In this document: positions 1 through 64,000 of the stretch, piece by piece | Position numbering within the stretch: the first letter of the stretch is position 1 | Layout of the letters: each line of letters begins with the position of its first letter | Assembly: GCF_000010725.1 (NCBI RefSeq) | Contig: NC_013854.1 | Span: forward strand, 2,571,001 to 2,635,000 | Reading direction: 5' to 3' | Source of the DNA: Azospirillum sp. B510 | GTDB lineage: Bacteria > Pseudomonadota > Alphaproteobacteria > Azospirillales > Azospirillaceae | Length of the DNA stretch: 64,000 bases | Made by a program: the position numbers and the translations under genes | The notes under the pieces: model-generated | The model's input: only the letters and a program-made list of their open reading frames with translations | What the model was told of the DNA's origin: nothing | The model's database searches: none

Positions 1-1977
1 CTCAGCCGCGAGGCCGGGCTGATCGCCCATGGCAATGCCGAGGGCGCCGTCGGCGGCCGGGTGCCGCTGTCGCGCTATGGCGACCTTCAGCCGATCGCGC
101 GGGCGGTGAACGAACTGTCGGACAAGCTGGCCCAGGTCCGCCGCGACATCGCCCGCACCGTCGCCGAGTCCACCGCCAGGGCGGAGGAGCAGAAGACCCG
201 GCTCGCCGCCGTGCTGCGCGACCTGCATGAGGGCGTTCTGGTCTGCAACACCCGGCATCAGATCCTTCTCTACAACCAGACCGCCCTCGACATCCTGCAT
301 CTGACCGGCGAGCTGGGGCTCGGCCGCTCGCTTCTGCATTTCGTGGTGGCGGAGCCGGTGGCCCACACGCTGGAACGGCTTTCCCTGCGCGTCCGCGAGG
401 GACGGCACCTCAACCATGAACACGGCACCACCGCCCAGTTCGTCGGCGCCACCACCGACGGCCGCATCCTGCTGGAAGGCCGGATGAGCGCCATCCTCCA
501 GGATCCCGACCCGGCGTCGGACGAGCCGCCGACCATCACCGGATATGTGCTGACCCTGTCCGACGCCACCAGCGAACTGGCGGCGCTCGGCCAGCGCGAC
601 GCCCTGCTGCGCGAGGCGACGGAGGGATTCCGCGCGCCCATCGCCAATTTGCGGGCGGCGGTGGAAACGCTGTATGACGCCCCCGACCTCGGCCCCGCCG
701 ACCGCGCCGCCTTCGAATATGCCATGATGGAATCCTGCGACAGCCTGTCGCGGCGGCTTGAGCGGGTGACCGCCGCCTACCGCGATGTCGTCACCGGCAG
801 CTGGCCGATGAGCGACATCCATTCGAGCAACCTCATCACCCTGGTCGCCCATCGCGTCGGGGCGATGTCCACCGCCACGGTGACGCTGACCGGCCTGCCG
901 CACTGGCTGCATGGCGACAGCCACAGCCTGGTCCTGCTGTTCGCCTTTCTGGTCGGGCGGGTGCAAAGGCTGACCGGCGCCACCGTCTTCGATCTGGCCG
1001 CCGCCGGCCCGCAGGACGGCGACCGCTGGGTTTATCTCGACCTCGTCTGGACCGGCCCGCCGGTGTCCAGCGCCACGCTGGACGGCTGGCTGGACCAGGC
1101 TCTGCCCGACGGGTTGGGCGGTCTCAGCGCCGGCGACGTGCTGCAACATCACCGCAGCACGGCCTGGAGCGAAGCGCTGCCCACGGATCAGCATCAGGCT
1201 CAGTCAGAAGGGGATCAGCCGCAAGGCGCCGGCCGCGCCCGGCTGCGCGTGCCGTTGCCGCCGGCCCAGTCGCCACGCACCGCCCAGCCCCGCGCCCGGA
1301 CCGGAGCCCGGCCGGAATTCTTCGATTTCGGACTGCTGCACCAACCGCTGGCGACCAGCGGGCTGGGCGGAACGCCGTTGGACCGGCTGCATTACGTGGT
1401 GTTCGATACGGAAACCACCGGCCTCTCGCCCAGCGCCGGCGACGAGATCGTCCAGATCGCCGCGGTCCGCATCGTCGGCGGACGCATCCTGACCGGCGAG
1501 ACCTTCAACATGCTGGTCGATCCCAAACGGCCGATCCCGCCGGAGTCGATCCCCTTCCACGGCATCACCGACGCCATGGTCGCGGGCAAGCCGACCATCG
1601 ACACCGTGCTGCCCCAGTTCCGCAGCTTCGTCTCCGGCGCGGTGCTGGTGGCGCATAACGCCGCCTTCGACCTGAAATTCCTGAAGATGAAGGAACGGGC
1701 GGCGGGAGTGACCTTCGACTGCCCGGTGCTCGACACCATGCTGCTGTCGCGCATGCTGCTGGGCAATGACGGCGACCACACGCTGGACGGCATCGCCCAG
1801 CGGCTGGGCATCGCGGTGGTCGACCGCCACACCGCGCTGGGCGACAGTCTGGTCACCGCCGCCGTGTTCCTGAGGATGATCGAGATGCTGCGCGACCAGG
1901 GCGTCAGAACGTTGGACGACGCCATCCGCGGCGCCAACATCCTGGTCGAACTCGCCGCTAGGGAACGCGCCTTTTGA
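1..1977 (+). CDS. HAMP-PAS-degenerate kinase fused to DnaQ-type 3'-5' exonuclease (5' end outside window)
   Basis: The reading frame is open from base 1, so the protein starts upstream. The visible part begins with a HAMP-like coil (LQPIARAVNELSDKLAQ), then a PAS domain (about nt 200-560). Next comes a region resembling a histidine-kinase dimerisation helix (about nt 600-780) in which the usual H-E-L-R-T-P-L reads G-F-R-A-P-I, so the phospho-accepting histidine is absent. A weakly kinase-like ATPase remnant follows. The C-terminal third (nt 1390-1970) is a DEDDh exonuclease: DTETTG near nt 1405, HNAAFDLKFL near nt 1655, and a closing H-T-A-L-G-D near nt 1830. Exonuclease activity on DNA or RNA ends is expected from the family; the role of the sensory part is inferred. 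The next kinase gene overlaps its stop codon. Confidence 0.8.
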   Translation, partial: LSREAGLIAHGNAEGAVGGRVPLSRYGDLQPIARAVNELSDKLAQVRRDIARTVAESTARAEEQKTRLAAVLRDLHEGVLVCNTRHQILLYNQTALDILHLTGELGLGRSLLHFVVAEPVAHTLERLSLRVREGRHLNHEHGTTAQFVGATTDGRILLEGRMSAILQDPDPASDEPPTITGYVLTLSDATSELAALGQRDALLREATEGFRAPIANLRAAVETLYDAPDLGPADRAAFEYAMMESCDSLSRRLERVTAAYRDVVTGSWPMSDIHSSNLITLVAHRVGAMSTATVTLTGLPHWLHGDSHSLVLLFAFLVGRVQRLTGATVFDLAAAGPQDGDRWVYLDLVWTGPPVSSATLDGWLDQALPDGLGGLSAGDVLQHHRSTAWSEALPTDQHQAQSEGDQPQGAGRARLRVPLPPAQSPRTAQPRARTGARPEFFDFGLLHQPLATSGLGGTPLDRLHYVVFDTETTGLSPSAGDEIVQIAAVRIVGGRILTGETFNMLVDPKRPIPPESIPFHGITDAMVAGKPTIDTVLPQFRSFVSGAVLVAHNAAFDLKFLKMKERAAGVTFDCPVLDTMLLSRMLLGNDGDHTLDGIAQRLGIAVVDRHTALGDSLVTAAVFLRMIEMLRDQGVRTLDDAIRGANILVELAARERAF

Positions 1978-2855
1978 GCGCCCCCCGGCATGGTCCGGGA
2001 CAAAAGCCGGACCAACGCGCGCTGGAACGCAGGGTCGCCGAGCTGGAACGCGCCAACGCCACCCTGCGCGCCGACAATGAACGGCTGACCGAACGGGATC
2101 GGCTGAAGGATGAAATCCTGCCGACCGTCGCCCATGAACTGCGGGCGCCGCTGACCTCGATCCGGGCGCTGGGCGAGGTTCTGCATGACGATCCCGGTCT
2201 GGCCCCTGACCGGCGGCAAGAACTCCTGGCCGTCATCATCAAGGAAAGCGAGAGGCTGACCCGTCTGGTCAATCAGCTGCTGGACAGGGCGCGGTTGGAC
2301 GGCGTGGAGATCGAGGCCGGCGCGTCGGACCGGCGGATCGCGATCATCGACGTCGGCCCGGCGCTGGCCGAGGCGGCCGCCGCGACGGCGCCGCTGTTCC
2401 TGGAACGCGACATCGCCCTGTCGGTCGATAGTCCCGCGACCCTGCCGCCGGTGCGCGGCGATGTCGACCGGGTGGTCCAGGTCATCGTCAACCTGCTGTC
2501 CAACGCCGCGAAATTCACGCCCGTCGGCGGCCGCGTCCGGCTCGAAGCCCAGCGGGACGGCGGCGTCCTGCGGGTGAGGGTGACCGACAGCGGCCCCGGT
2601 GTGGCGGCGGAGGAGCGCGAACTGGTGTTCCAGCGCTTCCACCGCTCCGCCACCGCCGTGGCGGGGGATTCCGACGGCACGGGCCTTGGTCTGGCGATCT
2701 CAAGGCGGATCGTCGAGCGTCTGGGCGGCCGGATCGGGGTGGAGGATGCGTCCACGGCAGGGCCCCCCGAGTCGGGCCATGGCGCCTCCTTCTGGTTCAC
2801 TCTTCCACTTGCCGAGGCCGGGGCCGGGGCGATGCCACCGGAGCGCGACGACTGA
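1974..2855 (+). CDS. Sensor histidine kinase without a recognisable sensor domain
   Basis: This 293-residue protein starts at a TTG that overlaps the stop of the exonuclease fusion (TTGA), which indicates translational coupling. A short coiled coil (residues 15-45) leads into a HisKA domain with HELRAPLTSIRA, phospho-acceptor His54. The HATPase_c domain follows, with the N-box (NLLSNAAKFT), the G1 region (DSGPGV) and G2 (GTGLGLAI). No transmembrane or PAS segment is present, so it probably takes its input from the upstream HAMP-PAS protein. That partnership is inferred. No response regulator is directly adjacent; the next receiver-bearing gene lies 268 bp downstream. Codon use matches the neighbours. 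Confidence 0.85.
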   Translation: MSAPRHGPGQKPDQRALERRVAELERANATLRADNERLTERDRLKDEILPTVAHELRAPLTSIRALGEVLHDDPGLAPDRRQELLAVIIKESERLTRLVNQLLDRARLDGVEIEAGASDRRIAIIDVGPALAEAAAATAPLFLERDIALSVDSPATLPPVRGDVDRVVQVIVNLLSNAAKFTPVGGRVRLEAQRDGGVLRVRVTDSGPGVAAEERELVFQRFHRSATAVAGDSDGTGLGLAISRRIVERLGGRIGVEDASTAGPPESGHGASFWFTLPLAEAGAGAMPPERDD

Positions 2856-3123
2856 TCGGACTCGAAACACTTACAATCGTCTGGCAGGACCATGATCCCG
2901 TGTTATCCTCGCGCCGCTTTGCAATCCGGCTGACCGGGAGTTCTCCCGCTTGTGGTAGGGCCCACGCCCGCATCACAAAGGGTATACAACCGATGGGGCG
3001 CTCCATGCCGCGGCCCTTCCCGTTCGGACGATGCGCGCTTATGGTGGGGAACACGGAACCATGTGCGATATGGATCGGGCAGGACGGGCCGCCCGTCGAG
3101 CGGGCGGGTGGTAGGAAGGCTGG

Positions 3124-4794
3124 ATGGGCAAGATACTGGTTGTCGACGACGAGCGGGACGTCCAGACGCTGCTCCTGCAACGTTTCCGCCGCGCCGTCCG
3201 CGCCGGCGAGTTGGAATTCCTGTTCGCCCATGATGGGCGGGAGGCGCTGGAGACCCTGCGCGCCCAGCCCGACATCGACATGGTTCTGAGCGACATCAAC
3301 ATGCCCGGCATGGATGGGCTGACCCTGCTCGACCACCTGCCGCAGGTGAATTCGGACATCCGGGCGGTGATGGTGTCGGCCTATGGCGACCTGAGCAACG
3401 TGCGCGCGGCGATGAACCGTGGCGCCTTCGACTTCATCATCAAGCCCATCGACTTCGCCGACCTGGAAGCCACCATCCACAAGACGCTGGAAGCCTGCCG
3501 CGCCATGCGCCGCCTGCGCGACGCGCTACAGGAAACCCGGACGGCGGAGGCGGCATCGCGTGCCCAGGCCGCCCGCATGCGCCGGGTTCTGGACGGCAGC
3601 CCGATCGGCGTGGCGATCCTCACCGAAGCCGGAGAGCTGGTCTATTGCAACCAGCGCTGCACCGACCTGTTCGGTTTGCCCGCGGACAGGCTTCAGCACC
3701 AATGCGCCCCCACCTTGTTCCGCCATGTCCAGGACCGGCTGCCGGAACGGGAAGCCGAAACCGTGACCCTGTCGGCGTCGGACGAGATCCATTATGTGCG
3801 CGAGGACGGGCGCACGGTGTGGATGGCGATGTCGGTCGACCGCACCAGTTACGAGGATCAGCCGGTCTTCATCGTCTGGCTCTACGACATCACCGAACGA
3901 AAGGTCCAGGCCGAGGCCCTGCGCAGCGCCAAGGACTCGGCGGAACAGGCGCTGGCCGATCTGGAACGCATGCAGGCCGACCTGATCCGGGCGGAAAAAA
4001 TGGCGGTGATCGCTCAACTGATCGCCGCGGTCGCGCACGAGATCAATACCCCCGTCGGCACCGCGCTGACCGCCGCCACCCATCTGCAAACCGCATCGGA
4101 AGCGATCATCCTGACCTTCAAGGGTGGCCAGCTGCGCAAGAGGGATTTCCAGGATTACGTCGCCACCGCCAGCGAGGTGTCGACCTTGCTGGTCGCCAAC
4201 ATCGAACGCGCCGCGGCCCTGATCCAGAGCCTGAAGCTGGTGACCGAGGGCAAGGCCAGCTCGCCGCGCAGCCGTTTCGACCTGCGCGACTATCTGTCCG
4301 ACATCGTGCTGGCGGTGCAGGTGCAGCCGGCGGCATCCAGACACCAGCTGGAGCTGGAGTGTCCGCATGGGCTTGCGCTCGACACCTATCCCGGCGCGCT
4401 GACCGAAGTGCTTCTGGCGCTGTTGACCAACGCCTTCGCCCACGCCTTCGAGACGGAGCCGACGACCGCCGCCATCGGCTCGCAAGACGCCGCGGAAGAC
4501 CTCGCACCCCTCGTCCGCCGCCCCGGTGGCAAGGTGACGGTTTCGGTGCGGATGCTGCCTGACGACCGGGTGGAACTGCGCGTTTCCGACAACGGACGCG
4601 GCATCCCGCCAGCCATCCTGCCGCGGCTGTTCCAGCCCTTCACCACCACGCGCCGCGGCACCGGCAGCATGGGGCTCGGGCTCTATGCCGTGTTCAATCT
4701 GGTCACCGGGAAGCTCGGCGGCGAGGTCGATGTCGAAAGCACTGTCGGAAGCGGAACCAGCATGATCCTGCGGCTGCCGCTGGACGCCCCCTGA
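3124..4794 (+). CDS. Receiver-PAS-histidine kinase hybrid
   Basis: A 556-residue cytoplasmic signalling protein. The N-terminal receiver (residues 1-120) has VVDDERD and the phospho-acceptor Asp57 in LSDINMPG. A PAS domain (about 145-265) ends in the DITERK hallmark and is followed by a coiled coil. The kinase dimerisation motif is AHEINTPVG with His305. The C-terminal ATPase has NGRGIPP and GSMGLGLY. The layout (receiver first, kinase last, no membrane segment) suggests it relays a phosphoryl group from another kinase, possibly the one at 1974-2855. A start at ATG 3124 gives a complete receiver and sits 6 bp behind a GGAAGG-like ribosome site. Its receiver is clearly paralogous to the one at 6578-6973. 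Confidence 0.88.
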   Translation: MGKILVVDDERDVQTLLLQRFRRAVRAGELEFLFAHDGREALETLRAQPDIDMVLSDINMPGMDGLTLLDHLPQVNSDIRAVMVSAYGDLSNVRAAMNRGAFDFIIKPIDFADLEATIHKTLEACRAMRRLRDALQETRTAEAASRAQAARMRRVLDGSPIGVAILTEAGELVYCNQRCTDLFGLPADRLQHQCAPTLFRHVQDRLPEREAETVTLSASDEIHYVREDGRTVWMAMSVDRTSYEDQPVFIVWLYDITERKVQAEALRSAKDSAEQALADLERMQADLIRAEKMAVIAQLIAAVAHEINTPVGTALTAATHLQTASEAIILTFKGGQLRKRDFQDYVATASEVSTLLVANIERAAALIQSLKLVTEGKASSPRSRFDLRDYLSDIVLAVQVQPAASRHQLELECPHGLALDTYPGALTEVLLALLTNAFAHAFETEPTTAAIGSQDAAEDLAPLVRRPGGKVTVSVRMLPDDRVELRVSDNGRGIPPAILPRLFQPFTTTRRGTGSMGLGLYAVFNLVTGKLGGEVDVESTVGSGTSMILRLPLDAP

Positions 4795-4886
4795 CCCCCT
4801 CTGTCATGGTGGTGCCGCACCCGGTTCCGACCGAGGGCGCATACGGATGGCTGTGACTTCGGGCTGGTTGAGCGGGAACAGACAGG

Positions 4887-6581
4887 ATGGACAAGCTTAC
4901 CGAGCAGCCGATTCCTCCCCCCCAGTCGGTCGAAGAGGCGCTGGAGAACGCCCACCGTTACAGGGCGTCGCTGATCGAGACGATGCCCGGGCTGATCGTC
5001 CATCGTGGCGGCCGCGTGCTCTACTGCAACACCGCGCTGGCCAATCTTCTCGGCTATCCGACGACGCGCGAAATCTCCGCCCTGACCCATGTGCTGTCCC
5101 TCGTGCCGGAGGATGCGCTCCAGGCCGAGGAGAAGGCCTATGCCCGTTGCCTCAACGGCGAATTGCGGCTGGAGGCCAGGCGGGTGAAGCGATATCGCGC
5201 CGACTCCAGCCTGCAATGGTTCGACCAGTTGCTGGAAACGGTGGATTGGGTCGACGGCCCGGCGATCATGGAGATGCTGACCCGGATGCGACACCATCCG
5301 GCGAACGCCGATCTGCCGCGCCAGGGGCAATTGCTTCAGGCCGCCATCGACGCCATGCCCAACGGCGTGTTGATGCTGGACAAGGATTTGCACCTGGAGG
5401 GCGCGAACAGCGAATATTTCCGGCTGTGGGATTATCCGCCCGGCATGTTCCCACCAGGCACCCCCGTCTCGGCAACCCTGGATTACAATCACAGCCGAGG
5501 CGACTATGGCGACGTCCCCCGGAAGGAGACGGTCGAAGCGCTCAGCGCCAGGCTGCGCGTCAAGGGGGTCGCCAACGCCGAGCGGGAAGTGCCGAACGGC
5601 CGCATCCTGGACATCAGGACCGCCCCTCGGGCCGATGGCGGCTACGTCATCACCCAATATGACATCACGGACAGGAAGCGGATCGAGACCGAGCTGCGCG
5701 AAGCCAAGGAGCGAGCCGAGTCGATCTTGCAGGAATTGCGGGAAACGCAACAGCAATTGATCGTTCAGGAAAAAATGGCCTCTCTCGGCCAACTGACCGC
5801 CGGCATTGCCCATGAACTGAAAAATCCACTGAATTTCGTCAATAATTTCTCGGATCTGAGCGAGGAGCTTTTCGACGAGCTTTTGGAGTTCCTCAACCCG
5901 GTCAAGAGCGGGCTTCCCTCCGACGCGGTGGAGGAAGTCGATTCCCTCATCAAGGACTTGCAGAGCAATCTGCGCAAGATCGGCGAGCATGGCCGACGGG
6001 CCGACCGCATCGTCAAGAGCATGCTGGATCATTCGCGCGGCGGCGGTGGAGAATGGCAATCGGTCGATCTGAATGGCTTGGTCGAGGAAGCACTCGTACT
6101 GTCCTATCAGGCGAGCAGAACACAGGATTCCGGTTTCAACGCCACGCTTGAGCGCAAGCTTGATCCGGAACTGGGCGAACTGGACTTGGTGCCGCAGGAT
6201 ATTTCCCGCGTCCTCGTCAATTTGTTCACCAATGCTTTCTATGCGCTGCGGCGCCGCCAGATCGTCGGCGCCGACCCCGCCTATCGCCCCACCCTGACCG
6301 TCACCACGAGAGGCTGTAACGACGATGTAGAAATTAGAATAACCGACAATGGGACCGGTGTCCCACCCGCTTTGATCGAGAAGATATTCACCCCTTTCTT
6401 CACCACGAAGCCTGCCGGCGAGGGAACCGGTTTGGGCCTTTCCCTCAGTTATGACATCGTGGTACACCAACACAGGGGTCGTTTTGACGTGTCAAGCGTC
6501 GAAAACGAGTTCAGCGAGTTTGTGATTTCGCTGCCACGCAAAGCGGTGGCTGTCGATTCAGGGGAGCGGCGGAAAAGATGA
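4887..6581 (+). CDS. Double-PAS histidine kinase
   Basis: A 564-residue soluble kinase. The first PAS-like domain covers about residues 25-125, the second (PAS_7 type, with MPNGVLMLDKDLHLEGAN) about 150-270. A coiled coil with ELRETQQQLIVQEKMA precedes the dimerisation motif AHELKNPLNFV, with the phospho-acceptor at His309. The ATPase domain shows NLFTNAFYAL, DNGTGVPP and GTGLGLSLS. The C-terminal half has noticeably lower GC than the neighbouring genes. Its stop overlaps the start of the downstream receiver (ATGA), so the two are a coupled sensor/regulator pair. The stimulus cannot be deduced. Confidence 0.88.
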   Translation: MDKLTEQPIPPPQSVEEALENAHRYRASLIETMPGLIVHRGGRVLYCNTALANLLGYPTTREISALTHVLSLVPEDALQAEEKAYARCLNGELRLEARRVKRYRADSSLQWFDQLLETVDWVDGPAIMEMLTRMRHHPANADLPRQGQLLQAAIDAMPNGVLMLDKDLHLEGANSEYFRLWDYPPGMFPPGTPVSATLDYNHSRGDYGDVPRKETVEALSARLRVKGVANAEREVPNGRILDIRTAPRADGGYVITQYDITDRKRIETELREAKERAESILQELRETQQQLIVQEKMASLGQLTAGIAHELKNPLNFVNNFSDLSEELFDELLEFLNPVKSGLPSDAVEEVDSLIKDLQSNLRKIGEHGRRADRIVKSMLDHSRGGGGEWQSVDLNGLVEEALVLSYQASRTQDSGFNATLERKLDPELGELDLVPQDISRVLVNLFTNAFYALRRRQIVGADPAYRPTLTVTTRGCNDDVEIRITDNGTGVPPALIEKIFTPFFTTKPAGEGTGLGLSLSYDIVVHQHRGRFDVSSVENEFSEFVISLPRKAVAVDSGERRKR

Positions 6582-6973
6582 CATTGGGGATTCTCGTTGT
6601 AGACGATGAGCCGGATGTCGAAGATCTGTTTCGTCAACGTTTCCGTGCGGAACTGCGCCGGGGTGAGCTGGCGCTGCATTTCGCGGTCTCGGCGGAAGAG
6701 GCGCTGCGCAACCTGGAAGAAGGCCTCCAACCCGAAGCGGTGCTCGTTCTCAGCGATATCAACATGCCCGGGATGAGCGGGCTCGAGTTCCTTGAACATG
6801 TGAAGGCCAGCCTGCCACAGGTTCCCGTGATCGTGGTGACGGCCTACGGGGACGCGGAAAACCGCCGCCGCGCCCTCGACATCGGGGCGACCGAACTGGT
6901 CACCAAGCCCGTGGATTTCGTTGCCCTGAAGAAACTGGTCAGCAGCGTGATCGAACAGAAGACGGCGGCTTGA
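6578..6973 (+). CDS. Single-domain response regulator
   Basis: A stand-alone receiver of 131 residues with no output domain. The acidic pocket is VVDDEPD and the phospho-acceptor is Asp60 in LSDINMPGMSG; the conserved Thr/Lys switch is VTAYGD and TKPVDF. It overlaps the upstream kinase by 4 bp (ATGA) and is presumably its phosphorylation target. It closely resembles the receiver at the N-terminus of 3124-4794, including the RxGEL insertion after helix 1. The module therefore appears to have arisen by duplication. It could act as a phosphate sink, a relay to the hybrid kinase, or a CheY-like effector. Confidence 0.88.
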   Translation: MTLGILVVDDEPDVEDLFRQRFRAELRRGELALHFAVSAEEALRNLEEGLQPEAVLVLSDINMPGMSGLEFLEHVKASLPQVPVIVVTAYGDAENRRRALDIGATELVTKPVDFVALKKLVSSVIEQKTAA

Positions 6974-7004
6974 GGCCGCGCCGGGACTTGCCCGGCCGCC
7001 CTCA

Positions 7005-8165
7005 TCATCCTTGCGGGCCGCAGATCACGGCGAGATCCCGCAACTCGGCCGCCTCGCCGGAGCAGCATGAACAAGCGGGATCGACCGGCACCGCAAGCTC
7101 GTTGAACTCGCCGCGCAAGCCGTCATACATCAGCAGACGCCCGGTCAGCGGATCGCCAAGGTCGAGCAGAAGCTTGATCGTCTCCGCGGCCATGATGGTT
7201 CCGATGACGCCGGGCAGAACCCCCAGCACCCCCGCCTCGGCACAGGACGGCGCATATTCGGACGGCGGCGGTTCCGGAAACAGGCAGCGGTAACAGGGGC
7301 GTTCGCCCGGAGCGGCCCCGCCGAACACCGAAACCTGGCCCTCGAACCGGAAAATCGCCCCGTAAACGACGGGGATGCGCAGACGCAGGCAAGCATCGTT
7401 CACCAGATAGCGCGTGGGCAGATTGTCCGACCCGTCGACCACCACATCATGCCCCGCCAGCAGATCGAGCACATTGGCGGCTTCGACGCGCAGCTTCCGC
7501 GTCTCCACCGTGATGGTCGGATTGAGATCGAGCAGAGCCGCGCGTCCGCTCTCCACCTTATCCTGGCCAAGCCGGCTTTCGGCATGAAGGATCTGGCGTT
7601 GCAGGTTGCTGCGCTCCACCCGGTCATCATCGATCAGGGTCAGACGCCCGACGCCGGCGGCGGCGAGATACAGGGCGATCGGCGACCCCAACCCACCGGC
7701 GCCGATCAAGGCGACGCTGCTGTTCAACAGACGATGCTGTCCGGCTTCCCCGACCTCCGGCATGGTCAGATGACGGCGGTAGCGCTCGCGCTGGCCGGCA
7801 TCCAGACGGGGCGGCACCTCAACCGGCAGACCGGCGGCCTTCCAGGCGGAAAAACCGCCGCGAACGGAGCGGACATCGCCATACCCCATCCGCAACAGAT
7901 CTTCCGCCGCCAGCAGGGACCGCGTTCCCCCGGCGCACATCAGCAGAAGCGGGCTCGCCGGATCGGGCACGCCGTCCTCGATGCGCAGCTCCAGAAAACC
8001 GCGCGGCACGCGCAGCGCCCCCGCCGGGGCGCCCGCCGCCGTTTCCTCGTCATCGCGGACATCGACGAGAATGGCGCCGCCGCGCTGCATGGCGAGCGCC
8101 TCCGAAACCGCGATCTCCGGGATCCGGGCACGCAACTCGCTCAGCCGCCGATCCTTCAAGCTCAT
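7005..8165 (-). CDS. Rhodanese-ThiF/MoeB fusion (sulfur-carrier adenylyltransferase/sulfurtransferase)
   Basis: A 386-residue two-domain enzyme. A rhodanese domain (about residues 15-110) carries the persulfide loop MCAGGTRS. An E1-like ThiF/MoeB domain (about 120-380) carries the ATP-binding GAGGLGSP, the cysteine of the SCAEAGV segment, and zinc cysteines CYRC and CSCC. MoeZ/MOCS3 enzymes have these domains in the opposite order (E1 first), so this arrangement is unusual. The family adenylates the C-terminal glycine of a MoaD/ThiS protein and converts it to a thiocarboxylate. The start chosen is ATG 8165, 8 nt behind GAGGAG; an upstream TTG at 8180 would overlap the carrier stop. As last gene of the cluster it very likely serves the adjacent carrier. 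Confidence 0.85.
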   Translation of the reverse strand: MSLKDRRLSELRARIPEIAVSEALAMQRGGAILVDVRDDEETAAGAPAGALRVPRGFLELRIEDGVPDPASPLLLMCAGGTRSLLAAEDLLRMGYGDVRSVRGGFSAWKAAGLPVEVPPRLDAGQRERYRRHLTMPEVGEAGQHRLLNSSVALIGAGGLGSPIALYLAAAGVGRLTLIDDDRVERSNLQRQILHAESRLGQDKVESGRAALLDLNPTITVETRKLRVEAANVLDLLAGHDVVVDGSDNLPTRYLVNDACLRLRIPVVYGAIFRFEGQVSVFGGAAPGERPCYRCLFPEPPPSEYAPSCAEAGVLGVLPGVIGTIMAAETIKLLLDLGDPLTGRLLMYDGLRGEFNELAVPVDPACSCCSGEAAELRDLAVICGPQG

Positions 8166-8176
8166 GCCACGGCTCC

Positions 8177-8455
8177 TCAACCGCCCGCCAGGGCGACCAT
8201 CAGCGTCAGGGTGGCACCGCCCGGCAAGGCCGCATCGAGCCCGCCCAGCCTGCGCACATCGTCACGGCCCAGATAGACATTCACGAAACGCCGCAATTCA
8301 CCATCGGTCGTGAACAGGCGATCCCGGAAAATATCCTGGCCGGCGGTGAGCGCCAACAGCGCCTCGCGCACCGTACCACCGGACACCGTCACCTGATCCC
8401 GCCCGCCAACGAAACCGCGCAGCGGGGTCGGCAGCCGGATTGTCACGTCGCTCAC
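8177..8455 (-). CDS. MoaD/ThiS-like sulfur-carrier protein
   Basis: A 92-residue ubiquitin-fold protein ending in ALAGG, the diglycine tail needed for adenylation and thiocarboxylate formation. Family features are the N-terminal strand (VTIRLPTPLRGFV), the GGTVREALLAL helix, and the VNVYLGRDDVRRLGG...LPGGATLTLM end. It starts at GTG 8455, overlapping the tfuA-like stop (GTGA), and sits immediately before the E1-rhodanese gene. Tight coupling to TfuA/YcaO rather than to molybdopterin or thiamin genes suggests it donates sulfur for peptide modification. That role is inferred; a housekeeping MoaD function cannot be excluded from sequence alone. Confidence 0.82.
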   Translation of the reverse strand: MSDVTIRLPTPLRGFVGGRDQVTVSGGTVREALLALTAGQDIFRDRLFTTDGELRRFVNVYLGRDDVRRLGGLDAALPGGATLTLMVALAGG

Positions 8456-9861
8456 GCCTGCATCTCCTCTTCGCACCCGGCCCGGTCGTCCGAAACCGCC
8501 TGCAACGCCTGCTCGGCTTCCGCGGCGAGTTGGCGGACAAGGTCGCGCACCTTCTTCGTCCGCACCAGATCGATCCTCAGATCGAGAATATCCTTGAACC
8601 CATATTCATAAGCCCAGACATCGGGTGGCGCATCGATGCGGCAGGAGGTGTGGGCGAGATGATCGAGGATCAACTCCTCGGTCGTTTCCTGCGACTGCTG
8701 GGCGGTGCCGCCGAAATGCAGCTCCGACACACGCTGCACGAAGGCGGCCTCCTCGGCTATCGCCTCATAGAGCCCACGCAAGCGCAGTTCGTTGAGGACC
8801 GGCCTGGTCGTCCGCGCAAGGAAGCGCCGCGAGATCATCCAGTGCCGCATCGCCCGCTCGGTGGCGAGTTCGGCCATCAGGGCGTCGAACTCCTCTCCCG
8901 TCAGATCATTGCTGCGGCACCATCGCAACAGCGCCTCCGGCGACTCGATGCCGCGCCCCATGCAGAATCGCCGCGCCTCGGCGGTGACCGCTTCGGCATC
9001 CACCTTGACGCCGACGGCTTCGGCCAATTGGCCGGCCAGCAGCCGGCCGAGCGCCGCATTGTTGATCTCGGCGAAATCCGGTCGATGCAGGGCGGCATGC
9101 AGAGCGATATCCGACAGCGGAACGGCGTTGCCGCCATGCTCCACCCGGCGGTCCCGCTCATACAGCACGTCGAAATAATGCGACGCGTTGAAGGCGAAGG
9201 GTGCCGGACGCGGCGGGGTGATCAGACTGGCGAGGTGGTTGAGCAGCGCCTCCGCATCGCGGCGCTTCTGGTCGACCGCGCCCGCGTCGAGAAAGCGTTC
9301 AAGACGCTCGATCTCCGCATCGGTCAGCGCGGCTTCGGCCCAAATCCGATCCCGCGTCCGTTCAGGGAAATAGCAGCGCTTGGCGGCGGTGACCACGCGG
9401 TCGCGCAGATCACCGTCGATCGCTCCGGCGGCCACCGCCGCCTCCAGGCTGGCACGCAAATTCACCAGCGGCTCGGACAAGGGGAGATAGCCGTCTTCGG
9501 GACCGGCATGGGCCAGGGCGACCTCGTCGTCTCCGGTCAGACGGCCGTCGATATACTGCCGCGCCACCTCACCGATCGGAATCATGCCGAAGCCATGGCA
9601 CTCCGCGGCCCTCAGGGCTCCCATGCTCGATGCGCCATAGACCGCGATGCCCCTGGAGAGCGCGAACAGGATCTCCTTGTGCCAGACGGACAGGGACTGG
9701 CCGAAGACACCGTCGATCAGGGCGATCACATCCGGCTGGTGGATGGTCATCGCGCTCAGGATATCGGCCTGGGCGGCCGGAGGCAGATACACCGCATCCG
9801 ACAGGATCGTCCTGGCATCCTCGACGGCCATCGTCGGACCAAGGAAAACACAGATCTTCAT
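8452..9861 (-). CDS. tfuA-like: TfuA-like protein (YcaO partner for thioamide formation)
   Basis: A 469-residue protein whose N-terminal 150 residues are a clear TfuA domain: FLGPTM, IDGVFGQSLSVWHKEIL, GASSMGALRAAE and DDEVALAHAGPEDGY. The remaining 300 residues are a helical C-terminal extension common in long TfuA proteins, with no catalytic motif I recognise. TfuA proteins partner YcaO enzymes in trifolitoxin-type and thioviridamide-type pathways and in methanogen McrA thioglycine formation. They are thought to help deliver sulfur. Start ATG 9861 (MKICVFLG) is set by homology; the frame stays open upstream into ycaO. It lies 26 bp after the YcaO gene and overlaps the sulfur-carrier start. 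Confidence 0.88.
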   Translation of the reverse strand: MKICVFLGPTMAVEDARTILSDAVYLPPAAQADILSAMTIHQPDVIALIDGVFGQSLSVWHKEILFALSRGIAVYGASSMGALRAAECHGFGMIPIGEVARQYIDGRLTGDDEVALAHAGPEDGYLPLSEPLVNLRASLEAAVAAGAIDGDLRDRVVTAAKRCYFPERTRDRIWAEAALTDAEIERLERFLDAGAVDQKRRDAEALLNHLASLITPPRPAPFAFNASHYFDVLYERDRRVEHGGNAVPLSDIALHAALHRPDFAEINNAALGRLLAGQLAEAVGVKVDAEAVTAEARRFCMGRGIESPEALLRWCRSNDLTGEEFDALMAELATERAMRHWMISRRFLARTTRPVLNELRLRGLYEAIAEEAAFVQRVSELHFGGTAQQSQETTEELILDHLAHTSCRIDAPPDVWAYEYGFKDILDLRIDLVRTKKVRDLVRQLAAEAEQALQAVSDDRAGCEEEMQA

Positions 9862-9887
9862 TCGTCCGCCCCCACCCGAAGCGCCCG

Positions 9888-11225
9888 TCACGCCACGCCT
9901 GCCCCGGCGGCCATCCGCGTCCTGACCATTTCGGTGAAGCCGTGCGCACGCGATCCGGCCGCGTAGAAATCGAAACGATAGCCCTCCAGGCCGGGAACCA
10001 GAACCCTGACCACCGGAATTCCCATCTCGGGCTGGGTCAGATCGAAGACCAGGACCTGCGACAGGCCCACCCGCTGCAACAGGCCGAGCAGGACGGTGAT
10101 GTCGCCCTCGAAGGTCGGCGTGGACAGGTCGGCATGCCGGCGCCCATCGACCGTTGCCGGCTGCGCCTCCAGCGCGGCGATTCCGGCGCTGCCATCGGCG
10201 TTCTGGTTGCGGATCATGTCCCTGCGGAAGAAATCGTCGCGGGAACCGGCGATCATCACCAGACGGGCCTGGACCGCCTCGGTCAGGGCGCGGCACATGG
10301 CGACGGCCGGCTCCAGATGGCTGCCGTAACCACGGCTCATTCCCATGTTCCGCACATCGCGATCGTAAACCATCGCCATGTAGCTGGGCAGGCCGAGATC
10401 ATTGGTGACGTCGAACAGCAGGGGGCGGACGCCCGCGGCCTCGAAACGGTTCAGCAGATCGCGGACCGTGGGATGATCGATGCTGGTCAGATCGACCCGC
10501 GGCGTCGGGATCTGGAGCTGGTCGCAGGCACTGCCCCAGCAGGACACCGCATCGCGCTCCATCACCTCGCACAGCCCGGAGACGACGGCCTCAAGAATGT
10601 GATTGCCGCTGGCCAGACCGTTGGTGCCGGCGGCGTAGAAGCTCCGCGGGCCGGGCCGGGCGCCGGGGACGCTGTGGAGACCGACCGCGGTCCAGGGCGC
10701 GGCGATGCGGCGGCCACCGATCAGATCCCATCCCCAGGTCCAATATTCCGGCCTGTCGGGCTGGAAGGCGCTGTCCTTGCTGCCCGGCATGCGGTCCAGC
10801 GGGATGCGCCCATCCTCGGGCAGATCGTTCCAGGCGGCCTCGACATGGGGCAGACGCATCGTCTCGGCGTGATAGCACTCGATCCCCTCCATCGCCGCCG
10901 ACACCGTCGCCGCCACCAGGCTGAAGCCCTTTCCAGCGCTTCCCGCCAGGGTCGAGCTGTTCGGGCGGTGCCCAAGAACGGTGTGGATACCGACACGATC
11001 CAGGCCGGTCACGTCCGCCAGCCTGGTGATGCCGCAGCGGGCCAAATGAGGGGTGATGCGGGCCAGTGTCTCTTCCGGGGTGGCCGTCCGGTGGGTGCCG
11101 GTAAAGAAACGCTTCGCCGCCGTGTATACACCGTCCCCCAACCTTATGCCGGCGGTTGGATGCGGCTGATTGTCAGGAAGAGGGGAGGCATGACCGGGCG
11201 TTGCCGGATTTGTCGAAGCTCGCAT
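9888..11225 (-). CDS. ycaO-like: YcaO-domain ATP-dependent peptide-modifying enzyme
   Basis: A 445-residue YcaO protein. YcaO enzymes activate backbone amides with ATP and then form azolines, amidines or, with TfuA, thioamides. The Mg-ATP ligand signatures are present: AAMEGIECYHAE, the second acidic helix LCEVMERDAV, and the ALTEAVQARLVMIAGSRDD segment. The C-terminus (VPGLEGYRFDFY) lacks the proline-rich PxPxP tail of azoline-forming YcaOs, and no ocin-ThiF partner is fused. Both points fit TfuA-type thioamidation. Start ATG 11225 has a GGAAG site 8 nt upstream. A strong hairpin separates it from the precursor gene. Confidence 0.9.
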   Translation of the reverse strand: MRASTNPATPGHASPLPDNQPHPTAGIRLGDGVYTAAKRFFTGTHRTATPEETLARITPHLARCGITRLADVTGLDRVGIHTVLGHRPNSSTLAGSAGKGFSLVAATVSAAMEGIECYHAETMRLPHVEAAWNDLPEDGRIPLDRMPGSKDSAFQPDRPEYWTWGWDLIGGRRIAAPWTAVGLHSVPGARPGPRSFYAAGTNGLASGNHILEAVVSGLCEVMERDAVSCWGSACDQLQIPTPRVDLTSIDHPTVRDLLNRFEAAGVRPLLFDVTNDLGLPSYMAMVYDRDVRNMGMSRGYGSHLEPAVAMCRALTEAVQARLVMIAGSRDDFFRRDMIRNQNADGSAGIAALEAQPATVDGRRHADLSTPTFEGDITVLLGLLQRVGLSQVLVFDLTQPEMGIPVVRVLVPGLEGYRFDFYAAGSRAHGFTEMVRTRMAAGAGVA

Positions 11226-11250
11226 CTACAGCTTCCGGAAATTTGCGAAG

Positions 11251-11276
11251 GGGCCGGCTTCGTGGGAAGCCGGCCC
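11251..11276. promoter_or_regulatory. GC-rich hairpin between precursor and ycaO genes
   Basis: A perfect 11-bp inverted repeat (11251-11261 with 11266-11276) has a 4-nt loop and lies in the 60-bp gap between the repetitive precursor stop and the ycaO start. No U-tract follows on the minus strand. It could be a partial terminator or an mRNA-stabilising stem that keeps precursor mRNA in excess over enzyme mRNA, as is common in RiPP operons. That function is inferred. Confidence 0.55.
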
Positions 11277-11285
11277 TGCCACATC

Positions 11286-12443
11286 TCAGGCGATGGTGTC
11301 CTTGCCGGCGGTGTCCTTGCCGGCATCATCCGCCGTCGCGGCTTGCGTCTCCGTCGACGGCGTCACCTGAGCCGGCGCGGAGGCCGGAACCCCGAACAGC
11401 GACGACAGGCTGGCGACCGCGGCGGGAACCGAGAACAGCGATGCCGCCTGGGCGGTCGCCGGAACGGCGAACAGCGACGACAGGCTGGCGACGGCCGCCG
11501 GATGCGCCTGCAACGACGCGCAAGCCGCAGGCGCGGACGGCGCCGACGTGGCGGCGGGCGCCGTGAACAGCGACGCCGTCTGGGCGGTCGCCGGAACGGC
11601 GAACAGCGACGACAGGCTGGCGACGGCCGCCGGATGCGCCTGCAACGACGCGCAAGCCGCAGGCGCGGACGGCGCCGACGTGGCGGCGGGCGCCGTGAAC
11701 AGCGACGCCGTCTGGGCGGTCGCCGGAACGGCGAACAGCGACGACAGGCTGGCGACGGCCGCCGGATGCGCCTGCAACGACGCGCAAGCCGCAGGCGCGG
11801 ACGGCGCCGACGTGGCGGCGGGCGCCGTGAACAGCGACGCCGTCTGGGCGGTCGCCGGAACGGCGAACAGCGACGACAGGCTGGCGACGGCCGCCGGATG
11901 CGCCTGCAACGACGCGCAAGCCGCAGGCGCGGACGGCGCCGACGTGGCGGCGGGCGCCGTGAACAGCGACGCCGCCTGGGCGGTCGCCGGAACGGCGAAC
12001 AGCGACGACAGGCTGGCGACAGCCGCCGGATGCGCCTGCAACGACGCGCAAGCCGCAGGCGCGGACGGCGCCGACGTGGCGGCGGGCGCCGTGAACAGCG
12101 ACGCCGCCTGGGCGATCGCCGGAACGGCGAACAGCGACGACAGGCTGGCGACAGCCGCCGGATGCGCCTGGAGGGACACGCAGGCCGCAGGGGCCGCCGC
12201 CACCGAGGAAGCGGCCGTCGCGATGGATTCAGCCGCGAGGCCGGAATTCACCTCGCCGCCCTCCGCCAGGGCGCCGAAAGCTTGGGCGGCAACCGAGCGC
12301 ACATCATCCGCGGTGATGTCGCCGAAGCCGTTCTGAGCGAGAATCGCTTGCTTCCCGGCGGCGTCCGCACCGTTAAGCTGGTCTCGGAAGCCACCATCGG
12401 TAGCAAGGCGCTTAATGAGGTCGAGCGCCTTCTCGTTGGCCAT
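11286..12443 (-). CDS. RiPP precursor: Nif11-type leader with six-fold 44-residue repetitive core
   Basis: A 385-residue protein. Residues 5-55 match the Nif11-like leader family (ALDLIKRLATDGGFR, then ILAQNGFGDIT), followed by ALAEGG at 58-63, a plausible double-glycine processing site. From about residue 85 the sequence is a tandem repeat of 44 residues. Each unit begins after a cysteine (Cys88, 132, 176, 220, 264, 308) and contains SLQAHP, SLSSLFAVPA and ASLFTAPA. The sixth copy decays into a short C-terminal tail with duplicated AGKDT. It is rich in Ala, Ser, Pro and Leu-Phe pairs. AGGAGG lies 7 nt before ATG 12443. Directly upstream of ycaO-tfuA, it is the best substrate candidate. A structural protein is the alternative, but the Nif11 leader argues against it. 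Confidence 0.85.
   Translation of the reverse strand: MANEKALDLIKRLATDGGFRDQLNGADAAGKQAILAQNGFGDITADDVRSVAAQAFGALAEGGEVNSGLAAESIATAASSVAAAPAACVSLQAHPAAVASLSSLFAVPAIAQAASLFTAPAATSAPSAPAACASLQAHPAAVASLSSLFAVPATAQAASLFTAPAATSAPSAPAACASLQAHPAAVASLSSLFAVPATAQTASLFTAPAATSAPSAPAACASLQAHPAAVASLSSLFAVPATAQTASLFTAPAATSAPSAPAACASLQAHPAAVASLSSLFAVPATAQTASLFTAPAATSAPSAPAACASLQAHPAAVASLSSLFAVPATAQAASLFSVPAAVASLSSLFGVPASAPAQVTPSTETQAATADDAGKDTAGKDTIA
11433..12179 (-). repeat. 132-bp in-frame tandem repeat (five full copies plus a partial)
   Basis: Copies begin every 132 bp, judged from the sequence CAACGACGCG at 11511, 11643, 11775, 11907 and 12039 on the plus strand, with a diverged copy at 12171. Units are nearly identical even at third codon positions, differing at few sites, such as Ala/Thr in the AQ(A/T)AS segment. 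This points to recent expansion or homogenisation by recombination. They encode the 44-residue core units of the precursor. Confidence 0.92.
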
Positions 12444-12809
12444 TTTGCCCCTCCTACACCGTCTGCAAATGCGATTGGGTCGGAATCATATGACTGACCG
12501 GACCAATAACATAGGCAATCAGGAAAAATGCTACCTAAAAATTGTATCAAACGGCATTTAAGCTGATTATTTAATTTCCATTACAATGCCGGCTGGCCAG
12601 CCGGAAAGAGTTCTGGAAAGACGTCGGCACGGAAATTCATGCGTTGAAGGATTCACCGAAATATGGGAAGTCCTTCAACGCATGAAATCATAAAACCCAA
12701 CGATCCAATCGCTTCCTCAAAGAGGAATGATCGAATATCTCAGAGAATATGTGGGGCGTAAGGATTGGGGTTTCACATCTTCTCCCTCAATTCCGCCCCC
12801 TGCCCCTCA
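12444..12809. other. Intergenic region between the two precursor genes
   Basis: This 366-bp gap is markedly AT-rich around 12480-12590 in otherwise very GC-rich DNA. It presumably holds the promoter of the 44-residue-repeat precursor and its enzymes. I see no ORF with coding character. It contains the long hairpin at 12636-12686. No clear -35/-10 pair could be assigned with confidence. Confidence 0.5.
12636..12686. promoter_or_regulatory. Perfect 16-bp stem-loop downstream of the first precursor gene
   Basis: Arms 12636-12651 and 12671-12686 are perfect reverse complements around a 19-nt loop. On the minus strand the stem is followed by only three Ts, so it is a weak candidate intrinsic terminator for the 12810-13172 gene. 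It may instead be an mRNA 3'-end stabiliser or a read-through attenuator for the rest of the cluster. Confidence 0.55.
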
Positions 12810-13172
12810 TCAGGTGGGTGAGGAGTATGCAGCCGAACCAAAAGCTGACGAGCCATATGCCGCAGACCCAAAACCGGCCGCCGCGAAGCCAGCTGACGCG
12901 AAGCCAGCCGCCGCAAAATAGGCCTCGACGGACTGACCGGACGACTCGCCAGTACCGCTGGCGGCGCTCGGAGAGGTCGCCGCAAGGTCGCCGCGGCCGG
13001 CAACCGCGGATGGCTGCGCCATCGCCCGAAGGTCCGCCGCCTCAACCTTGGCAAAGCCGTGACGGGCAAGCGTGTCGCGCTTCGCCTTCATGTCCCCGCC
13101 GCCAAGAACCGCACGAAAGGATGAGTCGGTAGCAAGGCGCTTGATAAGATCAACCGCGGTCATCGTAGCCAT
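12810..13172 (-). CDS. RiPP precursor: Nif11-type leader with pentad aromatic repeat core
   Basis: A 120-residue protein. Residues 5-50 form a leader paralogous to the other precursor (VDLIKRLATDSSFR here, LDLIKRLATDGGFR there; then LARHGF). A Ser/Gly/Ala-rich linker follows. The core (85-120) has an aromatic residue exactly every five positions: Phe86, 91, 96, 101, Tyr106, Phe111, Tyr116, with only Ala, Gly and Ser between. There is no cysteine anywhere. Start ATG 13172 has GGAGG 7 nt upstream; upstream in-frame codons lack a ribosome site. It is the first RiPP gene of the cluster. The core resembles a pentapeptide-repeat rhythm but lacks the Asp/Asn of that family. Confidence 0.8.
   Translation of the reverse strand: MATMTAVDLIKRLATDSSFRAVLGGGDMKAKRDTLARHGFAKVEAADLRAMAQPSAVAGRGDLAATSPSAASGTGESSGQSVEAYFAAAGFASAGFAAAGFGSAAYGSSAFGSAAYSSPT
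12813..12917 (-). repeat. 15-bp coding repeat giving a 5-residue periodic core
   Basis: Seven consecutive pentads of the form aromatic-small-small-small-small are encoded at the 3' end of the precursor gene. The DNA repeat is degenerate, unlike the near-identical 132-bp repeats of the neighbouring precursor, so amino-acid periodicity seems to be what is conserved. Confidence 0.8.
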
Positions 13173-13322
13173 ACGCGATCCTCCACCATCGAGAGAGCCA
13201 ATGGGACACCACCCATGCGATCCCATCATATTTGCTATGCGAATATAGGATCAAGGGTATTGTTTCCATCAAAACAACCGATACGGATCCTGGTGACGGG
13301 CGATATGACACGGCGGAAGAGT

Positions 13323-13907
13323 CTAGCAGGCCGAAATTCGCGGGCGGGCGTACCAGCGTTCCCGGCTTTGCCGCCAGAATTCCGCCATCGGCTGGGCCAT
13401 CGGCTCGGGCAATGGCGCAAGACCGCTCAGGTGGCCGCCAAGACGCCGGGCAACCGCCTTGGATGCGAAATTCTGCGGATTGATGGTGTGCAGCACATCG
13501 TCCCAGCCAAGCGTTTCAAAGGCCCAATCGACGGCGGCCGTCGCGGCTTCCACGGCATAGCCACGCCCCCAATGACTGCGCATGATCGCCCAACCGACCT
13601 CGTTTCCGGGCCAGCCTTCCGGAACCCAGGGACCGACCCGACCGACCCAAAGGCCTGTGGACTTCTCGATCACGGAAAACATGGAAAAGCCTTGGATCAT
13701 CCAGGCTCCGGCCACCGCGACGAACCCGCGCCAGGCGATGGGGCGGGGCTGGACGCCGCCGATATGCCTCGTCACCTCCTCATCGGCCATCATGGCGGCC
13801 CAAGGCTCGAAATCTTCGGCCCTGGTCGGACGCAGGAGCAACCGACGGGTCTCCAGGATCGGCTCCGCGACCGACCGAATGTTCTGCTGAACCCTTGACA
13901 ACACCAT
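13323..13907 (-). CDS. GNAT-family N-acetyltransferase (RimJ/RimL type)
   Basis: A 194-residue acetyltransferase of the RimJ/RimL group, which transfers acetyl from acetyl-CoA to N-terminal or side-chain amines. Visible features are ETRRLLLRPTRAEDFEPW at the N-terminus, the acetyl-CoA-binding segment SHWGRGYAVEAATAAVDWAF, and the closing NFASKAVARRLGG helix. Start ATG 13907 (MVLSRVQQ) has a GGAAGGG site; the longer upstream frame is not needed. It lies on the same strand 150 bp upstream of the first RiPP precursor, with an AT-rich gap between. It may be unrelated to the cluster or a tailoring enzyme; the spacing favours a separate promoter. Confidence 0.82.
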   Translation of the reverse strand: MVLSRVQQNIRSVAEPILETRRLLLRPTRAEDFEPWAAMMADEEVTRHIGGVQPRPIAWRGFVAVAGAWMIQGFSMFSVIEKSTGLWVGRVGPWVPEGWPGNEVGWAIMRSHWGRGYAVEAATAAVDWAFETLGWDDVLHTINPQNFASKAVARRLGGHLSGLAPLPEPMAQPMAEFWRQSRERWYARPRISAC

Positions 13908-14152
13908 CGCCCTTCCACGTTCGGATGCGCCGTACGCGCCTACCGCACTGCAAACGGATGGACCCCGATATACCGGGATAATGACGGATCGCCTATCGTG
14001 GAAAAATGCTCCATCGTGTGGCGAGCGACATAATGGGGAATACCCAGCCATTCCCCTCGCGAAAAGGGAGACTCCGTCGGGAAATGCCCGCCCCTTCCCG
14101 GGAAGGGCGTATCGTCCACCCGTTTCGTCCGATGCCGTTTAGCGCGAATTCC

Positions 14153-14156
14153 CTAG
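14153..14156. repeat. Target-site duplication, left copy (CTAG)
   Basis: CTAG directly abuts the left inverted repeat of the IS element and is repeated at 15770-15773. A 4-bp duplication is typical of IS1380-family transposition. Confidence 0.7.
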
Positions 14157-15769
14157 CCGCCTTTATTCACCAGGGTGGCGAGCGGTCTGGTCGCCGCGTT
14201 GAGATGATCAACGTTGGGCTGTATGGGCGCGCGTCGTCGGCCGCCGCGCTGACGGCGGCGTGACGGTGTCGGAGTTGGTGGTGGAGGGGATTGGGTGACG
14301 GCTGGGGCACGCTGCCCCGGTGCTCAGCAGATGAGCCGGGGCATGCGGCCGAGGGCGAGGTGGATGATCGCCTGATCAGGCGCGCTGGTCGGCAGGTGCA
14401 CCTTGATCTGCGTCTTCATCTCCACGATACGCGCGGCGGTCTTCACCAAGCGCAGCCGCAAGGTGTCGAATTGCACCGTGCGCCAGCGGGAGCGTTTCGG
14501 CATCAGCGAGCGCAGGCTCCACAGCAGCCAGTACGCCCCGGCGTGCAGGAACAGGCGGAACTGGTTGGCCGTCGCCTTGGTGCAGGAGGTCCGGTCTGCG
14601 GCAAGGTGGGATTTCCAGGCTTTTATATGATTTTCCGCCTGTCCCCTCGCGCAATACAGGCCGGCATACAGCCAGCGACCCGTGCCGTGGCGTAGGTTGG
14701 TGACGATGAAGCGGCTGTCGGTGCCCTGGTCTCCTGCCTCGACGCGCGCGACGATGCGGCGGACCCGGCTCCAGGTGCTGGCCCCGTCATAGAATTCCTT
14801 GAAGCGGCGCACCTTGTCGGCTCCGGGCATGGCCTGGAAGCGCGCCGCGGTGCTGGCCTCCAGCGTGGTGACGTGACGGCGCAGTGTGCTGCTGGTCGGC
14901 AGACCGAGCACGTAGTCGAGCCCCTCCGCCTCGCACCAGTCCAGCACCTCCGGGCAGGCGTAATGGCCGTCGGCGCGCAGCAGGATCTCGGTCTTGGGCC
15001 AGTTTGCCCGAATGGCGCGGAGCAGGCGACGCAGGAAGGTCCGGATCTCCGTCCCCTTGGGCCGCTTGGCTGGGCGCAGCACAGCGGTGACAAAGCGGCC
15101 GTTGCCGTCGAAGACAACGATGGGCTGGAAGCCGTACTCGTCGTAATGGGCGTTGAACAGGCGCAACTGCTGACCGCCATGCACCGTGTCGAAGGTGTCG
15201 TCTACATCCAGCACGATGCGCTTGGGCACCTGGCGAAAGGACGCGCAGTAGAGATCGACCATGGCTCGGCCCATGCGCAGCAGTGCGCGGGTATCCGGCA
15301 GGTTCTCCAGGCGCGAGATGGTGGCTTGCGAGCAAAGGTCACGCTCGGACGGCAGGCGTTCCAGGGCCATCTTGAACAGCGGGTCGGAGCGTAGGCTGCC
15401 GGCGTCGTTGCCGTCCTCGTAGCCCGCCGCGATGGCCAGCAGGCGAAAGCCGATGATGTCGGCCAGCGAATGCACGGTGCGCGTTGGATCGCGCGGGTCC
15501 TCAATACAGGCGGCCAGCCGATCGGCAATCCGCAGCCGCTTCGCCACCTCCCGCAGCACCAGCAGCCCGCCATCGGAGGACAGGCGGCCGCCATCAAAGC
15601 GCCCGATCACCGGCTTTCCAGCAACGGGTGACAGGCCGGGCAGCGGCAGGGTATGATCAACCATGGCGGGTGGGCGCTCCGGAAACGGCAGGAGTTGGCG
15701 TCAGCACCCAAATCCTACGGCCGCTCAACGGATGCCGCTACACCCGCCAACCCTCATGAATTTTCCCGG
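14157..15769 (-). mobile_element. IS1380-family insertion sequence, apparently intact
   Basis: A 1613-bp element bounded by imperfect inverted repeats of about 20 bp (14157-14176 and the complement of 15750-15769, 13 of 20 positions matching, with shared CCG, ATTCA and AGGGT blocks). CTAG flanks both ends. It encodes one full-length transposase on the minus strand. Length, single ORF and 4-bp duplication all fit IS1380. It separates the GNAT/RiPP region from the genes leading to glyQS. No passenger gene is present. Confidence 0.85.
14324..15664 (-). CDS. IS1380-family DDE transposase
   Basis: A 446-residue transposase. The N-terminus shows the family signature DGGRLSSDGGLLVLREV. Catalytic acidic residues are recognisable in VLDVDDTFDTVHG, in RADGHYACPEV and in the RGQAENHIKAWK helix. 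The frame is uninterrupted and of full family length, so the copy may be active. The start ATG 15664 lies about 105 bp inside the element's right end. Confidence 0.92.
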   Translation of the reverse strand: MVDHTLPLPGLSPVAGKPVIGRFDGGRLSSDGGLLVLREVAKRLRIADRLAACIEDPRDPTRTVHSLADIIGFRLLAIAAGYEDGNDAGSLRSDPLFKMALERLPSERDLCSQATISRLENLPDTRALLRMGRAMVDLYCASFRQVPKRIVLDVDDTFDTVHGGQQLRLFNAHYDEYGFQPIVVFDGNGRFVTAVLRPAKRPKGTEIRTFLRRLLRAIRANWPKTEILLRADGHYACPEVLDWCEAEGLDYVLGLPTSSTLRRHVTTLEASTAARFQAMPGADKVRRFKEFYDGASTWSRVRRIVARVEAGDQGTDSRFIVTNLRHGTGRWLYAGLYCARGQAENHIKAWKSHLAADRTSCTKATANQFRLFLHAGAYWLLWSLRSLMPKRSRWRTVQFDTLRLRLVKTAARIVEMKTQIKVHLPTSAPDQAIIHLALGRMPRLIC

Positions 15770-15773
15770 CTAG
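15770..15773. repeat. Target-site duplication, right copy (CTAG)
   Basis: Second CTAG copy immediately outside the right inverted repeat of the IS1380-family element. Confidence 0.7.
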
Positions 15774-15931
15774 CCGGTCTGGCCTAAGGCGGCGCGGCCC
15801 GCTAGACACTATATGGCTTGAACGCGAGTGGAGCGATCGATTGCGGCGGAAGGACGGACACGAGGCCCTTTCCCCGGCCTCGCTCGCCGACCAAGCGCCC
15901 GAACAACAAGCCACAAGAACGGAGTATGACG

Positions 15932-16381
15932 ATGTTGCGGTTTCGGATGGCGATCATGGCCCTGGCGGCGGTAAGCGTCGCGACCCTGGCCGGCGCCGGC
16001 TTCAGCGGCGGTGCCGCGGCCCAGTCCAAGCTGGACGCCTCGGGCCAGCCCGTGTGGGACGAAAGCCACAACCAGCGCCCGACGGCGGCCAACGACCGCG
16101 CCCTGCCCGCCGGCGTGGTCACCCTGAGCACGGCGACCTCCGCCCCCGGCCTGCTCGGCGTCTACGCCCGCAACGGCCTGCCCTTCGACATCGTGCTGAA
16201 CCGTGTCGACGCCACCCAGTGCGTCAACATCGCGCCCGAGGATTGCGGCCTGCTCGGCACCGACATCCGCGTCGCCACCGGCGCCGAGATACTGGTGCGC
16301 AGCGTGCGGCAGGCCGACATGACCCGCACCTACGGCCTGGTCCCGGTCTACAGCTGGCGTCCGGCCGTCGCCGCCAAGTAA
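15932..16381 (+). CDS. Small secreted protein of unknown function
   Basis: A 149-residue protein with a clear Sec signal peptide (basic MLRFR start, hydrophobic stretch, cleavage expected near GAAAQS). The mature part is hydrophilic, with two cysteines (QCVNIAPEDCG) that may form a disulfide, and contains LPAGVVTLSTATSAPG. I do not recognise the family. GGAG lies 7 nt before ATG 15932; an in-frame ATG at 15926 is too close to that site. A GC-rich hairpin follows the gene. The IS element ends 160 bp upstream, so the promoter may have been altered by the insertion. Confidence 0.7.
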   Translation: MLRFRMAIMALAAVSVATLAGAGFSGGAAAQSKLDASGQPVWDESHNQRPTAANDRALPAGVVTLSTATSAPGLLGVYARNGLPFDIVLNRVDATQCVNIAPEDCGLLGTDIRVATGAEILVRSVRQADMTRTYGLVPVYSWRPAVAAK

Positions 16382-16394
16382 GGCGGCCGATCGA

Positions 16395-16440
16395 GCGGGA
16401 CCGCGGCCCTTCGCGGCGGTCCCGCCTCCTTCTATTCCCT
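16395..16440 (+). terminator. Hairpin downstream of the secreted-protein gene
   Basis: A 10-bp stem (16395-16404 with 16416-16425) is followed by a pyrimidine-rich, T-containing stretch. A plausible intrinsic terminator for the plus-strand gene ending at 16381, though the T-run is interrupted. Confidence 0.5.
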
Positions 16441-16495
16441 TGACATCCCGTCGCCTGCGGGCTGAATGCCCGGACGATCAGACGGGTTGCCGGCG

Positions 16496-16810
16496 ATGAT
16501 GTCCTTGTCCAAGATTCTCCTCCTTGCGCTGGTGATCGGCGCGGTGTGGTTCGGCTGGCGCTGGGTCAACCGCGTGCAGAAGGTCGGCCGCGCCCGCACC
16601 GCCGCCCGCCGGCAGGACGCCCGCCATCAGGACGCCCACCGCCAGGATGGGCGGCGCGATGCCGCAGGCGGCCCCGCCTACCGGGACGCCGGGGTCCGGC
16701 CCGCGGCGATGGAGGCGGAGGACATGGAGAAATGTCCGGAATGCGGCGCCTATGTCGCCCCCCGCTCCGCCGTGTCCTGCGGCCGCGCCGCCTGCCCCTA
16801 CGGGCGCTGA
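16496..16810 (+). CDS. Small membrane-anchored zinc-ribbon protein
   Basis: A 104-residue protein with one N-terminal transmembrane helix ([18 protein letters not shown]), a basic Arg/Gln/Asp/His-rich spacer with an [13 protein letters not shown] rhythm, and a C-terminal pair of cysteine knuckles (CPECGAYV and CGRAACP) typical of a zinc ribbon. Small anchored proteins of this layout are common in alphaproteobacteria and have no assigned function. It ends 95 bp before glyQ on the same strand. The ribosome site is weak, and ATG 16496 or 16499 are equally possible starts. Confidence 0.6.
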
Positions 16811-16905
16811 CGGCGACGGCGCCGTTGCCGCGCTGCGGCTTGATTTGGCGGTGGCACCCGCCTATCGTGCGGCGCGTTTTCAACATTTCTCATTGTGGAC
16901 CGTCC

Positions 16906-17802
16906 ATGGCCTCCCAGATCGGGACTTCCGACGGCGGAAACTCCGCCGACCGCCGCGGCCTGTCGTTCCAGGCCCTGATCCTCAAGCTCCACCAATATTG
17001 GTCGGAGCAGGGGTGCGTCATCCTGCAACCCTACGACATGGAGGTCGGCGCCGGCACCTTCCACCCCGCGACCACGCTGCGGGCGCTCGGCCCCGATCCC
17101 TGGAAGGCGGCCTATGTCCAGCCGTCGCGCCGGCCGAAGGACGGCCGCTATGGCGAGAATCCGAACCGGCTTCAGCATTATTACCAGTATCAGGTGATCA
17201 TGAAGCCGTCGCCGGCCAACCCGCAGGAGCTGTATCTGAACAGCCTGCGCGCCATCGGCATCGACCCGGCCCTGCACGACATCCGCTTCGTCGAGGATGA
17301 CTGGGAAAGCCCGACGCTGGGCGCCTGGGGCCTGGGCTGGGAGGTGTGGTGCGACGGCATGGAGGTGACGCAGTACACCTATTTCCAGCAGGTCGGCGGT
17401 ATCGAATGCGACCCCGTCGCGGTCGAGCTGACCTATGGCCTGGAACGCCTCGCCATGTATGTGCAGGGTGTCGAGAATGTCTATGACCTGGACTTCAACG
17501 GCCAGGGGGTGAAATACGGCGACGTGTTCAAGCGCGCCGAGGTCGAATATTCGAAGCATAATTTCGAGTTCGCCAACACCGACATGCTACTCCAGCATTT
17601 CAAGGACGCCGAGGCCGAGTGCCAGGCGCTGGTCGCGCGGAACCTTGCGCTGCCCGCTTATGACCAGTGCATCAAGGCGTCGCATCTGTTCAACCTGCTG
17701 GACGCCCGCGGCGTGATCAGCGTTGTCGAGCGCGCCGCCTATATCGGCCGCGTGCGCGCGCTGGCCAAGGCCTGCTGCGAAGCCTGGACGGGGGCGAAGT
17801 AA
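16906..17802 (+). CDS. glyQ: Glycyl-tRNA synthetase alpha subunit
   Basis: A 298-residue catalytic alpha subunit of the bacterial alpha2beta2 glycyl-tRNA synthetase, which charges tRNA-Gly with glycine using ATP. Signatures are [47 protein letters not shown] and [19 protein letters not shown]. The start ATG 16906 follows family length; the frame is open further upstream without homology. The glyS start is 4 bp after the glyQ stop. A tRNA-Gly(GCC) gene lies elsewhere in the window (54.2 kb). Confidence 0.96.
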
Positions 17803-17806
17803 GAAC

Positions 17807-19996
17807 ATGGCTCAGATCCTGAATAACGAACTTCTCGTCGAGGTGTTCTCGGAAGAAATTCCGGCGCGCATGCAAGCGAAAGCTGCGCTGGATTTTCGCC
17901 GTCTGATCGTTGAGAAGCTTGCGGCCGCTGGTTTGGGCTTCCAAGCTGCCGTAGAGCAGTCCACCCCTCGTCGGATTGCGCTGGTGGTCAATGGACTTCC
18001 GGATCGCACCGAAGACATCAAGGAAGAGAAGAAGGGTCCGCGCGTCGGCTCGCCGGAACAGGCGGTCGCCGGCTTCCTGAAGTCGGCCGGGCTCGACAGC
18101 CTCGACCAGTGCGAGCAGCGTGACACCGGCAAGGGCGTGTTCTACTTCGCGGTGACCGAGAAGAAGGGCCGCGAGACCGCCGAGGTGCTCGCGGAGATCA
18201 TCCCCGCCGCCATGGCCGAGCTGCCCTGGCCGAAGTCGATGCGCTGGGGAACCGGCACCGCGCGCTGGGTCCGTCCGCTGCATTCGATCATCGCACTGTT
18301 CGGCGGGCGCGTGCTCGACGGCGGCTATGACATCGGCGGCGCCCAGGGCCGCATCGCCTTCGGCGACAGCACCCGCGGCCACCGTTTCCTGGCTCCCGAC
18401 GCCTTCACGGTGGAGAGCTTCGCCGATTACCGGGAGAAGCTGCTGGCCGCCAAGGTCGTGCTCGACCGCGAGGAGCGCAAGGCCAAGATCAAGGCCGACG
18501 CCGAGGCGCTGGCCGCCAGCCAGGGCCTGACCCTGTCGCCCGACGACGCACTGCTGGAGGAGGTCGCCGGCCTCGTCGAGTGGCCGGTCGTGCTGATGGG
18601 TTCCATCGACGAGAGCTTCATGGACGTGCCGTCGGAGGTGCTGATCACTTCCATGCGCACCCACCAGAAATATTTCGCCGTGCTGGACGCCGAGGGCCGG
18701 ATGGCGCCGTGCTTCATCGTCGTCGCCAACACCGAGACGCTGGACGGCGGCAAGGCGGTGGTCGCCGGCAACGAGCGCGTGCTGCGCGCCCGCCTGTCCG
18801 ACGCCAAGTTCTTCTGGGACCAGGACCACAAGACCAAGCTGGAAGACCGTAAGTCGTCCCTGGAGAAGATCACCTTCCACGCCAATTTGGGCACAGTGGC
18901 GGAAAAGGTAACCCGCATCCAACTGTTGGCCGCAGAGATCGCCCGCATCATCGGCGCCGACGTAAAGGCAGCCAATCGCGCAGCTGAACTCTGCAAGGCT
19001 GATCTTGTAACCGAAGTGGTCGGTGAGTTCCCCGAGGTTCAGGGGATCATGGGCCGCTACTATGCTAAGGATCAGGGTGAGAGCGACGATGTCGCCGACG
19101 CCATTGCCGACCATTACAAGCCGGTCGGTCCGTCCGATTCCTGCCCGACAGTGCCGGTTTCGGTCGCGGTGGCGCTGGCCGACAAGATCGACACGCTTGT
19201 TGGCTTCTTCGCCATCGACGAAAAGCCGACGGGCTCGAAGGACCCCTACGCGCTGCGCCGTGCGGCGTTGGGCGTTATCCGACTTATCCTCACAAACGAT
19301 TTGCGCCTCCGCCTGACTGATATTACTGGCTTCGCCTTCAATTCTCACTATGCCCAAGGGAGAATCATTGAGCATGAGCCGGAGGCGACTGGAAGCAAGT
19401 CGCTTCAGAAGTTTGGAAAGGCGTTAGAGAGCATTCCTTCACGTAGAGAAGTCTGGTCCGATTGGACGACGGACGGCCTGATGTCCTTCTTCGCCGATCG
19501 CCTGAAGGTGGTGCTGCGCGAGCAGGGCGTGCGTCACGATCTGGTGGATGCCGTCTTCGCGCTCGGCGGCGAGGATGATCTGGTGCGCTTGCTGGCCCGC
19601 GTGAAGGCTTTGCAGGCCTTCGTCGGCTCCGAGGAGGGCGCCAATCTGCTGGCGGCCTACAAGCGCGCCTCCAACATCGTCCGCATCGAGGAGAAGAAGG
19701 ACGGCATCAGCTTCGACCAGCCGGTCGATGCCGCCCGTCTGGCCCAGGACGAGGAGACGGCGCTGTCCGCCGCGCTGAACGGGGCCTCGGCCACCGCCAA
19801 GCCGCTGCTGGACGCGGAGGACTTCACCGGCACCATGGCGGCGCTGGCGAATCTGCGCGGCCCGGTGGACGCCTTCTTCGACAAGGTCACGGTGAACGCG
19901 GAGGACAAGGACCTGCGCGCCAACCGCCTGCGCCTGCTGACGCAGATCCGCACGACGCTGAACGCGGTGGCCGACTTCTCGAAGATCGAGGGGTGA
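17807..19996 (+). CDS. glyS: Glycyl-tRNA synthetase beta subunit
   Basis: A 729-residue tRNA-binding beta subunit. Typical segments are [46 protein letters not shown] and [16 protein letters not shown]. It follows glyQ by 4 bp and forms the usual operon. Codon use is mosaic: about 17,815-18,005, 18,880-19,080 and 19,260-19,460 have clearly lower third-position GC than the rest, while the reading frame and motifs stay intact. A GC-rich inverted repeat follows the gene. Confidence 0.96.
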
Positions 19997-20018
19997 GGCT
20001 TGGAGGTGGGACGTTAGA

Positions 20019-20066
20019 CCCCCACCTAACCTCTCCCGCTCTCGCGGGGGAGGGTTAGGGAGGGGG
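20019..20066. repeat. Intergenic GC-rich inverted repeat (REP-like)
   Basis: An imperfect palindrome of the type CCCTCTCCC...GGGAGAGGG lies between convergent glyS and the CheC-like gene. A similar motif occurs at 33374-33398. Such elements are dispersed in many proteobacterial genomes; here it may also serve as a shared terminator. Confidence 0.55.
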
Positions 20067-20098
20067 CAAAAGCCTCAACCCTCCCTTGAGCTTCTCTG

Positions 20099-20767
20099 TC
20101 ACAACCCCGCCATCGCCCGGCGGATCGCCTCGCGGAAGGCGTCGAGCGAGGCGATGTCCATCAGGAACAGCGCATGCCCGCGGGCGTCGCCCGCCGCCAG
20201 CGCCATGTCGATGCGCACGAACAGCACCGGATCGGTGGCGGAGCCGATGACCGCCGCCGGTGCGCCGGCACCATAGCCCGGCACCGCGCCGACGATCTCC
20301 CCGCCGATCAGGTTGGACAGGCTGGCGAGACAGCCGTTCAGGATGATGTTGCCGATCTCGGTCAGCACATCCTGCTCCATCTCGCCCGGCGCCTCGGCGG
20401 CGGGATCGACGGGAACCAGGCGGCCGGCCAGGGCCAGCGTGCCGCGTTCGGGAAAGATCAGCAGCGCCTCCCCGGTGAAGGGGCCGGTGAAGGACCCGCG
20501 CACGGCGCAGACCGGCCGCACATCGTCCGGATCGCCGCCCTCCAGGTCGCCGCCGACCTCGCTGGTGATGCGGGCGCGGGTCGACACCGCGAAGGACGGC
20601 ACCGACAGATGCACCTCCTCCCCCAGCATGGCGCTGAGGGCGGCGGCCGGCTCGCCCATGCCGATATTGAACAGCTCGGCGATGGCATCGGCCTCGTCGG
20701 CGTCGAGACGGAAGGGCTCCCGCGCCGCCGGCCCGGTGGCGGATTTGGGGGATTCGGGCGCGGCCAT
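20099..20767 (-). CDS. CheC/CheX-like chemotaxis phosphatase
   Basis: A 222-residue protein with the CheC pseudo-repeat: a first motif in AIAELFNIGMGEPAAALSAML and a second in VLTEIGNIILNGCLASLSNL. Both helices carry the Glu and Asn that in CheC/CheX/FliY insert into the receiver active site to dephosphorylate it. Start ATG 20767 is set by homology. It lies 5 bp downstream of a single-domain receiver and is likely co-transcribed with it, so that receiver is the obvious substrate. This pairing is common in Azospirillum relatives and is not part of a full che operon here. Confidence 0.82.
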   Translation of the reverse strand: MAAPESPKSATGPAAREPFRLDADEADAIAELFNIGMGEPAAALSAMLGEEVHLSVPSFAVSTRARITSEVGGDLEGGDPDDVRPVCAVRGSFTGPFTGEALLIFPERGTLALAGRLVPVDPAAEAPGEMEQDVLTEIGNIILNGCLASLSNLIGGEIVGAVPGYGAGAPAAVIGSATDPVLFVRIDMALAAGDARGHALFLMDIASLDAFREAIRRAMAGL

Positions 20768-20772
20768 CGGCG

Positions 20773-21132
20773 TCACTGCCCCGACGCGGCGAGGAAATCG
20801 CGGATCTTGTCCGAAGTGATCGGCTTGGCGATGAAGCGGACGCCCAGCGCCTCGGCCTTGCGCCGCAGCGCATCCTGCACATTGGCGGTCAGCAGGCCGA
20901 TGGGCAGGCCGGCGAAGCGTTCCGTCAGCCGCTCGGCCAGGGTCAACCCGTCCAGGCCCGGCATGTTGTAATCGACGATGGCGGCCACGGGGGGAATCTC
21001 GCCGATGATCTCCAAGGCCTCCTCGCCGCTCGACGCGGTGATGATCGTCCAGTCGGGGCGCAACGAGGCGATGACGCTGGAGACCATGTTGCGCGCCAGT
21101 CGGCTGTCGTCGACGACGAGGATGCTGGTCAT
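20773..21132 (-). CDS. CheY-like single-domain response regulator
   Basis: A 119-residue receiver: VVDDSRLARNMV, phospho-acceptor Asp in AIVDYNMPGLDG, Thr switch in GLLTANVQD and Lys in FIAKPITSDK. No output domain is present. Paired with the downstream CheC-like phosphatase in a two-gene operon, it probably works as a phosphorylated switch of motility or a phosphate sink. The kinase partner is not in the immediate neighbourhood. Confidence 0.88.
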   Translation of the reverse strand: MTSILVVDDSRLARNMVSSVIASLRPDWTIITASSGEEALEIIGEIPPVAAIVDYNMPGLDGLTLAERLTERFAGLPIGLLTANVQDALRRKAEALGVRFIAKPITSDKIRDFLAASGQ

Positions 21133-21260
21133 GCCGATACTTCCGTCCTAAAAGTTCCAATCACACCTTGCAGGCTTGTTACCTCAAAGCGCCCCCGCCC
21201 ACAACAGATGCATGGTGATATGCCCAACAACTTCAACCGATATGGCTGTGCGATCCATCA

Positions 21261-21761
21261 ATGTTTGGCCGTGACATCGCCGCATCCGCTACGGCTTCCG
21301 GGTCGCGCCCGCCACCGCTCCGGGCCGTGCTCGACACCAACATCCTGGTGGCCTATGCGCTGATGGGAAGCGCCGTGGCGCGGCGTCACGACGCGATCCG
21401 CCGTTGCGTCGAGCGGGTGCGCGCGGACCGCGGTCTGGTCGGCAGCGTCGAGACGCTGGCCGAATTGGAGGAGGTGCTGATGCGCCCGACCTTCGACCGC
21501 TATGCCGCCGCGGCCGATCGCCGCGCCTTTCTGGAACGGATCAGGGCGGAGACGGAGCTGGTCACCCCGGCCGAGGTCGGCCGGCTGTGCCGCGATCCCG
21601 AGGACGACATGTTCCTGGCCGCCGCCGTCGGCGGCTCGGCACCCTGGCTGGTGACGGTCGACCGTCAGCTCCTGTCGGTGCGCCGGGCCGGGGAGACGCG
21701 GGTGCTGCGCCCCGAACGCTTCCTGGAAACGGTGGGCGGCGACCCTGCACCCCAACCCTAG
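21261..21761 (+). CDS. PIN-domain protein (putative toxin-like RNase)
   Basis: A 166-residue PIN-family protein. The acidic metal-binding residues are visible: AVLDTNILVAYAL, ETLAELEEVL, DPEDDMFLAAA and VTVDRQLL. PIN proteins of this family (VapC-like) are Mg-dependent ribonucleases, often toxins. I find no antitoxin gene beside it: the upstream gap is about 130 bp and the downstream gene does not look like a DNA-binding antitoxin. It may be a solitary PIN protein. Divergent from the CheY-like gene. Confidence 0.8.
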   Translation: MFGRDIAASATASGSRPPPLRAVLDTNILVAYALMGSAVARRHDAIRRCVERVRADRGLVGSVETLAELEEVLMRPTFDRYAAAADRRAFLERIRAETELVTPAEVGRLCRDPEDDMFLAAAVGGSAPWLVTVDRQLLSVRRAGETRVLRPERFLETVGGDPAPQP

Positions 21762-21896
21762 CCCTCAGAATCCGCTCGACAAACCGGACGCTCTTCCTAG
21801 AATGAAAAGGGAACACATCGCAAACCGCGAGTGAACGGAAACGGCCGCAGCTGTGACAGCGGCGGCTAATGCGGAGCGCAGGGGGCATCTGCAACG

Positions 21897-22355
21897 ATGA
21901 GCGTCCAACGGCTTCTGTTCGACGACCTGCCGGCGACGGAACCGGCGCGCAAGCCGCGCCGGTCACGGGCCGCCGCACCAGGAAGCGCGCCCTCGACCAT
22001 GGCCGCCCAGGTCGCGGTGGACATGGTGCGGGAAGCCGTCCCGTCATCCAGGGCGGCGACGGCGCCCCATGTCGCGACGCTGCTGCCGCTCGTCCCACCA
22101 GCCCCGCCCCCACCACCGCCGGCCTTCGATCCGGCAGCACTGTCCAACCCGGAACTGCGGGCGCTGGTGCAGGCCCTGCCCGACCAGCGGCTGGCCCATC
22201 TGCTGATCGAGGCCGCGCGCGAGCTGAAACGACGCGCCGCCCCCGACCAGGGTGATACCGATGGCGGGGATGGCGATATGCCGCAGGAGCCGAACCCGAC
22301 GCTTCTGCGGGCCGCGCGGCAGGCCGTCGGCGAGCTGTCCGGCGAAGATTTCTGA
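21897..22355 (+). CDS. Hypothetical protein with proline-rich linker
   Basis: A 152-residue protein of unknown family. It has a basic Ala/Arg-rich N-terminal part (ARKPRRSRAAAP), a proline-rich hinge (PPAPPPPPPAFDP) and a helical middle segment (NPELRALVQALPDQRLAHLL). An acidic linker and a short C-terminal helix ending in GELSGEDF follow. The helical piece could be a protein-interaction motif. It is 135 bp downstream of the PIN gene on the same strand. A GGGGG stretch upstream of ATG 21897 is only a mediocre ribosome site. Confidence 0.5.
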   Translation: MSVQRLLFDDLPATEPARKPRRSRAAAPGSAPSTMAAQVAVDMVREAVPSSRAATAPHVATLLPLVPPAPPPPPPAFDPAALSNPELRALVQALPDQRLAHLLIEAARELKRRAAPDQGDTDGGDGDMPQEPNPTLLRAARQAVGELSGEDF

Positions 22356-22531
22356 CCCGCGTCTCACGACTGGGGTGACTCCTTAGTGAATAAAGTTTCC
22401 GAGACAAAAGGTTCGGCTTTATGTCATGATCGGCGCCAGCCTATGCCGTGGATGCCGCATCGCACAATAAAGCGGTCGCAAAATGCCACGGGGTGCGACG
22501 AACCCACAAGCGACGTCTCCCGGAGGGAGCT

Positions 22532-23119
22532 TTGGACTGGATCACGTGGTTGCAGGAATGGGGGAACGCCTTTTACCCGCTGGCCTTTATCTGGGCCTTT
22601 TTTGAAGGTGAAACATTTGTAATCTTCGGCGGGATGGGCGCCAAGCTCGGTATCGTCAACCTGTACTGGCTGGTCGGGTCGGTGTGGATCGGCAGCTTCA
22701 TGGGCGACCAGCTCTGGTTCTGGTTGGGACGTCGCTGGGGTAAAAGAGCGCTCGCCCGGTTCCCCTCGGCCGACGCCCATGCCAGCCGGATCCTGGGCTG
22801 GCTGGAGAAATACGGCGTGGCCTTCATCATGGTGTTCCGTTTCCTCTATGGCGTTCGCAACATCGCGTCGGTCGCCATCGGCACCTCCGGCATGCCATGG
22901 TCGCGCTTCCTGTTCTGGAATTTCATCGCCGCCGGCATCTGGGCCTGGAGCTTCGCCGGCGCGGGCTACCTGTTCGGCGAGGCCGCCGCCGCCATCGGCG
23001 AGGATGGCCCGAAGATCCTGCTGCTGTCCGGCCTCGCCATCGGTGGCCTGTGGCTCGCCATCAAGAGCGTCTGCTGGGTCCGCCGCCGCGCGCTCGCCGC
23101 GACCACTCCGGCGGAGTGA
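22532..23119 (+). CDS. DedA-family inner-membrane protein
   Basis: A 195-residue membrane protein of the DedA/SNARE-associated (PF09335) family, linked to lipid flipping and membrane homeostasis. Visible features are the re-entrant-loop segment FEGETFVIFGGMGAKLG, the GSFMGDQLWFWLGRRWG motif, and FIMVFRFLYGVRNIASVAIGT with the conserved Arg. About four hydrophobic segments follow the first loop. The start is probably TTG 22532, a few bases after GGAGGGAG; upstream in-frame residues do not look like family sequence. Convergent with the HD-GYP gene. Confidence 0.88.
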   Translation: MDWITWLQEWGNAFYPLAFIWAFFEGETFVIFGGMGAKLGIVNLYWLVGSVWIGSFMGDQLWFWLGRRWGKRALARFPSADAHASRILGWLEKYGVAFIMVFRFLYGVRNIASVAIGTSGMPWSRFLFWNFIAAGIWAWSFAGAGYLFGEAAAAIGEDGPKILLLSGLAIGGLWLAIKSVCWVRRRALAATTPAE

Positions 23120-23137
23120 GGCGGCTTTCCTGACGCT

Positions 23138-23176
23138 GCGGACGCGTGACGCCCAGAGCGGACGTCACGCGTCCGC
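23138..23176. terminator. Long perfect hairpin between convergent dedA-like and HD-GYP genes
   Basis: A 14-bp perfect stem (23138-23151 with 23163-23176) has an 11-nt loop, and its right arm covers the HD-GYP stop codon. Its position between convergent genes suggests a shared terminator, although there is no T-tract on either side. Confidence 0.5.
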
Positions 23177-24397
23177 CGCCGCCTCGATCTTCTCGTGATC
23201 CTTCAGCCGCTCCCAGATCGCGTCGAACTCCGCGTGACGGCTGGCGAACAGCGACAGCAGATGCGGGTCGAAATGGATCTTGGGGTCCAGGCGGTCGTCG
23301 CCGTCGAGCAGGATGCCGACCGTCTTCTCATGGCTGAATGACGGCTTGTAGGGCCGGGCGCTGCGCAGGGCATCGTAACAGTCGGCGATGGCGACGATGC
23401 GGGCGGCCAGGGGAATCTCCTCCCCCCGCAGTCCGCGGGGATAGCCGGTACCGGCCCATTGCTCGTGATGGCACAGCGCGATCTCGGCGGCCATCTTCAA
23501 GCGGTCCGACGCGACCAGGATGTCGTGACCATAGATCGGATGGCGCTTCATTTCCGCCAATTCACGCTCGTCGAGCCGGCCCTTCTTGTGCAAAACCGCC
23601 TGATCCACGCTCATCTTGCCGACATCATGCAGGGCGGCGGAAAAGTGGATCTCGTCGCAGAAGGCTCGGCTGCAACCGGCCCAGGTCGCCAGCGCGTGGG
23701 AATATTCGTTGACGCGCAGGATGTGGTTGCCGGTCTCCTCGTCATGCACCTCGGCGGCACGGGCCAGCAGGTTGACCGACACCATGAAGGCACGCTCCGT
23801 CTCCACCTGGAGCTCGGCGACGCGGCGACGCTCCTTGGTCAGGGCGCGGTTGCGCTCGGTCAGCCGCTCCAGCGTCGCCGCGCGTTCCAGCGCACGGCCG
23901 ACGATGTGGTTGACCGGGGCGATCACCTGCTCATGGTCCGGCAGGAAGACCGGCGGCCCCTCCGCCGGGTGGCGGTTGATCAGCTGCACCACGCCGATCG
24001 GCCGGTCACGGAAGCCCTTGAGGGCGAAGGCCATGATGGAGCGGGTGCGGAAGCCGGTGCGCTGGTCGAAGGCGGGGTTGAAGCTGTAAGGCCGGTCCGC
24101 CGGGATGGCGTAGGCATCCTCCAGCAGCAGCGTCTCCCCGGTCGCCGCGACATAGCCGACGATCGAGGATTGGTTGACCGGCACGGAAAACAGGGTCGGC
24201 TTGGCGCGGATGACGTCGTTCTGGGCGCTGACCGCCTCCAGCGTCCGGGAACGCCCCTGCCCACGCAGCATGAAGACCGTGCCGGCCTCCGCCCCCGTCA
24301 GTTCCCGGCATTTGCGCAGCACCCGGTCGCTGATCGCGCGCAGCGACTGATCCGGGGCACTTTCGATAAATTCAAGGAATTGGCCGACAAGACTCAC
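23165..24397 (-). CDS. GAF-HD-GYP phosphodiesterase
   Basis: A protein of about 410 residues. A GAF domain (about residues 10-180) senses an unknown ligand, a coiled coil follows, then an HD-GYP domain (about 220-395) that hydrolyses cyclic di-GMP. Metal and substrate motifs are present: HDEETGNHILRVNEYS, LHDVGKMSVDQ, HPIYGHDIL, CHHEQWAGTGYPRGL and ARIVAIADCYDAL. The start is uncertain: GTG 24397 with GGGAGAG just upstream is preferred, but GTG 24445 adds 16 residues. No transmembrane segment is seen. It likely lowers c-di-GMP and so favours motility. Confidence 0.88.
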   Translation of the reverse strand: MSLVGQFLEFIESAPDQSLRAISDRVLRKCRELTGAEAGTVFMLRGQGRSRTLEAVSAQNDVIRAKPTLFSVPVNQSSIVGYVAATGETLLLEDAYAIPADRPYSFNPAFDQRTGFRTRSIMAFALKGFRDRPIGVVQLINRHPAEGPPVFLPDHEQVIAPVNHIVGRALERAATLERLTERNRALTKERRRVAELQVETERAFMVSVNLLARAAEVHDEETGNHILRVNEYSHALATWAGCSRAFCDEIHFSAALHDVGKMSVDQAVLHKKGRLDERELAEMKRHPIYGHDILVASDRLKMAAEIALCHHEQWAGTGYPRGLRGEEIPLAARIVAIADCYDALRSARPYKPSFSHEKTVGILLDGDDRLDPKIHFDPHLLSLFASRHAEFDAIWERLKDHEKIEAAADA

Positions 24398-24544
24398 AGC
24401 GCTCTCCCGACCCCGGCGCCCCGTCCGGCGCACCAATGGCAGCACCGCGACAGCGGCACCTAATCAGATTACCCTATTTGCCGCACCCGGCAGAAGAGGC
24501 TTGCGGAGCCTCTCCCGCCGTTGGTCCACCTCCGCTGGCCGCGC

Positions 24545-25783
24545 TCAGAATCCCATCCAGCCTCCGGCCCAAAGCCAGACGGCGGCGACCGCCATCGACA
24601 GCAACGCCATCGGCACGCCGCAGCGGGCATGCTCGACGAACCCCAGCCGGACACCGGCCACCGCCGCCCGCTCGGCCACGATGATGTTGGCGAGACTGCC
24701 CGGCAGCAGCAGATTGCCGGCCAGGGTCGACAGCAGCGCCAGCCCATAGAGCGCGCCCTCCGGCGGCGACGGCCAGGCGGCCAGCAGCAGGATCACCGCC
24801 GGGACGTTGCCGATGCTGTTGCTGCCGGCCAGCGACAGCGGCAGCATCACCGCCAGCCGGTCGGGCAGCCACCCCGCGGCCTGAAGGTCGCCGACCAGGG
24901 CCGCCGGCAGGCCGGTCAGCCCCAGCGCATGGTTGATGGCGAACAGCGCCCCGAACAGCACCAGCAGATGCCAGTCGACCATGCCCAGCATGTCGCGGCT
25001 GGCCATGCGCCGGCTGATCATCATCACGCCGGCCACCAGCAGCACCGCATGCTCCTGGGGGATGGCGCGGGTGAACAGCACCAGCAGCACCAGCGTCGCC
25101 GCCACCGCCTTGCCAAGCTGCCAGCGGTCGAGCCGCGGGGCCGCCCGCCCCGCTTCCTCATGCCCGACCTCCTCCGGCATACCGAAACGGCCGCGCCAGA
25201 CCAGCCAGACGGTGGCATAGGCGATGGCCATCGCCGCCAGCGCCGGCACGCCGCACACCGCCAGGAAGCGCCAGAAATCGAGATGCCCGACCTGCCCGAT
25301 CAGGATGTTCTGCGGATTGCCGATCATCGTCGCCGCCGATCCGGCATTGGCGGCCCCCGCCAGCCCGATCAGATAGGGCCGGGGGTCGAGCTTGCGCGCC
25401 TGCAACCCCAGGCACAGCATCGGCGTCATGGCGAAGACGACCACGTCGTTGGCCAGCACCGCCGACAGCCCGCCGGCGACCAGCACGATCACCGCCAGCA
25501 GCCGCGCCGGCGACCGCGCCGCCTGCGCCACCTTCAGCGCGCACCAGTCGTAGAAACCGCTGCCGGCATATTGCGCCGACAGGATCATCAGCCCCAGCAG
25601 GATGAAGATCGTCGGGAAATCGATCGCCGCCACGGCGGCGGCGGTGTCGAGCGCCCCGGTCGCCAGCAGCAGGATGGCGGCGACCAGCGCGATGCCGGTG
25701 CGGTCGATGCGCAGGCCGGGAAAGCCGCCGAGCGCCATGCCCAGATAGGTGGCGGTGAACAGAATCAGGATGGTTGCCGTCAT
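24545..25783 (-). CDS. Anion permease of the ion-transporter superfamily (SLC13/ArsB/NhaD-like)
   Basis: A 412-residue polytopic membrane protein with about 10-12 hydrophobic helices. The duplicated family signature is seen twice: GSAATMIGNPQNILIGQ in the first half and AGSNSIGNVPAVILLL with LPGSLANIIVAERA in the second. Family members move dicarboxylate, sulfate, arsenite or Na+/H+, and sequence motifs alone do not choose among these. Start ATG 25783 (MTATILIL) is preferred because upstream in-frame residues are hydrophilic and non-homologous. The MBL-fold gene ends 23 bp upstream on the same strand, so they may be co-transcribed. Confidence 0.8.
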   Translation of the reverse strand: MTATILILFTATYLGMALGGFPGLRIDRTGIALVAAILLLATGALDTAAAVAAIDFPTIFILLGLMILSAQYAGSGFYDWCALKVAQAARSPARLLAVIVLVAGGLSAVLANDVVVFAMTPMLCLGLQARKLDPRPYLIGLAGAANAGSAATMIGNPQNILIGQVGHLDFWRFLAVCGVPALAAMAIAYATVWLVWRGRFGMPEEVGHEEAGRAAPRLDRWQLGKAVAATLVLLVLFTRAIPQEHAVLLVAGVMMISRRMASRDMLGMVDWHLLVLFGALFAINHALGLTGLPAALVGDLQAAGWLPDRLAVMLPLSLAGSNSIGNVPAVILLLAAWPSPPEGALYGLALLSTLAGNLLLPGSLANIIVAERAAVAGVRLGFVEHARCGVPMALLSMAVAAVWLWAGGWMGF

Positions 25784-25805
25784 GATGCCCGATGCGCAGG
25801 AAATG

Positions 25806-26630
25806 TCAGTCGAGGGAGATGGTGGTTCCCTCGCGCGCGGCAAAGCAGTTTTGGAACTCCAGCTTGGCCGCCGCTTCGATCCGTTCCATGGCGGCGTCGT
25901 CATGGTCGGGGTCGTGGTGGAACAGGCCCAGCCTCTTCACATGGGCGGCGCGGGCGATCCGCACCGCCTCCATCCAGGTGGAATGGCCCCAGCCGATCCG
26001 CTGCCCCCACTCCTCGTCGGTGTAGGTCGAGTCGTAGAGCAGCAGATCCACACCGTCCACGAGGTTCAGGATGTTGCGGTCGGGCCGGTCCGGCACATGT
26101 TCGGTGTCGGTGACATAGGCTATCGACCGGCCCTGATATTCGATCCGGTAGCCGGTGGCGCCATCGGGATGGTTCAGCGCCGCGGTGTGGATGCGCACCC
26201 CGCCCTCCAGCTTGAAGCTGTGGCCGGGCGGCACCTCGATGAAGCTCAGGTCGCCGCCCATCGTGCGCAGCGGCACCGGAAACAGCGGCCGCTCCATCTG
26301 CCGCGCCATCACCGATTCGATGTCGGGGCTGCCGGTGAGATGGCCCGAGATCACCCGGAGGCCGAAGCCCTTGGTATAGGCCGGCGCGAAGAAGGGAAAG
26401 CCGCTGATATGATCGAGATGGGTATGGCTCAGCAACAGCGTGGCGCTGGTCACCCCCTCCGCCAGCAGCTTGCGGCCCAGCATCCGCAGCCCCGTTCCGG
26501 CGTCGATGATGATGCGCTGCCTGCCGGCCTGCACCTCGACGCAGGAGGTGTTGCCGCCGAACCCCAGATGTGACGCCATCGGACAGGGAATCGTGCCGCG
26601 CACGCCCCAGAAGGTGACTGAAAACCCCAT
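25806..26630 (-). CDS. Metallo-beta-lactamase-fold hydrolase
   Basis: A 274-residue protein of the RNase Z/PhnP-like MBL group. The zinc-binding motif HTHLDH is in LLLSHTHLDHISGFPFF, with further ligands around TDTEHV, DSTYTDEEW and GHSTWMEA. The N-terminus VTFWGVRGTIPCP and GGNTSCVEV is typical of a subgroup often annotated as cyclic-nucleotide or tRNA-processing-like hydrolases. The substrate is unknown. It is the likely first gene of a pair with the anion permease. Confidence 0.82.
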   Translation of the reverse strand: MGFSVTFWGVRGTIPCPMASHLGFGGNTSCVEVQAGRQRIIIDAGTGLRMLGRKLLAEGVTSATLLLSHTHLDHISGFPFFAPAYTKGFGLRVISGHLTGSPDIESVMARQMERPLFPVPLRTMGGDLSFIEVPPGHSFKLEGGVRIHTAALNHPDGATGYRIEYQGRSIAYVTDTEHVPDRPDRNILNLVDGVDLLLYDSTYTDEEWGQRIGWGHSTWMEAVRIARAAHVKRLGLFHHDPDHDDAAMERIEAAAKLEFQNCFAAREGTTISLD

Positions 26631-26747
26631 TCCCCCGCCCTGCGCCGATTCAACCCCTTTGAGGGGAGTTTAGCGCGATTCACCGCTATGTACACGATAA
26701 CGGATGTTCCGCATCCCCCCGCAAGGACTGGAGGCCACGGTTCGGCG

Positions 26748-26784
26748 AAAAAACGGACGGGGCCGCCTCATGCGAAGCGGCCCC
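26748..26784 (-). terminator. Intrinsic terminator downstream of purL
   Basis: Read on the minus strand, an 8-bp GC stem (26777-26784 with 26759-26766) is followed within 5 nt by six Ts (26748-26753). A second small perfect hairpin with 9-bp arms (26809-26817, 26821-26829) overlaps the purL stop codon. Confidence 0.75.
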
Positions 26785-26826
26785 GCCGGTCTCTGGACAA
26801 CCTGGTCTTAAGACGGCCCCGCCGTC

Positions 26827-29048
<2,222 letters not shown>

Positions 29049-29052
<4 letters not shown>

Positions 29053-29738
29053 GACAGGGCCTCCACCAGACCTTCGAACATGGGCTTGCCGTCGGTGTTG
29101 CCGTGCAGGGCCTCCACCGCGTCCTCGGGATGCGGCATCAGGCCGAGCACGGTGCGCTTGGCGTTGAAGATGCCGGCGATGTCGGACACCGAGCCGTTGG
29201 GGTTGCCGCGCGGATCGGCCCGCGCCTCGTCGCCGACATAGCGGAAGGCGACCTGGCCTTCACCGTCCAGCCGCTTCACCGTCTCGGCGTCGGTCCAGTA
29301 ATTGCCGTCGCCATGGGCGACCGGGTAACGGACGATCTGGCCCTTCGCGTATTTCCTCGTGAAGGGGCTGTCGGTGTTCTCCACCCGCAGATGCTGGACG
29401 CGGCAGACGAACTTCAAGGCACCGTTGCGCATCAGCGCGCCGGGCAGCAGCCCGGCCTCGGTGATGATCTGGAAGCCGTTGCAGACGCCGAGGACGCGCA
29501 CGCCCTGATCGGCCCGCGCCTTCACCTCGCGCATGATCGGCGAATGCGCCGCCATGGCGCCGGAGCGCAGGTAATCGCCATAGGAGAAGCCGCCGGGCAC
29601 GACGATCAGGTCGACCTTGGGCAGTTCGGTGTCGCGGTGCCAGACCAGATGCGGCTTGGTCCCGCTGACGGCCTCCAGCGCGGCGACGGCGTCGCGTTCG
29701 CGGTTGGAGCCGGGGAAAACGACGATGGCGGCCTTCAT
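29049..29738 (-). CDS. purQ: Phosphoribosylformylglycinamidine synthase subunit PurQ
   Basis: A 229-residue class I glutamine amidotransferase that supplies ammonia to PurL. The nucleophile elbow is [15 protein letters not shown]; the catalytic His and Glu lie in [12 protein letters not shown]. The start ATG 29738 ([12 protein letters not shown]) is fixed by homology. It overlaps purL by 4 bp. The amt gene ends 110 bp further along the minus-strand direction upstream. Confidence 0.96.
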
Positions 29739-29849
29739 GGGGCGGTCAAAATCCGGCGTCGTGAGGGGGAGGAGTTCGCGCCGGACACTAAAGCCGCCGC
29801 CCCGGCAAAGCAAGAGTCGCCCAGGGGCGGCGGACTTGTGCGCGGCGCA

Positions 29850-31076
29850 TTACAGGGTCGGCGCGTCCTCTTCCGGGTAGGCGGTGATGTGGTGCAGCGA
29901 CAGGTCGGCGCCCTTGTATTCCTGTTCGGGGTCGAGGCGGATGCCGACGGTGACGCGCAGCAGGCCATAGACCGCCAGACCGGCGGCGAAACCGAAGCCG
30001 GCGCCACCCAGCGTGCCGACGGCCTGGCTGACGATCGACACGCCACCGAGCCCGCCCAGCGCCTCCTGCCCGAACACGCCGGCCAGCAGGCCGCCGGTCA
30101 GGCCGCACAGCCCGTGCAGCGGCCACACGCCCAGCACGTCGTCGATCCTCCAGTCGATCTGGCACTTGTTGAAGGCCCAGACGAACAGCAGCCCGGCGAT
30201 GCCGCCGGTGACCAGCGCGCCCAGCGGATGCATGACGTCGGACCCGGCGCAGACCGCCACCAGACCAGCCAGCGCGCCGTTGTGGACGAAGCCGGGGTCG
30301 GTGCGGCTGATGACCAGCGAGGTGACGATGCCGCCGACCATCGCCATCAGCGAGTTCAGCGCGACCAGCCCGGTCACGCCGTCCAGCACCTGCGCGCTCA
30401 TCACGTTGAAGCCGAACCAGCCGACGCACAGCACCCAGGCGCCCAACGCCAGGAAGGGAATGTTCGACGGCGGGATGGCGATCAGCGAGCCGTTGGACCG
30501 GTAGCGACCCCGGCGGTTGCCCAGGTTCAGCACCGCGCCCAGCGCCACCCAGCCGCCGAAGGCATGCACCACCACCGACCCGGCGAAATCATGGAAGGGC
30601 TGGCCGAAACTCGCCGCCATCCAGTTTTGCAGGCCGAAGCGGGTGCCCCACACCGTGCCTTCCAGCAGCGGATAGAACAGCGCGATCAGCGCCAGGGTGG
30701 CACCGGCCTGCGGCCAGAACCTGGCGCGCTCGGCGATGCCGCCCGACACGATGGCCGGCACCGCGGCGGCGAAGGTCGCCAGGAAGAAGAACTTCACCAG
30801 ATCATAGCCATAGGCCGCGAAGCCGCCGCTTCCCTTGCCGACCAGCGTGTGGGCGTCGGCGAAGAAATCGATGCCGTAAGCCACGGCATAGCCAACGAAG
30901 AAATAGGCGATGGTCGACATGGCGAAGTCCGACAGGATCTTCACCAGCGCGTTGACCTGATTCTTGCGCCGGACCGTCCCGACCTCCAGCAGGGCGAAGC
31001 CGCAATGCATCGCCAGCACCATCACCGCGCCCATCAGCACGAAAAGGACGTCGCCACCTGTCTTTGCCGCATCCAT
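29850..31076 (-). CDS. amt: Ammonium transporter (Amt family)
   Basis: A 408-residue, 11-helix ammonium channel. Features include MHCGFALLEVGTVRRKN, the VSGGIAERARF segment, HFAG-type pore motif DFAGSVVVHAFGG with the first twin His, NSLMAMVGG, and the second pore His in GVWPLHGLCG. No glnK (PII) gene is beside it, unlike the usual glnK-amtB pair, so it is probably a secondary Amt. An ATG at 31076 is preferred over an in-frame GTG at 31082 on ribosome-site spacing (GAAGG 9 nt upstream). Confidence 0.93.
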   Translation of the reverse strand: MDAAKTGGDVLFVLMGAVMVLAMHCGFALLEVGTVRRKNQVNALVKILSDFAMSTIAYFFVGYAVAYGIDFFADAHTLVGKGSGGFAAYGYDLVKFFFLATFAAAVPAIVSGGIAERARFWPQAGATLALIALFYPLLEGTVWGTRFGLQNWMAASFGQPFHDFAGSVVVHAFGGWVALGAVLNLGNRRGRYRSNGSLIAIPPSNIPFLALGAWVLCVGWFGFNVMSAQVLDGVTGLVALNSLMAMVGGIVTSLVISRTDPGFVHNGALAGLVAVCAGSDVMHPLGALVTGGIAGLLFVWAFNKCQIDWRIDDVLGVWPLHGLCGLTGGLLAGVFGQEALGGLGGVSIVSQAVGTLGGAGFGFAAGLAVYGLLRVTVGIRLDPEQEYKGADLSLHHITAYPEEDAPTL

Positions 31077-31191
31077 TTGCACAAACCTTCAGCATTTCGC
31101 CTAAAAAAGCGGCGAACTGCTAACAGGTCAGGCAGATTTGCGCAAGGGCCTGGCTGACGTTTGGACAGGCAGAGTGGCGGAAATGCAGCAC

Positions 31192-31224
31192 AAAAAGCGG
31201 GCGAACCCGCTTCGGGTTGCCCGC
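31192..31224 (-). terminator. Intrinsic terminator downstream of pmbA
   Basis: On the minus strand a 12-bp GC-rich stem (31213-31224 pairing with 31197-31209, one bulge) is followed directly by five Ts (31192-31196). It ends pmbA transcription before the amt gene. Confidence 0.8.
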
Positions 31225-31288
31225 TCTCCGCGCAAGAACGATGCCAAGTGATGAAGGGGTGGGCGGAGATGCCTCCGCCCTGTGCAGC

Positions 31289-32659
31289 CTACATGCCGGC
31301 GATGGTCATGCCGTCGATGCGCACGGTCGGCGCATCCATGCCAAAGCGCAGCTCCAGGTCGTCGGCGGCCTCCATGTTCAGGAACATGTCCTTGAGGTTG
31401 CCGGCGATGGTGATCTCATTGACGGGATAGGTGATCTGGCCGTTCTCGATCCAGAAGCCGCCGGCTCCGCGGCTGTAATCGCCGGTGACACCGTTGACGC
31501 CCATGCCCATCAGGTCGGTGACGTAGAAACCGTCCTTGATCTCCGCCAGGATGTCGGCGCGGCTGCGCTTGCCGGCGGCCATATAGACATTGGCGGGCGC
31601 CGGGCCGGGCGGGCCGGAGGTGCCACGGGCGGCATGGCCGGTGGTCGTCAGGCCGAGCTGCCGGGCGGAGCGCAGGTCGAGCAGCCAGGTGGTCAGCACG
31701 CCATCCTCGATCAGCGTGCGGCGCTTCACCTCGACGCCCTCGGCGTCGAAGGGGCGGGAGCGCAGGCCGCGCTTCACATGCGGATCATCGACGATGGTGA
31801 TGGAGGAGGCGAAGATCCGCTGCCCCATCCTGTCCTTCAGGAAGCTGGTGCCCCGCGCGATGCTGGGGCCGCTGATCGAGCCGGTCAGGTGGCCGAGCAG
31901 GCCGCGCGACACCCTGGGATCGAACACCACCGGCACCTTGCAGCTCTTGACCCGGCGTGGATTCAGGCGGCGCACCGCGCGCTCGCCGGCCTCGCGGCCG
32001 ATCTCGGCGGGATCGCGCAGGTCGGCGCCATAAACCTTGCTGTCATAATCATAGTCGCGCTCCATCCCCGTGCCGGTTCCGGCCAGGACGGAGGCCGACA
32101 GCGACTGGCGCGACACGCCATAGCTGCCGGCGAAGCCGTTGGACGCGGCGATGGCGATGGTCGAGCGGCTCCAGCCGGCGTCGCCGCCCTCGGAATTGGT
32201 GACGCCTTCGACCGCCAGCGCCGCCTCCTCGGCGATGCGGGCGCGCTCGATCAGCGTTTCCGCCGACGGCTCGTCGCTGTCGCAGATGTCGAGGTCGGGC
32301 CAGGCGCGGGCGAGTTGCTCGGGATCGGCGATGCCGGCGAAGCCGTCCTCCGGCACCACGCGGGCCATGGCGATGGCGCGCTCGACCAGTTCGCCCAGCG
32401 CCTTGGCGCTGCGGTCGGTGGAGGAGACGATGGCCTGGCGCTTGCCGATGAACACCCTGAGGCCGAGATCGCCGGATTCGGAGCGTTCCAGCTTCTCGGT
32501 CTGGCCCAGCCGGTGGGCGAGGGAGACGGACGCGCTGTCGAACAGCACGGCATCGGCGGCATCCGCCCCGGCGGCGCGCGCCTTGGCGATCAGGTCGTCC
32601 AGCAAATTCAGGACCCCGGAGGACTCCGTCTTGTGCTGGTCGTTCGGCGAAACGGTCAT
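31289..32659 (-). CDS. pmbA: TldE/PmbA-family metalloprotease subunit
   Basis: A 456-residue PmbA (TldE) protein, the non-catalytic partner of TldD in a heterodimeric protease that trims unfolded or modified peptides, including the leader of YcaO-modified microcin B17 in E. coli. Characteristic segments are GLRVFIGKRQAIVSSTD, VVFDPRVSRGLLGHL, TSGPPGPAPANVYM and VNGVTGDYSRGAGGFWIENG. ATG 32659 has GGAGA upstream. TldD is not in the window. A role in processing the RiPP at 7-13 kb is conceivable but purely speculative. Confidence 0.93.
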   Translation of the reverse strand: MTVSPNDQHKTESSGVLNLLDDLIAKARAAGADAADAVLFDSASVSLAHRLGQTEKLERSESGDLGLRVFIGKRQAIVSSTDRSAKALGELVERAIAMARVVPEDGFAGIADPEQLARAWPDLDICDSDEPSAETLIERARIAEEAALAVEGVTNSEGGDAGWSRSTIAIAASNGFAGSYGVSRQSLSASVLAGTGTGMERDYDYDSKVYGADLRDPAEIGREAGERAVRRLNPRRVKSCKVPVVFDPRVSRGLLGHLTGSISGPSIARGTSFLKDRMGQRIFASSITIVDDPHVKRGLRSRPFDAEGVEVKRRTLIEDGVLTTWLLDLRSARQLGLTTTGHAARGTSGPPGPAPANVYMAAGKRSRADILAEIKDGFYVTDLMGMGVNGVTGDYSRGAGGFWIENGQITYPVNEITIAGNLKDMFLNMEAADDLELRFGMDAPTVRIDGMTIAGM

Positions 32660-32779
32660 CAGGCTCTCCGGTTGGTCTCCATCCTGTCTACCAAATGGGA
32701 CGGCGACGCGGAACGGGGAAGAGGCGAAATGCCCCTCCCCCGCGCCGCATCACCGTCGAATTCCGTCTTCGGTTGCGGA

Positions 32780-33211
32780 TCAGGCCAGTTCGCGGCGCCC
32801 GGCCGGGGCGGTCAGCGCCGGAATTTTCAGGGCGAAGGCCCCGTCCCCCAGCAGCGACTGCACGACCAGCAGCAGCGTCCAGAAGGCCGGGAACTCCCAA
32901 CCGCCGCCCGGCGCATTGAAGACCCAGCCATTGCCGACATGCTGGAGCGTGGCGCCGATCAGGATCGGCAGCAGGGCGAGCGCGACCCAGCGGGTGTGGA
33001 CACCGGCGATCAGCAGCAGGCCGCCACCGATTTCGCCCAGGATCACGAGATAGGCGAAGAAGCCGGGATAGCCGATGCTCTCGAAATAGCCGACGGTGCC
33101 GGGAATGGTGAAGGTCAGCACCTTCAGCACCAGACCATGGGCCAGGAACAGCATGCCGAGCGCGACACGGAGCAGGAAGACGGCATAAAGCGCGGTGCGG
33201 AGGTCGATCAT
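32780..33211 (-). CDS. DoxX-family membrane protein
   Basis: A 143-residue, four-helix membrane protein of the DoxX family: LLRVALGMLFLAHGLVLK, GYFESIGYPGFFAYLVILGEIGG and a GVHTRW loop. DoxX proteins are small quinone-pathway-associated or redox-related membrane proteins whose function here is unknown. GAGGAG lies upstream of ATG 33211. It is 120 bp upstream of pmbA on the same strand. Confidence 0.85.
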   Translation of the reverse strand: MIDLRTALYAVFLLRVALGMLFLAHGLVLKVLTFTIPGTVGYFESIGYPGFFAYLVILGEIGGGLLLIAGVHTRWVALALLPILIGATLQHVGNGWVFNAPGGGWEFPAFWTLLLVVQSLLGDGAFALKIPALTAPAGRRELA

Positions 33212-33373
33212 GGTCAGGGTCTCCTCAAATCAGGGGGGCCGGGAAGGGCCAGGTTTTGTCTGAGGAGAAGAGTAGGCCGGATCGAACTATGGGATAATCC
33301 GCAGAGTTGACGAAGATTTGTTGTGGATTGAAGGACAATGGATGGGGGAGATGCGCCCTCTCCCGCCCCTGTG

Positions 33374-33398
33374 CCCCTCTCCCTGGGGGGAGAGGGGG
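33374..33398. repeat. Intergenic GC-rich inverted repeat (REP-like)
   Basis: A CCCCTCTCCC / GGGAGAGGGG palindrome lies just after the cysS stop. It resembles the element at 20019-20066. It may terminate cysS transcription or be a dispersed repeat. Confidence 0.55.
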
Positions 33399-33409
33399 TC
33401 CTCACCAGC

Positions 33410-34786
33410 TCACCCCCGCTTCCAGCTCGTGCCCTGCGGGCCATCCTCCAGGACGATGCCCTTGTCGGCCAGCTCCTTGCGGATGCGGTCGGCCTCGGCG
33501 AAGTTCTTGGCGGCGCGGGCGGTCTTGCGATCGATGATCAACCGCTCGACCTCGGCATCGCTCAGGCCTTCCACCCCGCCGGTCGGCGCCCAGCGGAACC
33601 ACGCCTCCGGGTCCTGCCGCAACAGGCCGAGCTGCTGCCCGGCCGCCAGCAAGGCGCCCTTGGCGGCCGCCTTCTCGGCGTCGCTCCTCGCCTTGTTCAC
33701 CGCGGTCGCCAGCTCATGCAGATGGGCGATGGCGAGCGGGCTGTTCAGGTCATCCTCCAGCGCCGCCAGAACATCGAACGGCACCGCCGCCGCCGCCGGC
33801 GCGGGATCGCCGCGCAGGGCCTGATACCAGCGGTCGAGCGCGCCCTTGGCCTGCCGGATGCCCTCGCGGGTGAAGTCCAGCGGCTGGCGGTAATGGGCGC
33901 TCAGCAAGGTCAGGCGGATCGCCTCGCCGGGGAATTCGTCCAGCAGATCGTGCACGGTGAAGAAGTTGCCGAGCGACTTCGACATCTTCTCGCCTTCGAC
34001 CGTGACGAAGCCGTTGTGGACCCAGGTGCGGGCCAGCCGGTCGGTGCCGTTGGCGCAGCAGCTCTGCGCGATCTCGTTCTCATGATGCGGGAAGATCAGG
34101 TCCAGCCCGCCGCCATGGATATCGAAGGTGACGCCCAGATGCTCCTTCGCCATGGCGGAGCATTCGATGTGCCAGCCCGGACGGCCGCGGCCCCAGGGGC
34201 TGTCCCAGCCGGGCTGGTCGGGGCTGCTGGGCTTCCACAGCACGAAGTCGGAGGCGTCGCGCTTGTAGGGCGCCACCTCCACCCGCGCGCCGGCGATCAT
34301 GTCCTCCAGCGAGCGGCGCGACAGCTGGCCGTAGCTCGGCATCGACGGCACCGAGAACAGCACATGTCCTTCCGCCGCATAGGCGTTGCCGCGTTCGATC
34401 AGCGTGGCGATCAGCGCGATCATCTGGCCGATATGCTGGGTCGCCCGCGGCTCGATGGTCGGGCGCAGCGCGTTCAGCGCGTCCATGTCGGCATGGAACA
34501 GGTCGGTGGTGCGCGCGGTCAGCGCGTCGATCGGCTCGCCGCTGTCGCGCGCGCGGTCGATGATCTTGTCGTCGACATCGGTGATGTTGCGGACATAGGT
34601 CACCGCCGGATAGAGCCGCGACAACAGCCGGAACAGCAGGTCGAACACCACCACCGGCCGGGCGTTGCCGATATGGGCGGTGTCATAGACGGTCGGACCA
34701 CAGACATACATGCCGACATGGTCCGGGCGAAGCGGCTCGAAGCGCTCCTTGCGGCGGGTCAGCGTGTTGTAGAGGTCCAACGGCAC
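33410..34786 (-). CDS. cysS: Cysteinyl-tRNA synthetase
   Basis: A 458-residue class I synthetase. The HIGH-type motif is in [16 protein letters not shown], the zinc/His segment in [15 protein letters not shown], and the KMSKS loop in [14 protein letters not shown]. It starts at GTG 34786 with GGGAG upstream. It lies 28 bp downstream of gltX and is probably co-transcribed with it. Confidence 0.97.
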
Positions 34787-34814
34787 GGTCCGAACTCCCA
34801 GAAAATATGATGTT

Positions 34815-36158
34815 TCAGGCGGTTTCGCCGGCTAGGCGCCGCAGGCTGCGCGCCCGTCCGATCAGGGGTAGCAGGTTCTTCAATTCCGGTCCATGGTCGC
34901 GCCCGGTCAGCGCCCGGCGCAAGGGAAGGAACAGCTCCTTGCCCTTGCGCCCGGTGGCGCCCTTCACCGCATTGGTCCAGGCGCCCCAGGTGCCGAGGTC
35001 CCACGGCTCGTCGGGCAGCAGCGCCGCCGCCTGGGCCAGGAAGCCGGCATCCTCGACGAGCGGCGCCACCGGCGCATGGGTCACCGCCCACCAGTCGCGC
35101 GCATCGTCCAGCCGGGCCAGGTTAGGCCGCACCGCCTCCCAGAAGGCGGCGTCGGCGCCGGTCAGGCCCAACGCCTCCAGCCGCGACGCCACCGCCTCGA
35201 ACGGCGTCAGGTGCAGGATTCGGGCGTTCAGCCGGCCAAGCTCCTCCGGATCGAATTTCGGCGTGCCGCGCGCGACCTTCGACAGGTCGAACTCGGCGGC
35301 CAGCTCGTCCAGCGTCAGCCGCGCCTCGATCGGGTCGGAGGTGCCGAGCTTGGCCAGCAGGCTGTTGACCGCCATCGGCTCGATGCCGTCCTCGTCGCGC
35401 AGGCTGCCGACCGACAGGCTGCCCAGCCGCTTCGACAGCCCCTGCCCGCCGGCATCGGTCAGCAGCGGCAGATGGGCGAAGACCGGCACCGCGGCGCCCA
35501 TGGCCTCGAAGATCTGGATCTGCACCGCGGTGTTGGCGACATGGTCCTCGCCGCGGATGACGTGGGTGATGGCGAAATCGACGTCGTCGACCACGCTGGT
35601 CAGGGTGTAGAGCGGCCGGCCATCCTCGCGGATCAGCACGGGATCGCTCAGCGCCGTGCCCTCGAACCGCACCGGCCCACGGACCAGATCGGTCCATTCC
35701 ACCGGAGTCGGGGTCAGCTTGAAGCGCCAATGGGCCTTGCGCCCCTCCCCTTCCAGCCGGGCGCGGTCCTCGTCGGTGAGGCGCAACGCCGCACGGTCGT
35801 AGATCGGCGGGCGGCCCTGCGACACCAGGCTGGCGCGCTTGAGGTTCAGTTCCTCCGGCGTCTCGTAGCAGGGATAGAGCCGGCCGGCGGCCTTCAGCGC
35901 GGCCGTCGCCTCGTCATAGCGCGGATAGCGGTCGCTCTCGCGGGCGAAGCGGTCCCAGGTCAGGCCGAGCCAGGTCAGGTCGGCGGCGATGGCGTCGGCG
36001 AATTCCCGGGTGGAGCGTTCCTCGTCGGTGTCGTCGAGCCGGAAAAGGAAGCTGCCGCCGGTCTTGCGCGCGAACAGCCAGTTGACGAGCGCCTGGCGCA
36101 CATTGCCGACATGGATGCGGCCGGTCGGGCTGGGGGCGAAACGGACGGCGGTGGACAT
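34815..36158 (-). CDS. gltX: Glutamyl-tRNA synthetase
   Basis: A 447-residue class I synthetase: [18 protein letters not shown] (HIGH-like), [31 protein letters not shown], and the KMSKS-like loop [11 protein letters not shown]. Start ATG 36158 is set by homology. Alphaproteobacteria commonly have two gltX paralogues, one mis-charging tRNA-Gln for GatCAB; which one this is cannot be settled here. Confidence 0.95.
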
Positions 36159-36339
36159 GGCTGGACTCGATCTGCGGACGGAACAGGCGCGCAGTCCTAG
36201 CACGGCGGACGCGCCTTCCGAAAGCGCTCCGCGACCGATGCATCCGTGCAACAGATCGGACGGCGGCGGCGTTGACGAGATAGGCGGCGGCGGCGCCGTG
36301 AGTTAGCTTGGCGGCAAATCCAAACCCTGGAGAGATCCT

Positions 36340-37008
36340 ATGGCGGACAAGAGCTTGCGCATCGGCGTCGTGCTGTCGGGCTGCGGCGTGTATGACGGCA
36401 CGGAAATCCACGAGGCGGTCTGCACCCTGCTGGCCATCGCCAAGGTCGGCGCGGTGGCGGTGTGCTATGCACCCGACATCCCGCAGGCCCATGTCGTCAA
36501 CCATCTGACCGGCGAGGAGACCGGCGAGAGCCGCAACGTGCTGGTCGAATCGGCCCGCATCGCCCGCGGCAAGATCGCGGCGCTCAGCGACTTCTCGGCC
36601 GGCGACGTCGATGCCCTGATCTTCCCCGGCGGTTTCGGCGCCGCCAAGAATCTCAGCGATTTCGCCTTCAAGGGCGCCGACTGCTCGGTCAATCCGCTGG
36701 TGGTGGCCGCCGTCGCCGCCATGCGCGCCGCCGACAAGCCGATCGGCGCGCTGTGCATCGCGCCGGCCATCCTCGCCAAGATCCTGGGTCAGCAGGGAGT
36801 GGAACTGACCATCGGCAATGATCCCGGTACCGCCGCGGCGCTGGAGTCGATGGGGGCCGTCCACCGCGTCACCGGCCATGGCGAGATCGTGGTCGATCCA
36901 GGGCTGAAGATCGTCACCTCGCCCTGTTACATGCTGGAGGCCACATTGATCCAGATCGCGGAGGGGGCGGAGAATACCGTCAAGGCTCTGGTCGAACTGG
37001 CAAGGTGA
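36340..37008 (+). CDS. elbB: ElbB-family glyoxalase/DJ-1-like protein
   Basis: A 222-residue class I amidotransferase-like protein of the ElbB group (IGVVLSGCGVYDGTEIHEAV, LIFPGGFGAAKNLSDFA, GALCIAPAILAKI with the nucleophile Cys). E. coli ElbB has weak glyoxalase activity and was linked to isoprenoid synthesis. GGAGAG precedes ATG 36340. It is divergent from gltX, and the 180-bp gap should hold both promoters. An intrinsic terminator follows. Confidence 0.92.
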   Translation: MADKSLRIGVVLSGCGVYDGTEIHEAVCTLLAIAKVGAVAVCYAPDIPQAHVVNHLTGEETGESRNVLVESARIARGKIAALSDFSAGDVDALIFPGGFGAAKNLSDFAFKGADCSVNPLVVAAVAAMRAADKPIGALCIAPAILAKILGQQGVELTIGNDPGTAAALESMGAVHRVTGHGEIVVDPGLKIVTSPCYMLEATLIQIAEGAENTVKALVELAR

Positions 37009-37025
37009 CCAAATGAAACGGGACG

Positions 37026-37051
37026 AAAGGGGGATGAGCTCATCCCCTTTT
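37026..37051 (+). terminator. Intrinsic terminator downstream of elbB
   Basis: A near-perfect palindrome (GGGGATGAGCTCATCCCC) is followed by four Ts on the plus strand, 18 bp after the elbB stop. Confidence 0.7.
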
Positions 37052-37145
37052 CACCCCCTGAATGTCACACAGGCGCGAAATAATTCATTAACCGACTCCC
37101 CACACCCTTGACCTCGGTTTCATTCTGATGCGGCGAGGGGTGGCG

Positions 37146-37715
37146 ATGACCTGCATTGTTGGATTGGTGGACGGCGACCGCGTGTGGATGGGGGGCGACA
37201 GCGCCGGGGTCAACGGGCTGGACATCACGGTGCGCGCCGACACCAAGGTGTTCCGCAACGGCGACTGCCTGATCGGCTTCACCAGTTCCTTCCGCATGGG
37301 CCAGCTGCTGCATTACCGGCTGGAGGTTCCGCCACGCGATCATGACGCCGACCTGTTCCGCTATTTGGTGGTCGATTTCGTCGATGCCGTCCGCAGCTGT
37401 CTGAAGGATGGCGGCTACGCCCACCGGTCCAACGATGTCGAGACCGGCGGCACCTTCATGGTCGGGCTGGAGGGGCGGCTGTTCACCGTGCAGTCGGACT
37501 ATCAGGTCGGCGAGGCGGGGCGCGGCTATCACGCCATCGGCTGCGGATCGGATTATGCGCTGGGCTCGCTGGCCTCCACCGTCGGACAGCCGCCGGAGGA
37601 GCGCGTGCTGAAGGCCCTGGAATGCGCCGAACTGTTCAACGGCGGCGTCCGCGCCCCTTTCACCATCCAGTCCTGCCTGCGCCGCCCGCAACTGGCCCTG
37701 AGCGAGGCCGCGTAA
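37146..37715 (+). CDS. Ntn-hydrolase / HslV-like proteasome-fold protein
   Basis: A 189-residue protein. Residues 1-25 (MTCIVGLVDGDRVWMGGDSAG) match the N-terminal strand of proteasome beta/HslV proteins, with Thr2 positioned to become the N-terminal nucleophile after Met removal and a conserved GGDS turn. Later segments (FTSSFRMGQLL, GGTFMVGLEGRLFTVQ, AIGCGSDYALGS) match the central sheet and the G-x-G-S-x-x-A-x-G motif of that fold. It has no HslU or Clp partner nearby. ATG 37146 with GAGGGG 6 nt upstream is chosen over ATG 37128 for this N-terminal Thr logic. Peptidase activity is inferred. Confidence 0.72.
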   Translation: MTCIVGLVDGDRVWMGGDSAGVNGLDITVRADTKVFRNGDCLIGFTSSFRMGQLLHYRLEVPPRDHDADLFRYLVVDFVDAVRSCLKDGGYAHRSNDVETGGTFMVGLEGRLFTVQSDYQVGEAGRGYHAIGCGSDYALGSLASTVGQPPEERVLKALECAELFNGGVRAPFTIQSCLRRPQLALSEAA

Positions 37716-37859
37716 GCGGAGTTGTCATCCCCCTGTACCAAAGTCGGAAACGTCGGCCAAGGCCGCGCTCTGGTCATCCGAAGCATCGTGGCGTATCAAC
37801 CCTTGTCCTGCCGCACCGCATGACAAGGGAATAACCACAAAAATCTTCGGGTGATAGAG

Positions 37860-38084
37860 ATGACGGACCAAGCTGTTACCGCGGATGCCTATTTCGGTGA
37901 AGACGAGAATCCGGCAAGCCTGCTGAGCAATTGGGGCAACTCGCCTCTCTTCGTCTTCCCCGCCATGCTGCTGATCTTCATCATGCCGCTGGCGATCGTC
38001 TTCCACCCGACCTGGGTGGTGCTGCCGGCCGTGCTGTGGACCTTCGGCATGATCGCCACGATCATCAGGCTGACGCGCGGCTGA
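37860..38084 (+). CDS. Small two-helix membrane protein
   Basis: A 74-residue protein with an acidic N-terminus and two adjacent hydrophobic helices (FVFPAMLLIFIMPLAIVF and VVLPAVLWTFGMIATII). No family is recognised. The ribosome site before ATG 37860 is weak (GATAGAG). It ends directly at a 14-bp tandem repeat. It is probably real given the strong hydrophobic organisation and codon bias. Confidence 0.6.
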   Translation: MTDQAVTADAYFGEDENPASLLSNWGNSPLFVFPAMLLIFIMPLAIVFHPTWVVLPAVLWTFGMIATIIRLTRG

Positions 38085-38140
38085 GATCGCAAGACGGCGA
38101 TCAAAGGACTGCGATCAAAGGACTGCGATCAAAAGACGGC
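38085..38140. repeat. 14-bp tandem repeat, four copies
   Basis: Four head-to-tail 14-bp units of the type GATCAAAGGACTGC begin immediately after the stop codon of the small membrane protein gene (units at 38085, 38099, 38113, 38127). The two central copies are identical; the outer ones each differ at three or four positions. It lies between convergent genes. Confidence 0.85.
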
Positions 38141-38183
38141 GGACGGGCGCGGGGGACGCGGACTCCCCCCGCGCCCGCATGTC

Positions 38184-39851
38184 TCACACCAGATCGGCAA
38201 GGCCGCCGGTGATCGGAAAACGCCGCAGCCGCGCCGCCGTCGGGCGCGAGATCCGCGGCCCCGGCGGTGCCTTGCGCCGCCCCGCCTCGGCCTGGACCAC
38301 CAGGCGCCAGACCGTCGCCACACTCTCCGCCGCATGCCCGCGGCCAGCGAGGTCCGCCACCGACAACCCGCTGTCGAGCATCCCCGCCAGCAGGTCGTCG
38401 AGCGCCTCGACCGGGGGCAGCCCGGCCGGGGTTTCCGCCTTCAGCCTGCGCGCCAGCACCCGCTCCGGCACCAGCAACCCGGCCGGTCCCCGTGATCCCG
38501 CCGGCTGGTTGGCGTTACGCCAACGCGCCAGATCGAGCACCGCCGTCTTGGGCACATCGGCCAGCACGGCATACCCACAACCGGCCTCCTCCGTCCCGAG
38601 GCCGAGCAGCCGGTCGGTCCGGTCCACGCTCGACAACAGAAGGGCACCCATCCGGTCAGCCAGCGCCGCCAGGGTGGCGGCACGCAGGCGGGCATGGAAC
38701 TGGTTCACCAGCACGGTCGACTCGCGCCCGGCAAAGGCCGGCGCCAGCAACGAGTCGGCCGCCTTCAGCACCGGCGCCAACACCACATTGTCCAAGCGGC
38801 AGCCCAGCAGTTCCACGATCTCCGCCGCATCTTCCAGACTGTCGGCCAGATTGTCGGCCAGAAGATCGGCCTCGCCCGCCGGCAGCGGTGCGCGAACGGC
38901 CAGCACCCGCTCCGGCCCCAGCGCATCGACGGCGATGGCGGCGACCAGCGCCGAGTCCAGCCCGCCGGTCAGCCCAACCACCACGCCCGGCACGCCACCT
39001 TTCGTTACGGCATCGTGCAGACCCAGCAGCAGCGCGCAGTATAGCGCCTCCACCCCCTCGGCGGGAGCGATCATTTCGGCTTCGTCACCATCCCAGCCGT
39101 CATCGGCCCCGCGCTCCCACCGGGTCAGCAGCAGATGCTCGGCGAACAGCGGAGCCTGGGCGACCAGCCGGCCGCCGGAGGCGAGCGCGAAGCTGCCGCC
39201 ATCGAACACCCGCTCCTCCTGTCCGCCAACGAGATTCACCGCGACCAGCGGCAGACCGCAGTCCACGACCCGCGCGACGCCGGCCTGAATCCGCGCATCG
39301 ACACGGCCGGGGGCGAAGGGGCTGGCCAGCATCCCGACCAGCAGTTCCGCCCCGCTTTCCACCAGAGTCTCCGCGACGTCGCCGGTCACCAGATCGCCGC
39401 CGATCAGAAGACCGACACGGACTCCACGGACATTCACCGGCCCAGGCATCGGACCGGGATCGAAACAGTCCTCCTCCGCTGCGCCGGCCTCATCGGACTC
39501 CATTACGCACTGGAAACGAGCCGCGGAAATCTTTCCGTCATCGAGCAGCAGGGCGGCATTGTGACGTCTGGGACCATCGCGCCAGGGCGCGCCGACCAGC
39601 AGGGCCGGACCGCCATCGCCGGTGTCATCCGCCAACCCCCGCACCGCCCGTTCCACCGCATCGAGAAAGGCGGGAAAGGCGGCGAGATCCGACAGCGGGC
39701 TGCCGGACACGGCACCCGCGGGACAGAGGAGGAGGTCGGCGCCGCGGGCGGCGGCCTCCGCCCGGATGGCGCGGATCCGGTCGGCGTTCGCGACGGGATC
39801 CCCGGCCAGCGGATTGAACTGGGCGAGCGCGATGGACAGGCGGTCGGTCAT
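38184..39851 (-). CDS. NadE-like NAD synthetase paralogue with degenerate active sites
   Basis: A 555-residue protein with full NadE architecture: a nitrilase-fold glutaminase domain (1-250), then an NAD synthetase domain. It keeps structural landmarks such as LVAVNLVGGQEERVFDGGSF and the ATP loop GLTGGLDSAL. The glutaminase Glu-Lys-Cys triad is lost: the Glu position is Ala45, the Lys position Gln114, the Cys position Gly151. In the synthetase half the usual S-R-Y-T-S and T-G-N-K-S-E segments are also replaced (APLPAGEAD, SSVDRTDRL). It is therefore probably a non-glutamine-using or non-catalytic paralogue; a true nadE should lie elsewhere. Start ATG 39851 is set by homology. Confidence 0.8.
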   Translation of the reverse strand: MTDRLSIALAQFNPLAGDPVANADRIRAIRAEAAARGADLLLCPAGAVSGSPLSDLAAFPAFLDAVERAVRGLADDTGDGGPALLVGAPWRDGPRRHNAALLLDDGKISAARFQCVMESDEAGAAEEDCFDPGPMPGPVNVRGVRVGLLIGGDLVTGDVAETLVESGAELLVGMLASPFAPGRVDARIQAGVARVVDCGLPLVAVNLVGGQEERVFDGGSFALASGGRLVAQAPLFAEHLLLTRWERGADDGWDGDEAEMIAPAEGVEALYCALLLGLHDAVTKGGVPGVVVGLTGGLDSALVAAIAVDALGPERVLAVRAPLPAGEADLLADNLADSLEDAAEIVELLGCRLDNVVLAPVLKAADSLLAPAFAGRESTVLVNQFHARLRAATLAALADRMGALLLSSVDRTDRLLGLGTEEAGCGYAVLADVPKTAVLDLARWRNANQPAGSRGPAGLLVPERVLARRLKAETPAGLPPVEALDDLLAGMLDSGLSVADLAGRGHAAESVATVWRLVVQAEAGRRKAPPGPRISRPTAARLRRFPITGGLADLV

Positions 39852-40051
39852 GATGGCTGGCTCCCTCTTCCGGGTCCTTTTGCCACAAGGGTAGCAGCGC
39901 CTCCCACCCGGCGAAAGCCGCGCCTCGTCGCAGGTCATCACGCAAACGGAACAAGGAATCATAAGATATCTTATGAAGTTCCACAGTCCTTGGCGATTAC
40001 TTAGGAAGCGAAGCTATTTCAATTTCTGAAAGAAGATCGCGAAATTAAGAA

Positions 40052-41158
40052 ATGGTAAAGGTTGCTGATTCCATGCTTCCTCTCGCGATCAAACAACGCG
40101 ATGCGGGGGCATCCATGTACTACGCGGAGCTCAGCGGCCCGAACGGCAAACCGTCGGTGCTGTCCACGGCTGTGCAGAACGGCTCGTCAAAGACGGTCGG
40201 CACGGCGAAGGACGCGCTGGCCAAATCGGACGCGAAACAGCTGGACGGCGGCAAGGCGGACAAGACGGCCCAGTCGCCGGCCTACACCATCAGCCAGTCG
40301 ATGGAATCGCTGCTGGACAGCATGACCGGCAAGGGCGGCGCCCAGGGCGCCGGGGGCGGGGGCGCCCAGGCGGCCGGCGGCAACGGCGGGGTGGACCGCG
40401 CCAAGCAGGCCCAGTCGCTGATGCAGTCGGCGCTGGATCATGGCAAGGATCTGGCCGGCGCGTTCGGCAAGGGCATCGACGCGTTGAAACAGGGGCTGGG
40501 CGACGCGCTCAGCGTGCTGGGTGTTCCGCAGAACCGCATCGACGACGCCGTGAAGGGTTTTGGCGACGGGCTGAAGTCCAAGCTGGACGGCATGAATCTC
40601 GGCAATCTGTCGGTGGACATGCAGGCCACCCAGTCGCAATGGTCGATCGAATCGCACGGCATCGACCTGGAAATCCAGGATGGCGACCGCAGCGTCAAGA
40701 TTTCCTTCGCGAAATCGACCCTGGACTTCCGGCGGGACGATCAGCGTTTGCAGGCGTCGCTGGGCAAGGGCAGCGACATGGCGCTGAGCGCCACCGGCAT
40801 GACCACCACCGCCACCGGCAAATCCACCGGCATGATCGTCCGTTCCGAGGGGTTCAGCGAGGACGAGATCAAGGACATCCTCGGCAAGCTGAACGACATG
40901 GCCGCCAAGGGCGGCGGCGGCGACGGGATGAAGGGGCTGGCTGTGCTGAAGCCGACCACCTCCAAGGATGGCGTCACCCGCCTGACACTCGACCTGTCCA
41001 CCCCGATCGCCGGGCTGTCGGCCGGGAAGGCCTCCACGGCGACGGCCGGAGCGGCGGCCACTCCGACAACCACGGCGGCCACCGCCGCGGCGGCAGGCAC
41101 GGCGACGACGGCGGCGGCGACCCCCGCCAAGCAGCAGAGCGTCAATCTGACCGCCTGA
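40052..41158 (+). CDS. Unknown low-complexity protein
   Basis: A 368-residue protein not assigned to a family. Visible parts: a Lys/Asp/Ser-rich N-terminal region, a Gly/Ala/Gln-rich linker (about 95-115), an amphipathic helical middle (LMQSALDHGKDLAGAFGKGIDALKQGLGDAL), a probable beta-rich domain (SIESHGIDLEIQDGDRSVKISFAKS), and an Ala/Thr-rich C-terminal tail. There is no signal peptide, membrane helix or cysteine. An AT-rich region of about 100 bp upstream probably carries its promoter. The beta domain with an apparent DUF-like D-x-x-R-x-D-D-Q motif might bind a partner. I do not infer a function. Confidence 0.6.
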   Translation: MVKVADSMLPLAIKQRDAGASMYYAELSGPNGKPSVLSTAVQNGSSKTVGTAKDALAKSDAKQLDGGKADKTAQSPAYTISQSMESLLDSMTGKGGAQGAGGGGAQAAGGNGGVDRAKQAQSLMQSALDHGKDLAGAFGKGIDALKQGLGDALSVLGVPQNRIDDAVKGFGDGLKSKLDGMNLGNLSVDMQATQSQWSIESHGIDLEIQDGDRSVKISFAKSTLDFRRDDQRLQASLGKGSDMALSATGMTTTATGKSTGMIVRSEGFSEDEIKDILGKLNDMAAKGGGGDGMKGLAVLKPTTSKDGVTRLTLDLSTPIAGLSAGKASTATAGAAATPTTTAATAAAAGTATTAAATPAKQQSVNLTA

Positions 41159-41300
41159 CGCTAATCGATGCGCGCGTTGTCACAGCGCCGGTCCGGATCC
41201 GTCCGGACCGGCGCTTGCCCTTGCGGAATGGCTTCTTTACAAGCGGTTCCGGTGCCGGCTGCCGGGCCGCGCCCCGCCAATCCCCCGGAACCTCGCCCGG

Positions 41301-41720
41301 ATGAACGCCATGACTGACCGCGACACGCTGCTGGCCCTGAACCAAGCCTTCTACCGGGCCTTCACCAACCGTGACGCCGCCGCGATGGAAGCCCTGTGGG
41401 CGGAAACCCTGCCCGTCTCCTGCATCCATCCCGGCTGGACCGCCCTGTTCGGACGCGACGCGGTGCTGACCAGCTGGCGGGATGTTCTGCGGGCGCCGAG
41501 CGGCATCGCCGTGCAGGCCCGCAACGAGCGCGTGACCCTGCACGGCGACACCGCGCTTGTGGTCTGCGAGGAAATGCTGGGTGACGCCGTCCTGGCCGCC
41601 ACCAATCTGTTCGCCCGCGAAAAGGGCAGCTGGCGCCTCGCCCATCATCAGGCCGGCCCCATCGCGCCCCCCCGCGCCGATGTCGAAATCCCGGCCAAGA
41701 TGCCACGGCGCCTGCACTGA
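41301..41720 (+). CDS. SnoaL/NTF2-fold protein
   Basis: A 139-residue protein of the SnoaL_3/ketosteroid-isomerase-like NTF2 group: LALNQAFYRAFTNRDAAAMEALWAE, CIHPGWTALFGRDAV, and NLFAREKGSWRLAHHQAGP. These small alpha+beta barrels bind or isomerise diverse ligands, and none can be named here. ATG 41301 and 41310 are both possible starts. Convergent with the beta-lactamase-family gene, with 13 bp between stops. Confidence 0.85.
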   Translation: MNAMTDRDTLLALNQAFYRAFTNRDAAAMEALWAETLPVSCIHPGWTALFGRDAVLTSWRDVLRAPSGIAVQARNERVTLHGDTALVVCEEMLGDAVLAATNLFAREKGSWRLAHHQAGPIAPPRADVEIPAKMPRRLH

Positions 41721-41733
41721 CAGACGGCACGCC

Positions 41734-42999
41734 TCAGGGGAGACTCGCCACCTCCGGCAGCGCCTCCAGACGGCGGACAAGGTCGATCGCCACATGATCG
41801 GCGATGACCTGATCGGGGTCGCTGTTGGTCAACGCCACCACACCCCAGCGGTGCGCCCTGGAAAAGGCGATGTAGGCATTGAAGCCGCCGGTCGCCCCGG
41901 AATGCCAATGGATCGGCGTCCCGTCCGCGGCCCAGGCGACGAACCAACCCAGCGCCATCGCCCCGGTCCCCAGGCTGCCGGGATCGGCCAGCGCCCGACC
42001 CTCCACCTGCACCGACTGGGCCAGGGCGAGGGTCGCGGCCACCGCCGGAGCGCAGCCATGGCCACCGTTATCGGCACCGGCTGAAGAGGAGGCCGGACAG
42101 TCGCCGAGATTTGCGGAAAGCCAGCGCAACAGATCATCGGCGGAGGAATAGAGACCGAAGGCCGGCAGCATCGCCGGCGCCTCCCAATCCGGCACGATAC
42201 GGCCCCGGGCATGGCCGATCGCCTTGCGCGCCAACTGCTCCGCCGTCGGATGCAGGGTGGTGTCGGACAGGCCGAAACGCTCGGTCACCACCCGTTTCAG
42301 CAACGCGTCATAGGATTGGCCGGCGGCGGCGGACAGCGCCTCCCCCAACAGCGCCATGCCGGCATTGGAGTAGCTGAAGCGCACACCCGACGGCACCGGC
42401 GGACGGTAACCGGACAGCCACCGCGCCAGTTCCGCCCGCGACAGCGTCTTGTAGGGATTGCGTGGGTCCTCCAGCCGGCTCCAGGAAAAGCGGGGCGTTT
42501 CCGGCACGTTGGGCAGGCCGGCGGTGTGGGTGGCGAGGTCGCGGAGCCGGATCGGACGACCGTCGAATTCCGGCATATGGGCGAGCGGAACCGGACCAAC
42601 CCGGCGCAGATGGCGTTGCAGCGGATCATCGGGGGCGACGCGGCCCTCCCGCATCAGCTCCGCCATGATGGTGCCGGTGAAGGGCTTGGTCAGGGAGGCG
42701 ATCTGGAACAGGGTGCGCCCATCGGGCGGACCGCCGTCCGGCCATCCGGCATCGCCGCGCCCGACCACGAGGGTCCGGCCATCGCGGATCACCCCGACCA
42801 CCAGACCGCCGGCACCGGGGGGAGGCTGCCGCTCCTCCACGGCGCGGGTCATCGCGGCGGCCAAGGAATCCGGCGGCGCTTCCGGCGGCCTGCCCGAGAG
42901 CGGACCGGGAAGGGGATCCAGGCCGATCGCCCCGATCTGGCCAAGCGGAATGCTCCACAGCAGCAGACACAGAACGCCACAGAGCAGCCGCCGCCGCAT
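41734..42999 (-). CDS. Serine beta-lactamase-family (class C-like) hydrolase
   Basis: A 421-residue secreted or periplasmic protein with a signal peptide (MRRRLLCGVLCLLLWSIPLG). Serine active-site motifs are SLTK (nucleophile in IASLTKPFTG), YSN (SYSNAGMALLG) and HSGATGG in place of KTG. This set is typical of AmpH/esterase-like penicillin-binding proteins. Likely roles are peptidoglycan trimming or ester hydrolysis; resistance cannot be assumed. Start ATG 42999 has GGAG 6 nt upstream. Confidence 0.88.
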   Translation of the reverse strand: MRRRLLCGVLCLLLWSIPLGQIGAIGLDPLPGPLSGRPPEAPPDSLAAAMTRAVEERQPPPGAGGLVVGVIRDGRTLVVGRGDAGWPDGGPPDGRTLFQIASLTKPFTGTIMAELMREGRVAPDDPLQRHLRRVGPVPLAHMPEFDGRPIRLRDLATHTAGLPNVPETPRFSWSRLEDPRNPYKTLSRAELARWLSGYRPPVPSGVRFSYSNAGMALLGEALSAAAGQSYDALLKRVVTERFGLSDTTLHPTAEQLARKAIGHARGRIVPDWEAPAMLPAFGLYSSADDLLRWLSANLGDCPASSSAGADNGGHGCAPAVAATLALAQSVQVEGRALADPGSLGTGAMALGWFVAWAADGTPIHWHSGATGGFNAYIAFSRAHRWGVVALTNSDPDQVIADHVAIDLVRRLEALPEVASLP

Positions 43000-43156
43000 T
43001 CCCGCTCCTCCCCGGTCCAAGCGCCGGACCCGAGAATGGGCGGAGGTCCGGCAAGCGGACAGGGCCGCGAAGGGCGATCCGGCGAAAGACGGAGCGGGAA
43101 CCGCCGGGGTACTCCCCGGCCACCCGGTACCTGACCGACCGGTCAGGCCGAAGCGA

Positions 43157-44920
43157 CTATTCCGTCGGGATGTCCGCCCGCGGCGGGCGGCGGTCCTTGA
43201 CGATGGACAGCGGCACGTCGTCCGCCGCGATCTCCAGGATGGGATGGCCGTCGAGCAGCGACGGACACCGCTTCACCTGGGTGAAGGCCAGGAAGAAATC
43301 GGCCTTGCGCCAGTCCGGCTCGATCCCGTTGACCAGACGCAGCCAGGGTGGCAGTTCGAACCGCACCGCCAGCGTGTTGCCGCAAACGGTCAGCGTGTAC
43401 TGACGCGGCGGGGGGCGGCCGTCATTCTCCCGCTCGACATAGTCGATCAGCTCCTGCAACGCCTCGTGCAGGGAATTTCCCCAGTAATCCAGCTCGAACC
43501 GGCCATCGGCGCCCCGCACGCCACCGACGAACTGGTTGTAATAGACATACTGGTTCGGGTGCATGGCGCCCAGCTGCCAGGCATAGAGCACCGCGACGGT
43601 GGTCATCACCGCGGCGAAGCCCTGCCCCAGCGCCCGGCCGCCCCGCTGGCACAGCGACCACAGACGGTCGGCGGCGATGGCCGCCATCACCACCATGGGC
43701 GGCACCAGGAAGAGGAAATGGCGGATGCCGTTATAGACCGACGGCCGCATCAGCACGAACAGCAGGATCGGCAGGAAGCCGGCCAGCGCCAGGGGCGTAT
43801 AGCGCACGACCGTGAAGGCGCCGGACCGCCGCCAGCCGCCGCGCGCCAGCCAGATCGCCGCCATCACCACCGCCGCCCCGACCCCGATGACCACCGCTTC
43901 CGGCACCTTCACCGCCAGATAGACCGGCAGGTAGAGGGCGGGCGGGTCGTTGGAATGGACCAGTTCGCCCATGAACAGTGTCTGGATGTCGATCGGGAAA
44001 TGCGAAACGACGCGCAGCGCCTCCAGCGGATTGCGGAGCGGCCGCTGCACCACCCAGGGCCAGAACACCGCCATGATCGCATAGGCGACCGGGATCGCCG
44101 GCCACAGCGACAGGAAGGCGCGCCGCGCATCGACCAGCGCCCAGCGCCGCCCCTCCTGCTGGGTCACCAGCGCGAAATGCAGCGCCATGGCGACCGCCAG
44201 ATAGAAGCCGGCCAGCACCGCGCCGACACGGATCGCCAGCGTCATGCCCAGAACCAGCCCGAACTTCAACACCGCGCTGCGGCTGGGCCGCGGCATCTGT
44301 TTCAGGATGCGGGTGGCGAAATACAGCGTCCACACCATGCCGGCCGCGAAAGGCACGTCCTTGGTGTTGTTGAACATGGCGCCGTAATAGACACCGCTCA
44401 ACGACAACAGGGCCGCCGCGATGAAGCCGGCGCGCGGTCCGGCCAGCAGCCGGGTATAGCGCCAGGTACCGGCGATGCCCAGCACGCCGACCAGCGCGCA
44501 GAGCAGGTGCCGCGTCTCATACTCCTCGAAGGGGGAGAAGGGCACGATCACCGCGGTGACGAGGTCGAACAGCCCGCCGTAATAGGCCAGATCCTTGAAA
44601 TGGAAGGCGGACCGGTCCTGAAAGCCGCTGAGGTAATAGGACAGCAGCTTCTTGCCGTAGATGTGCTGAACCTCCTCGTCCGTGCTGATGCCATAGCTGA
44701 GGAAGGTCAGGGCGGCGAGAATCAGCACCCCCAGCAGGAGCGCGCGCGAAAGCCCGTCCCACAGGGTGGCCTCGCCGCGCGGCAGGACGTGGCCGGTCGC
44801 CGTGGCGGTTGACGGTGCGGCCGTCACCACGACCGGCCGGTCGGCAGCGGGCGTTCCGTCACCGGAAGCGCCGCCATCGGGGCCGCCTCCGTCACCGCGC
44901 AGCCGGGTCAGAATGCTCAT
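43157..44920 (-). CDS. Membrane glycosyltransferase (GT39/PMT-like)
   Basis: A 587-residue polytopic protein with about 10 transmembrane helices. The first extracytoplasmic loop has the acidic pair SYGISTDEEVQHIYGK, as in GT39/GT83 transferases that use polyprenyl-phosphate sugars. The C-terminal third is a periplasmic domain (DYWGNSLHEALQELI, LTVCGNTLAVRFELPP). It overlaps the upstream GT2 gene by 4 bp, so the two are a coupled pair: the GT2 enzyme makes the lipid-linked sugar, this one transfers it to an envelope acceptor. The acceptor is unknown. Confidence 0.82.
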   Translation of the reverse strand: MSILTRLRGDGGGPDGGASGDGTPAADRPVVVTAAPSTATATGHVLPRGEATLWDGLSRALLLGVLILAALTFLSYGISTDEEVQHIYGKKLLSYYLSGFQDRSAFHFKDLAYYGGLFDLVTAVIVPFSPFEEYETRHLLCALVGVLGIAGTWRYTRLLAGPRAGFIAAALLSLSGVYYGAMFNNTKDVPFAAGMVWTLYFATRILKQMPRPSRSAVLKFGLVLGMTLAIRVGAVLAGFYLAVAMALHFALVTQQEGRRWALVDARRAFLSLWPAIPVAYAIMAVFWPWVVQRPLRNPLEALRVVSHFPIDIQTLFMGELVHSNDPPALYLPVYLAVKVPEAVVIGVGAAVVMAAIWLARGGWRRSGAFTVVRYTPLALAGFLPILLFVLMRPSVYNGIRHFLFLVPPMVVMAAIAADRLWSLCQRGGRALGQGFAAVMTTVAVLYAWQLGAMHPNQYVYYNQFVGGVRGADGRFELDYWGNSLHEALQELIDYVERENDGRPPPRQYTLTVCGNTLAVRFELPPWLRLVNGIEPDWRKADFFLAFTQVKRCPSLLDGHPILEIAADDVPLSIVKDRRPPRADIPTE

Positions 44921-46038
44921 CGATTCGGCTCCCGCCCGGCCCGCTCCCGGTCCACCATCCCGCCTCCGGCCGCCGCATCGACCGGGTCGAGCCCGTGCTC
45001 CCCCGGTCCGTCGGCCGGACCGAAGCCATGGGCGGAGCGGACGATGAACAGCGGCCGTCCCTTCACCTCGGCGAAGACGCGGCCCAGATAGTCGCCGATG
45101 ATGCCGAGCGTGATCAGCTGGATGCCGCCCAGGAACAGCACGGCGACCAGCAGCGACTCGTAGCCCGGCACATCAATGCCGTGGACCAGGGTGCGGATCA
45201 GGCGGATCAGGATATAGACGAAGGCGACGCCCGACACCGCCATGCCGACCAGGCTCCACACCCGCAGCGGAAAGGTGGAAAAGGCGGTCAGCCCGTCGAA
45301 GGACAGGCGCAGCAGCTTGACGAAGCCCCATTTGGTATCGCCGCCGGCGCGCTCCCCCTGTTCATAGGGGATCGCGGCCTGACGGAAGCCGACCCAGGCG
45401 AAGATGCCCTTCATGAAGCGCGTGCGCTCGGGCATCCGGTTGATGACCTCGACGACCCGGCGGTCCATCAGGCGGAAATCGCCGACCTCGCGCGGCAGCT
45501 TGATCTCCGACAGATGGTCGAAGACCCAGTAGAACAGCCGGGCGAACAGCCGGTGCTTCAGGCTCTGCCCGACGCGGGCATGACGCACCGCGACGACCAC
45601 GTCGAAGCCCTCCCGCCATTTGGCGATGAACTCCGGCAACAGCTCCGGCGGATGCTGCAGGTCGGCGTCCATCGGCACCACCGCGTCGCCGGTGGTGTGG
45701 CTGAGCCCGGCGGACAGCGCCAGCTCCTTGCCAAAGTTGCGCGACAGGTCGACCACCTTGACCCGGGCTTCGCGATCATGGACGTCCAGCAGCCGGTCGA
45801 TGGTGTCGTCGCGGCTGCCGTCGTTGACGCAGACCACCTCCCAATCCATGCCGAGCCCATCCAGCACCGGGACCAGCCGGGCAAACAGGGCGTCGATGTT
45901 GGGCCCCTCGTTGTAGAAGGGAATGACGACCGACAGGCAGCCGCGCCGTGGCCGGCAGGACCGGTTGGCCGGCGGACGGGCGGATGGGGTGCGGGCATCC
46001 GGGGAGGCCGCGGAAAAGGGCGCGTCGGGAATGGACAT
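44917..46038 (-). CDS. GT2 dolichol-phosphate-sugar-synthase-like glycosyltransferase
   Basis: A 373-residue GtrB/DPM1-like enzyme. The GT2 domain (about 35-270) shows SVVIPFYNEGPNIDALF, VCVNDGSRDDTIDRL, the DADLQHPPE metal-binding motif and GDFRLMDRRVVE. Two C-terminal transmembrane helices follow (VAFVYILIRLI, LLVAVLFLGGIQLI). It transfers a sugar from a nucleotide donor to polyprenyl phosphate. The proline/arginine-rich first 30 residues may be an overlong start. It is the first gene of the pair with the GT39-like enzyme. Confidence 0.88.
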   Translation of the reverse strand: MSIPDAPFSAASPDARTPSARPPANRSCRPRRGCLSVVIPFYNEGPNIDALFARLVPVLDGLGMDWEVVCVNDGSRDDTIDRLLDVHDREARVKVVDLSRNFGKELALSAGLSHTTGDAVVPMDADLQHPPELLPEFIAKWREGFDVVVAVRHARVGQSLKHRLFARLFYWVFDHLSEIKLPREVGDFRLMDRRVVEVINRMPERTRFMKGIFAWVGFRQAAIPYEQGERAGGDTKWGFVKLLRLSFDGLTAFSTFPLRVWSLVGMAVSGVAFVYILIRLIRTLVHGIDVPGYESLLVAVLFLGGIQLITLGIIGDYLGRVFAEVKGRPLFIVRSAHGFGPADGPGEHGLDPVDAAAGGGMVDRERAGREPNR

Positions 46039-46462
46039 GGCCAGCCGTCAGGTCAAAGCGTCAGGGACCGGGAGATGAAGGGATCGGCGACGACCCCGGA
46101 CGGCCGCTGCGCCCTTCGGCATATATCACGATATCGTGGGATGTTCAAAATGCCTCTCCTGTGACCGCCGCGGCACAAAAAATAGCCTGTTCGACCGAGA
46201 AAGCGTCGAGAGTCCGTCCATCCGCGGTCAAGAGAAACAGATCAACGTCCGGCGTCGGCTTTTATTCCAGCATGGCGGAACCCCGCCATTCCCCAAGGTC
46301 GCGTCACCGACTTCACGATTACCCACTGGCATATCCGAGCGATCGGAAGTCATATGGCATGCTTCCTGTATCAGCGGAACCAGACGGGTCACGAGGATTG
46401 ACCTGTTTCGGTCGTTCCCGACCAGGCGCCGCGCAGCCACCCCGTCGATGGAGGCCAAACCC
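46039..46462. other. Intergenic region between divergent GT2 and chemoreceptor genes
   Basis: This 424-bp gap contains no coding sequence that I can support. It holds a 12-bp perfect palindrome CACGATATCGTG at 46127-46138, next to a TATAT run, which could be a regulator site for either gene. Its downstream half is less GC-rich than average and should hold the chemoreceptor promoter. Confidence 0.5.
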
Positions 46463-48472
46463 ATGAGCCTTTTCAGTCGCTTTTCCGTTGGAGCCAAGAT
46501 CACGGCGGCCAGCGCCGGCATCCTGGTGTTCCTGGTGCTGGTCGGCGGCATCGGCGTGGCTGCCCTGTCGGAGGCGGGCGGAGCCGTGGACACCTACCGG
46601 CGGCTCGGCCGGCAGACCAACGAGCTGGGACGCGTCCAGGCGCTGATGCTGGAGATGCGGCAGAAGGCAACCCGGTTCCTGCTGACGGGTGATCCCGATG
46701 TCGGCGCTTCCGTCCGCCGCACCGCGGAGGAGGCGGCCCGGACCATCGGCAGGGCTCGCACCCTGTTCACCGATGCCGCGATGCTCAAGACCGCGGACCA
46801 TATGGCGCAGGAGATCGCCCAGTATCAGGAAGCCTTCACCGCGATCATGGAGTTGCAGGCCCAGCGGAGCAAGGCGATCGCCGAACTGGACGAGATCGGG
46901 CCGCGACTGGAAAGCGCGCTCGACGGCATCATGGACAGCGCCAGCGCCGCCGGCGACACCGATGCCGCCTATCTGGCGGGCATGGCGCTGCGCCACATGC
47001 TGTCGGCCCGCATCTCGGCGACGCGCTACAATATCGACGGTTCCCCGGCGCTCGCCAGCCAGACCCGCTCGCAATTCACCGACGCCGCCAGCCGCGGCGG
47101 CGCGATGATGGCGAAGCTGACCGACATGGACCGCCGCAAGATGGCGATGTCCTACACCGCGATGCTGCGCGTCTACATCTCCGGCTTCAACGCCGTGGTC
47201 AAGGCGACGGCCGAACGCGATCGGCTGGTCAACGAGGTGCTGATCCCGGTCGGCGATTCCATCGCCAAGGAGGCCGAACAGCTGACGGAAGCCAGCGTCG
47301 ACAGCCAAAAGAGCCTGGGCCTGGAAACGACCGGCTTCATCGACACGGCGCGCGGCGGGATGATGGTCGCCTCGCTGGTGGCGGTGGTGATGGGGCTGGC
47401 GACGGCTTTGCTGATCGGCCGCGGACTGTCGCGCCCGGTGGTGGCGATGACCGACCGCATGACCCGGCTGGCCGGCGGCGACCGCGGCGTCGACATCCCC
47501 GGGCTGGAGCGTGCCGACGAGATCGGCGGCATGGCGAAGGCTCTGCTGGTCTTCAAGGACAGACTGATCGAAAGCGACCGGCTGGCCGAACTCCAGCGCG
47601 CCGACCATGAGGCGCGGCGCAGCCGCGGCGAGCGTATCGACCGGCTGACCCAGGAGTTCGACCGGCTGGTGCTGGACGCGCTCGGCCGGGTGTCGGCGGC
47701 GGCGACCCAGCTTCAGGCCACGGCGCAGACGATGTCGGCCAACGCGGAGCAGACCACCCGCCAGGCCGACGCCGTCGCCAGCGCCTCCCATGAGGCGACC
47801 GGCAATGTGGAGACGGTGGCCGCCGCGACCGAGGAGCTGACCGCGTCGATCTCCGGAATCGGCCGGCAGGTGGCGGAAAGCACCCGCATCGCCGGGCAGG
47901 CGGTGGCCACGGCCGAGAAGACCGACGGCACAGTGCGCGGGCTGGTCGATGCCGCCCAGCGCATCGGCGAGGTCGTCCAGCTGATCACCGACATCGCCAG
48001 CCAGACCAACCTGCTGGCCTTGAACGCCACCATCGAAGCCGCCCGTGCGGGGGAGGCGGGCAAGGGCTTCGCCGTGGTGGCGTCGGAGGTGAAGAACCTC
48101 GCCAACCAGACCGCCAAGGCGACGGAGGAGATCGGCAACCAGATCGGCGGCATCCAGGAGATCAGCCGGCAGGCCGCCGGCGCCATCGCCGAGATCGGCC
48201 GGGTGATCGCGGAGATCAACCATATCTCGACCACCATCGCCGCGGCGGTCGAGGAGCAGGGAGCGGCCACCAGGGAGATCAGCCGCAACGTCCAGCAGGC
48301 GGCGCGCGGAACGCAGCAGGTATCCGGCACTATCGCCGGCGTGACGGAGGCCGCCGCCTCCGCCGGCGACGCCTCGCGCGAGGTGCTGACCGCCGCGGAC
48401 GGGCTGAACCACGAGGCGACCGACCTGCGCGGCTTCGTGTCGCGCTTCCTGGCCGATATGCGGGCGGCGTAA
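46463..48472 (+). CDS. Methyl-accepting chemotaxis protein
   Basis: A 669-residue receptor. TM1 (residues 12-35) is followed by a helical periplasmic sensor (about 40-290, CHASE3-like, with [18 protein letters not shown]), TM2 ([20 protein letters not shown]), HAMP ([10 protein letters not shown] to [15 protein letters not shown]), then a long signalling coil. The CheA/CheW-contacting hairpin tip is [23 protein letters not shown] 46463 (MSLFSRFSV) is chosen with GGAGG 9 nt upstream. The ligand is unknown. It does not end in a CheR-docking pentapeptide. Confidence 0.92.
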
Positions 48473-48644
48473 GAAACGGCATCGATTCCGGATGCTGTAA
48501 CACCAGTTGCGGCGCTGGCGGGATCCAAACGGACCGGATCTTGCCGGTGCCGGTTCAACGCCGGCTTTGTCGCCGGACAGCCCCACCCCTTCGCATGGCT
48601 ACATTCCCCTTGCGCCGGGCCGCCCCCTTGGGCACATAGGCGCC

Positions 48645-49307
48645 ATGATCCTGACCCCCATCGCCATTGACGACATGCCGAAGGCCATCGCCGCCTTCGA
48701 CGCCCATCTGGACGGCCATGCCCAGGCGCGGGCCGCCTTCCGCCGGATCGCCGCGACCTGGCCGGTACGGCCGGAGGATGAGCCCGGCGGCGGCGTCGAT
48801 ACCGCGGCCCATCGGGCCGAGGCGGTGCGGCTGGCCCATGCCCATGGCATCGACACGCTGGACGAGCCGCCCAGCCGTTCCTTCATGTGGGACGGCAGGG
48901 TGATCCGCACCGATGTCGAGGCGACGGTGATCGTGCATGAGGTGGCGCACTGGCTGTGCGCGGCGCCGGAACGGCGGCCCCTGATCGACTACGGCCTCGG
49001 CCCCGGCCCGGAGACCACCGCGCGCAAGGAGGCCCGCGCCGACAAGCGCCTGTGCTTCGAGGACTGCATGCATGAGGAACAGCAGACCTCGCTGCTCGGC
49101 GTGCTGTGGGAGGTCGAACTGGGCCAGCCGGGAATCCTGGCCTTCCTGGAACAGAACTGGATGGAGCATTGGGAACGGCCGAGCACCGCCGCCTTCTTCA
49201 TCCGCCATGCCGAGGAGCTGTTCAGCCGCGGCCTGATCGACGCCGACGGCCGCCCGACGACCGCGCGGCCCTGGGCGGATGCACGGCACCGGGTGCTCGC
49301 GGCGTGA
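48645..49307 (+). CDS. EpmC-like (elongation factor P hydroxylase-type) protein
   Basis: A 220-residue protein. The central block VIVHEVAHWLCAAPERRPLIDYG followed by an acidic FEDCMHEEQQTSLLG segment resembles EpmC/YfcM (HE.AHW..AG..RR..DFGYWY, FE.VE..PQAL), with the H-E-x-x-H metal-binding pair and a downstream acidic group. EpmC hydroxylates the lysylated lysine of EF-P in gammaproteobacteria. No epmA, epmB or efp gene is nearby, so the assignment is family-level only. A generic HExxH metalloprotease is the alternative. Start ATG 48645. Confidence 0.6.
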   Translation: MILTPIAIDDMPKAIAAFDAHLDGHAQARAAFRRIAATWPVRPEDEPGGGVDTAAHRAEAVRLAHAHGIDTLDEPPSRSFMWDGRVIRTDVEATVIVHEVAHWLCAAPERRPLIDYGLGPGPETTARKEARADKRLCFEDCMHEEQQTSLLGVLWEVELGQPGILAFLEQNWMEHWERPSTAAFFIRHAEELFSRGLIDADGRPTTARPWADARHRVLAA

Positions 49308-49367
49308 TAGGCGGTGAGAGGGCGGCGTTCATGCCCCCTCCCGGCGGATCTTCCGTCCGATGAATGG

Positions 49368-49407
49368 AAACGCCCGTCCCTGCACCGCACGGGGACGGGC
49401 GTTTTTC
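49368..49407. terminator. Bidirectional intrinsic terminator
   Basis: A 13-bp perfect stem (49368-49380 with 49392-49404) is flanked by AAA on the left and five Ts on the right (49401-49406). It lies between the convergent EpmC-like and chemoreceptor genes. Confidence 0.85.
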
Positions 49408-49432
49408 CTTCAGCCCGCCTTTCGGCCCGCCC

Positions 49433-51130
49433 TCACGCCGCGGTGATGCGGGCGATGAAGGCTTCGATCTCGTCGTCGAGGCGGTTGAAACTGCGCGACA
49501 GCTCCTCCGTCGTGGTCTGAACCGAACCGGCGGAATGGCCGGTGGTCTCGGCGGCCTGCTGGACCAGACGCATCTCCTGCATCACCGCCATGGTGTCGAC
49601 GGCGGCGCGCTGCGACCGTTCGCTGATGTCGCGGGTGGCGGCATCCTGCTCCTCCACCGCGGCGGCGACGGTGCCCAGCGACTCGTCGACCTGACGGATG
49701 GTGCCGACGATGGCGCGGATGGCGCCGACCGCCGCATGGGTGGCGGCCTGAACGGCGGCGATCTCGGTGCCGATCTCCTCCGTCGCCTTGGCGGTCTGGT
49801 TGGCCAGGCTCTTCACCTCCTGCGCCACCACGGCGAAGCCCTTGCCCGCCTCACCCGCGCGGGCGGCTTCGATGGTGGCGTTCAGCGCCAGCAGATTGGT
49901 CTGTCCGGCGATCGACTGGATCAGCCCGACGACCTCCTCGATCTTGCGGCTGGCCTCGCTCAACCCCTGGACGATGCCGTCGGTGCGGCCGGCCTCCTCC
50001 ACCGCGCCGCGGGCGAGCTGCGCCGACTGGCTGATGGAGCGGGTGATCTCGTCGATCGAGGCGCGGAGCTGTTCAGCGCCGGCCGCCACGCTTTCGACCT
50101 CGCTGGTCGCCTCCTGCACGGAATGGGCGACGCTGTCGCTGTGGTGGCTGGTCTGCTTGGCATTGTCGAGCATCGAGTTGGCTTCGTTGCGCATCGAACT
50201 CGCCGACCGCACCACCTCGCCGACCATCGCCTTGACCGAAGCCTCCAGGTCGGTGGCGAGCGCCGCCATCGCTTGGCGCCGCTCCTGTTCGTTGCGCAGG
50301 CGCATCGCCTCCTGCTCGCGCGACAGTTCCTGCACGCGGACGGCGTTTTCCTTGAAGACCAGCACCGCACGGGCCATCTGGCCGATCTCGTCGCCACGGT
50401 CGGCCGCCGGGATGTCCATCTCCAGATTGCCGCGCGCCAGCCGCTCCATCATATCGGTCAGACGCACGATCGGGCGGGCGATGTTCATGCCGATGAACAG
50501 GGCGACGCCGACCGTCACCAGCAGCGCGGCGCCCGCCACGACCATGAAGGCCTCGGTCGTGCGGTCGACCGACTGGTTGACCGTGGCGTAGGCATCGGTC
50601 GAGACCTTGCGCTTGTAGGTCAGATAATCGCGGCTGGTGCCCTGCAACCGGGTATAGGCGGACTGGACCTCCTGCAGGAAATCGAGCGGGTCGACGCCCA
50701 TCTTCAGCAGGTCGAGGAAACTTCCCACCTTGGCCAGATATGTCGCGGCATCGCCGCCGAACCGTTCGAAGAATTTCGCCTCCTCGTCGGTGTCGGCCGG
50801 GGCGCCCTTCAGCGCGTCCGACTGCGTCTTCAGCTTGTCGAGCTGGCCGGTGAGCGCCTTCATCTCCTCTTCCACCGCCTTCGGCGAGGCGTTGGCGCCA
50901 CTGAGGATCACGGTCCGGTACATGCCGGCATGGGCCACCGTCAGGGTATCGGTCAGTCCCTGGATTTCCGCCTCACGGGTGAAGGAGCGGTTGAACAGGG
51001 CGTCGAGCAGGCCCGATTGCTGGGTGATCGCCGACCACCCGAGCCCCGCGATCACCAGCATGCCGATGATCGCCGTCGTCGCCGGAATGGCCATCTTGAC
51101 GGGAATGTGGAAGTTGTTGAGGAGGGTCAT
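49433..51130 (-). CDS. Methyl-accepting chemotaxis protein
   Basis: A 565-residue receptor: TM1 ([18 protein letters not shown]), a four-helix periplasmic domain (about 35-185, TarH/4HB type), TM2 ([19 protein letters not shown]), HAMP ([14 protein letters not shown] to [13 protein letters not shown]), and the signalling tip [21 protein letters not shown] second-half coil contains [18 protein letters not shown]. The cytoplasmic part is close to that of the receptor at 46463-48472, while the sensor differs. ATG 51130. Confidence 0.92.
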
Positions 51131-51741
51131 GGGGCACCTGCGTTGGCCGGCGGTCCGTGGCGCGGGCCATCCGGTATGGCATTGGGGCGGTGGGCAAGGA
51201 GGCGAAGGAACTTGCGGGCGCCGCTCCCCGGATCGTCTTCGGGGCGGAACAGCCTGCCCTGCCAGCGGCCCGCTTCGAAACGGCTGGGCGATCGCCGCCC
51301 CCCTTCGAACGGAAAGCCCATCGCAATGATGGATTGTCGCATTTCTTCAAGGCACTTCGATCCGACCCACTCCCGTCGGAATTTCTTCATAGACGAAGGG
51401 TAAGGACTCTTTGTCATACTATGATATGTCGCTTCTGATACCGTCACGGAGCTTCCGGAAGCATGACCGGCCACCCCCCGCCATGATGGCGACAACCACT
51501 CTATTTTCGCGCTTATCCCTTCCAAGGAACACCTTTAGAGACACAAAGATGCTTTATCCTTCATATAATTAGAGGCTAACAAAAATATATTCCCCCATCA
51601 ATGGCGGTCTGGCCAGACATACTGCCGCATAAGATTGTTGCGGCCCCAGCTACTCCCGCAACCCAGCGGGTGGTGACGACAAATAAATTCTCCGCAGTTT
51701 CAAGACTATATGTGGGAGCGCCCCGGAATTCCGGCCGAGTC
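51131..51741. other. Intergenic region upstream of the second chemoreceptor
   Basis: This 611-bp gap has coding-like GC content only near 51131-51330, but no frame there has family features. About 51380-51720 is AT-rich and probably holds the chemoreceptor promoter (minus strand) and the end of the AEC transcription unit. A short palindrome TCATACTATGA lies at 51414-51424. Nothing else is recognisable. Confidence 0.45.
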
Positions 51742-52701
51742 TCATCCGGCGGACGACACCATGAAGGCTATGGAGATCGATACCGGGGACAGCAGGGTGG
51801 AGATCAGCAGCGACATCGACACCACCTCCCTCCCGGCATTGTATCGCTCGGCGAACACATAGGCGTTGATGCCGATGGGCAGGGCGGCGGCGGTCACCGC
51901 CGGGGCCACCCACAGCGGCGGCAGGCCGAAGACCTGGGTCGCCAGCAGCCAGGTCAGCAGCGGGTGCAGCCCCGTCTTCAGCAAGGCCACCACCGTTGCC
52001 GGCAGCACCGCCCCCGACGCCGGGCTAAGCGCCAGCGACGCGCCAAGGGTGAAACAGGCGCAGGGAAGCACCGTCTGCGCCATCAAGGTGAAACTCTTCA
52101 TCACCATCGGCGCTATCGGCAGATGGGTGAGGTTGGCGGCAAGCCCCAGAATGACCGACACCACCAGCGGGCTGCTCAGGGTCGCCTTGGCCGCCCCCAG
52201 GGTCGCCCGCAGCGGGGTCGCCTGCGTGGAACGCCCGGACCGTCCGCCGCGCGCCGACCGCTGGGTTTCCGCCAGCATGGTCGCCGAGGTGAACAGCAGG
52301 GGCGACTGGAAGACGATCAGCAGCATCACCGGCACGGCCACGGTCGGCCCGTAAGCCTCCATGATGATGGGCGAGCCGAGCAGCGCGATGTTGGAAAAGG
52401 AGCTGGCGAGACCGATGGGGGCGATCTGCTCCCGCCGGCCCGCCATCCGCATCCACAGCCCGGCTACCAGGAAGACCCCGACGGCGGCGATGTAGAAGGA
52501 CCCCAGCACCGCCCATTCCAACGGGTCTGGAATATCCGCCCGCGCCATGTTGGAGAACAGCAGCGCCGGCAATGCATAGATGCCGAGGAAACGGGAAAGC
52601 CCCTGGACCATCGCGGTGCTGAATCCGCGGTAGCGCGCCGCCCAGAAGCCGAGGGCGATCAGGCCGAACATCGGCAGGACGATCTGGAAAATCAGCGACA
52701 T
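51742..52701 (-). CDS. AEC-family transporter
   Basis: A 319-residue membrane protein with about 10 helices in the two-repeat AEC (auxin efflux carrier/MdcF) layout: QIVLPMFGLIALGFWAARY, LGIYALPALLFSNMA, SSFSNIALLGSPIIM, and LPIGINAYVFAERY near the C-terminus. Bacterial members export or import small carboxylates such as malonate or malate. It lies 63 bp downstream of an RraA-family gene on the same strand, which suggests the cargo is a keto- or hydroxy-acid related to that enzyme. Confidence 0.88.
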   Translation of the reverse strand: MSLIFQIVLPMFGLIALGFWAARYRGFSTAMVQGLSRFLGIYALPALLFSNMARADIPDPLEWAVLGSFYIAAVGVFLVAGLWMRMAGRREQIAPIGLASSFSNIALLGSPIIMEAYGPTVAVPVMLLIVFQSPLLFTSATMLAETQRSARGGRSGRSTQATPLRATLGAAKATLSSPLVVSVILGLAANLTHLPIAPMVMKSFTLMAQTVLPCACFTLGASLALSPASGAVLPATVVALLKTGLHPLLTWLLATQVFGLPPLWVAPAVTAAALPIGINAYVFAERYNAGREVVSMSLLISTLLSPVSISIAFMVSSAG

Positions 52702-52764
52702 GGACGCGGTACCATGGAAGCGGGACGGCCGGCGATGCGGAGGATTTCCTCGACACCGTCCCGC

Positions 52765-53433
52765 TCAATCGACGGGAACGATCTCCAGCGGGGGAACACC
52801 CAGCACCTCGACCAGAGTGGCGCCGGCTTCGATCCGCTCGGTCCACTGGCGCTCGCGCTCCAACAGGGCCAGGCTCTGCGCCAGGGCGGCCTCGGCGAAG
52901 GCCAGCGGCACGACCACCACGCCATCCTCGTCGCCCAGGATCAGATCGCCCGGATTGACCGGCACGCCGCCGATGGCGGCGGTGACGTCCATCTTGCCAC
53001 CGAAATTCTTGTGCGGACCACGGGCCACGGCACCCTTGGCGAAGACCGGCATGCCCAACCCGCGGATCTCGTGCAGGTCGCGAACGGAGCCATCGACCAC
53101 CAATCCGCCCAGCGCGCGCCGCTTGCAGCAACGCACCACCCATTCGCCGGCCAGCGCCACATCATCGAGGCCACCGCCCGCCACGACCACGACGTCACCC
53201 GGCTCCGCCAGGCTGACGGCGTGATGAACCATGCTGTTGTCGCCGGGCATGGTGACCACGGTGCGGGCCTGACCGCACAGACGCATGCCCGGCACCATCG
53301 GCTTGATGCGCGAATCCATGCTCTGGCACCGGTTCAGCGCGTCGGAGGCGACGCTGCTGGGTACCGACGACCATTTGGCGAGGGTGTCGGTCGAGAGCCG
53401 CGGATAGGTGACGAGATAGCGCTGCATGGCCAT
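52765..53433 (-). CDS. RraA-family protein (aldolase-type)
   Basis: A 222-residue RraA-fold protein. The signature VVDGSVRDLHEIRGLGMPVFAKG contains the Arg-Asp pair that binds metal and pyruvate in 4-hydroxy-4-methyl-2-oxoglutarate/4-carboxy-4-hydroxy-2-oxoadipate aldolases. Other conserved stretches are VASDALNRCQSMDSRIKPM, MPGDNSMVHHAV and PGDLILGDEDGVVVVP. It is therefore more likely an aldolase or oxaloacetate decarboxylase than the RNase E inhibitor. GAAAGGA precedes ATG 53433. First gene of a pair with the AEC transporter. Confidence 0.85.
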   Translation of the reverse strand: MAMQRYLVTYPRLSTDTLAKWSSVPSSVASDALNRCQSMDSRIKPMVPGMRLCGQARTVVTMPGDNSMVHHAVSLAEPGDVVVVAGGGLDDVALAGEWVVRCCKRRALGGLVVDGSVRDLHEIRGLGMPVFAKGAVARGPHKNFGGKMDVTAAIGGVPVNPGDLILGDEDGVVVVPLAFAEAALAQSLALLERERQWTERIEAGATLVEVLGVPPLEIVPVD

Positions 53434-54192
53434 GGCAGGTTCCTTTCTTCATATCCGGATCGAGGTGGCGGATGGCGGGTATGGCGGTCGTCTATCCCTT
53501 CCTGCGAGGCGGGCGGATGCGGTGCCGGCGCGGAACCGGGGAGGCGTCCCGCGTCCAGCCCCCGATCGCCCGCTCCCCCGATCGCCTGCCCGGAGATCGA
53601 CGAGATGCATGCGGATGCCGACGTCGGAACGTCCAAACCCGAGAATGTGCACCGAAGCTTCATCGCTCTTCCGGCGCCATGCGGCGTCAATCACAACCGT
53701 TGGAGACTTCTTCCTTACTTATTTAGAGTTTGAAGTGTACCCGCTTGGGTTGGGAGACGCAAGGAGGTTGACAATCTGTAAATACCGCACAGAAAATTTC
53801 CCGCTCCCTTGCGGGTTGTCACAAAGACATCCATCAATAAGCTTGGAAATTACAGGAAGCCGTGAATTGCCTTTAAAGCCGGCTGGAACTGTGGCACCGC
53901 TTGATTGACAGCGTTAAAATCCGATTAAATCAAAAGATCATTCAACCGGATTCATCACCCACATTTGTATGGCGCCTGGGGATCGGCCCATTAAAACGCA
54001 AAGATGCGTGCATAAATTGCAGAGGTCATTTTGACGCCCCCCGGACCCGATCCGGCAGAGATCGAACGATAAGGCCAGGCGGCGAGACGTAAGCGGAGTG
54101 ACCGGAGCGAAGACGCTTGAAATGCGAAAGGCCGGCACCCGAAGGTCCGGCCTTTTGAGATCGCATTCTCCAGCGCCAGCGCTGGACCAAAT
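53434..54192. other. Long intergenic region with AT-rich core
   Basis: No gene can be supported here; the plus-strand ORF spanning 53426-53908 has poor codon use and no family features. From about 53700 to 54010 the DNA is far more AT-rich than the rest of the window and includes a TTGACA hexamer at 53768. A GC-rich inverted terminator-like element lies at 54127-54156. The AT-rich part may be horizontally acquired remnant or a regulatory region; it does not resemble an IS end. Confidence 0.5.
54127..54156. terminator. Intrinsic terminator downstream of tRNA-Gly
   Basis: Arms AAAGGCCGG (54127-54135) and CCGGCCTTT (54147-54155) enclose an 11-nt loop. Read on the minus strand it ends in TTT after the stem, and on the plus strand in TTTT. 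Its location 37 bp beyond the tRNA 3' end fits tRNA transcript termination. Confidence 0.6.
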
Positions 54193-54267
54193 TGGAGCGG
54201 GCGAAGGGATTCGAACCCTCGACCCCAACCTTGGCAAGGTTGTGCTCTACCCCTGAGCTACGCCCGC
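54193..54267 (-). tRNA. tRNA-Gly (GCC anticodon)
   Basis: On the minus strand the sequence folds as a cloverleaf: acceptor GCGGGCG pairs with CGCCCGC, D-arm GCTCAGGGGTAGAGC, anticodon loop TTGCCAA giving anticodon GCC, and T-arm with GGTTCGAATCC. The CCA end is encoded (54193-54195). It reads GGC and GGU glycine codons. No attachment-site duplication or integrase is seen at its 3' end. Confidence 0.95.
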
Positions 54268-54427
54268 GCTCCGCACCATCGATCGGCAGCTTGTCGGTGC
54301 CGTCCGGCGGTGTGCGGCGGACTATACTCATCGATCGACGCAATGCAAGCGCCTTGTTTCAGTTTTTTTCGCCGACCGGACGATTTTCCCCGCGCCCGGG
54401 AAAAGGGCTCCCGCTACAAGGGCTGAC

Positions 54428-54991
54428 ATGACCATCGGATCCCCCTCCCGTCCCGACCCTTCCCTTCCGGCCCCTGACGCGCCGCTGCCGACCGCGCCGG
54501 ACCAGCTGCTGGCACGGCTCGACGCGCTCGGCATCCGGGCGGTCACGCACAGCCATCCGCCGCTCCACACGGTGGAGGAAAGCAAGGCCCTGCGGGGCGC
54601 GCTGCCGGGCGGCCATTGTAAGAACCTGTTCCTGAAGGACAAGAAGGACCAGCATTGGCTGGTGGTGGCGCTGGAGGATGCCAGGGTCGACCTGAACCGG
54701 CTGGACAAGCTGATCGGATCGGCGCGGCTGTCCTTCGCCTCGGCGGAGCGGCTGTGGCGCTTTCTCGGCATCCGGCCGGGATCGGTCACGCCCTTCGCGC
54801 TGGTCAATGACAGCGAACTCAAGGTGCGCGTCGTCCTGCAAAAGGCGATGATGGAGCATGAGCTGCTGAACTATCATCCGTTGCTGAACGACCGGACGAC
54901 GGCGATCGGGCGCGACGATCTGCTGCGGTTCATCCGCGCCTGCGGCCATGAGCCGGCGGTTGTCGAGTTCGGCCGGGAGGGATCCGGCTGA
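54428..54991 (+). CDS. Prolyl-tRNA editing protein (ProXp/YbaK family)
   Basis: A 187-residue trans-editing deacylase of the PrdX/ProXp-ala type, which removes wrongly attached amino acids (mainly alanine) from tRNA-Pro. Conserved pieces are THSHPPLHTVEESKALRG, CKNLFLKDKKDQHWLVV with the catalytic Lys, RLSFASAERLWRFLGI and GSVTPFALVNDSE. The first 20 proline-rich residues are variable. ATG 54428. Confidence 0.85.
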   Translation: MTIGSPSRPDPSLPAPDAPLPTAPDQLLARLDALGIRAVTHSHPPLHTVEESKALRGALPGGHCKNLFLKDKKDQHWLVVALEDARVDLNRLDKLIGSARLSFASAERLWRFLGIRPGSVTPFALVNDSELKVRVVLQKAMMEHELLNYHPLLNDRTTAIGRDDLLRFIRACGHEPAVVEFGREGSG

Positions 54992-55166
54992 CGCGGAGCC
55001 CGGCCGCCCCGCGGCAGGTCCACGCAATGCTTGCTTGAGCGGCCTGGCGCGCTCACATATGACGGCAACGAACGGATCCGGGCCCGGCAACGGCCGGATC
55101 GGCAACTCCGTGACCCGCCGGGACGTCCGGACGGGTCAGGCATCACCAACGGGACCGAAACACGCC

Positions 55167-56120
55167 ATGTTCTCCATGCCCCCCGCCAAAGGGTCCAAGC
55201 CCGCCGCTCCCGCCACCGCCGGCGCCGCGGACGTCGTCAAGGACAGCAGCGACCGCGACTTCATGGCCGACGTGATCGAGGCATCGCGCGACGTGCCGGT
55301 GATCGTCGATTTCTGGGCGCCCTGGTGCGGCCCCTGCAAGCAGCTGGGTCCGATCATCGAGAAGGTGGTGCGCGCCACCAAGGGCATGGTCCGGCTGGTG
55401 AAGATCGACACCGACGCCAACCCGATGATCGCCTCGCAGCTCCGCGTCCAGTCGATCCCGGCGGTCTACGCCTTCTTCCAGGGCCGTCCGGTCGACGGCT
55501 TCATGGGCGCCCTGCCCGAATCGCAGGTGAAATCCTTCGTCGACAAGCTGGTGGCGCTGGCCAAGCAGGCCGGTGTCGGCGGCGGCGCCGGCGAGTTGCT
55601 GGAGGAGGCCTTCGCCCAGGCCAAGGAGATGATGGAGGGTGGCGACCTTCAGGGCGCGCTCGACCTCTACAGCCAGATCCTACAGGCCGAGCCGGAGAAC
55701 GCCCAGGCCTATGCCGGCATCGTCCGTTGCCTGATCGCCGCCGGCGACCTGGAGAACGCCAAGCAGATGCTGGCCCAGGCCCCGGAATCCATCGCCAAGG
55801 ACAAGGAGCTGGCCAACGTCCGCGCCGCGCTCGACGTGGCGGAGCAGGCGTCCAACGCCGGCCCGATCCCCGAGCTGATGGAGAAGGTCGCCCACGATCC
55901 GAACGACCATGCGTCGCGCTTCGACCTCGCCATGGCGCTGTTCGCCGCCGGCAAGCGCGAGGCCGCGGTGGACGAGCTGCTGGAGATCTTCAAGCGCGAC
56001 CGGACCTGGAACGACGACGGCGCCCGCAAGCAGCTGGTGAAGTTCTTCGAGGCGTTCGGCCAGACCGACCCGCTGACGGTGAAGACCCGCCGCCGCCTGT
56101 CGACCATGATGTTCAGCTGA
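55167..56120 (+). CDS. CnoX-like thioredoxin-TPR co-chaperone
   Basis: A 317-residue protein: a thioredoxin domain (about 25-130) with the redox-active motif FWAPWCGPCKQLGP and the cis-Pro loop SIPAVY, then tetratricopeptide-like helices (about 145-310, with GDLQGALDLYSQILQAEPENAQAY). It belongs to the CnoX/YbbN group, which binds unfolded or oxidised proteins and hands them to chaperonins. Both Cys are kept, unlike E. coli CnoX (SxxC). ATG 55167 (MFSMPPAKG) is preferred; upstream frame is not conserved. Confidence 0.9.
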   Translation: MFSMPPAKGSKPAAPATAGAADVVKDSSDRDFMADVIEASRDVPVIVDFWAPWCGPCKQLGPIIEKVVRATKGMVRLVKIDTDANPMIASQLRVQSIPAVYAFFQGRPVDGFMGALPESQVKSFVDKLVALAKQAGVGGGAGELLEEAFAQAKEMMEGGDLQGALDLYSQILQAEPENAQAYAGIVRCLIAAGDLENAKQMLAQAPESIAKDKELANVRAALDVAEQASNAGPIPELMEKVAHDPNDHASRFDLAMALFAAGKREAAVDELLEIFKRDRTWNDDGARKQLVKFFEAFGQTDPLTVKTRRRLSTMMFS

Positions 56121-56178
56121 GGCTTTTTCCGAAAGCGGGACGGCTGTTCCACCGGCGAAGGGGTTCTATCTGATTGGC

Positions 56179-56859
56179 ATGACCAGAAACGCCGCCAGAA
56201 ACCCCTTCGACCCCGACCCCGACCAGTTGCCGGCGATGCTGCCGGTCTTCCCCTTGGCCGGCGTGCTGCTGCTGCCGCGGGCTCGGTTGCCGCTCAACAT
56301 CTTCGAGCCGCGCTATCTGGCCATGGTCGAGGATGCCATGGCCAGCGGCCGCATGATCGGCATGATCCAGCCGCTCGATCCGGCCGGACGGGAACGCGAC
56401 CCGGCGGTCTACCACTGCGGCTGCGCCGGACGTGTCACCAGCTTCGCCGAGACCGACGACGGCCGCTTCCACATCACCCTGACCGGCGTCGCCCGTTTCG
56501 AGATCGGGCGGGAGGTCGAGGGGATCCACGGCTACCGCCGGGTGGTGCCCGACTGGCGCCCCTTCCACGCAGATCTGGAACCCGAGGCCTGCGGCGACAT
56601 CGACCGCAACCGGCTGGTCGGCGCACTGAAGACCTATTTCCGGGTCCAGCGCCTGTCGGTCGATTGGAAGTCCATCGAAACGACGCTGGACGAGCGGCTG
56701 GTCAATTCCCTGGCGATGATCTGCCCGTTCACCCCCGGCGAGAAACAGGCGCTGCTGGAGGCGCCGACCCTGGCGGAACGTGGGAAGCTCTTGATCGGGC
56801 TGGTCGAGATGGCCATTCTCGACAGCCATGACGGGGACGGCCCGCCGCCCAAGCATTGA
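56179..56859 (+). CDS. Lon N-terminal (LON substrate-binding) domain protein
   Basis: A 226-residue protein consisting of the substrate-recognition domain of Lon without ATPase or protease parts: [33 protein letters not shown] is family-typical, as are GMIQPLDP and [17 protein letters not shown]. Such stand-alone proteins occur widely in alphaproteobacteria next to cnoX and trm112 genes; the function is unknown. It follows the CnoX gene by 58 bp and may be co-transcribed. Confidence 0.9.
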
Positions 56860-56887
56860 CCCTTTTCCAATCACCGCGAGACACGAG

Positions 56888-57118
56888 ATGGCGACGCCCG
56901 AGGACAAGAGCAGCGAAGCGAAAACCAACGCCCGCGTCGACCCGAAGCTGCTGGAGATCCTGGTCTGCCCGCTGACCAAGGGTCCGCTGCGCTACGACGC
57001 CGACCGCGGCGAACTGGTCAGCGAACGCGCCGGTCTGGCCTATCCGATTCGCGACGGCATTCCGATCATGCTGATCGACGAGGCCCGCAGCCTGGACAAG
57101 GCGGGGGCGTCACGATGA
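56888..57118 (+). CDS. Trm112/YcaR-family zinc-ribbon-like protein
   Basis: A 76-residue protein with [42 protein letters not shown] broken across the canonical Trm112 fold: [10 protein letters not shown], then [15 protein letters not shown]. Trm112 proteins activate class I methyltransferases. Only one cysteine remains, so it is a zinc-free type usual in alphaproteobacteria. Its stop overlaps the start of the DUF971 gene (ATGA). Confidence 0.88.
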
Positions 57119-57507
57119 GCGACAGCGTCGGGGACGGATTCGGCACGGTCCACTGGCCGACCGAGATCCGCCTGAAAAGGGAGGAGAAACGGCTGGAGGT
57201 CGATTTCGACGATGGCCGCAGCTTCTCCTACCCGGCGGAGTTCCTGCGTGTCGTCAGCCCGTCCGCCGAGGTGCAGGGCCACAATCCCAGCCAGAAGCAG
57301 ACGGTCGCCGGCCGTCGCCATGTCGGCATCATGCGGCTGGAGCCGGTCGGCAATTACGCCATCCGCATCGTCTTCGATGATCTGCATGACAGCGGCATCT
57401 ACACGTGGAAATACCTGCACGAGATCGGCAGCGACCAGGAAAGCCTGTGGTCCGGCTATCTCGAGGAGTTGCAGGCCAAGGGTCTGAGCCGCGACCCGCG
57501 GCGGTGA
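57115..57507 (+). CDS. DUF971 protein
   Basis: A 130-residue protein with the gamma-butyrobetaine-hydroxylase-like N-terminal fold: [60 protein letters not shown] and [17 protein letters not shown]. Stand-alone members are linked to iron-sulfur cluster handling near Mrp/ApbC genes in other bacteria. It is translationally coupled to the Trm112-like gene. Confidence 0.9.
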
Positions 57508-57520
57508 GCAACAGCCACGG

Positions 57521-57552
57521 AAAGCCCCTCCTCCAAGCGGAGGAGGGGCTTT
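57521..57552. terminator. Bidirectional intrinsic terminator between DUF971 and ubiD genes
   Basis: A 14-bp perfect stem (57521-57534 with 57539-57552) and 4-nt loop, with AAA on the left and TTTTT on the right, lies between two convergent genes. Confidence 0.88.
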
Positions 57553-57556
57553 TTCC

Positions 57557-59068
57557 TCACTTCCAGATCGGCTTGCCGCTGCCCGGCAGGCCATAGAGAT
57601 CCCATTTGCGGCTGACCGTCTCCACCACCTCCCCGGTCATGTGGAGCTTTTCGCCCCACTCCCGCTTGGTCTCCGGCGGCCATTTGTTGGTGGCGTCCAG
57701 CCCGACCTTGCCGCCCAGTCCCGACTCCGGGCTGGCGAAGTCGAGATAATCGATCGGCGTACCCTCGATCACCGTGATGTCACGCGCCGGATCCATGCGG
57801 GTTGAGATCGCCCACATCACATCCTTCCAGTTCCGCGCGTCGATGTCGTCGTCCACGACGATCACCCATTTCGTGTACATGAACTGGCGCAGAAAGGACC
57901 AGACCCCCATCATCACCCGCTTGGCGTGGCCGGGATAGGCCTTCTTCATGCTGACCACGGCGATGCGGTAGGAACAGCCTTCCGGCGGCAGCCAGAAATC
58001 GACGATCTCCGGAAACTGCTGGATCAGCAGCGGGATGAACACCTCGTTCAGCGCCTCGCCTAGCACCGACGGCTCGTCGGGCGGGCGGCCGGTGAAGGTC
58101 GACAGGTAGATCGGCTTGCGCCGCATCGTCATGGCGGTGACGGTGAAGACCGGGAAGGGCTCGACCGAGTTGTAATAGCCGGTGTGGTCGCCGTAGGGCC
58201 CTTCGTCGGCGTATTCGTCCAGGCTGACATGGCCTTCAAGCACGATTTCGGCCTGGGCCGGCACCTTCAGCGGCACCGTTTTGCACTCCACCAGCTCCAC
58301 CTTCTTGCCGCGCAGCAGGCCGGCGAACTGGTATTCCGACAGGGTGTCCGGCACCGGCGTCACCGCCGCCAGGATGGTGCCGGGATCGGCCCCCAGCACG
58401 ACGGCGCAGGGCAGCGGCTCGCGCTTGCCGCTCGCGGCCCAGCGGTGATGGTGCTGGGCGCCGCCGCGGTGCTTCAGCCAGCGCATGATGGTCTTGTTCT
58501 TCCCCAGCACCTGCATGCGGTAGATGCCGAGGTTGAAGTCGTCCTCGCGCTTCCCCGTCGGCCCCTTGGTCACCACCAGCGGCCAGGTGATCAGCGGTGC
58601 CGGCTCTCCCGGCCAGCAGCTCTGCACCGGCAGGCGGCCGAGGTCGATGTCGTCGCCGGTCAGCACCACCTCCTGGCAGGGCGCCGAGCCGACGGTCTTC
58701 GGCTTCATCGACAGCACCGTCTTGGCCAGCGGGATCAGTTCCAGCGCCTCGCGGAAGCCACCCGGCGGCTCCGGCTGCTTGAGGAAGGCCAGCGTCTCGC
58801 CGATGGCGCGCAACTGGTACGGCTCGCGGTCCATGCCCCAGGCGACCCGCTCCACCGTGCCGAACAGGTTGACCAGCACCGGCATCTCGGAGCGCGTGCC
58901 GTCGGCCTTGATGACGTTCTCGAACAGCACCGCCGGGCCGTTCTCGGCCAAGAGGCGGGTCTGGATCTCGGTCATCTCCAGCACGGTCGACACCGGCTCC
59001 TTCACCACCACCAGCCGCCCCGCCTTCTCCAGCCGGTCGATGAAGTCGCGCAACGAGGTGTAGGGCAT
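57557..59068 (-). CDS. ubiD: 4-hydroxy-3-polyprenylbenzoate decarboxylase (UbiD)
   Basis: A 503-residue UbiD enzyme for the decarboxylation step in ubiquinone synthesis, dependent on prenylated FMN made by UbiX. Signatures are [36 protein letters not shown], the catalytic region with [22 protein letters not shown], and [21 protein letters not shown]. The E-x-x-R-E/P style acid cluster [13 protein letters not shown] is retained. ATG 59068. ubiX is not in the window. Confidence 0.95.
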
Positions 59069-59159
59069 CGCAGGGTGTCCAGTGTGTGGGTGGCAGGTCC
59101 GAAACGGACGATAACCTTCAACCCGACGGCCGCTCCGTCAAGTGCGGTGGAGACTGGTT

Positions 59160-59225
59160 CCAAAAGAAAACCCCTTCCCCACCCCCGGTAGACCAAGGGT
59201 CCGACCGGGCGCGGGAAAGGGGCTT
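59160..59225 (-). terminator. Intrinsic terminator downstream of phaB
   Basis: On the minus strand an imperfect 10-bp GC stem (59213-59223 with 59169-59179) encloses an inner GC hairpin and is followed by a T-rich stretch (TTTTCTTTTGG as the complement of 59160-59170). Confidence 0.65.
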
Positions 59226-59267
59226 CGTCACAGCTCGGGAGCCGGGGTGCGAGATCCGGCTGCCGGA

Positions 59268-59990
59268 TCAGTACATGTGCTGGCCGCCGTTGATCGACAG
59301 GGTCGAGCCGGTCATGAAGCCGTTGTCGTCATTGACCAGGAACAGGACGGCGTTGGCGATCTCCGAGGCGCGGCCGAGACGGCCGACCGGGATGCGGGCC
59401 ACGATCTTCTCCAGCACGTTGGCCGGCACCGCGCGCACCATGTCGGTGTCGATATAGCCGGGAGCGATGGCGTTGACGGTGATGCCCTTGGCGGCACTCT
59501 CCTGGGCCAGCGCCTTGGTGAAGCCGTGGATGCCCGACTTGGCCGCGGCATAGTTGACCTGGCCGTACTGGCCGGCCTGGCCGTTGATCGAGCCGATGTT
59601 GACGATGCGGCCGAAGCCGCGCTCGCGCATGCCGTCGATGACGTTGCGGCACATGTTGAAGCAGGAGGACAGGTTGGTGTGGATCACCGCCTCCCACTGC
59701 TGATAGGTCATGCGGTGCATCACGCCGTCACGGGTGATGCCGGCGTTGTTGATCAGCACATCGACCGGGCCGAGATCGGACTCGATCGCGGCGATCCCCT
59801 TCTTGCAGGCGTCGAAATCGGCGACATCGAACTTGTAGGTCGGGATGCCGGTGCGGGCGGTGAATTCCTCGGCCGCCTGATCGTTGCCGGCATAGTTGGC
59901 GGCGACCTTGTAGCCGGCATTCTTCAGGGCGATGGCAACCGCCTCGCCGATGCCGCGGGTGCCACCAGTGACGACTGCAACACGAGCCAT
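59268..59990 (-). CDS. phaB: Acetoacetyl-CoA reductase
   Basis: A 240-residue short-chain dehydrogenase making (R)-3-hydroxybutyryl-CoA for PHB, using NADPH. Motifs are VVTGGTRGIGEAVA (Rossmann), LINNAGITRDGVMHRM, the catalytic Ser/Tyr/Lys triad in NIGSINGQAGQYGQVNYAAAK, and the NAIAPGYIDTDMV loop. GGAGAAGA lies before ATG 59990. It lies 147 bp after phaA, so they form an operon or near-operon. Confidence 0.95.
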   Translation of the reverse strand: MARVAVVTGGTRGIGEAVAIALKNAGYKVAANYAGNDQAAEEFTARTGIPTYKFDVADFDACKKGIAAIESDLGPVDVLINNAGITRDGVMHRMTYQQWEAVIHTNLSSCFNMCRNVIDGMRERGFGRIVNIGSINGQAGQYGQVNYAAAKSGIHGFTKALAQESAAKGITVNAIAPGYIDTDMVRAVPANVLEKIVARIPVGRLGRASEIANAVLFLVNDDNGFMTGSTLSINGGQHMY

Positions 59991-60137
59991 GGTTCTTCTC
60001 CCCAGAATTGGTTGTGATTGGTTGGTTTCTTTAAAATTCTTGTTTTTGGGTATGGGAACCCCTCCGCAGGTCCGGCGGATTCCTCATGCCTTGAGGGAAG
60101 CGGGCCGTTTCCGTGTGGAAAACGGCCCGTCCGATCC

Positions 60138-61313
60138 TCAGTCGCGCTGGACGCAGAGGGCGATGCCCATGCCGCCGCCGATGCACAGGGTGGCGAGGCC
60201 CTTCTTGGCGTCGCGCTTCTGCATTTCGAACAGCAGGGTGGTCAGCACGCGGGCACCCGAGGCGCCGACCGGATGGCCGAGCGCGATGGCGCCGCCATTG
60301 ACGTTGACCTTGCCGGTGTCCCAGCCCAGATCCTTGTTGACGGCCAGCGCCTGGGCGGCGAACGCCTCGTTCGCCTCGATCAGGTCGAGATCGTCGACGG
60401 TCCAGCCGGCCTTCTCCAGCGCCTTGCGCGAGGCCGGGATCGGGCCGGTGCCCATGATCGCCGGATCGACGCCGGCCGTCGCCCAGGAGACGATGCGGGC
60501 CAGCGGGGTGACGCCGCGCTTGGCCGCGTTCTCCGCCGTCATCAGCACCAGGGCGGCGGCGCCGTCATTGATGCCCGAGGCGTTGCCGGCGGTCACCGTG
60601 CCGTCCTTCGAGAAGGCCGGGCGCAGCTTGGCCAGCGATTCCGCGGTGGTGCCGTGCTTCGGGTACTCGTCTTCCGACACGACGACGTCACCCTTGCGGC
60701 CCTTGATGGTGACCGGGACGATCTCGTCCTTGAAGCGGCCGGCCTTCTGGGCGGCCTCGGCCTTCTGCTGGCTTGCGGCGGCGAAGGCGTCCTGCTCCTG
60801 GCGGGTCAGCTGCCACTTCTGGGCGACATTCTCGGCGGTCGTGCCCATGTGGTAGCCATGAAAGGCGTCGGTCAGGCCGTCGCGCAGCATGGTGTCGAGC
60901 AGCTCGGCCGAGCCCATCTTGGTGCCGTTGCGCAGATGCATGACGTGCGGCGCCATGCTCATGCTTTCCTGGCCGCCGACGACCAGGATGTCGGCGTCGC
61001 CGTTCTTGATCGCCTGATAGCCGAGCGCCACGGTGCGCAGGCCGGACCCGCAGAGCTGGTTGACGCCGATGGCGGTGGCCTCCACCGGAATGCCGGCGTT
61101 CACGGCGGCCTGGCGGGCCGGGTTCTGCCCCTGGCCGGCGGTCAGGATCTGGCCAAAGATGACTTCGTTCACTTCCGCCGCATCGGTCTTCGCGCGGGCC
61201 AGCGCCTCGCGGATGGCGACCTCACCCAGAACATGGGCGGGAACGGCGCTGAGGGCGCCGTTGAAGCTGCCGATGGGCGTACGGGCGGCACCGGCGATGA
61301 CAACCTCGGTCAT
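60138..61313 (-). CDS. phaA: Acetyl-CoA acetyltransferase (beta-ketothiolase)
   Basis: A 391-residue biosynthetic thiolase that condenses two acetyl-CoA. The acyl-accepting Cys is in [15 protein letters not shown], the His in [19 protein letters not shown], and the C-terminal Cys in [12 protein letters not shown]. Start ATG 61313 has GAGGAG upstream. Together with phaB, the PhaC-like and PhaE-like genes it supplies the PHB precursor. Confidence 0.96.
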
Positions 61314-61426
61314 TGAACGCTCCTCGAATTGGGACAGTTTTATTATAGCGCTGGTGGGACGCTCGGATTGCTTTTTACCTTACGGCGTGTAGCGGGACGG
61401 GTGCAAGCGGGCTGAAGGTCGCGGAG

Positions 61427-62743
61427 CTAACCTGTCGCAGCAAGCCATTCGGCCAGCGGGGCCCACACCCCGCTTTCGGCGCCGGCGCTGACGACCATGC
61501 CGATATGACCCAGCGGCGGACGCAGGATCCGGGCGCCGGGAACGGCATGGCCCAGCGCCAGGGCGGAGGCCGGCGGAACGATGCGGTCGCGCTCAGGAAT
61601 CAGCGCCAGGGTCGGCACGCGGATGGCGCCGGGGTCGACCGGCAGCCCGGCGACCATCCAGGCGCCGGCCATCGTGTCGTTGCGGCCGTACCAGCCAGCC
61701 AGCGCGTCGCGCGCCACCCCCGCCACCAGCGGCACCCCGTCGTTCAGCCAATCCTCCAGCGCGACGAAGGCGGTCGCGGCGCGGGACGCCGGCGCCATGC
61801 GGGCGAAGCCGGAGAATTTCTTCAAGGCCAGCAACGGGTCGAGCTGGGCGAAGAGCGCCTGCAGGGCGTCGGTCGGCAATTCGCCCCAGCGCTCCAGCGC
61901 CGGTCCCCAGGGCTGGATGAAGGTCGCGACCCGGCGCGCGGTCGCCGCATCCTCGGCATGGAAATCCCAGGGCGTCGCCATCAGCACCAGCCCGGCGAGC
62001 GAGCGCGGCCGGCGTTGGGCCAGCGCCGCCGCCAGCAAGCCGCCCATGCAATAGCCGACCACCGGCACCGGCCCGCCCACCGCCTCCACGACGACATCCA
62101 GGGCGCGCTCCAGCCGGCCGGCGATATAGTCGGTCAGGGTGAACCGGCGCTCCAGCGGTCCGGGCCTGCCCCAATCCAGCAGGAAGGGTCGGAGTCCGCG
62201 CGCCGCCAGCCAGCGCAGCAGGCTCCTGTCCCGCGACAGATCCAGGATATAGCCGCGGTTCACCAGCGACGGCACGAACAGCACCGGCCTGCCCCCGGCC
62301 GCCGCCCCATAATCCAGCAGGCGCGATCCACCCTCCGTCCAAACCGTCGGCGGATCGGGCAGGTCGCGTCGGTAGGGGTGATGACGGTAACGCTCGATCC
62401 CGCTCAGGACGGCATCGACGCGCCGGCGGATCTCGCGGTCAACCTCCCGGCCCAGGGGGTCGGCGGCGCCTGCCCGCGCGCGCTCCCCCCCGGCCGGATG
62501 CCGGCGATCCAACAGCGTCCGATCCGCCAGCGCCATGTCCGCCCTGAGCGCCGCCGCCCGCTCCCGCAGGGCCGGCGACCAGGGAAGCAAGCCGCTCCTC
62601 AAGAGCGGCAATGCGGTCGAGGAGCTGAGCAAGCTGCCCAGAGCCGCCGTCAGATGCAGGGCCAGCGGACGCGGCCCCTGCCGCATCGGCTGGCGGGGCG
62701 GAGTCCCGTCCGCCCGGCTGTCGTCCGCCAGACGCTCGCTCAT
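61427..62743 (-). CDS. PHA synthase-like alpha/beta hydrolase (PhaC class III-type)
   Basis: A 438-residue protein with the PHA-synthase lipase-box variant PVVGYCMGGLLAA (Cys nucleophile), the Asp in LIPERDRIVPP and the His in RPPLGHIGMVV; the segment PVLFVPSLVNRGYILDL with RPFLLDWGRP matches PhaC. Short length, versus about 600 residues for class I, suggests class III, which needs a PhaE partner. The first about 100 residues are Ala/Arg-rich and overlap the PhaE-like ORF in another frame; ATGs at 62683 or 62536 could be the true start. Confidence 0.78.
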   Translation of the reverse strand: MSERLADDSRADGTPPRQPMRQGPRPLALHLTAALGSLLSSSTALPLLRSGLLPWSPALRERAAALRADMALADRTLLDRRHPAGGERARAGAADPLGREVDREIRRRVDAVLSGIERYRHHPYRRDLPDPPTVWTEGGSRLLDYGAAAGGRPVLFVPSLVNRGYILDLSRDRSLLRWLAARGLRPFLLDWGRPGPLERRFTLTDYIAGRLERALDVVVEAVGGPVPVVGYCMGGLLAAALAQRRPRSLAGLVLMATPWDFHAEDAATARRVATFIQPWGPALERWGELPTDALQALFAQLDPLLALKKFSGFARMAPASRAATAFVALEDWLNDGVPLVAGVARDALAGWYGRNDTMAGAWMVAGLPVDPGAIRVPTLALIPERDRIVPPASALALGHAVPGARILRPPLGHIGMVVSAGAESGVWAPLAEWLAATG

Positions 62744-63047
62744 CGGAAGGCCGTCCGTGTTGAGGGGTGCCGGTGTTCGGGAAGGGACCGGGCCGGGGAT
62801 CCCAGCCGGTGCCGGCCATAGAGCCGCCAGCGAAGCCGAATCCCGCCGGCCCCGGTCCGAACGGAGCCACCCCCTGCCCCATCATCTGGAACAGGCGGGT
62901 CATCATGTCCGCCATCTCCGGATCGGCGGCGCAGGCCGTCCATTGGTCCTGCCACAGGTCCAGATAGCGGCGGGCCAGCGATTCGTATGAAGGCGGATCG
63001 CCGGGCGACGGATCGGGGGAGCGGTCTGGAGTCGACGGGTCGGCCAT
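62439..63047 (-). CDS. PhaE-like PHA synthase subunit, overlapping the PhaC-like gene
   Basis: A 202-residue ORF directly upstream of and overlapping the PhaC-like gene by 305 bp (about 100 codons). Its N-terminal part (SYESLARRYLDLWQDQW, DMMTRLFQMMG) is helical and its centre is Gly/Pro-rich. The section inside the overlap contains a leucine-spaced coiled coil (QLAQLLDRIAALEERLASL), the kind of C-terminal helix seen in PhaE subunits. The last residues are Gly/Arg-rich and may be less constrained. The ribosome site is weak. The PhaE identity is inferred from position and coiled coil rather than from strong homology. Confidence 0.6.
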   Translation of the reverse strand: MADPSTPDRSPDPSPGDPPSYESLARRYLDLWQDQWTACAADPEMADMMTRLFQMMGQGVAPFGPGPAGFGFAGGSMAGTGWDPRPGPFPNTGTPQHGRPSDERASGGRQPGGRDSAPPADAAGAASAGPASDGGSGQLAQLLDRIAALEERLASLVAGPAGAGGGAQGGHGAGGSDAVGSPASGRGGARAGRRRRPPGPGG

Positions 63048-63345
63048 GGCGGGAGTATAGGGATGACAGGGTCGGATTGACCAGTCCGGGATGGCTCCCC
63101 ACCTGTCCTTTCGGATATCGGCCGATGCCTCCGGCGCCGCCCCGCCCCTCCGCTCACGCCGGCAGGCCCGACGGGGGCGCGGCGCTATGCCGCGGCGCAA
63201 GGCTGGACAAATTGCTATTCCTTCGAGTAGTCCTAATGACGGAACAATTTCCGCTGCTTGACCCGCGTGTTCCGGAACAGCATGGGCTTGCCTACCGCCC
63301 GTTCGCGCATGGCCCGGAACGCGTCCCTTCTTGAAAGAGTCCGCG

Positions 63346-63984
63346 ATGGCCGACAAGGAAGACCAGAAGTCCGCTCCGATCACGATCAAGAAGTACGCCA
63401 ACCGGCGGCTCTACAACACCGCGACCAGCAGCTATGTCACGCTGGACCACCTCTGCCAGATGGTGAAGGACGGGCTAGATTTCGTGGTCTATGACGCGAA
63501 GACGGGCGAGGACATCACCCGCTCCGTGCTGACCCAGATCATCGTGGAGGAGGAAAGCAAGGGCCAGAACCTGCTGCCGATCAGCTTCCTGCGCCAGTTG
63601 ATCGGCTTCTACGGCGACAACATGCAGTCGGTGGTCCCGCGCTATCTGGAATATTCGATGCAGGCCTTCTCGCGCAATCAGGAGCAGATGCGCGATTATT
63701 TCCAGAACACGCTGGGCGGCATGTTCCCATTCGGCCGGCTGGACGAGGTCAGCAAGCAGAACATGGCGATGTTCGAACGCGCCATGCGCATCTTCACGCC
63801 CTTCGGCGCCGCCGGCGCCACGGACGAGGCCCCCGGCGGACAACGCCCGGCCAACCCGGCGACCGCCCCGACGCCCGCCGCCACGGCCGGCGCCACCTTC
63901 GACGAATTGCAGAAGCAGATCGACGAGTTGCAGAAGCAGATCGCCAGCATCGCCAGCCCGGGCGGCAAGTCGGATACGAAGTGA
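63346..63984 (+). CDS. phaR: Polyhydroxyalkanoate synthesis repressor PhaR
   Basis: A 212-residue PhaR. The conserved DNA-binding N-terminal block is ITIKKYANRRLYNTATSSYV (residues 12-31), followed by LTQIIVEEESKGQNLLPISF and RNQEQMRDYFQNTLGGMFPF. The C-terminal end is a heptad-like coil (ELQKQIDELQKQIASI). PhaR binds PHB granules and represses phasin or PHA genes when PHB is low. ATG 63346 has AAAGAG 6 nt upstream; TTG 63331 is an alternative. Divergent from the PhaE-like gene, so the 300-bp gap likely holds its operator. Confidence 0.93.
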   Translation: MADKEDQKSAPITIKKYANRRLYNTATSSYVTLDHLCQMVKDGLDFVVYDAKTGEDITRSVLTQIIVEEESKGQNLLPISFLRQLIGFYGDNMQSVVPRYLEYSMQAFSRNQEQMRDYFQNTLGGMFPFGRLDEVSKQNMAMFERAMRIFTPFGAAGATDEAPGGQRPANPATAPTPAATAGATFDELQKQIDELQKQIASIASPGGKSDTK

Positions 63985-64000
63985 CCGGAAATCTTAGCCC

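Follow-up and report, generated by a model that had tools for sequence, protein, structure and literature searches.

A probable thioamide-forming RiPP operon in Azospirillum with a dedicated sulfur-delivery relay

The archaeal McrA thioglycine is reportedly formed by a YcaO-TfuA pair with thiocarboxylated ThiS (ThiS-COSH), as Liu et al. are said to have described in 2021. Archaeal TfuA has been reported to hydrolyse thiocarboxylated ThiS, according to the available portions of three articles (PMC13063428, PMC8153245, PMC8939145), and thiF, moaD and moeB occur near ycaO-tfuA in methanogens (PMC5589413). The operon described here shares with the archaeal system the YcaO-TfuA pair, the TfuA fold (6xp8), a ThiS-type carrier and, in that sulfur genes sometimes lie close there as well, its genomic setting (PMC5589413). 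It differs in that an enzyme subunit is modified in archaea and a leader-bearing repetitive peptide is the expected substrate here, and in that the solved archaeal TfuA chain, of 217 aa, is without the C-terminal domain that we find.

Several bacterial systems, each known here from part of its source, come close from other sides. The thiovarsolin cluster of Streptomyces varsoviensis likewise has YcaO-TfuA, a repeated core (up to five repeats) and no specific protease, but the excerpted account gives no carrier or E1 among its seven sufficient genes, a shorter repeat region and extra tailoring genes (PMC6511847). The same source lists actinobacterial TfuA-YcaO clusters with ThiS-like 'Network 18' proteins, which it presents in that excerpt as a peptide network, with E1 and core types undescribed. 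The PDTC and quinolobactin modules (PdtH, PdtF, PdtG) are natural-product clusters with their own ThiS-like carrier and E1-rhodanese, plus a JAB protein, but they make small-molecule thiocarboxylate siderophores, the portion available names no YcaO or TfuA, and their rhodanese domain is C-terminal whereas that of the Azospirillum E1 is N-terminal (PMC1779556). Finally, Nif11-type TfuA clusters of Rhizobium, Ruegeria, Anabaena and others combine a Nif11-like leader with TfuA-YcaO; as far as the available text goes they have a conserved GG cleavage motif, which we do not find conserved, and no carrier/E1 relay is described (PMC8120280). The first-pass annotation knew of no cluster with this exact gene set. 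The full set was indeed not found in the literature searched, but parts of it are already in print, namely ThiS-like proteins (PMC6511847) and Nif11 precursors (PMC8120280) in TfuA clusters, both as seen in excerpts.

We analysed a window of 64,000 nt from Azospirillum sp. B510 (GCF_000010725.1, NC_013854.1, 2,571,001-2,635,000), and we read the operon in Table 1 as probably a thioamide-forming RiPP operon that carries its own sulfur-delivery relay. All six genes lie on one strand, in the order precursor 1, precursor 2, YcaO, TfuA, carrier and E1, exactly as first annotated. YcaO and TfuA genes overlap by 4 bp if TfuA starts at the GTG; the carrier gene, starting with GTG at 8455, shares 4 bp with tfuA as had been claimed, and the E1 follows tightly, with 11 bases between the carrier stop codon and the E1 ATG at 8165. 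The same gene order was found at 22 more loci, and three pairwise comparisons gave each of the four enzymes dN/dS values within 0.11-0.22, so that the four enzymes are under purifying selection and the arrangement goes beyond chance.

Table 1. Features of the operon (positions 7005-13172 of the window, minus strand) and its upstream neighbour
Feature	Position in window	Strand	Remarks
Precursor 1, 120 aa	12810..13172	-	Nif11-type leader and short Ala/Gly/Ser core with Phe/Tyr; no TRF array
Precursor 2, 385 aa	11286..12443	-	Long repetitive core behind a Nif11-type leader; boundary at ESIATAAS
Tandem repeats in the precursor 2 core	11419..12191	-	TRF: unit of 132 bp (44 aa) in 5.9 copies, 97% match
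YcaO, ATP-dependent amide-activating enzyme	9888..11225	-	Pfam and NCBIfam
TfuA with C-terminal extension	8452..9891	-	Start at GTG 9891 or ATG 9861
TfuA C-terminal helical domain, possibly SurA/PpiC-like	8452..9198	-	Weak evidence from the window copy alone
CysO/ThiS-type sulfur carrier, 92 aa	8177..8455	-	Family matches and GG; C-terminus VALAGG
Rhodanese-ThiF E1	7005..8165	-	ATG 8165; TTG 8180 likewise open
GNAT acetyltransferase, upstream neighbour	13323..13913	-	Seen at 10/22 related loci

The YcaO and TfuA genes are adjacent at all 23 loci (the window and L040-L061). YcaO matches Pfam PF02624 (4.4e-76) and TfuA matches PF07812 (6.3e-42), and the best NCBIfam names for both are McrA-thioamidation models. 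Both miss the McrA equivalog cut-offs (219.7 vs 365 bits for YcaO, 200 vs 235.2 bits for TfuA), and they are therefore related to the McrA enzymes, with a function that is not identical. The predicted TfuA model (pLDDT 91.6) superimposes on the archaeal thioamidation TfuA with Z 26.3 and an rmsd of 2.2 over 212 residues; past this chain, whole-TfuA fold searches returned mostly common Rossmann-like or receiver-like rows. Among the invariant columns of 46 TfuAs, the sole Ser is S79 and the sole Lys is K199, counted from the ATG at 9861. The C-terminal extension may resemble the SurA/PpiC chaperones, as suggested by profile and fold comparison: TIGR04500 matches 23 of 45 relatives (best 6.5e-14) and SurA_N_3 matches six of 45 (best 9.1e-5), with fold matches of Z up to 7.3 and a best Foldseek E of 0.35. 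For the window's own extension taken alone, the TIGR04500 match is 8.4e-4 (18.7 bits, cut-off 180) and no SurA_N_3 match was reported.

Alternatively, the YcaO could make azolines at Ser, Thr or Cys of the cores, with the carrier and E1 serving, for example, cysteine or cofactor sulfur supply. The cores are rich in Ser and Thr (15.6% Ser and 5.4% Thr over 5,472 core residues, a count that leaves out the L045 precursor with a reading-frame change inside its repeats), and YcaO also matches SagD (1.4e-36), both of which favour this explanation. But Cys makes up 0.2% of the same residues, a TfuA partner is present, and YcaO scores 219.7 bits on the thioamidation model methan_mark_1 (5.9e-65) against 126.2 bits on SagD. 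Azoline-forming TOMM/LAP clusters carry an E1-like or ocin-ThiF partner with an RRE and often an FMN dehydrogenase as well. By annotation, the genes at 7005-15664 include neither a dehydrogenase of this type nor a cyclodehydratase partner of the RRE type, and the ThiF protein, for which the partner check rests on the best 25 of 38 NCBIfam families, retains its E1 and rhodanese motifs. We therefore regard azoline formation as unlikely.

Rhodanese-fused E1 enzymes of the MoeB type are recognised by a ThiF fold, a GAGGLG motif, a catalytic Cys, CxxC and a rhodanese CxxGxRS loop. The E1 of the window matches ThiF (4.4e-78) and rhodanese (1.5e-11) in Pfam and exceeds the cut-off of NCBIfam NF006444 (574 vs 449 bits), and CAGG[TA]RS, GAGGLG and SCAEAG are kept in all 21 cluster E1s examined. 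The small protein had been called a MoaD/ThiS-like carrier ending in GG. The GG and the family likeness hold, but the protein is CysO-like and not a close relation of MoaD. Although its score against ThiS PF02597 (5.1e-4, 21.0 bits) is slightly under the cut-off of 22.5, its identity is secure because it matches CysO 3dwg in the PDB with an E of 3.6e-14 and ends in ALAGG at 23/23 loci. Its best NCBIfam match is SAMP1 (5.3e-10) and the E1 matches the model of the SAMP-activating UbaA, each below the respective cut-off, which speaks for the alternative of a ubiquitin-like, SAMP1-type conjugation pair tagging TfuA, YcaO or the precursors with no release of sulfur. Against such conjugation, the carrier's closest solved relatives are CysO and a ThiS/MoaD protein, the E1 is fused to a rhodanese domain, and a JAMM gene was seen only in L118 and L154 and not in the Azospirillum operon. 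Altogether this makes tagging highly improbable, and sulfur transfer is the reading that we follow.

To delimit the cluster within the genus, a cluster genome was defined by the TfuA extension alone among 45 Azospirillum genomes. The long TfuA occurs in 24 of them, the same 24 as in an earlier set which G029 had entered through its carrier. A carrier above 140 bits is present in 24/24 cluster genomes and 0/21 others, and a second, rhodanese-bearing E1 in 22/24 and 0/21, respectively (Fisher tests that ignore shared ancestry, 2.6e-13 and 7e-11). All 45 genomes have a housekeeping MoeB separate from the cluster E1, and B510 itself encodes, besides its MoeB, a separate MoaD beside MoaE and a separate ThiS beside ThiG; the relay is thus dedicated, and carrier and E1 are co-inherited with the operon. 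In a midpoint-rooted tree, 21 cluster E1s fall on one side of a branch with support 100/98, apart from nine MoeBs. The possibility raised at the outset, that carrier and E1 group with the organism's only molybdopterin genes, did not hold, as the genome has further molybdopterin and thiamine genes of this kind, and a housekeeping role for the pair was rejected, with MoeB, MoaD and ThiS encoded elsewhere. The earlier statement that every thiocarboxylate part is coupled to TfuA is accurate for the window, but an E1 in cis is not strictly needed, being absent in two of the 24 cluster genomes.

Both precursors had been assigned Nif11 leaders. The label fares better at the level of the family, with PF07862 matching 23 of 27 leaders at E <= 10 (best 1.9e-5) and TIGR03798 matching 21 of 27 (best 1.2e-8), than for the two peptides of the window. 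There the precursor 2 leader stays below both cut-offs, with 17.1 bits for PF07862 (cut-off 23.8) and 16.4 bits for TIGR03798 (cut-off 32.3), and at E <= 1 neither Pfam nor NCBIfam lists a Nif11 model for either full-length precursor. Of the window's two precursors, precursor 2 alone bears out the repetitive cores announced earlier with a TRF repeat array. Beside the YcaO-TfuA pair, 24 precursors were found at 14 of the 23 loci; in eight of the remaining nine, Ala-rich repeat frames are broken by a contig end or an N gap, and at L047 no precursor frame was seen in the 242 bp remaining. An ESIA.AA motif is present in all 14 long-type precursors and in none of the 10 upstream-type ones, while a GG cleavage motif at the leader end, read by eye, was not conserved in the aligned leaders. 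The cores reach 445 residues and are Ala-rich and almost without charge, with tandem repeats that vary between species. A hydrophobic-x(0-3)-Pro-Ala motif is over-represented in 12 of the 25 cores examined (23 full and two partial, L045 again left out) but not in the other 13; it was rejected as a universal core motif and, because of this limit, we claim no target motif common to all cores.

The relay could be real and the repetitive proteins be structural or storage polymers in which thioamidation is sparse or absent. Core length agrees with this, as compared with at most five short repeats in the thiovarsolin precursor family (PMC6511847, in the portion available), and so does the operon's lack of a visible protease or exporter, neither of which is annotated from position 7005 to 15664. 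However, the leaders are conserved across the family while the cores vary from species to species, and leaders lie upstream of YcaO at all 14 loci where one was found, which makes such proteins quite unlikely as an explanation.

Under our preferred reading, a thioamide-forming operon with its own relay, we infer the chemical steps, together with the modified sites, core cleavage and the role of the product. The rhodanese domain would take up sulfane sulfur as a persulfide, and the ThiF domain would adenylate the C-terminal Gly-Gly of the carrier, which would become a thiocarboxylate. TfuA would then bind and hydrolyse it, with Ser79/Lys199 as a candidate pair, and pass sulfide to YcaO, which with ATP would activate backbone amides in the precursor cores and exchange O for S. 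The C-terminal, SurA-like part of TfuA may keep hold of the long, unstructured core. The original proposal that carrier thiocarboxylate feeds the backbone amides agrees with the published archaeal TfuA work. To that first reading we add the length and repeats of the cores, the possible SurA/PpiC likeness of the C-terminal TfuA domain and the carrier/E1 modules in other lineages. Long repeat cores and a chaperone-like tail hint at unusually long thioamidation substrates. It is conceivable, if rather unlikely, that the relay and the chaperone-tailed TfuA processively thioamidate long, almost uncharged Ala/Pro/Ser repeat chains that remain polymers with a metal-binding or cell-envelope role; if true, the product would be a genetically encoded thioamide polymer, its repeat unit rewritten between species, and not a small peptide. 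The operon also bears on whether RiPP TfuAs use thiocarboxylated ThiS, which the available part of a 2021 article called open for bacteria (PMC8153245). Since a single compact operon in a soil genus encodes the carrier and its activating enzyme together with TfuA, YcaO and the substrate, and natural variants without E1 exist, the whole route could be rebuilt and each part removed.

Outside this family, a dedicated relay is not general. The window's genome has two further TfuA-YcaO pairs with no carrier or E1 detected nearby, and a ThiS-family gene lies in the locus in four of 50 wider TfuA relatives (50 of 80 loci were taken, several on short contigs); the relay was accordingly rejected as a general companion of TfuA. 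For this count, 68 listed carrier matches were chosen by eye and accepted if openly translating to ...GG; of the rest, checked by coordinates, one fell inside a locus (L111), with no open translation there. Beside TfuA in L089 and L146 there is an E1 for which the carrier searches found no carrier. Carrier/E1 modules do occur near other TfuA-YcaO pairs (L085, L090, L118, L154 and L208), including two in which carrier and E1 are fused and a JAMM gene lies next to them, which suggests that the supply of sulfur is a selectable component of such pathways. When 385 genomes of the class were searched for the carrier, nine genomes gave matches in addition to two of the genus. Within the genus, one non-cluster genome (G018) gave a single weak carrier-like match of 39 bits.

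The six-gene, one-strand order proposed in the first-pass annotation, running from two precursors through YcaO, TfuA and a carrier ending in GG to a rhodanese-ThiF enzyme (E1), was recovered, and the identities of YcaO, TfuA, ThiF and rhodanese are backed by both Pfam and NCBIfam in a profile search of the window proteins. The tight coupling it had described from TfuA through carrier to E1 also holds: TfuA and carrier overlap by 4 bp, and the E1 ATG lies 11 bases past the carrier stop codon. YcaO and TfuA likewise overlap by 4 bp. The carrier (92 aa, C-terminus VALAGG) scored slightly below the ThiS cut-off in the profile search; in PDB sequence comparison it matched CysO 3dwg (E 3.6e-14) and the ThiS/MoaD protein 4n6e (2.2e-13), and by sequence its kinship to CysO is clear. 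Purifying selection acts on all four enzymes, with dN/dS at 0.11-0.22 across three pairwise comparisons. The window also encodes two histidine kinases and a response regulator that run convergently to the operon; the regulator and the kinase at window 4887 recur in 20 of the 22 related loci. A DDE transposase lies upstream of the operon, and a 446-aa copy, 100% identical, lies near another TfuA-YcaO pair of this genome.

Coordinates of the operon and of features in and outside the window
Feature	Location	Strand
Precursor 1, precursor 2, YcaO, TfuA, carrier, rhodanese-ThiF	window 13172 to 7005	minus
Two histidine kinases, response regulator	window 3124-6973	
Leader with IniB N-terminal domain similarity	window 12264-12443	
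DDE transposase	window 14324-15664	
Transposase copy	L063:14722-16059	
Precursor with reading-frame change	L045:9865-10044 and following repeat	
Carrier-E1 fusion, Glaciecola	L118:6891-8764	
Carrier-E1 fusion, Bowmanella	L154:6819-8755	
Carrier, ThiF-rhodanese, YcaO, TfuA (G542)	L208:4157-8152	one strand
Second YcaO-like gene	L208:11368-12774	
DUF4135 gene; TldD/PmbA gene	L085:11380-14265; 4829-6403	

That carrier and E1 are housekeeping genes, or the organism's only molybdopterin genes, can be ruled out, since the genome elsewhere encodes MoaD adjoining MoaE, ThiS adjoining ThiG, and MoeB. In a midpoint-rooted E1 tree of 36 rows, some of them long-branch rows and with long branches flagged as meeting between MoeBs and cluster E1s, 21 cluster E1s fall on one side of a branch (support 100/98), and a second branch (99/98) has nine Azospirillum MoeBs on one side; the E1s encoded beside TfuA in L085 and L089, from two other Alphaproteobacteria, group with the cluster E1s (99/94). 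Judged from gene content and phylogeny, carrier and E1 are dedicated to the operon. Near two more TfuA-YcaO pairs of this genome, L062 (G000:C5) and L063 (G000:C2), no carrier or E1 was detected.

When 82 genomes of the order were searched for TfuA and the proteins compared, the YcaO-TfuA-carrier order proved to be kept in 22 further loci from 22 genomes, all of the same genus, Azospirillum, with E1 next after the carrier in 20. L047 stops at a contig edge and its E1 begins another contig; in L043, unlike those 20, E1 is absent after the carrier. A 24th genome, G029, came from a carrier search, with no E1 within the 14 kb searched. When cluster genomes were redefined among 45 genomes of the genus by the TfuA C-terminal extension alone, so that the carrier played no part, the identical set of 24 was returned (64-100% identity). 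The carrier exceeded 140 bits in all 24, whereas the other 21 gave a single match (G018, 39.5 bits); G021 and G031 each show one further match, at 22 bits. A second E1 occurs in 22/24 cluster genomes versus 0/21 others, and a MoeB-like E1 in 45/45 (44-53% identity to the window E1 across the ThiF part). Fisher tests of the extension against carrier and second E1 gave 2.6e-13 and 7e-11, values that still include shared ancestry.

The TfuA model (AlphaFold2, 46 sequences) has a pLDDT of 91.6. Over its first ~217 residues it matches the archaeal TfuA structure 6xp8 with Z 26.3 and an rmsd of 2.2 (212 residues, 35% identity). Among the 23 columns that are invariant in the 46-row alignment are a single Ser (S79) and a single Lys (K199), which is consistent with the Ser-Lys pair reportedly described by Liu et al. 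in 2021. The remaining ~248 residues have a predicted fold (pLDDT 93.1) for which the top rows of both fold searches were mostly SurA/PrsA-type chaperones, none strong (best Foldseek E 0.35; VIA-align Z <= 7.3). Profile matches were obtained to TIGR04500 (PpiC-related peptide maturation) for 23 of 45 relatives (best 6.5e-14) and to SurA_N_3 for six of 45 (best 9.1e-5), and the extension is probably a substrate-holding domain.

Leader-bearing precursors number 24, in 14 of 23 loci; eight of the nine remaining loci have Ala-rich repeat frames broken off by a contig end or N gap. The leader of window precursor 2 is sub-threshold against Nif11 models but scores better across the family, where PF07862 matches 23/27 and TIGR03798 21/27 leaders at E <= 10. 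The cores (23 cores, 29-445 residues, 5,472 in all) are 41% Ala, 16% Ser, 9% Pro, 0.2% Cys and ~3.5% charged. TRF arrays are present in 22/24 precursors, their best periods (27 to 228 bp) being all multiples of three and varying from species to species. The motif ESIA.AA follows the leader in 14/14 long-type versus 0/10 upstream-type precursors, and a core motif search found none common to all cores. Similarity to the IniB N-terminal domain model, below its cut-off, is seen for the leader at window 12264-12443 (13/27 leaders, best 1.1e-4), and the L045 precursor changes reading frame in its repeat region, through frameshift or assembly error.

The simplest reading is a relay in which rhodanese persulfide would supply the E1-activated carrier, the carrier thiocarboxylate thus formed would be hydrolysed by TfuA, and the sulfur would then serve thioamidation by YcaO. 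For an archaeal TfuA, the ThiS-COSH/TfuA step has been reported, as cited in PMC13063428, PMC8939145 and PMC8153245; the last says that it has yet to be determined for bacteria. In the literature, ThiS-like proteins go together with one set of TfuA proteins from Actinobacteria (PMC6511847); the thiovarsolin precursor has repeats (PMC6511847); Nif11-like precursors occur in TfuA clusters, with ThiS annotated in a figure legend (PMC8120280); methanogen ycaO-tfuA neighbours include thiF, sufS, moaD, moaE and moeB (PMC5589413); ThiS-like, rhodanese-E1 and JAB modules include those for PDTC and quinolobactin (PMC1779556); and substrates of TfuA-associated YcaO are treated as unknown (PMC4603692). 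No paper in the literature searched was found to combine a Nif11 leader, long repeats, dedicated carrier/E1 and a SurA-like-tailed TfuA.

Of 50 wider TfuA relatives, four (L085, L090, L118 and L154) share their locus with a ThiS-family gene. Glaciecola (L118) and Bowmanella (L154) encode the carrier as a fusion with rhodanese-ThiF, directly upstream of YcaO-TfuA and just after a Prok-JAB (JAMM) gene (2e-20 and 1.3e-18). This arrangement points to a carrier-E1 polyprotein that JAMM would mature; we infer that the protease cuts after the internal GG. Carrier-ThiF fusions stand beside JAB-like genes in six more genomes (L199-L204), and because YcaO and TfuA were not seen within the short loci read there, the fusion appears to be a general module that has been recruited. 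L208 carries the carrier, a ThiF-rhodanese with C-terminal rhodanese, YcaO and TfuA in order; a second YcaO-like gene lies upstream (1.7e-9). The L085 locus reads YcaO-YcaO-TfuA-carrier-E1. Between its TfuA and carrier lies a lanthipeptide-dehydratase-like DUF4135 gene, and a TldD/PmbA gene is found on the opposite strand.

Follow-up and report, generated by a model that had tools for sequence, protein, structure and literature searches.

A repeat-core precursor encoded beside YcaO and TfuA in Azospirillum sp. B510 appears to belong to a rapidly changing family of multi-copy peptides modified with sulfur

An open reading frame on the minus strand of the window (the whole 64,000-nucleotide stretch of DNA from the soil bacterium Azospirillum sp. 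B510 analysed here) probably encodes a multi-core precursor of a thioamidated RiPP, with an organisation related to that of thiovarsolin. On the best reading, the system departs from thiovarsolin in its new leader, its new scale and the wholesale turnover of its core, and it seems to represent a quickly changing family whose multi-copy peptides carry sulfur modifications. The family is real, is conserved as a system and is apparently undescribed in the open literature; our search of open-access publications found no description of an Azospirillum repeat-core family. The gene order on the minus strand is precursor 2, precursor 1, YcaO, TfuA, ThiS-like carrier and ThiF-rhodanese, and the features are as follows.

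12810–13172, minus strand: precursor 2, 120 residues, with a leader of the same family as precursor 1 and a short, weakly repeated Gly/Ala/Ser/Phe/Tyr tail
11286–12443, minus strand: precursor 1, 385 residues, consisting of a leader, six 44-residue units and a polar tail
12261–12443, minus strand: conserved leader of precursor 1 (residues 1–61), predicted to form four helices (pLDDT about 90) and represented by family profile A1
12198–12248, minus strand: second conserved box (residues 66–82, beginning SGLAAESIATAAS), a predicted helix
11391–12182, minus strand: repeat array of six 132-bp units, predicted to be disordered
11251–11276, minus strand: perfect 11-bp GC hairpin between the precursor 1 stop codon and YcaO
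9888–11225, minus strand: YcaO, whose nearest characterised relatives are the McrA-glycine thioamidation YcaOs
8452–9861, minus strand: TfuA (residues 1–211) followed by a helical C-terminal extension of about 250 residues
8177–8455, minus strand: ThiS/MoaD/SAMP-like sulfur carrier ending in ALAGG before the stop codon
7005–8165, minus strand: ThiF/MoeB-type adenylyltransferase with a rhodanese domain, an MCAGGTRS loop and two CxxC motifs

An earlier note on this DNA had described six near-identical 44-residue units repeated every 132 bp, and our comparison of the unit sequences and the output of Tandem Repeats Finder confirmed the description, apart from a half-diverged sixth unit. The program reported a 132-bp array at 11419–12191 with 5.9 copies, 97% matches and a score of 1441, far beyond any chance pattern. 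The first bases of the units on the minus strand are 12182, 12050, 11918, 11786, 11654 and 11522. In the protein, the units start at Cys 88, 132, 176, 220, 264 and 308, and the motif SLQ.HP recurs in 44-residue steps at residues 90, 134, 178, 222, 266 and 310. Units 3–5 are identical at the DNA level; relative to these, unit 2 carries 2 nucleotide differences and unit 1 carries 7, and the second half of unit 6 has diverged (24 nucleotides). A shorter motif appears three times in each 44-mer, as SLQAHPA, SLFAVPA and SLFTAPA (19 occurrences of SL[FQ]xxPA across the precursor 1 protein), and the functional unit may thus be smaller than 44 residues. Structure prediction gave a folded leader and a disordered array. 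Directly 5′ of the open reading frame lies AGGAGGGG, which resembles a ribosome-binding site.

To follow the evolution of the 44-residue units, we compared the window genome (G000) with its sister genome (G018). The copy number varied between homologues (six in G000 and seven in G018) while the unit itself was retained. The residues of G018 at the position of the unit-heading cysteine are V, C, D, C, C, C and G, and cysteine is absent from the arrays of the other species; the description of the units as headed by Cys therefore holds in this strain but not as a defining feature. Between the two genomes, the units had a dN of 0.074 and a dS of 0.675 (dN/dS about 0.11, like that of YcaO), and the corresponding values were 0.062 and 0.68 for the leader and 0.066 and 0.79 for YcaO. 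This similarity indicates that the repeats are protein under constraint. Synonymous differences within the arrays (0.035 and 0.143) were low in comparison with those between the species (0.443), showing that the units are homogenised within a genome by concerted evolution and supporting the earlier proposal of recent amplification or gene conversion. In 45 Azospirillum genomes, the 44-residue unit occurred nowhere outside the precursor 1 gene, and in 82 Azospirillaceae genomes the leader was never seen without this YcaO. The result that the earlier note had named as refuting its reading, the same repeat outside any YcaO context, did not turn up.

The leader had been called Nif11-type, and this assignment was reduced to a resemblance. 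The Nif11 family PF07862 matched it over positions 1–47 of 48 with 15.9 bits, the top match in the genome; as this score falls under the curated cut-off of 23.8 bits, a true Nif11 domain was rejected. The searches that annotated YcaO and TfuA gave no match to the precursor 1 frame, and the 25 Foldseek hits inspected for the leader fold were middling at best. The window leader contains EGG; the leaders of its relatives, which are 49–86% identical to it, do not conserve such a Gly-Gly site for processing. Within its own genome, the leader profile matched the two precursors only.

The same profile detected precursors in 24 of 82 Azospirillaceae genomes, all of them Azospirillum and exactly those with this YcaO (24/24 versus 0/58; Fisher 3e-21, and 3e-13 within the genus, neither corrected for relatedness). 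It detected none outside Azospirillum in a sample of 385 genomes of the class, and none in plasmids. The synteny of precursor and enzymes is kept across the related loci, and leader and enzymes are conserved, with nine unrelated, clade-specific array units of 5, 9, 10, 15, 15, 15, 18, 25 and 44 residues. The 44-residue unit occurs in the window genome and G018, a 25-residue unit (PAPAFSAVAAPASAFSAAAQSASAV) in nine Azospirillum genomes, and an 18-residue unit (AGFAAAGAPSPAASAAGM) with its variants in five. There are three kinds of 15-residue unit (ATANPAAAMPAAAMP, GAIWSGAPAAASPAA and ASMSMLAGTAAPAAS), and the shortest units are IAAGQIAGGT, AGIFAGQPA and ATAMP. On a tree of YcaO plus TfuA, the array types are clade-specific. 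The units are rich in Ala, Ser, Gly and Pro and nearly free of charged residues; in most precursor 1 arrays, D, E, K and R are absent over about 300 residues, and in nearly every species a polar, mostly charged C-terminal tail follows. Uncut, the arrays measure 80–410 residues. No residue is common to all of them: the nearest approach is Pro-Ala (19 of 22 prolines over the unit types), some arrays have no Pro, and some have nearly no Ser, Thr or Cys.

Some apparent exceptions and side observations concern these arrays. A displaced leader in G032 and G034 was rejected, since runs of N inside the array mark scaffolding gaps, not rearrangement. We also rejected a pentapeptide-repeat fold: the periods 44, 18 and 9 are not multiples of five, though several others are, and the residue pattern is, in our judgement, unlike A(D/N)LXX. 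Draft contigs stop in or just before the array at L048, L051, L053, L054, L058, L060 and L061, and such precursors are therefore likely under-reported in databases. At L059 (9656–11035), the precursor 1 array of G011, about 96 copies of 15 bp, seems to be frame-shifted early in the array, either by a sequencing error or as a pseudogene.

Precursor 2 lies upstream of precursor 1 in the same operon, and its family has arrays of its own, such as SAGFSAPAMA and ASAIETADGRALAPTHVAM. It was not found at L043, L044, L057, L062 and L063, all of which have precursor 1. Between the two precursors (window 12636–12686) stands a perfect 16-bp inverted repeat, TTCATGCGTTGAAGGA, with a 19-nucleotide gap, which was not found at the corresponding place in L041 or L049.

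Judged from its gene content, the operon holds the full set expected for thioamidation of a peptide backbone. YcaO was recognised by Pfam at 4e-76, had TIGR03266 (McrA-glycine thioamidation) as its best NCBIfam family and matched PDB 6pe3 at 1.5e-28. TfuA matched PDB 6xp8 at 6.5e-29, and its predicted model superimposed on that structure with a TM score of 0.83 by target. The helical extension of TfuA (window 8452–9228), kept in 24 Azospirillum orthologues, gave no sequence match and no clear fold in the PDB; it could bind the leader or the carrier. In 23 of 23 related loci, the ThiS-like carrier has Gly-Gly at its C-terminus. ThiF-rhodanese has the rhodanese cysteine loop, and PADLOC returned generic E1-like matches only. 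Archaeal TfuA hydrolyses thiocarboxylated ThiS (PMC8153245), and PMC13063428 describes TfuA working with ThiS homologues as the way in which sulfide is usually supplied where habitats are not rich in it; we therefore read the gene set as a sulfide-delivering thioamide synthetase.

The genes around the operon include two-component, GNAT, transposase, glycyl-tRNA synthetase, ThiF and ThiS genes, and neither ATP-grasp nor amidinotransferase accessory genes were seen there. The IS-type transposase (DDE_Tnp_1_4, window 14324–15664) is upstream of the cluster, and a 100% identical copy lies at about 15059 of L065, on a different replicon and close to a third YcaO-TfuA locus. At the site of the hairpin between precursor 1 and YcaO, most Azospirillum relatives (L041–L061) have GC-rich stem-loops with differing stem sequences; in the examination of covariation, the sequence-only alignment left the stems out of register. 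The hairpin is possibly an attenuator between precursor and enzymes, which would fit a higher output of precursor than of enzymes.

These features can be combined into a mechanism, in which the product size is putative and we infer the backbone thioamides and the sulfur relay by analogy with characterised homologues. The folded leader, together with the ESIATAAS helix, would draw in YcaO and TfuA. On the C-terminal Gly-Gly of the carrier, ThiF-rhodanese would install sulfur in the form of a thiocarboxylate, and TfuA would hydrolyse this group, freeing sulfide beside YcaO. With ATP, YcaO would then activate backbone amides of the repeats, which are disordered and uncharged, and convert them iteratively to thioamides; the SL[FQ]xxPA motif may be the site. 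Repetition would raise the amount of product per leader, and expansion, contraction and conversion would keep the repeats uniform within a genome and the core replaceable between clades. Because array length and unit vary freely, we favour a chain that is cut into small peptides, perhaps by general proteases, a route already proposed for thiovarsolins.

Among the closest known systems is thiovarsolin, whose precursor VarA in Streptomyces varsoviensis has up to five repeats and for which YcaO/TfuA are required (PMC6511847). In both systems the precursor adjoins YcaO and TfuA and has a reiterated core with a copy number varying among relatives, and a cluster-encoded protease is not reported for thiovarsolin either (PMC6511847). 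However, the core of VarA is APR, reiterated in short and imperfect copies, and the window frame has no APR; the heme-oxygenase-like, ATP-grasp, amidinotransferase and MFS genes of the var cluster were not seen beside the window operon. The Azospirillum precursors, in contrast, have a helical leader, units of 5–44 residues, arrays of up to about 410 residues and clade-by-clade replacement of the unit. The McrA-glycine system of methanogens (YcaO-TfuA-ThiS; 6pe3 and 6xp8) shares homologous YcaO and TfuA and a sulfur carrier relay, but its substrate is one enzyme glycine, with no leader-core repeat precursor, and its TfuA is shorter by about 250 residues. Nif11-like precursors have been reported in some TfuA clusters (PMC8120280, from which the word 'repeat' is absent). 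Nif11-like/NHLP precursors have a helical N-terminal leader and a hypervariable core as well, whereas the Azospirillum leader scores under the PF07862 cut-off, Gly-Gly is not conserved and the tandem arrays are long. Multi-core cyanobactin and microviridin precursors also join one leader to several cores (PMC6511847, PMC5934393). They differ in their enzymes. To our knowledge, their cores are fewer and shorter than the Azospirillum arrays.

Several observations count against a multi-core RiPP. The conserved cluster has neither a dedicated protease nor an exporter, there is no conserved Gly-Gly site and no shared residue for modification, and ThiF-rhodanese was not found at L062 and L063; uncut arrays of 80–410 residues far exceed the thioamidated RiPPs known to us. 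The lack of protease and exporter, the near absence of D, E, K and R over the arrays and the polar, mostly charged tail would suit a chain kept at its full length, as a repetitive Ala/Ser/Gly/Pro-rich protein with thioamides and an uncharged array that serves in metal binding, at the surface or as a storage polymer. We consider such a protein unlikely: free variation of array length between close relatives and replacement of the unit fit poorly with a defined scaffold, the array is predicted to be disordered, and thiovarsolins likewise have no cluster protease and yet are cut (PMC6511847). Long poly-thioamide proteins throughout the genus, in which a single leader and enzyme set would sulfurise dozens of amides along an uncharged, disordered, clade-specific chain kept at full length, are rather improbable; if true, they would be a new kind of sulfur-modified biopolymer.

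The presence of Ser, Thr and Cys in the units and a precursor 2 with the same leader family leave some room for a YcaO-TfuA pair that makes an azoline or amidine, or acts mainly on precursor 2 with the precursor 1 array as spacer or decoy. Its probability is small: Cys is not conserved, some arrays are nearly devoid of all three residues, TfuA and the ThiS/ThiF relay point to a sulfide nucleophile, precursor 2 was not found at the five loci named above, and the array is under the same constraint as YcaO. Precursor 1 could also be an ordinary, unmodified structural or low-complexity repeat protein adjoining YcaO-TfuA by chance. Its low-complexity composition and the arrays that Tandem Repeats Finder also detected in control stretches (a rate of about 0.13 per 13 kb, sampled over 400 kb) speak for this reading. 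It is very improbable in view of the exact co-occurrence of leader and YcaO, the synteny and the confinement of the 44-residue unit to this gene in 45 genomes. The earlier proposal of a repeat-core RiPP precursor adjoining TfuA-YcaO is supported.

As an independent parallel, a different leader, RGADGRLYxV (R[GA]xDGxLYxV), is found in further TfuA-YcaO clusters of Alphaproteobacteria, one of them a paralogous cluster of Azospirillum. Its cores are unrepeated at L064, L068, L069 and L071, and are present in two copies at L114, L116 and L120, three at L122, five at L109, about twelve at L121 and about twenty at L112; core sequences include AGRWAITPD, DDSQRHAANFIGTTP, GGKQRFA, RAVMAS and SAEIF. 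The leader pattern was drawn after examples had been seen, and the parallel therefore serves as a lead and not as a test. In a phylum-wide sample, 18 additional TfuA loci gave no convincing repeat precursor. Taken with the thiovarsolins (PMC6511847), the RGADGRLYxV family suggests that a reiterated core is a recurring feature of thioamide systems.

PMC8153245 states as open the question whether TfuA associated with bacterial RiPPs draws on a ThiS sulfur carrier, as its archaeal counterpart does. With carrier, E1-rhodanese, TfuA, YcaO and substrate in one operon of a culturable Azospirillum, this question becomes directly testable. Thioamides occur only very rarely in living systems. The family is also a natural experiment that sets one leader and enzyme set against nine unrelated repeated cores. 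It therefore bears on the core tolerance of a leader-guided thioamide synthetase, and the enzyme set could become a tool for producing poly-thioamide peptides.
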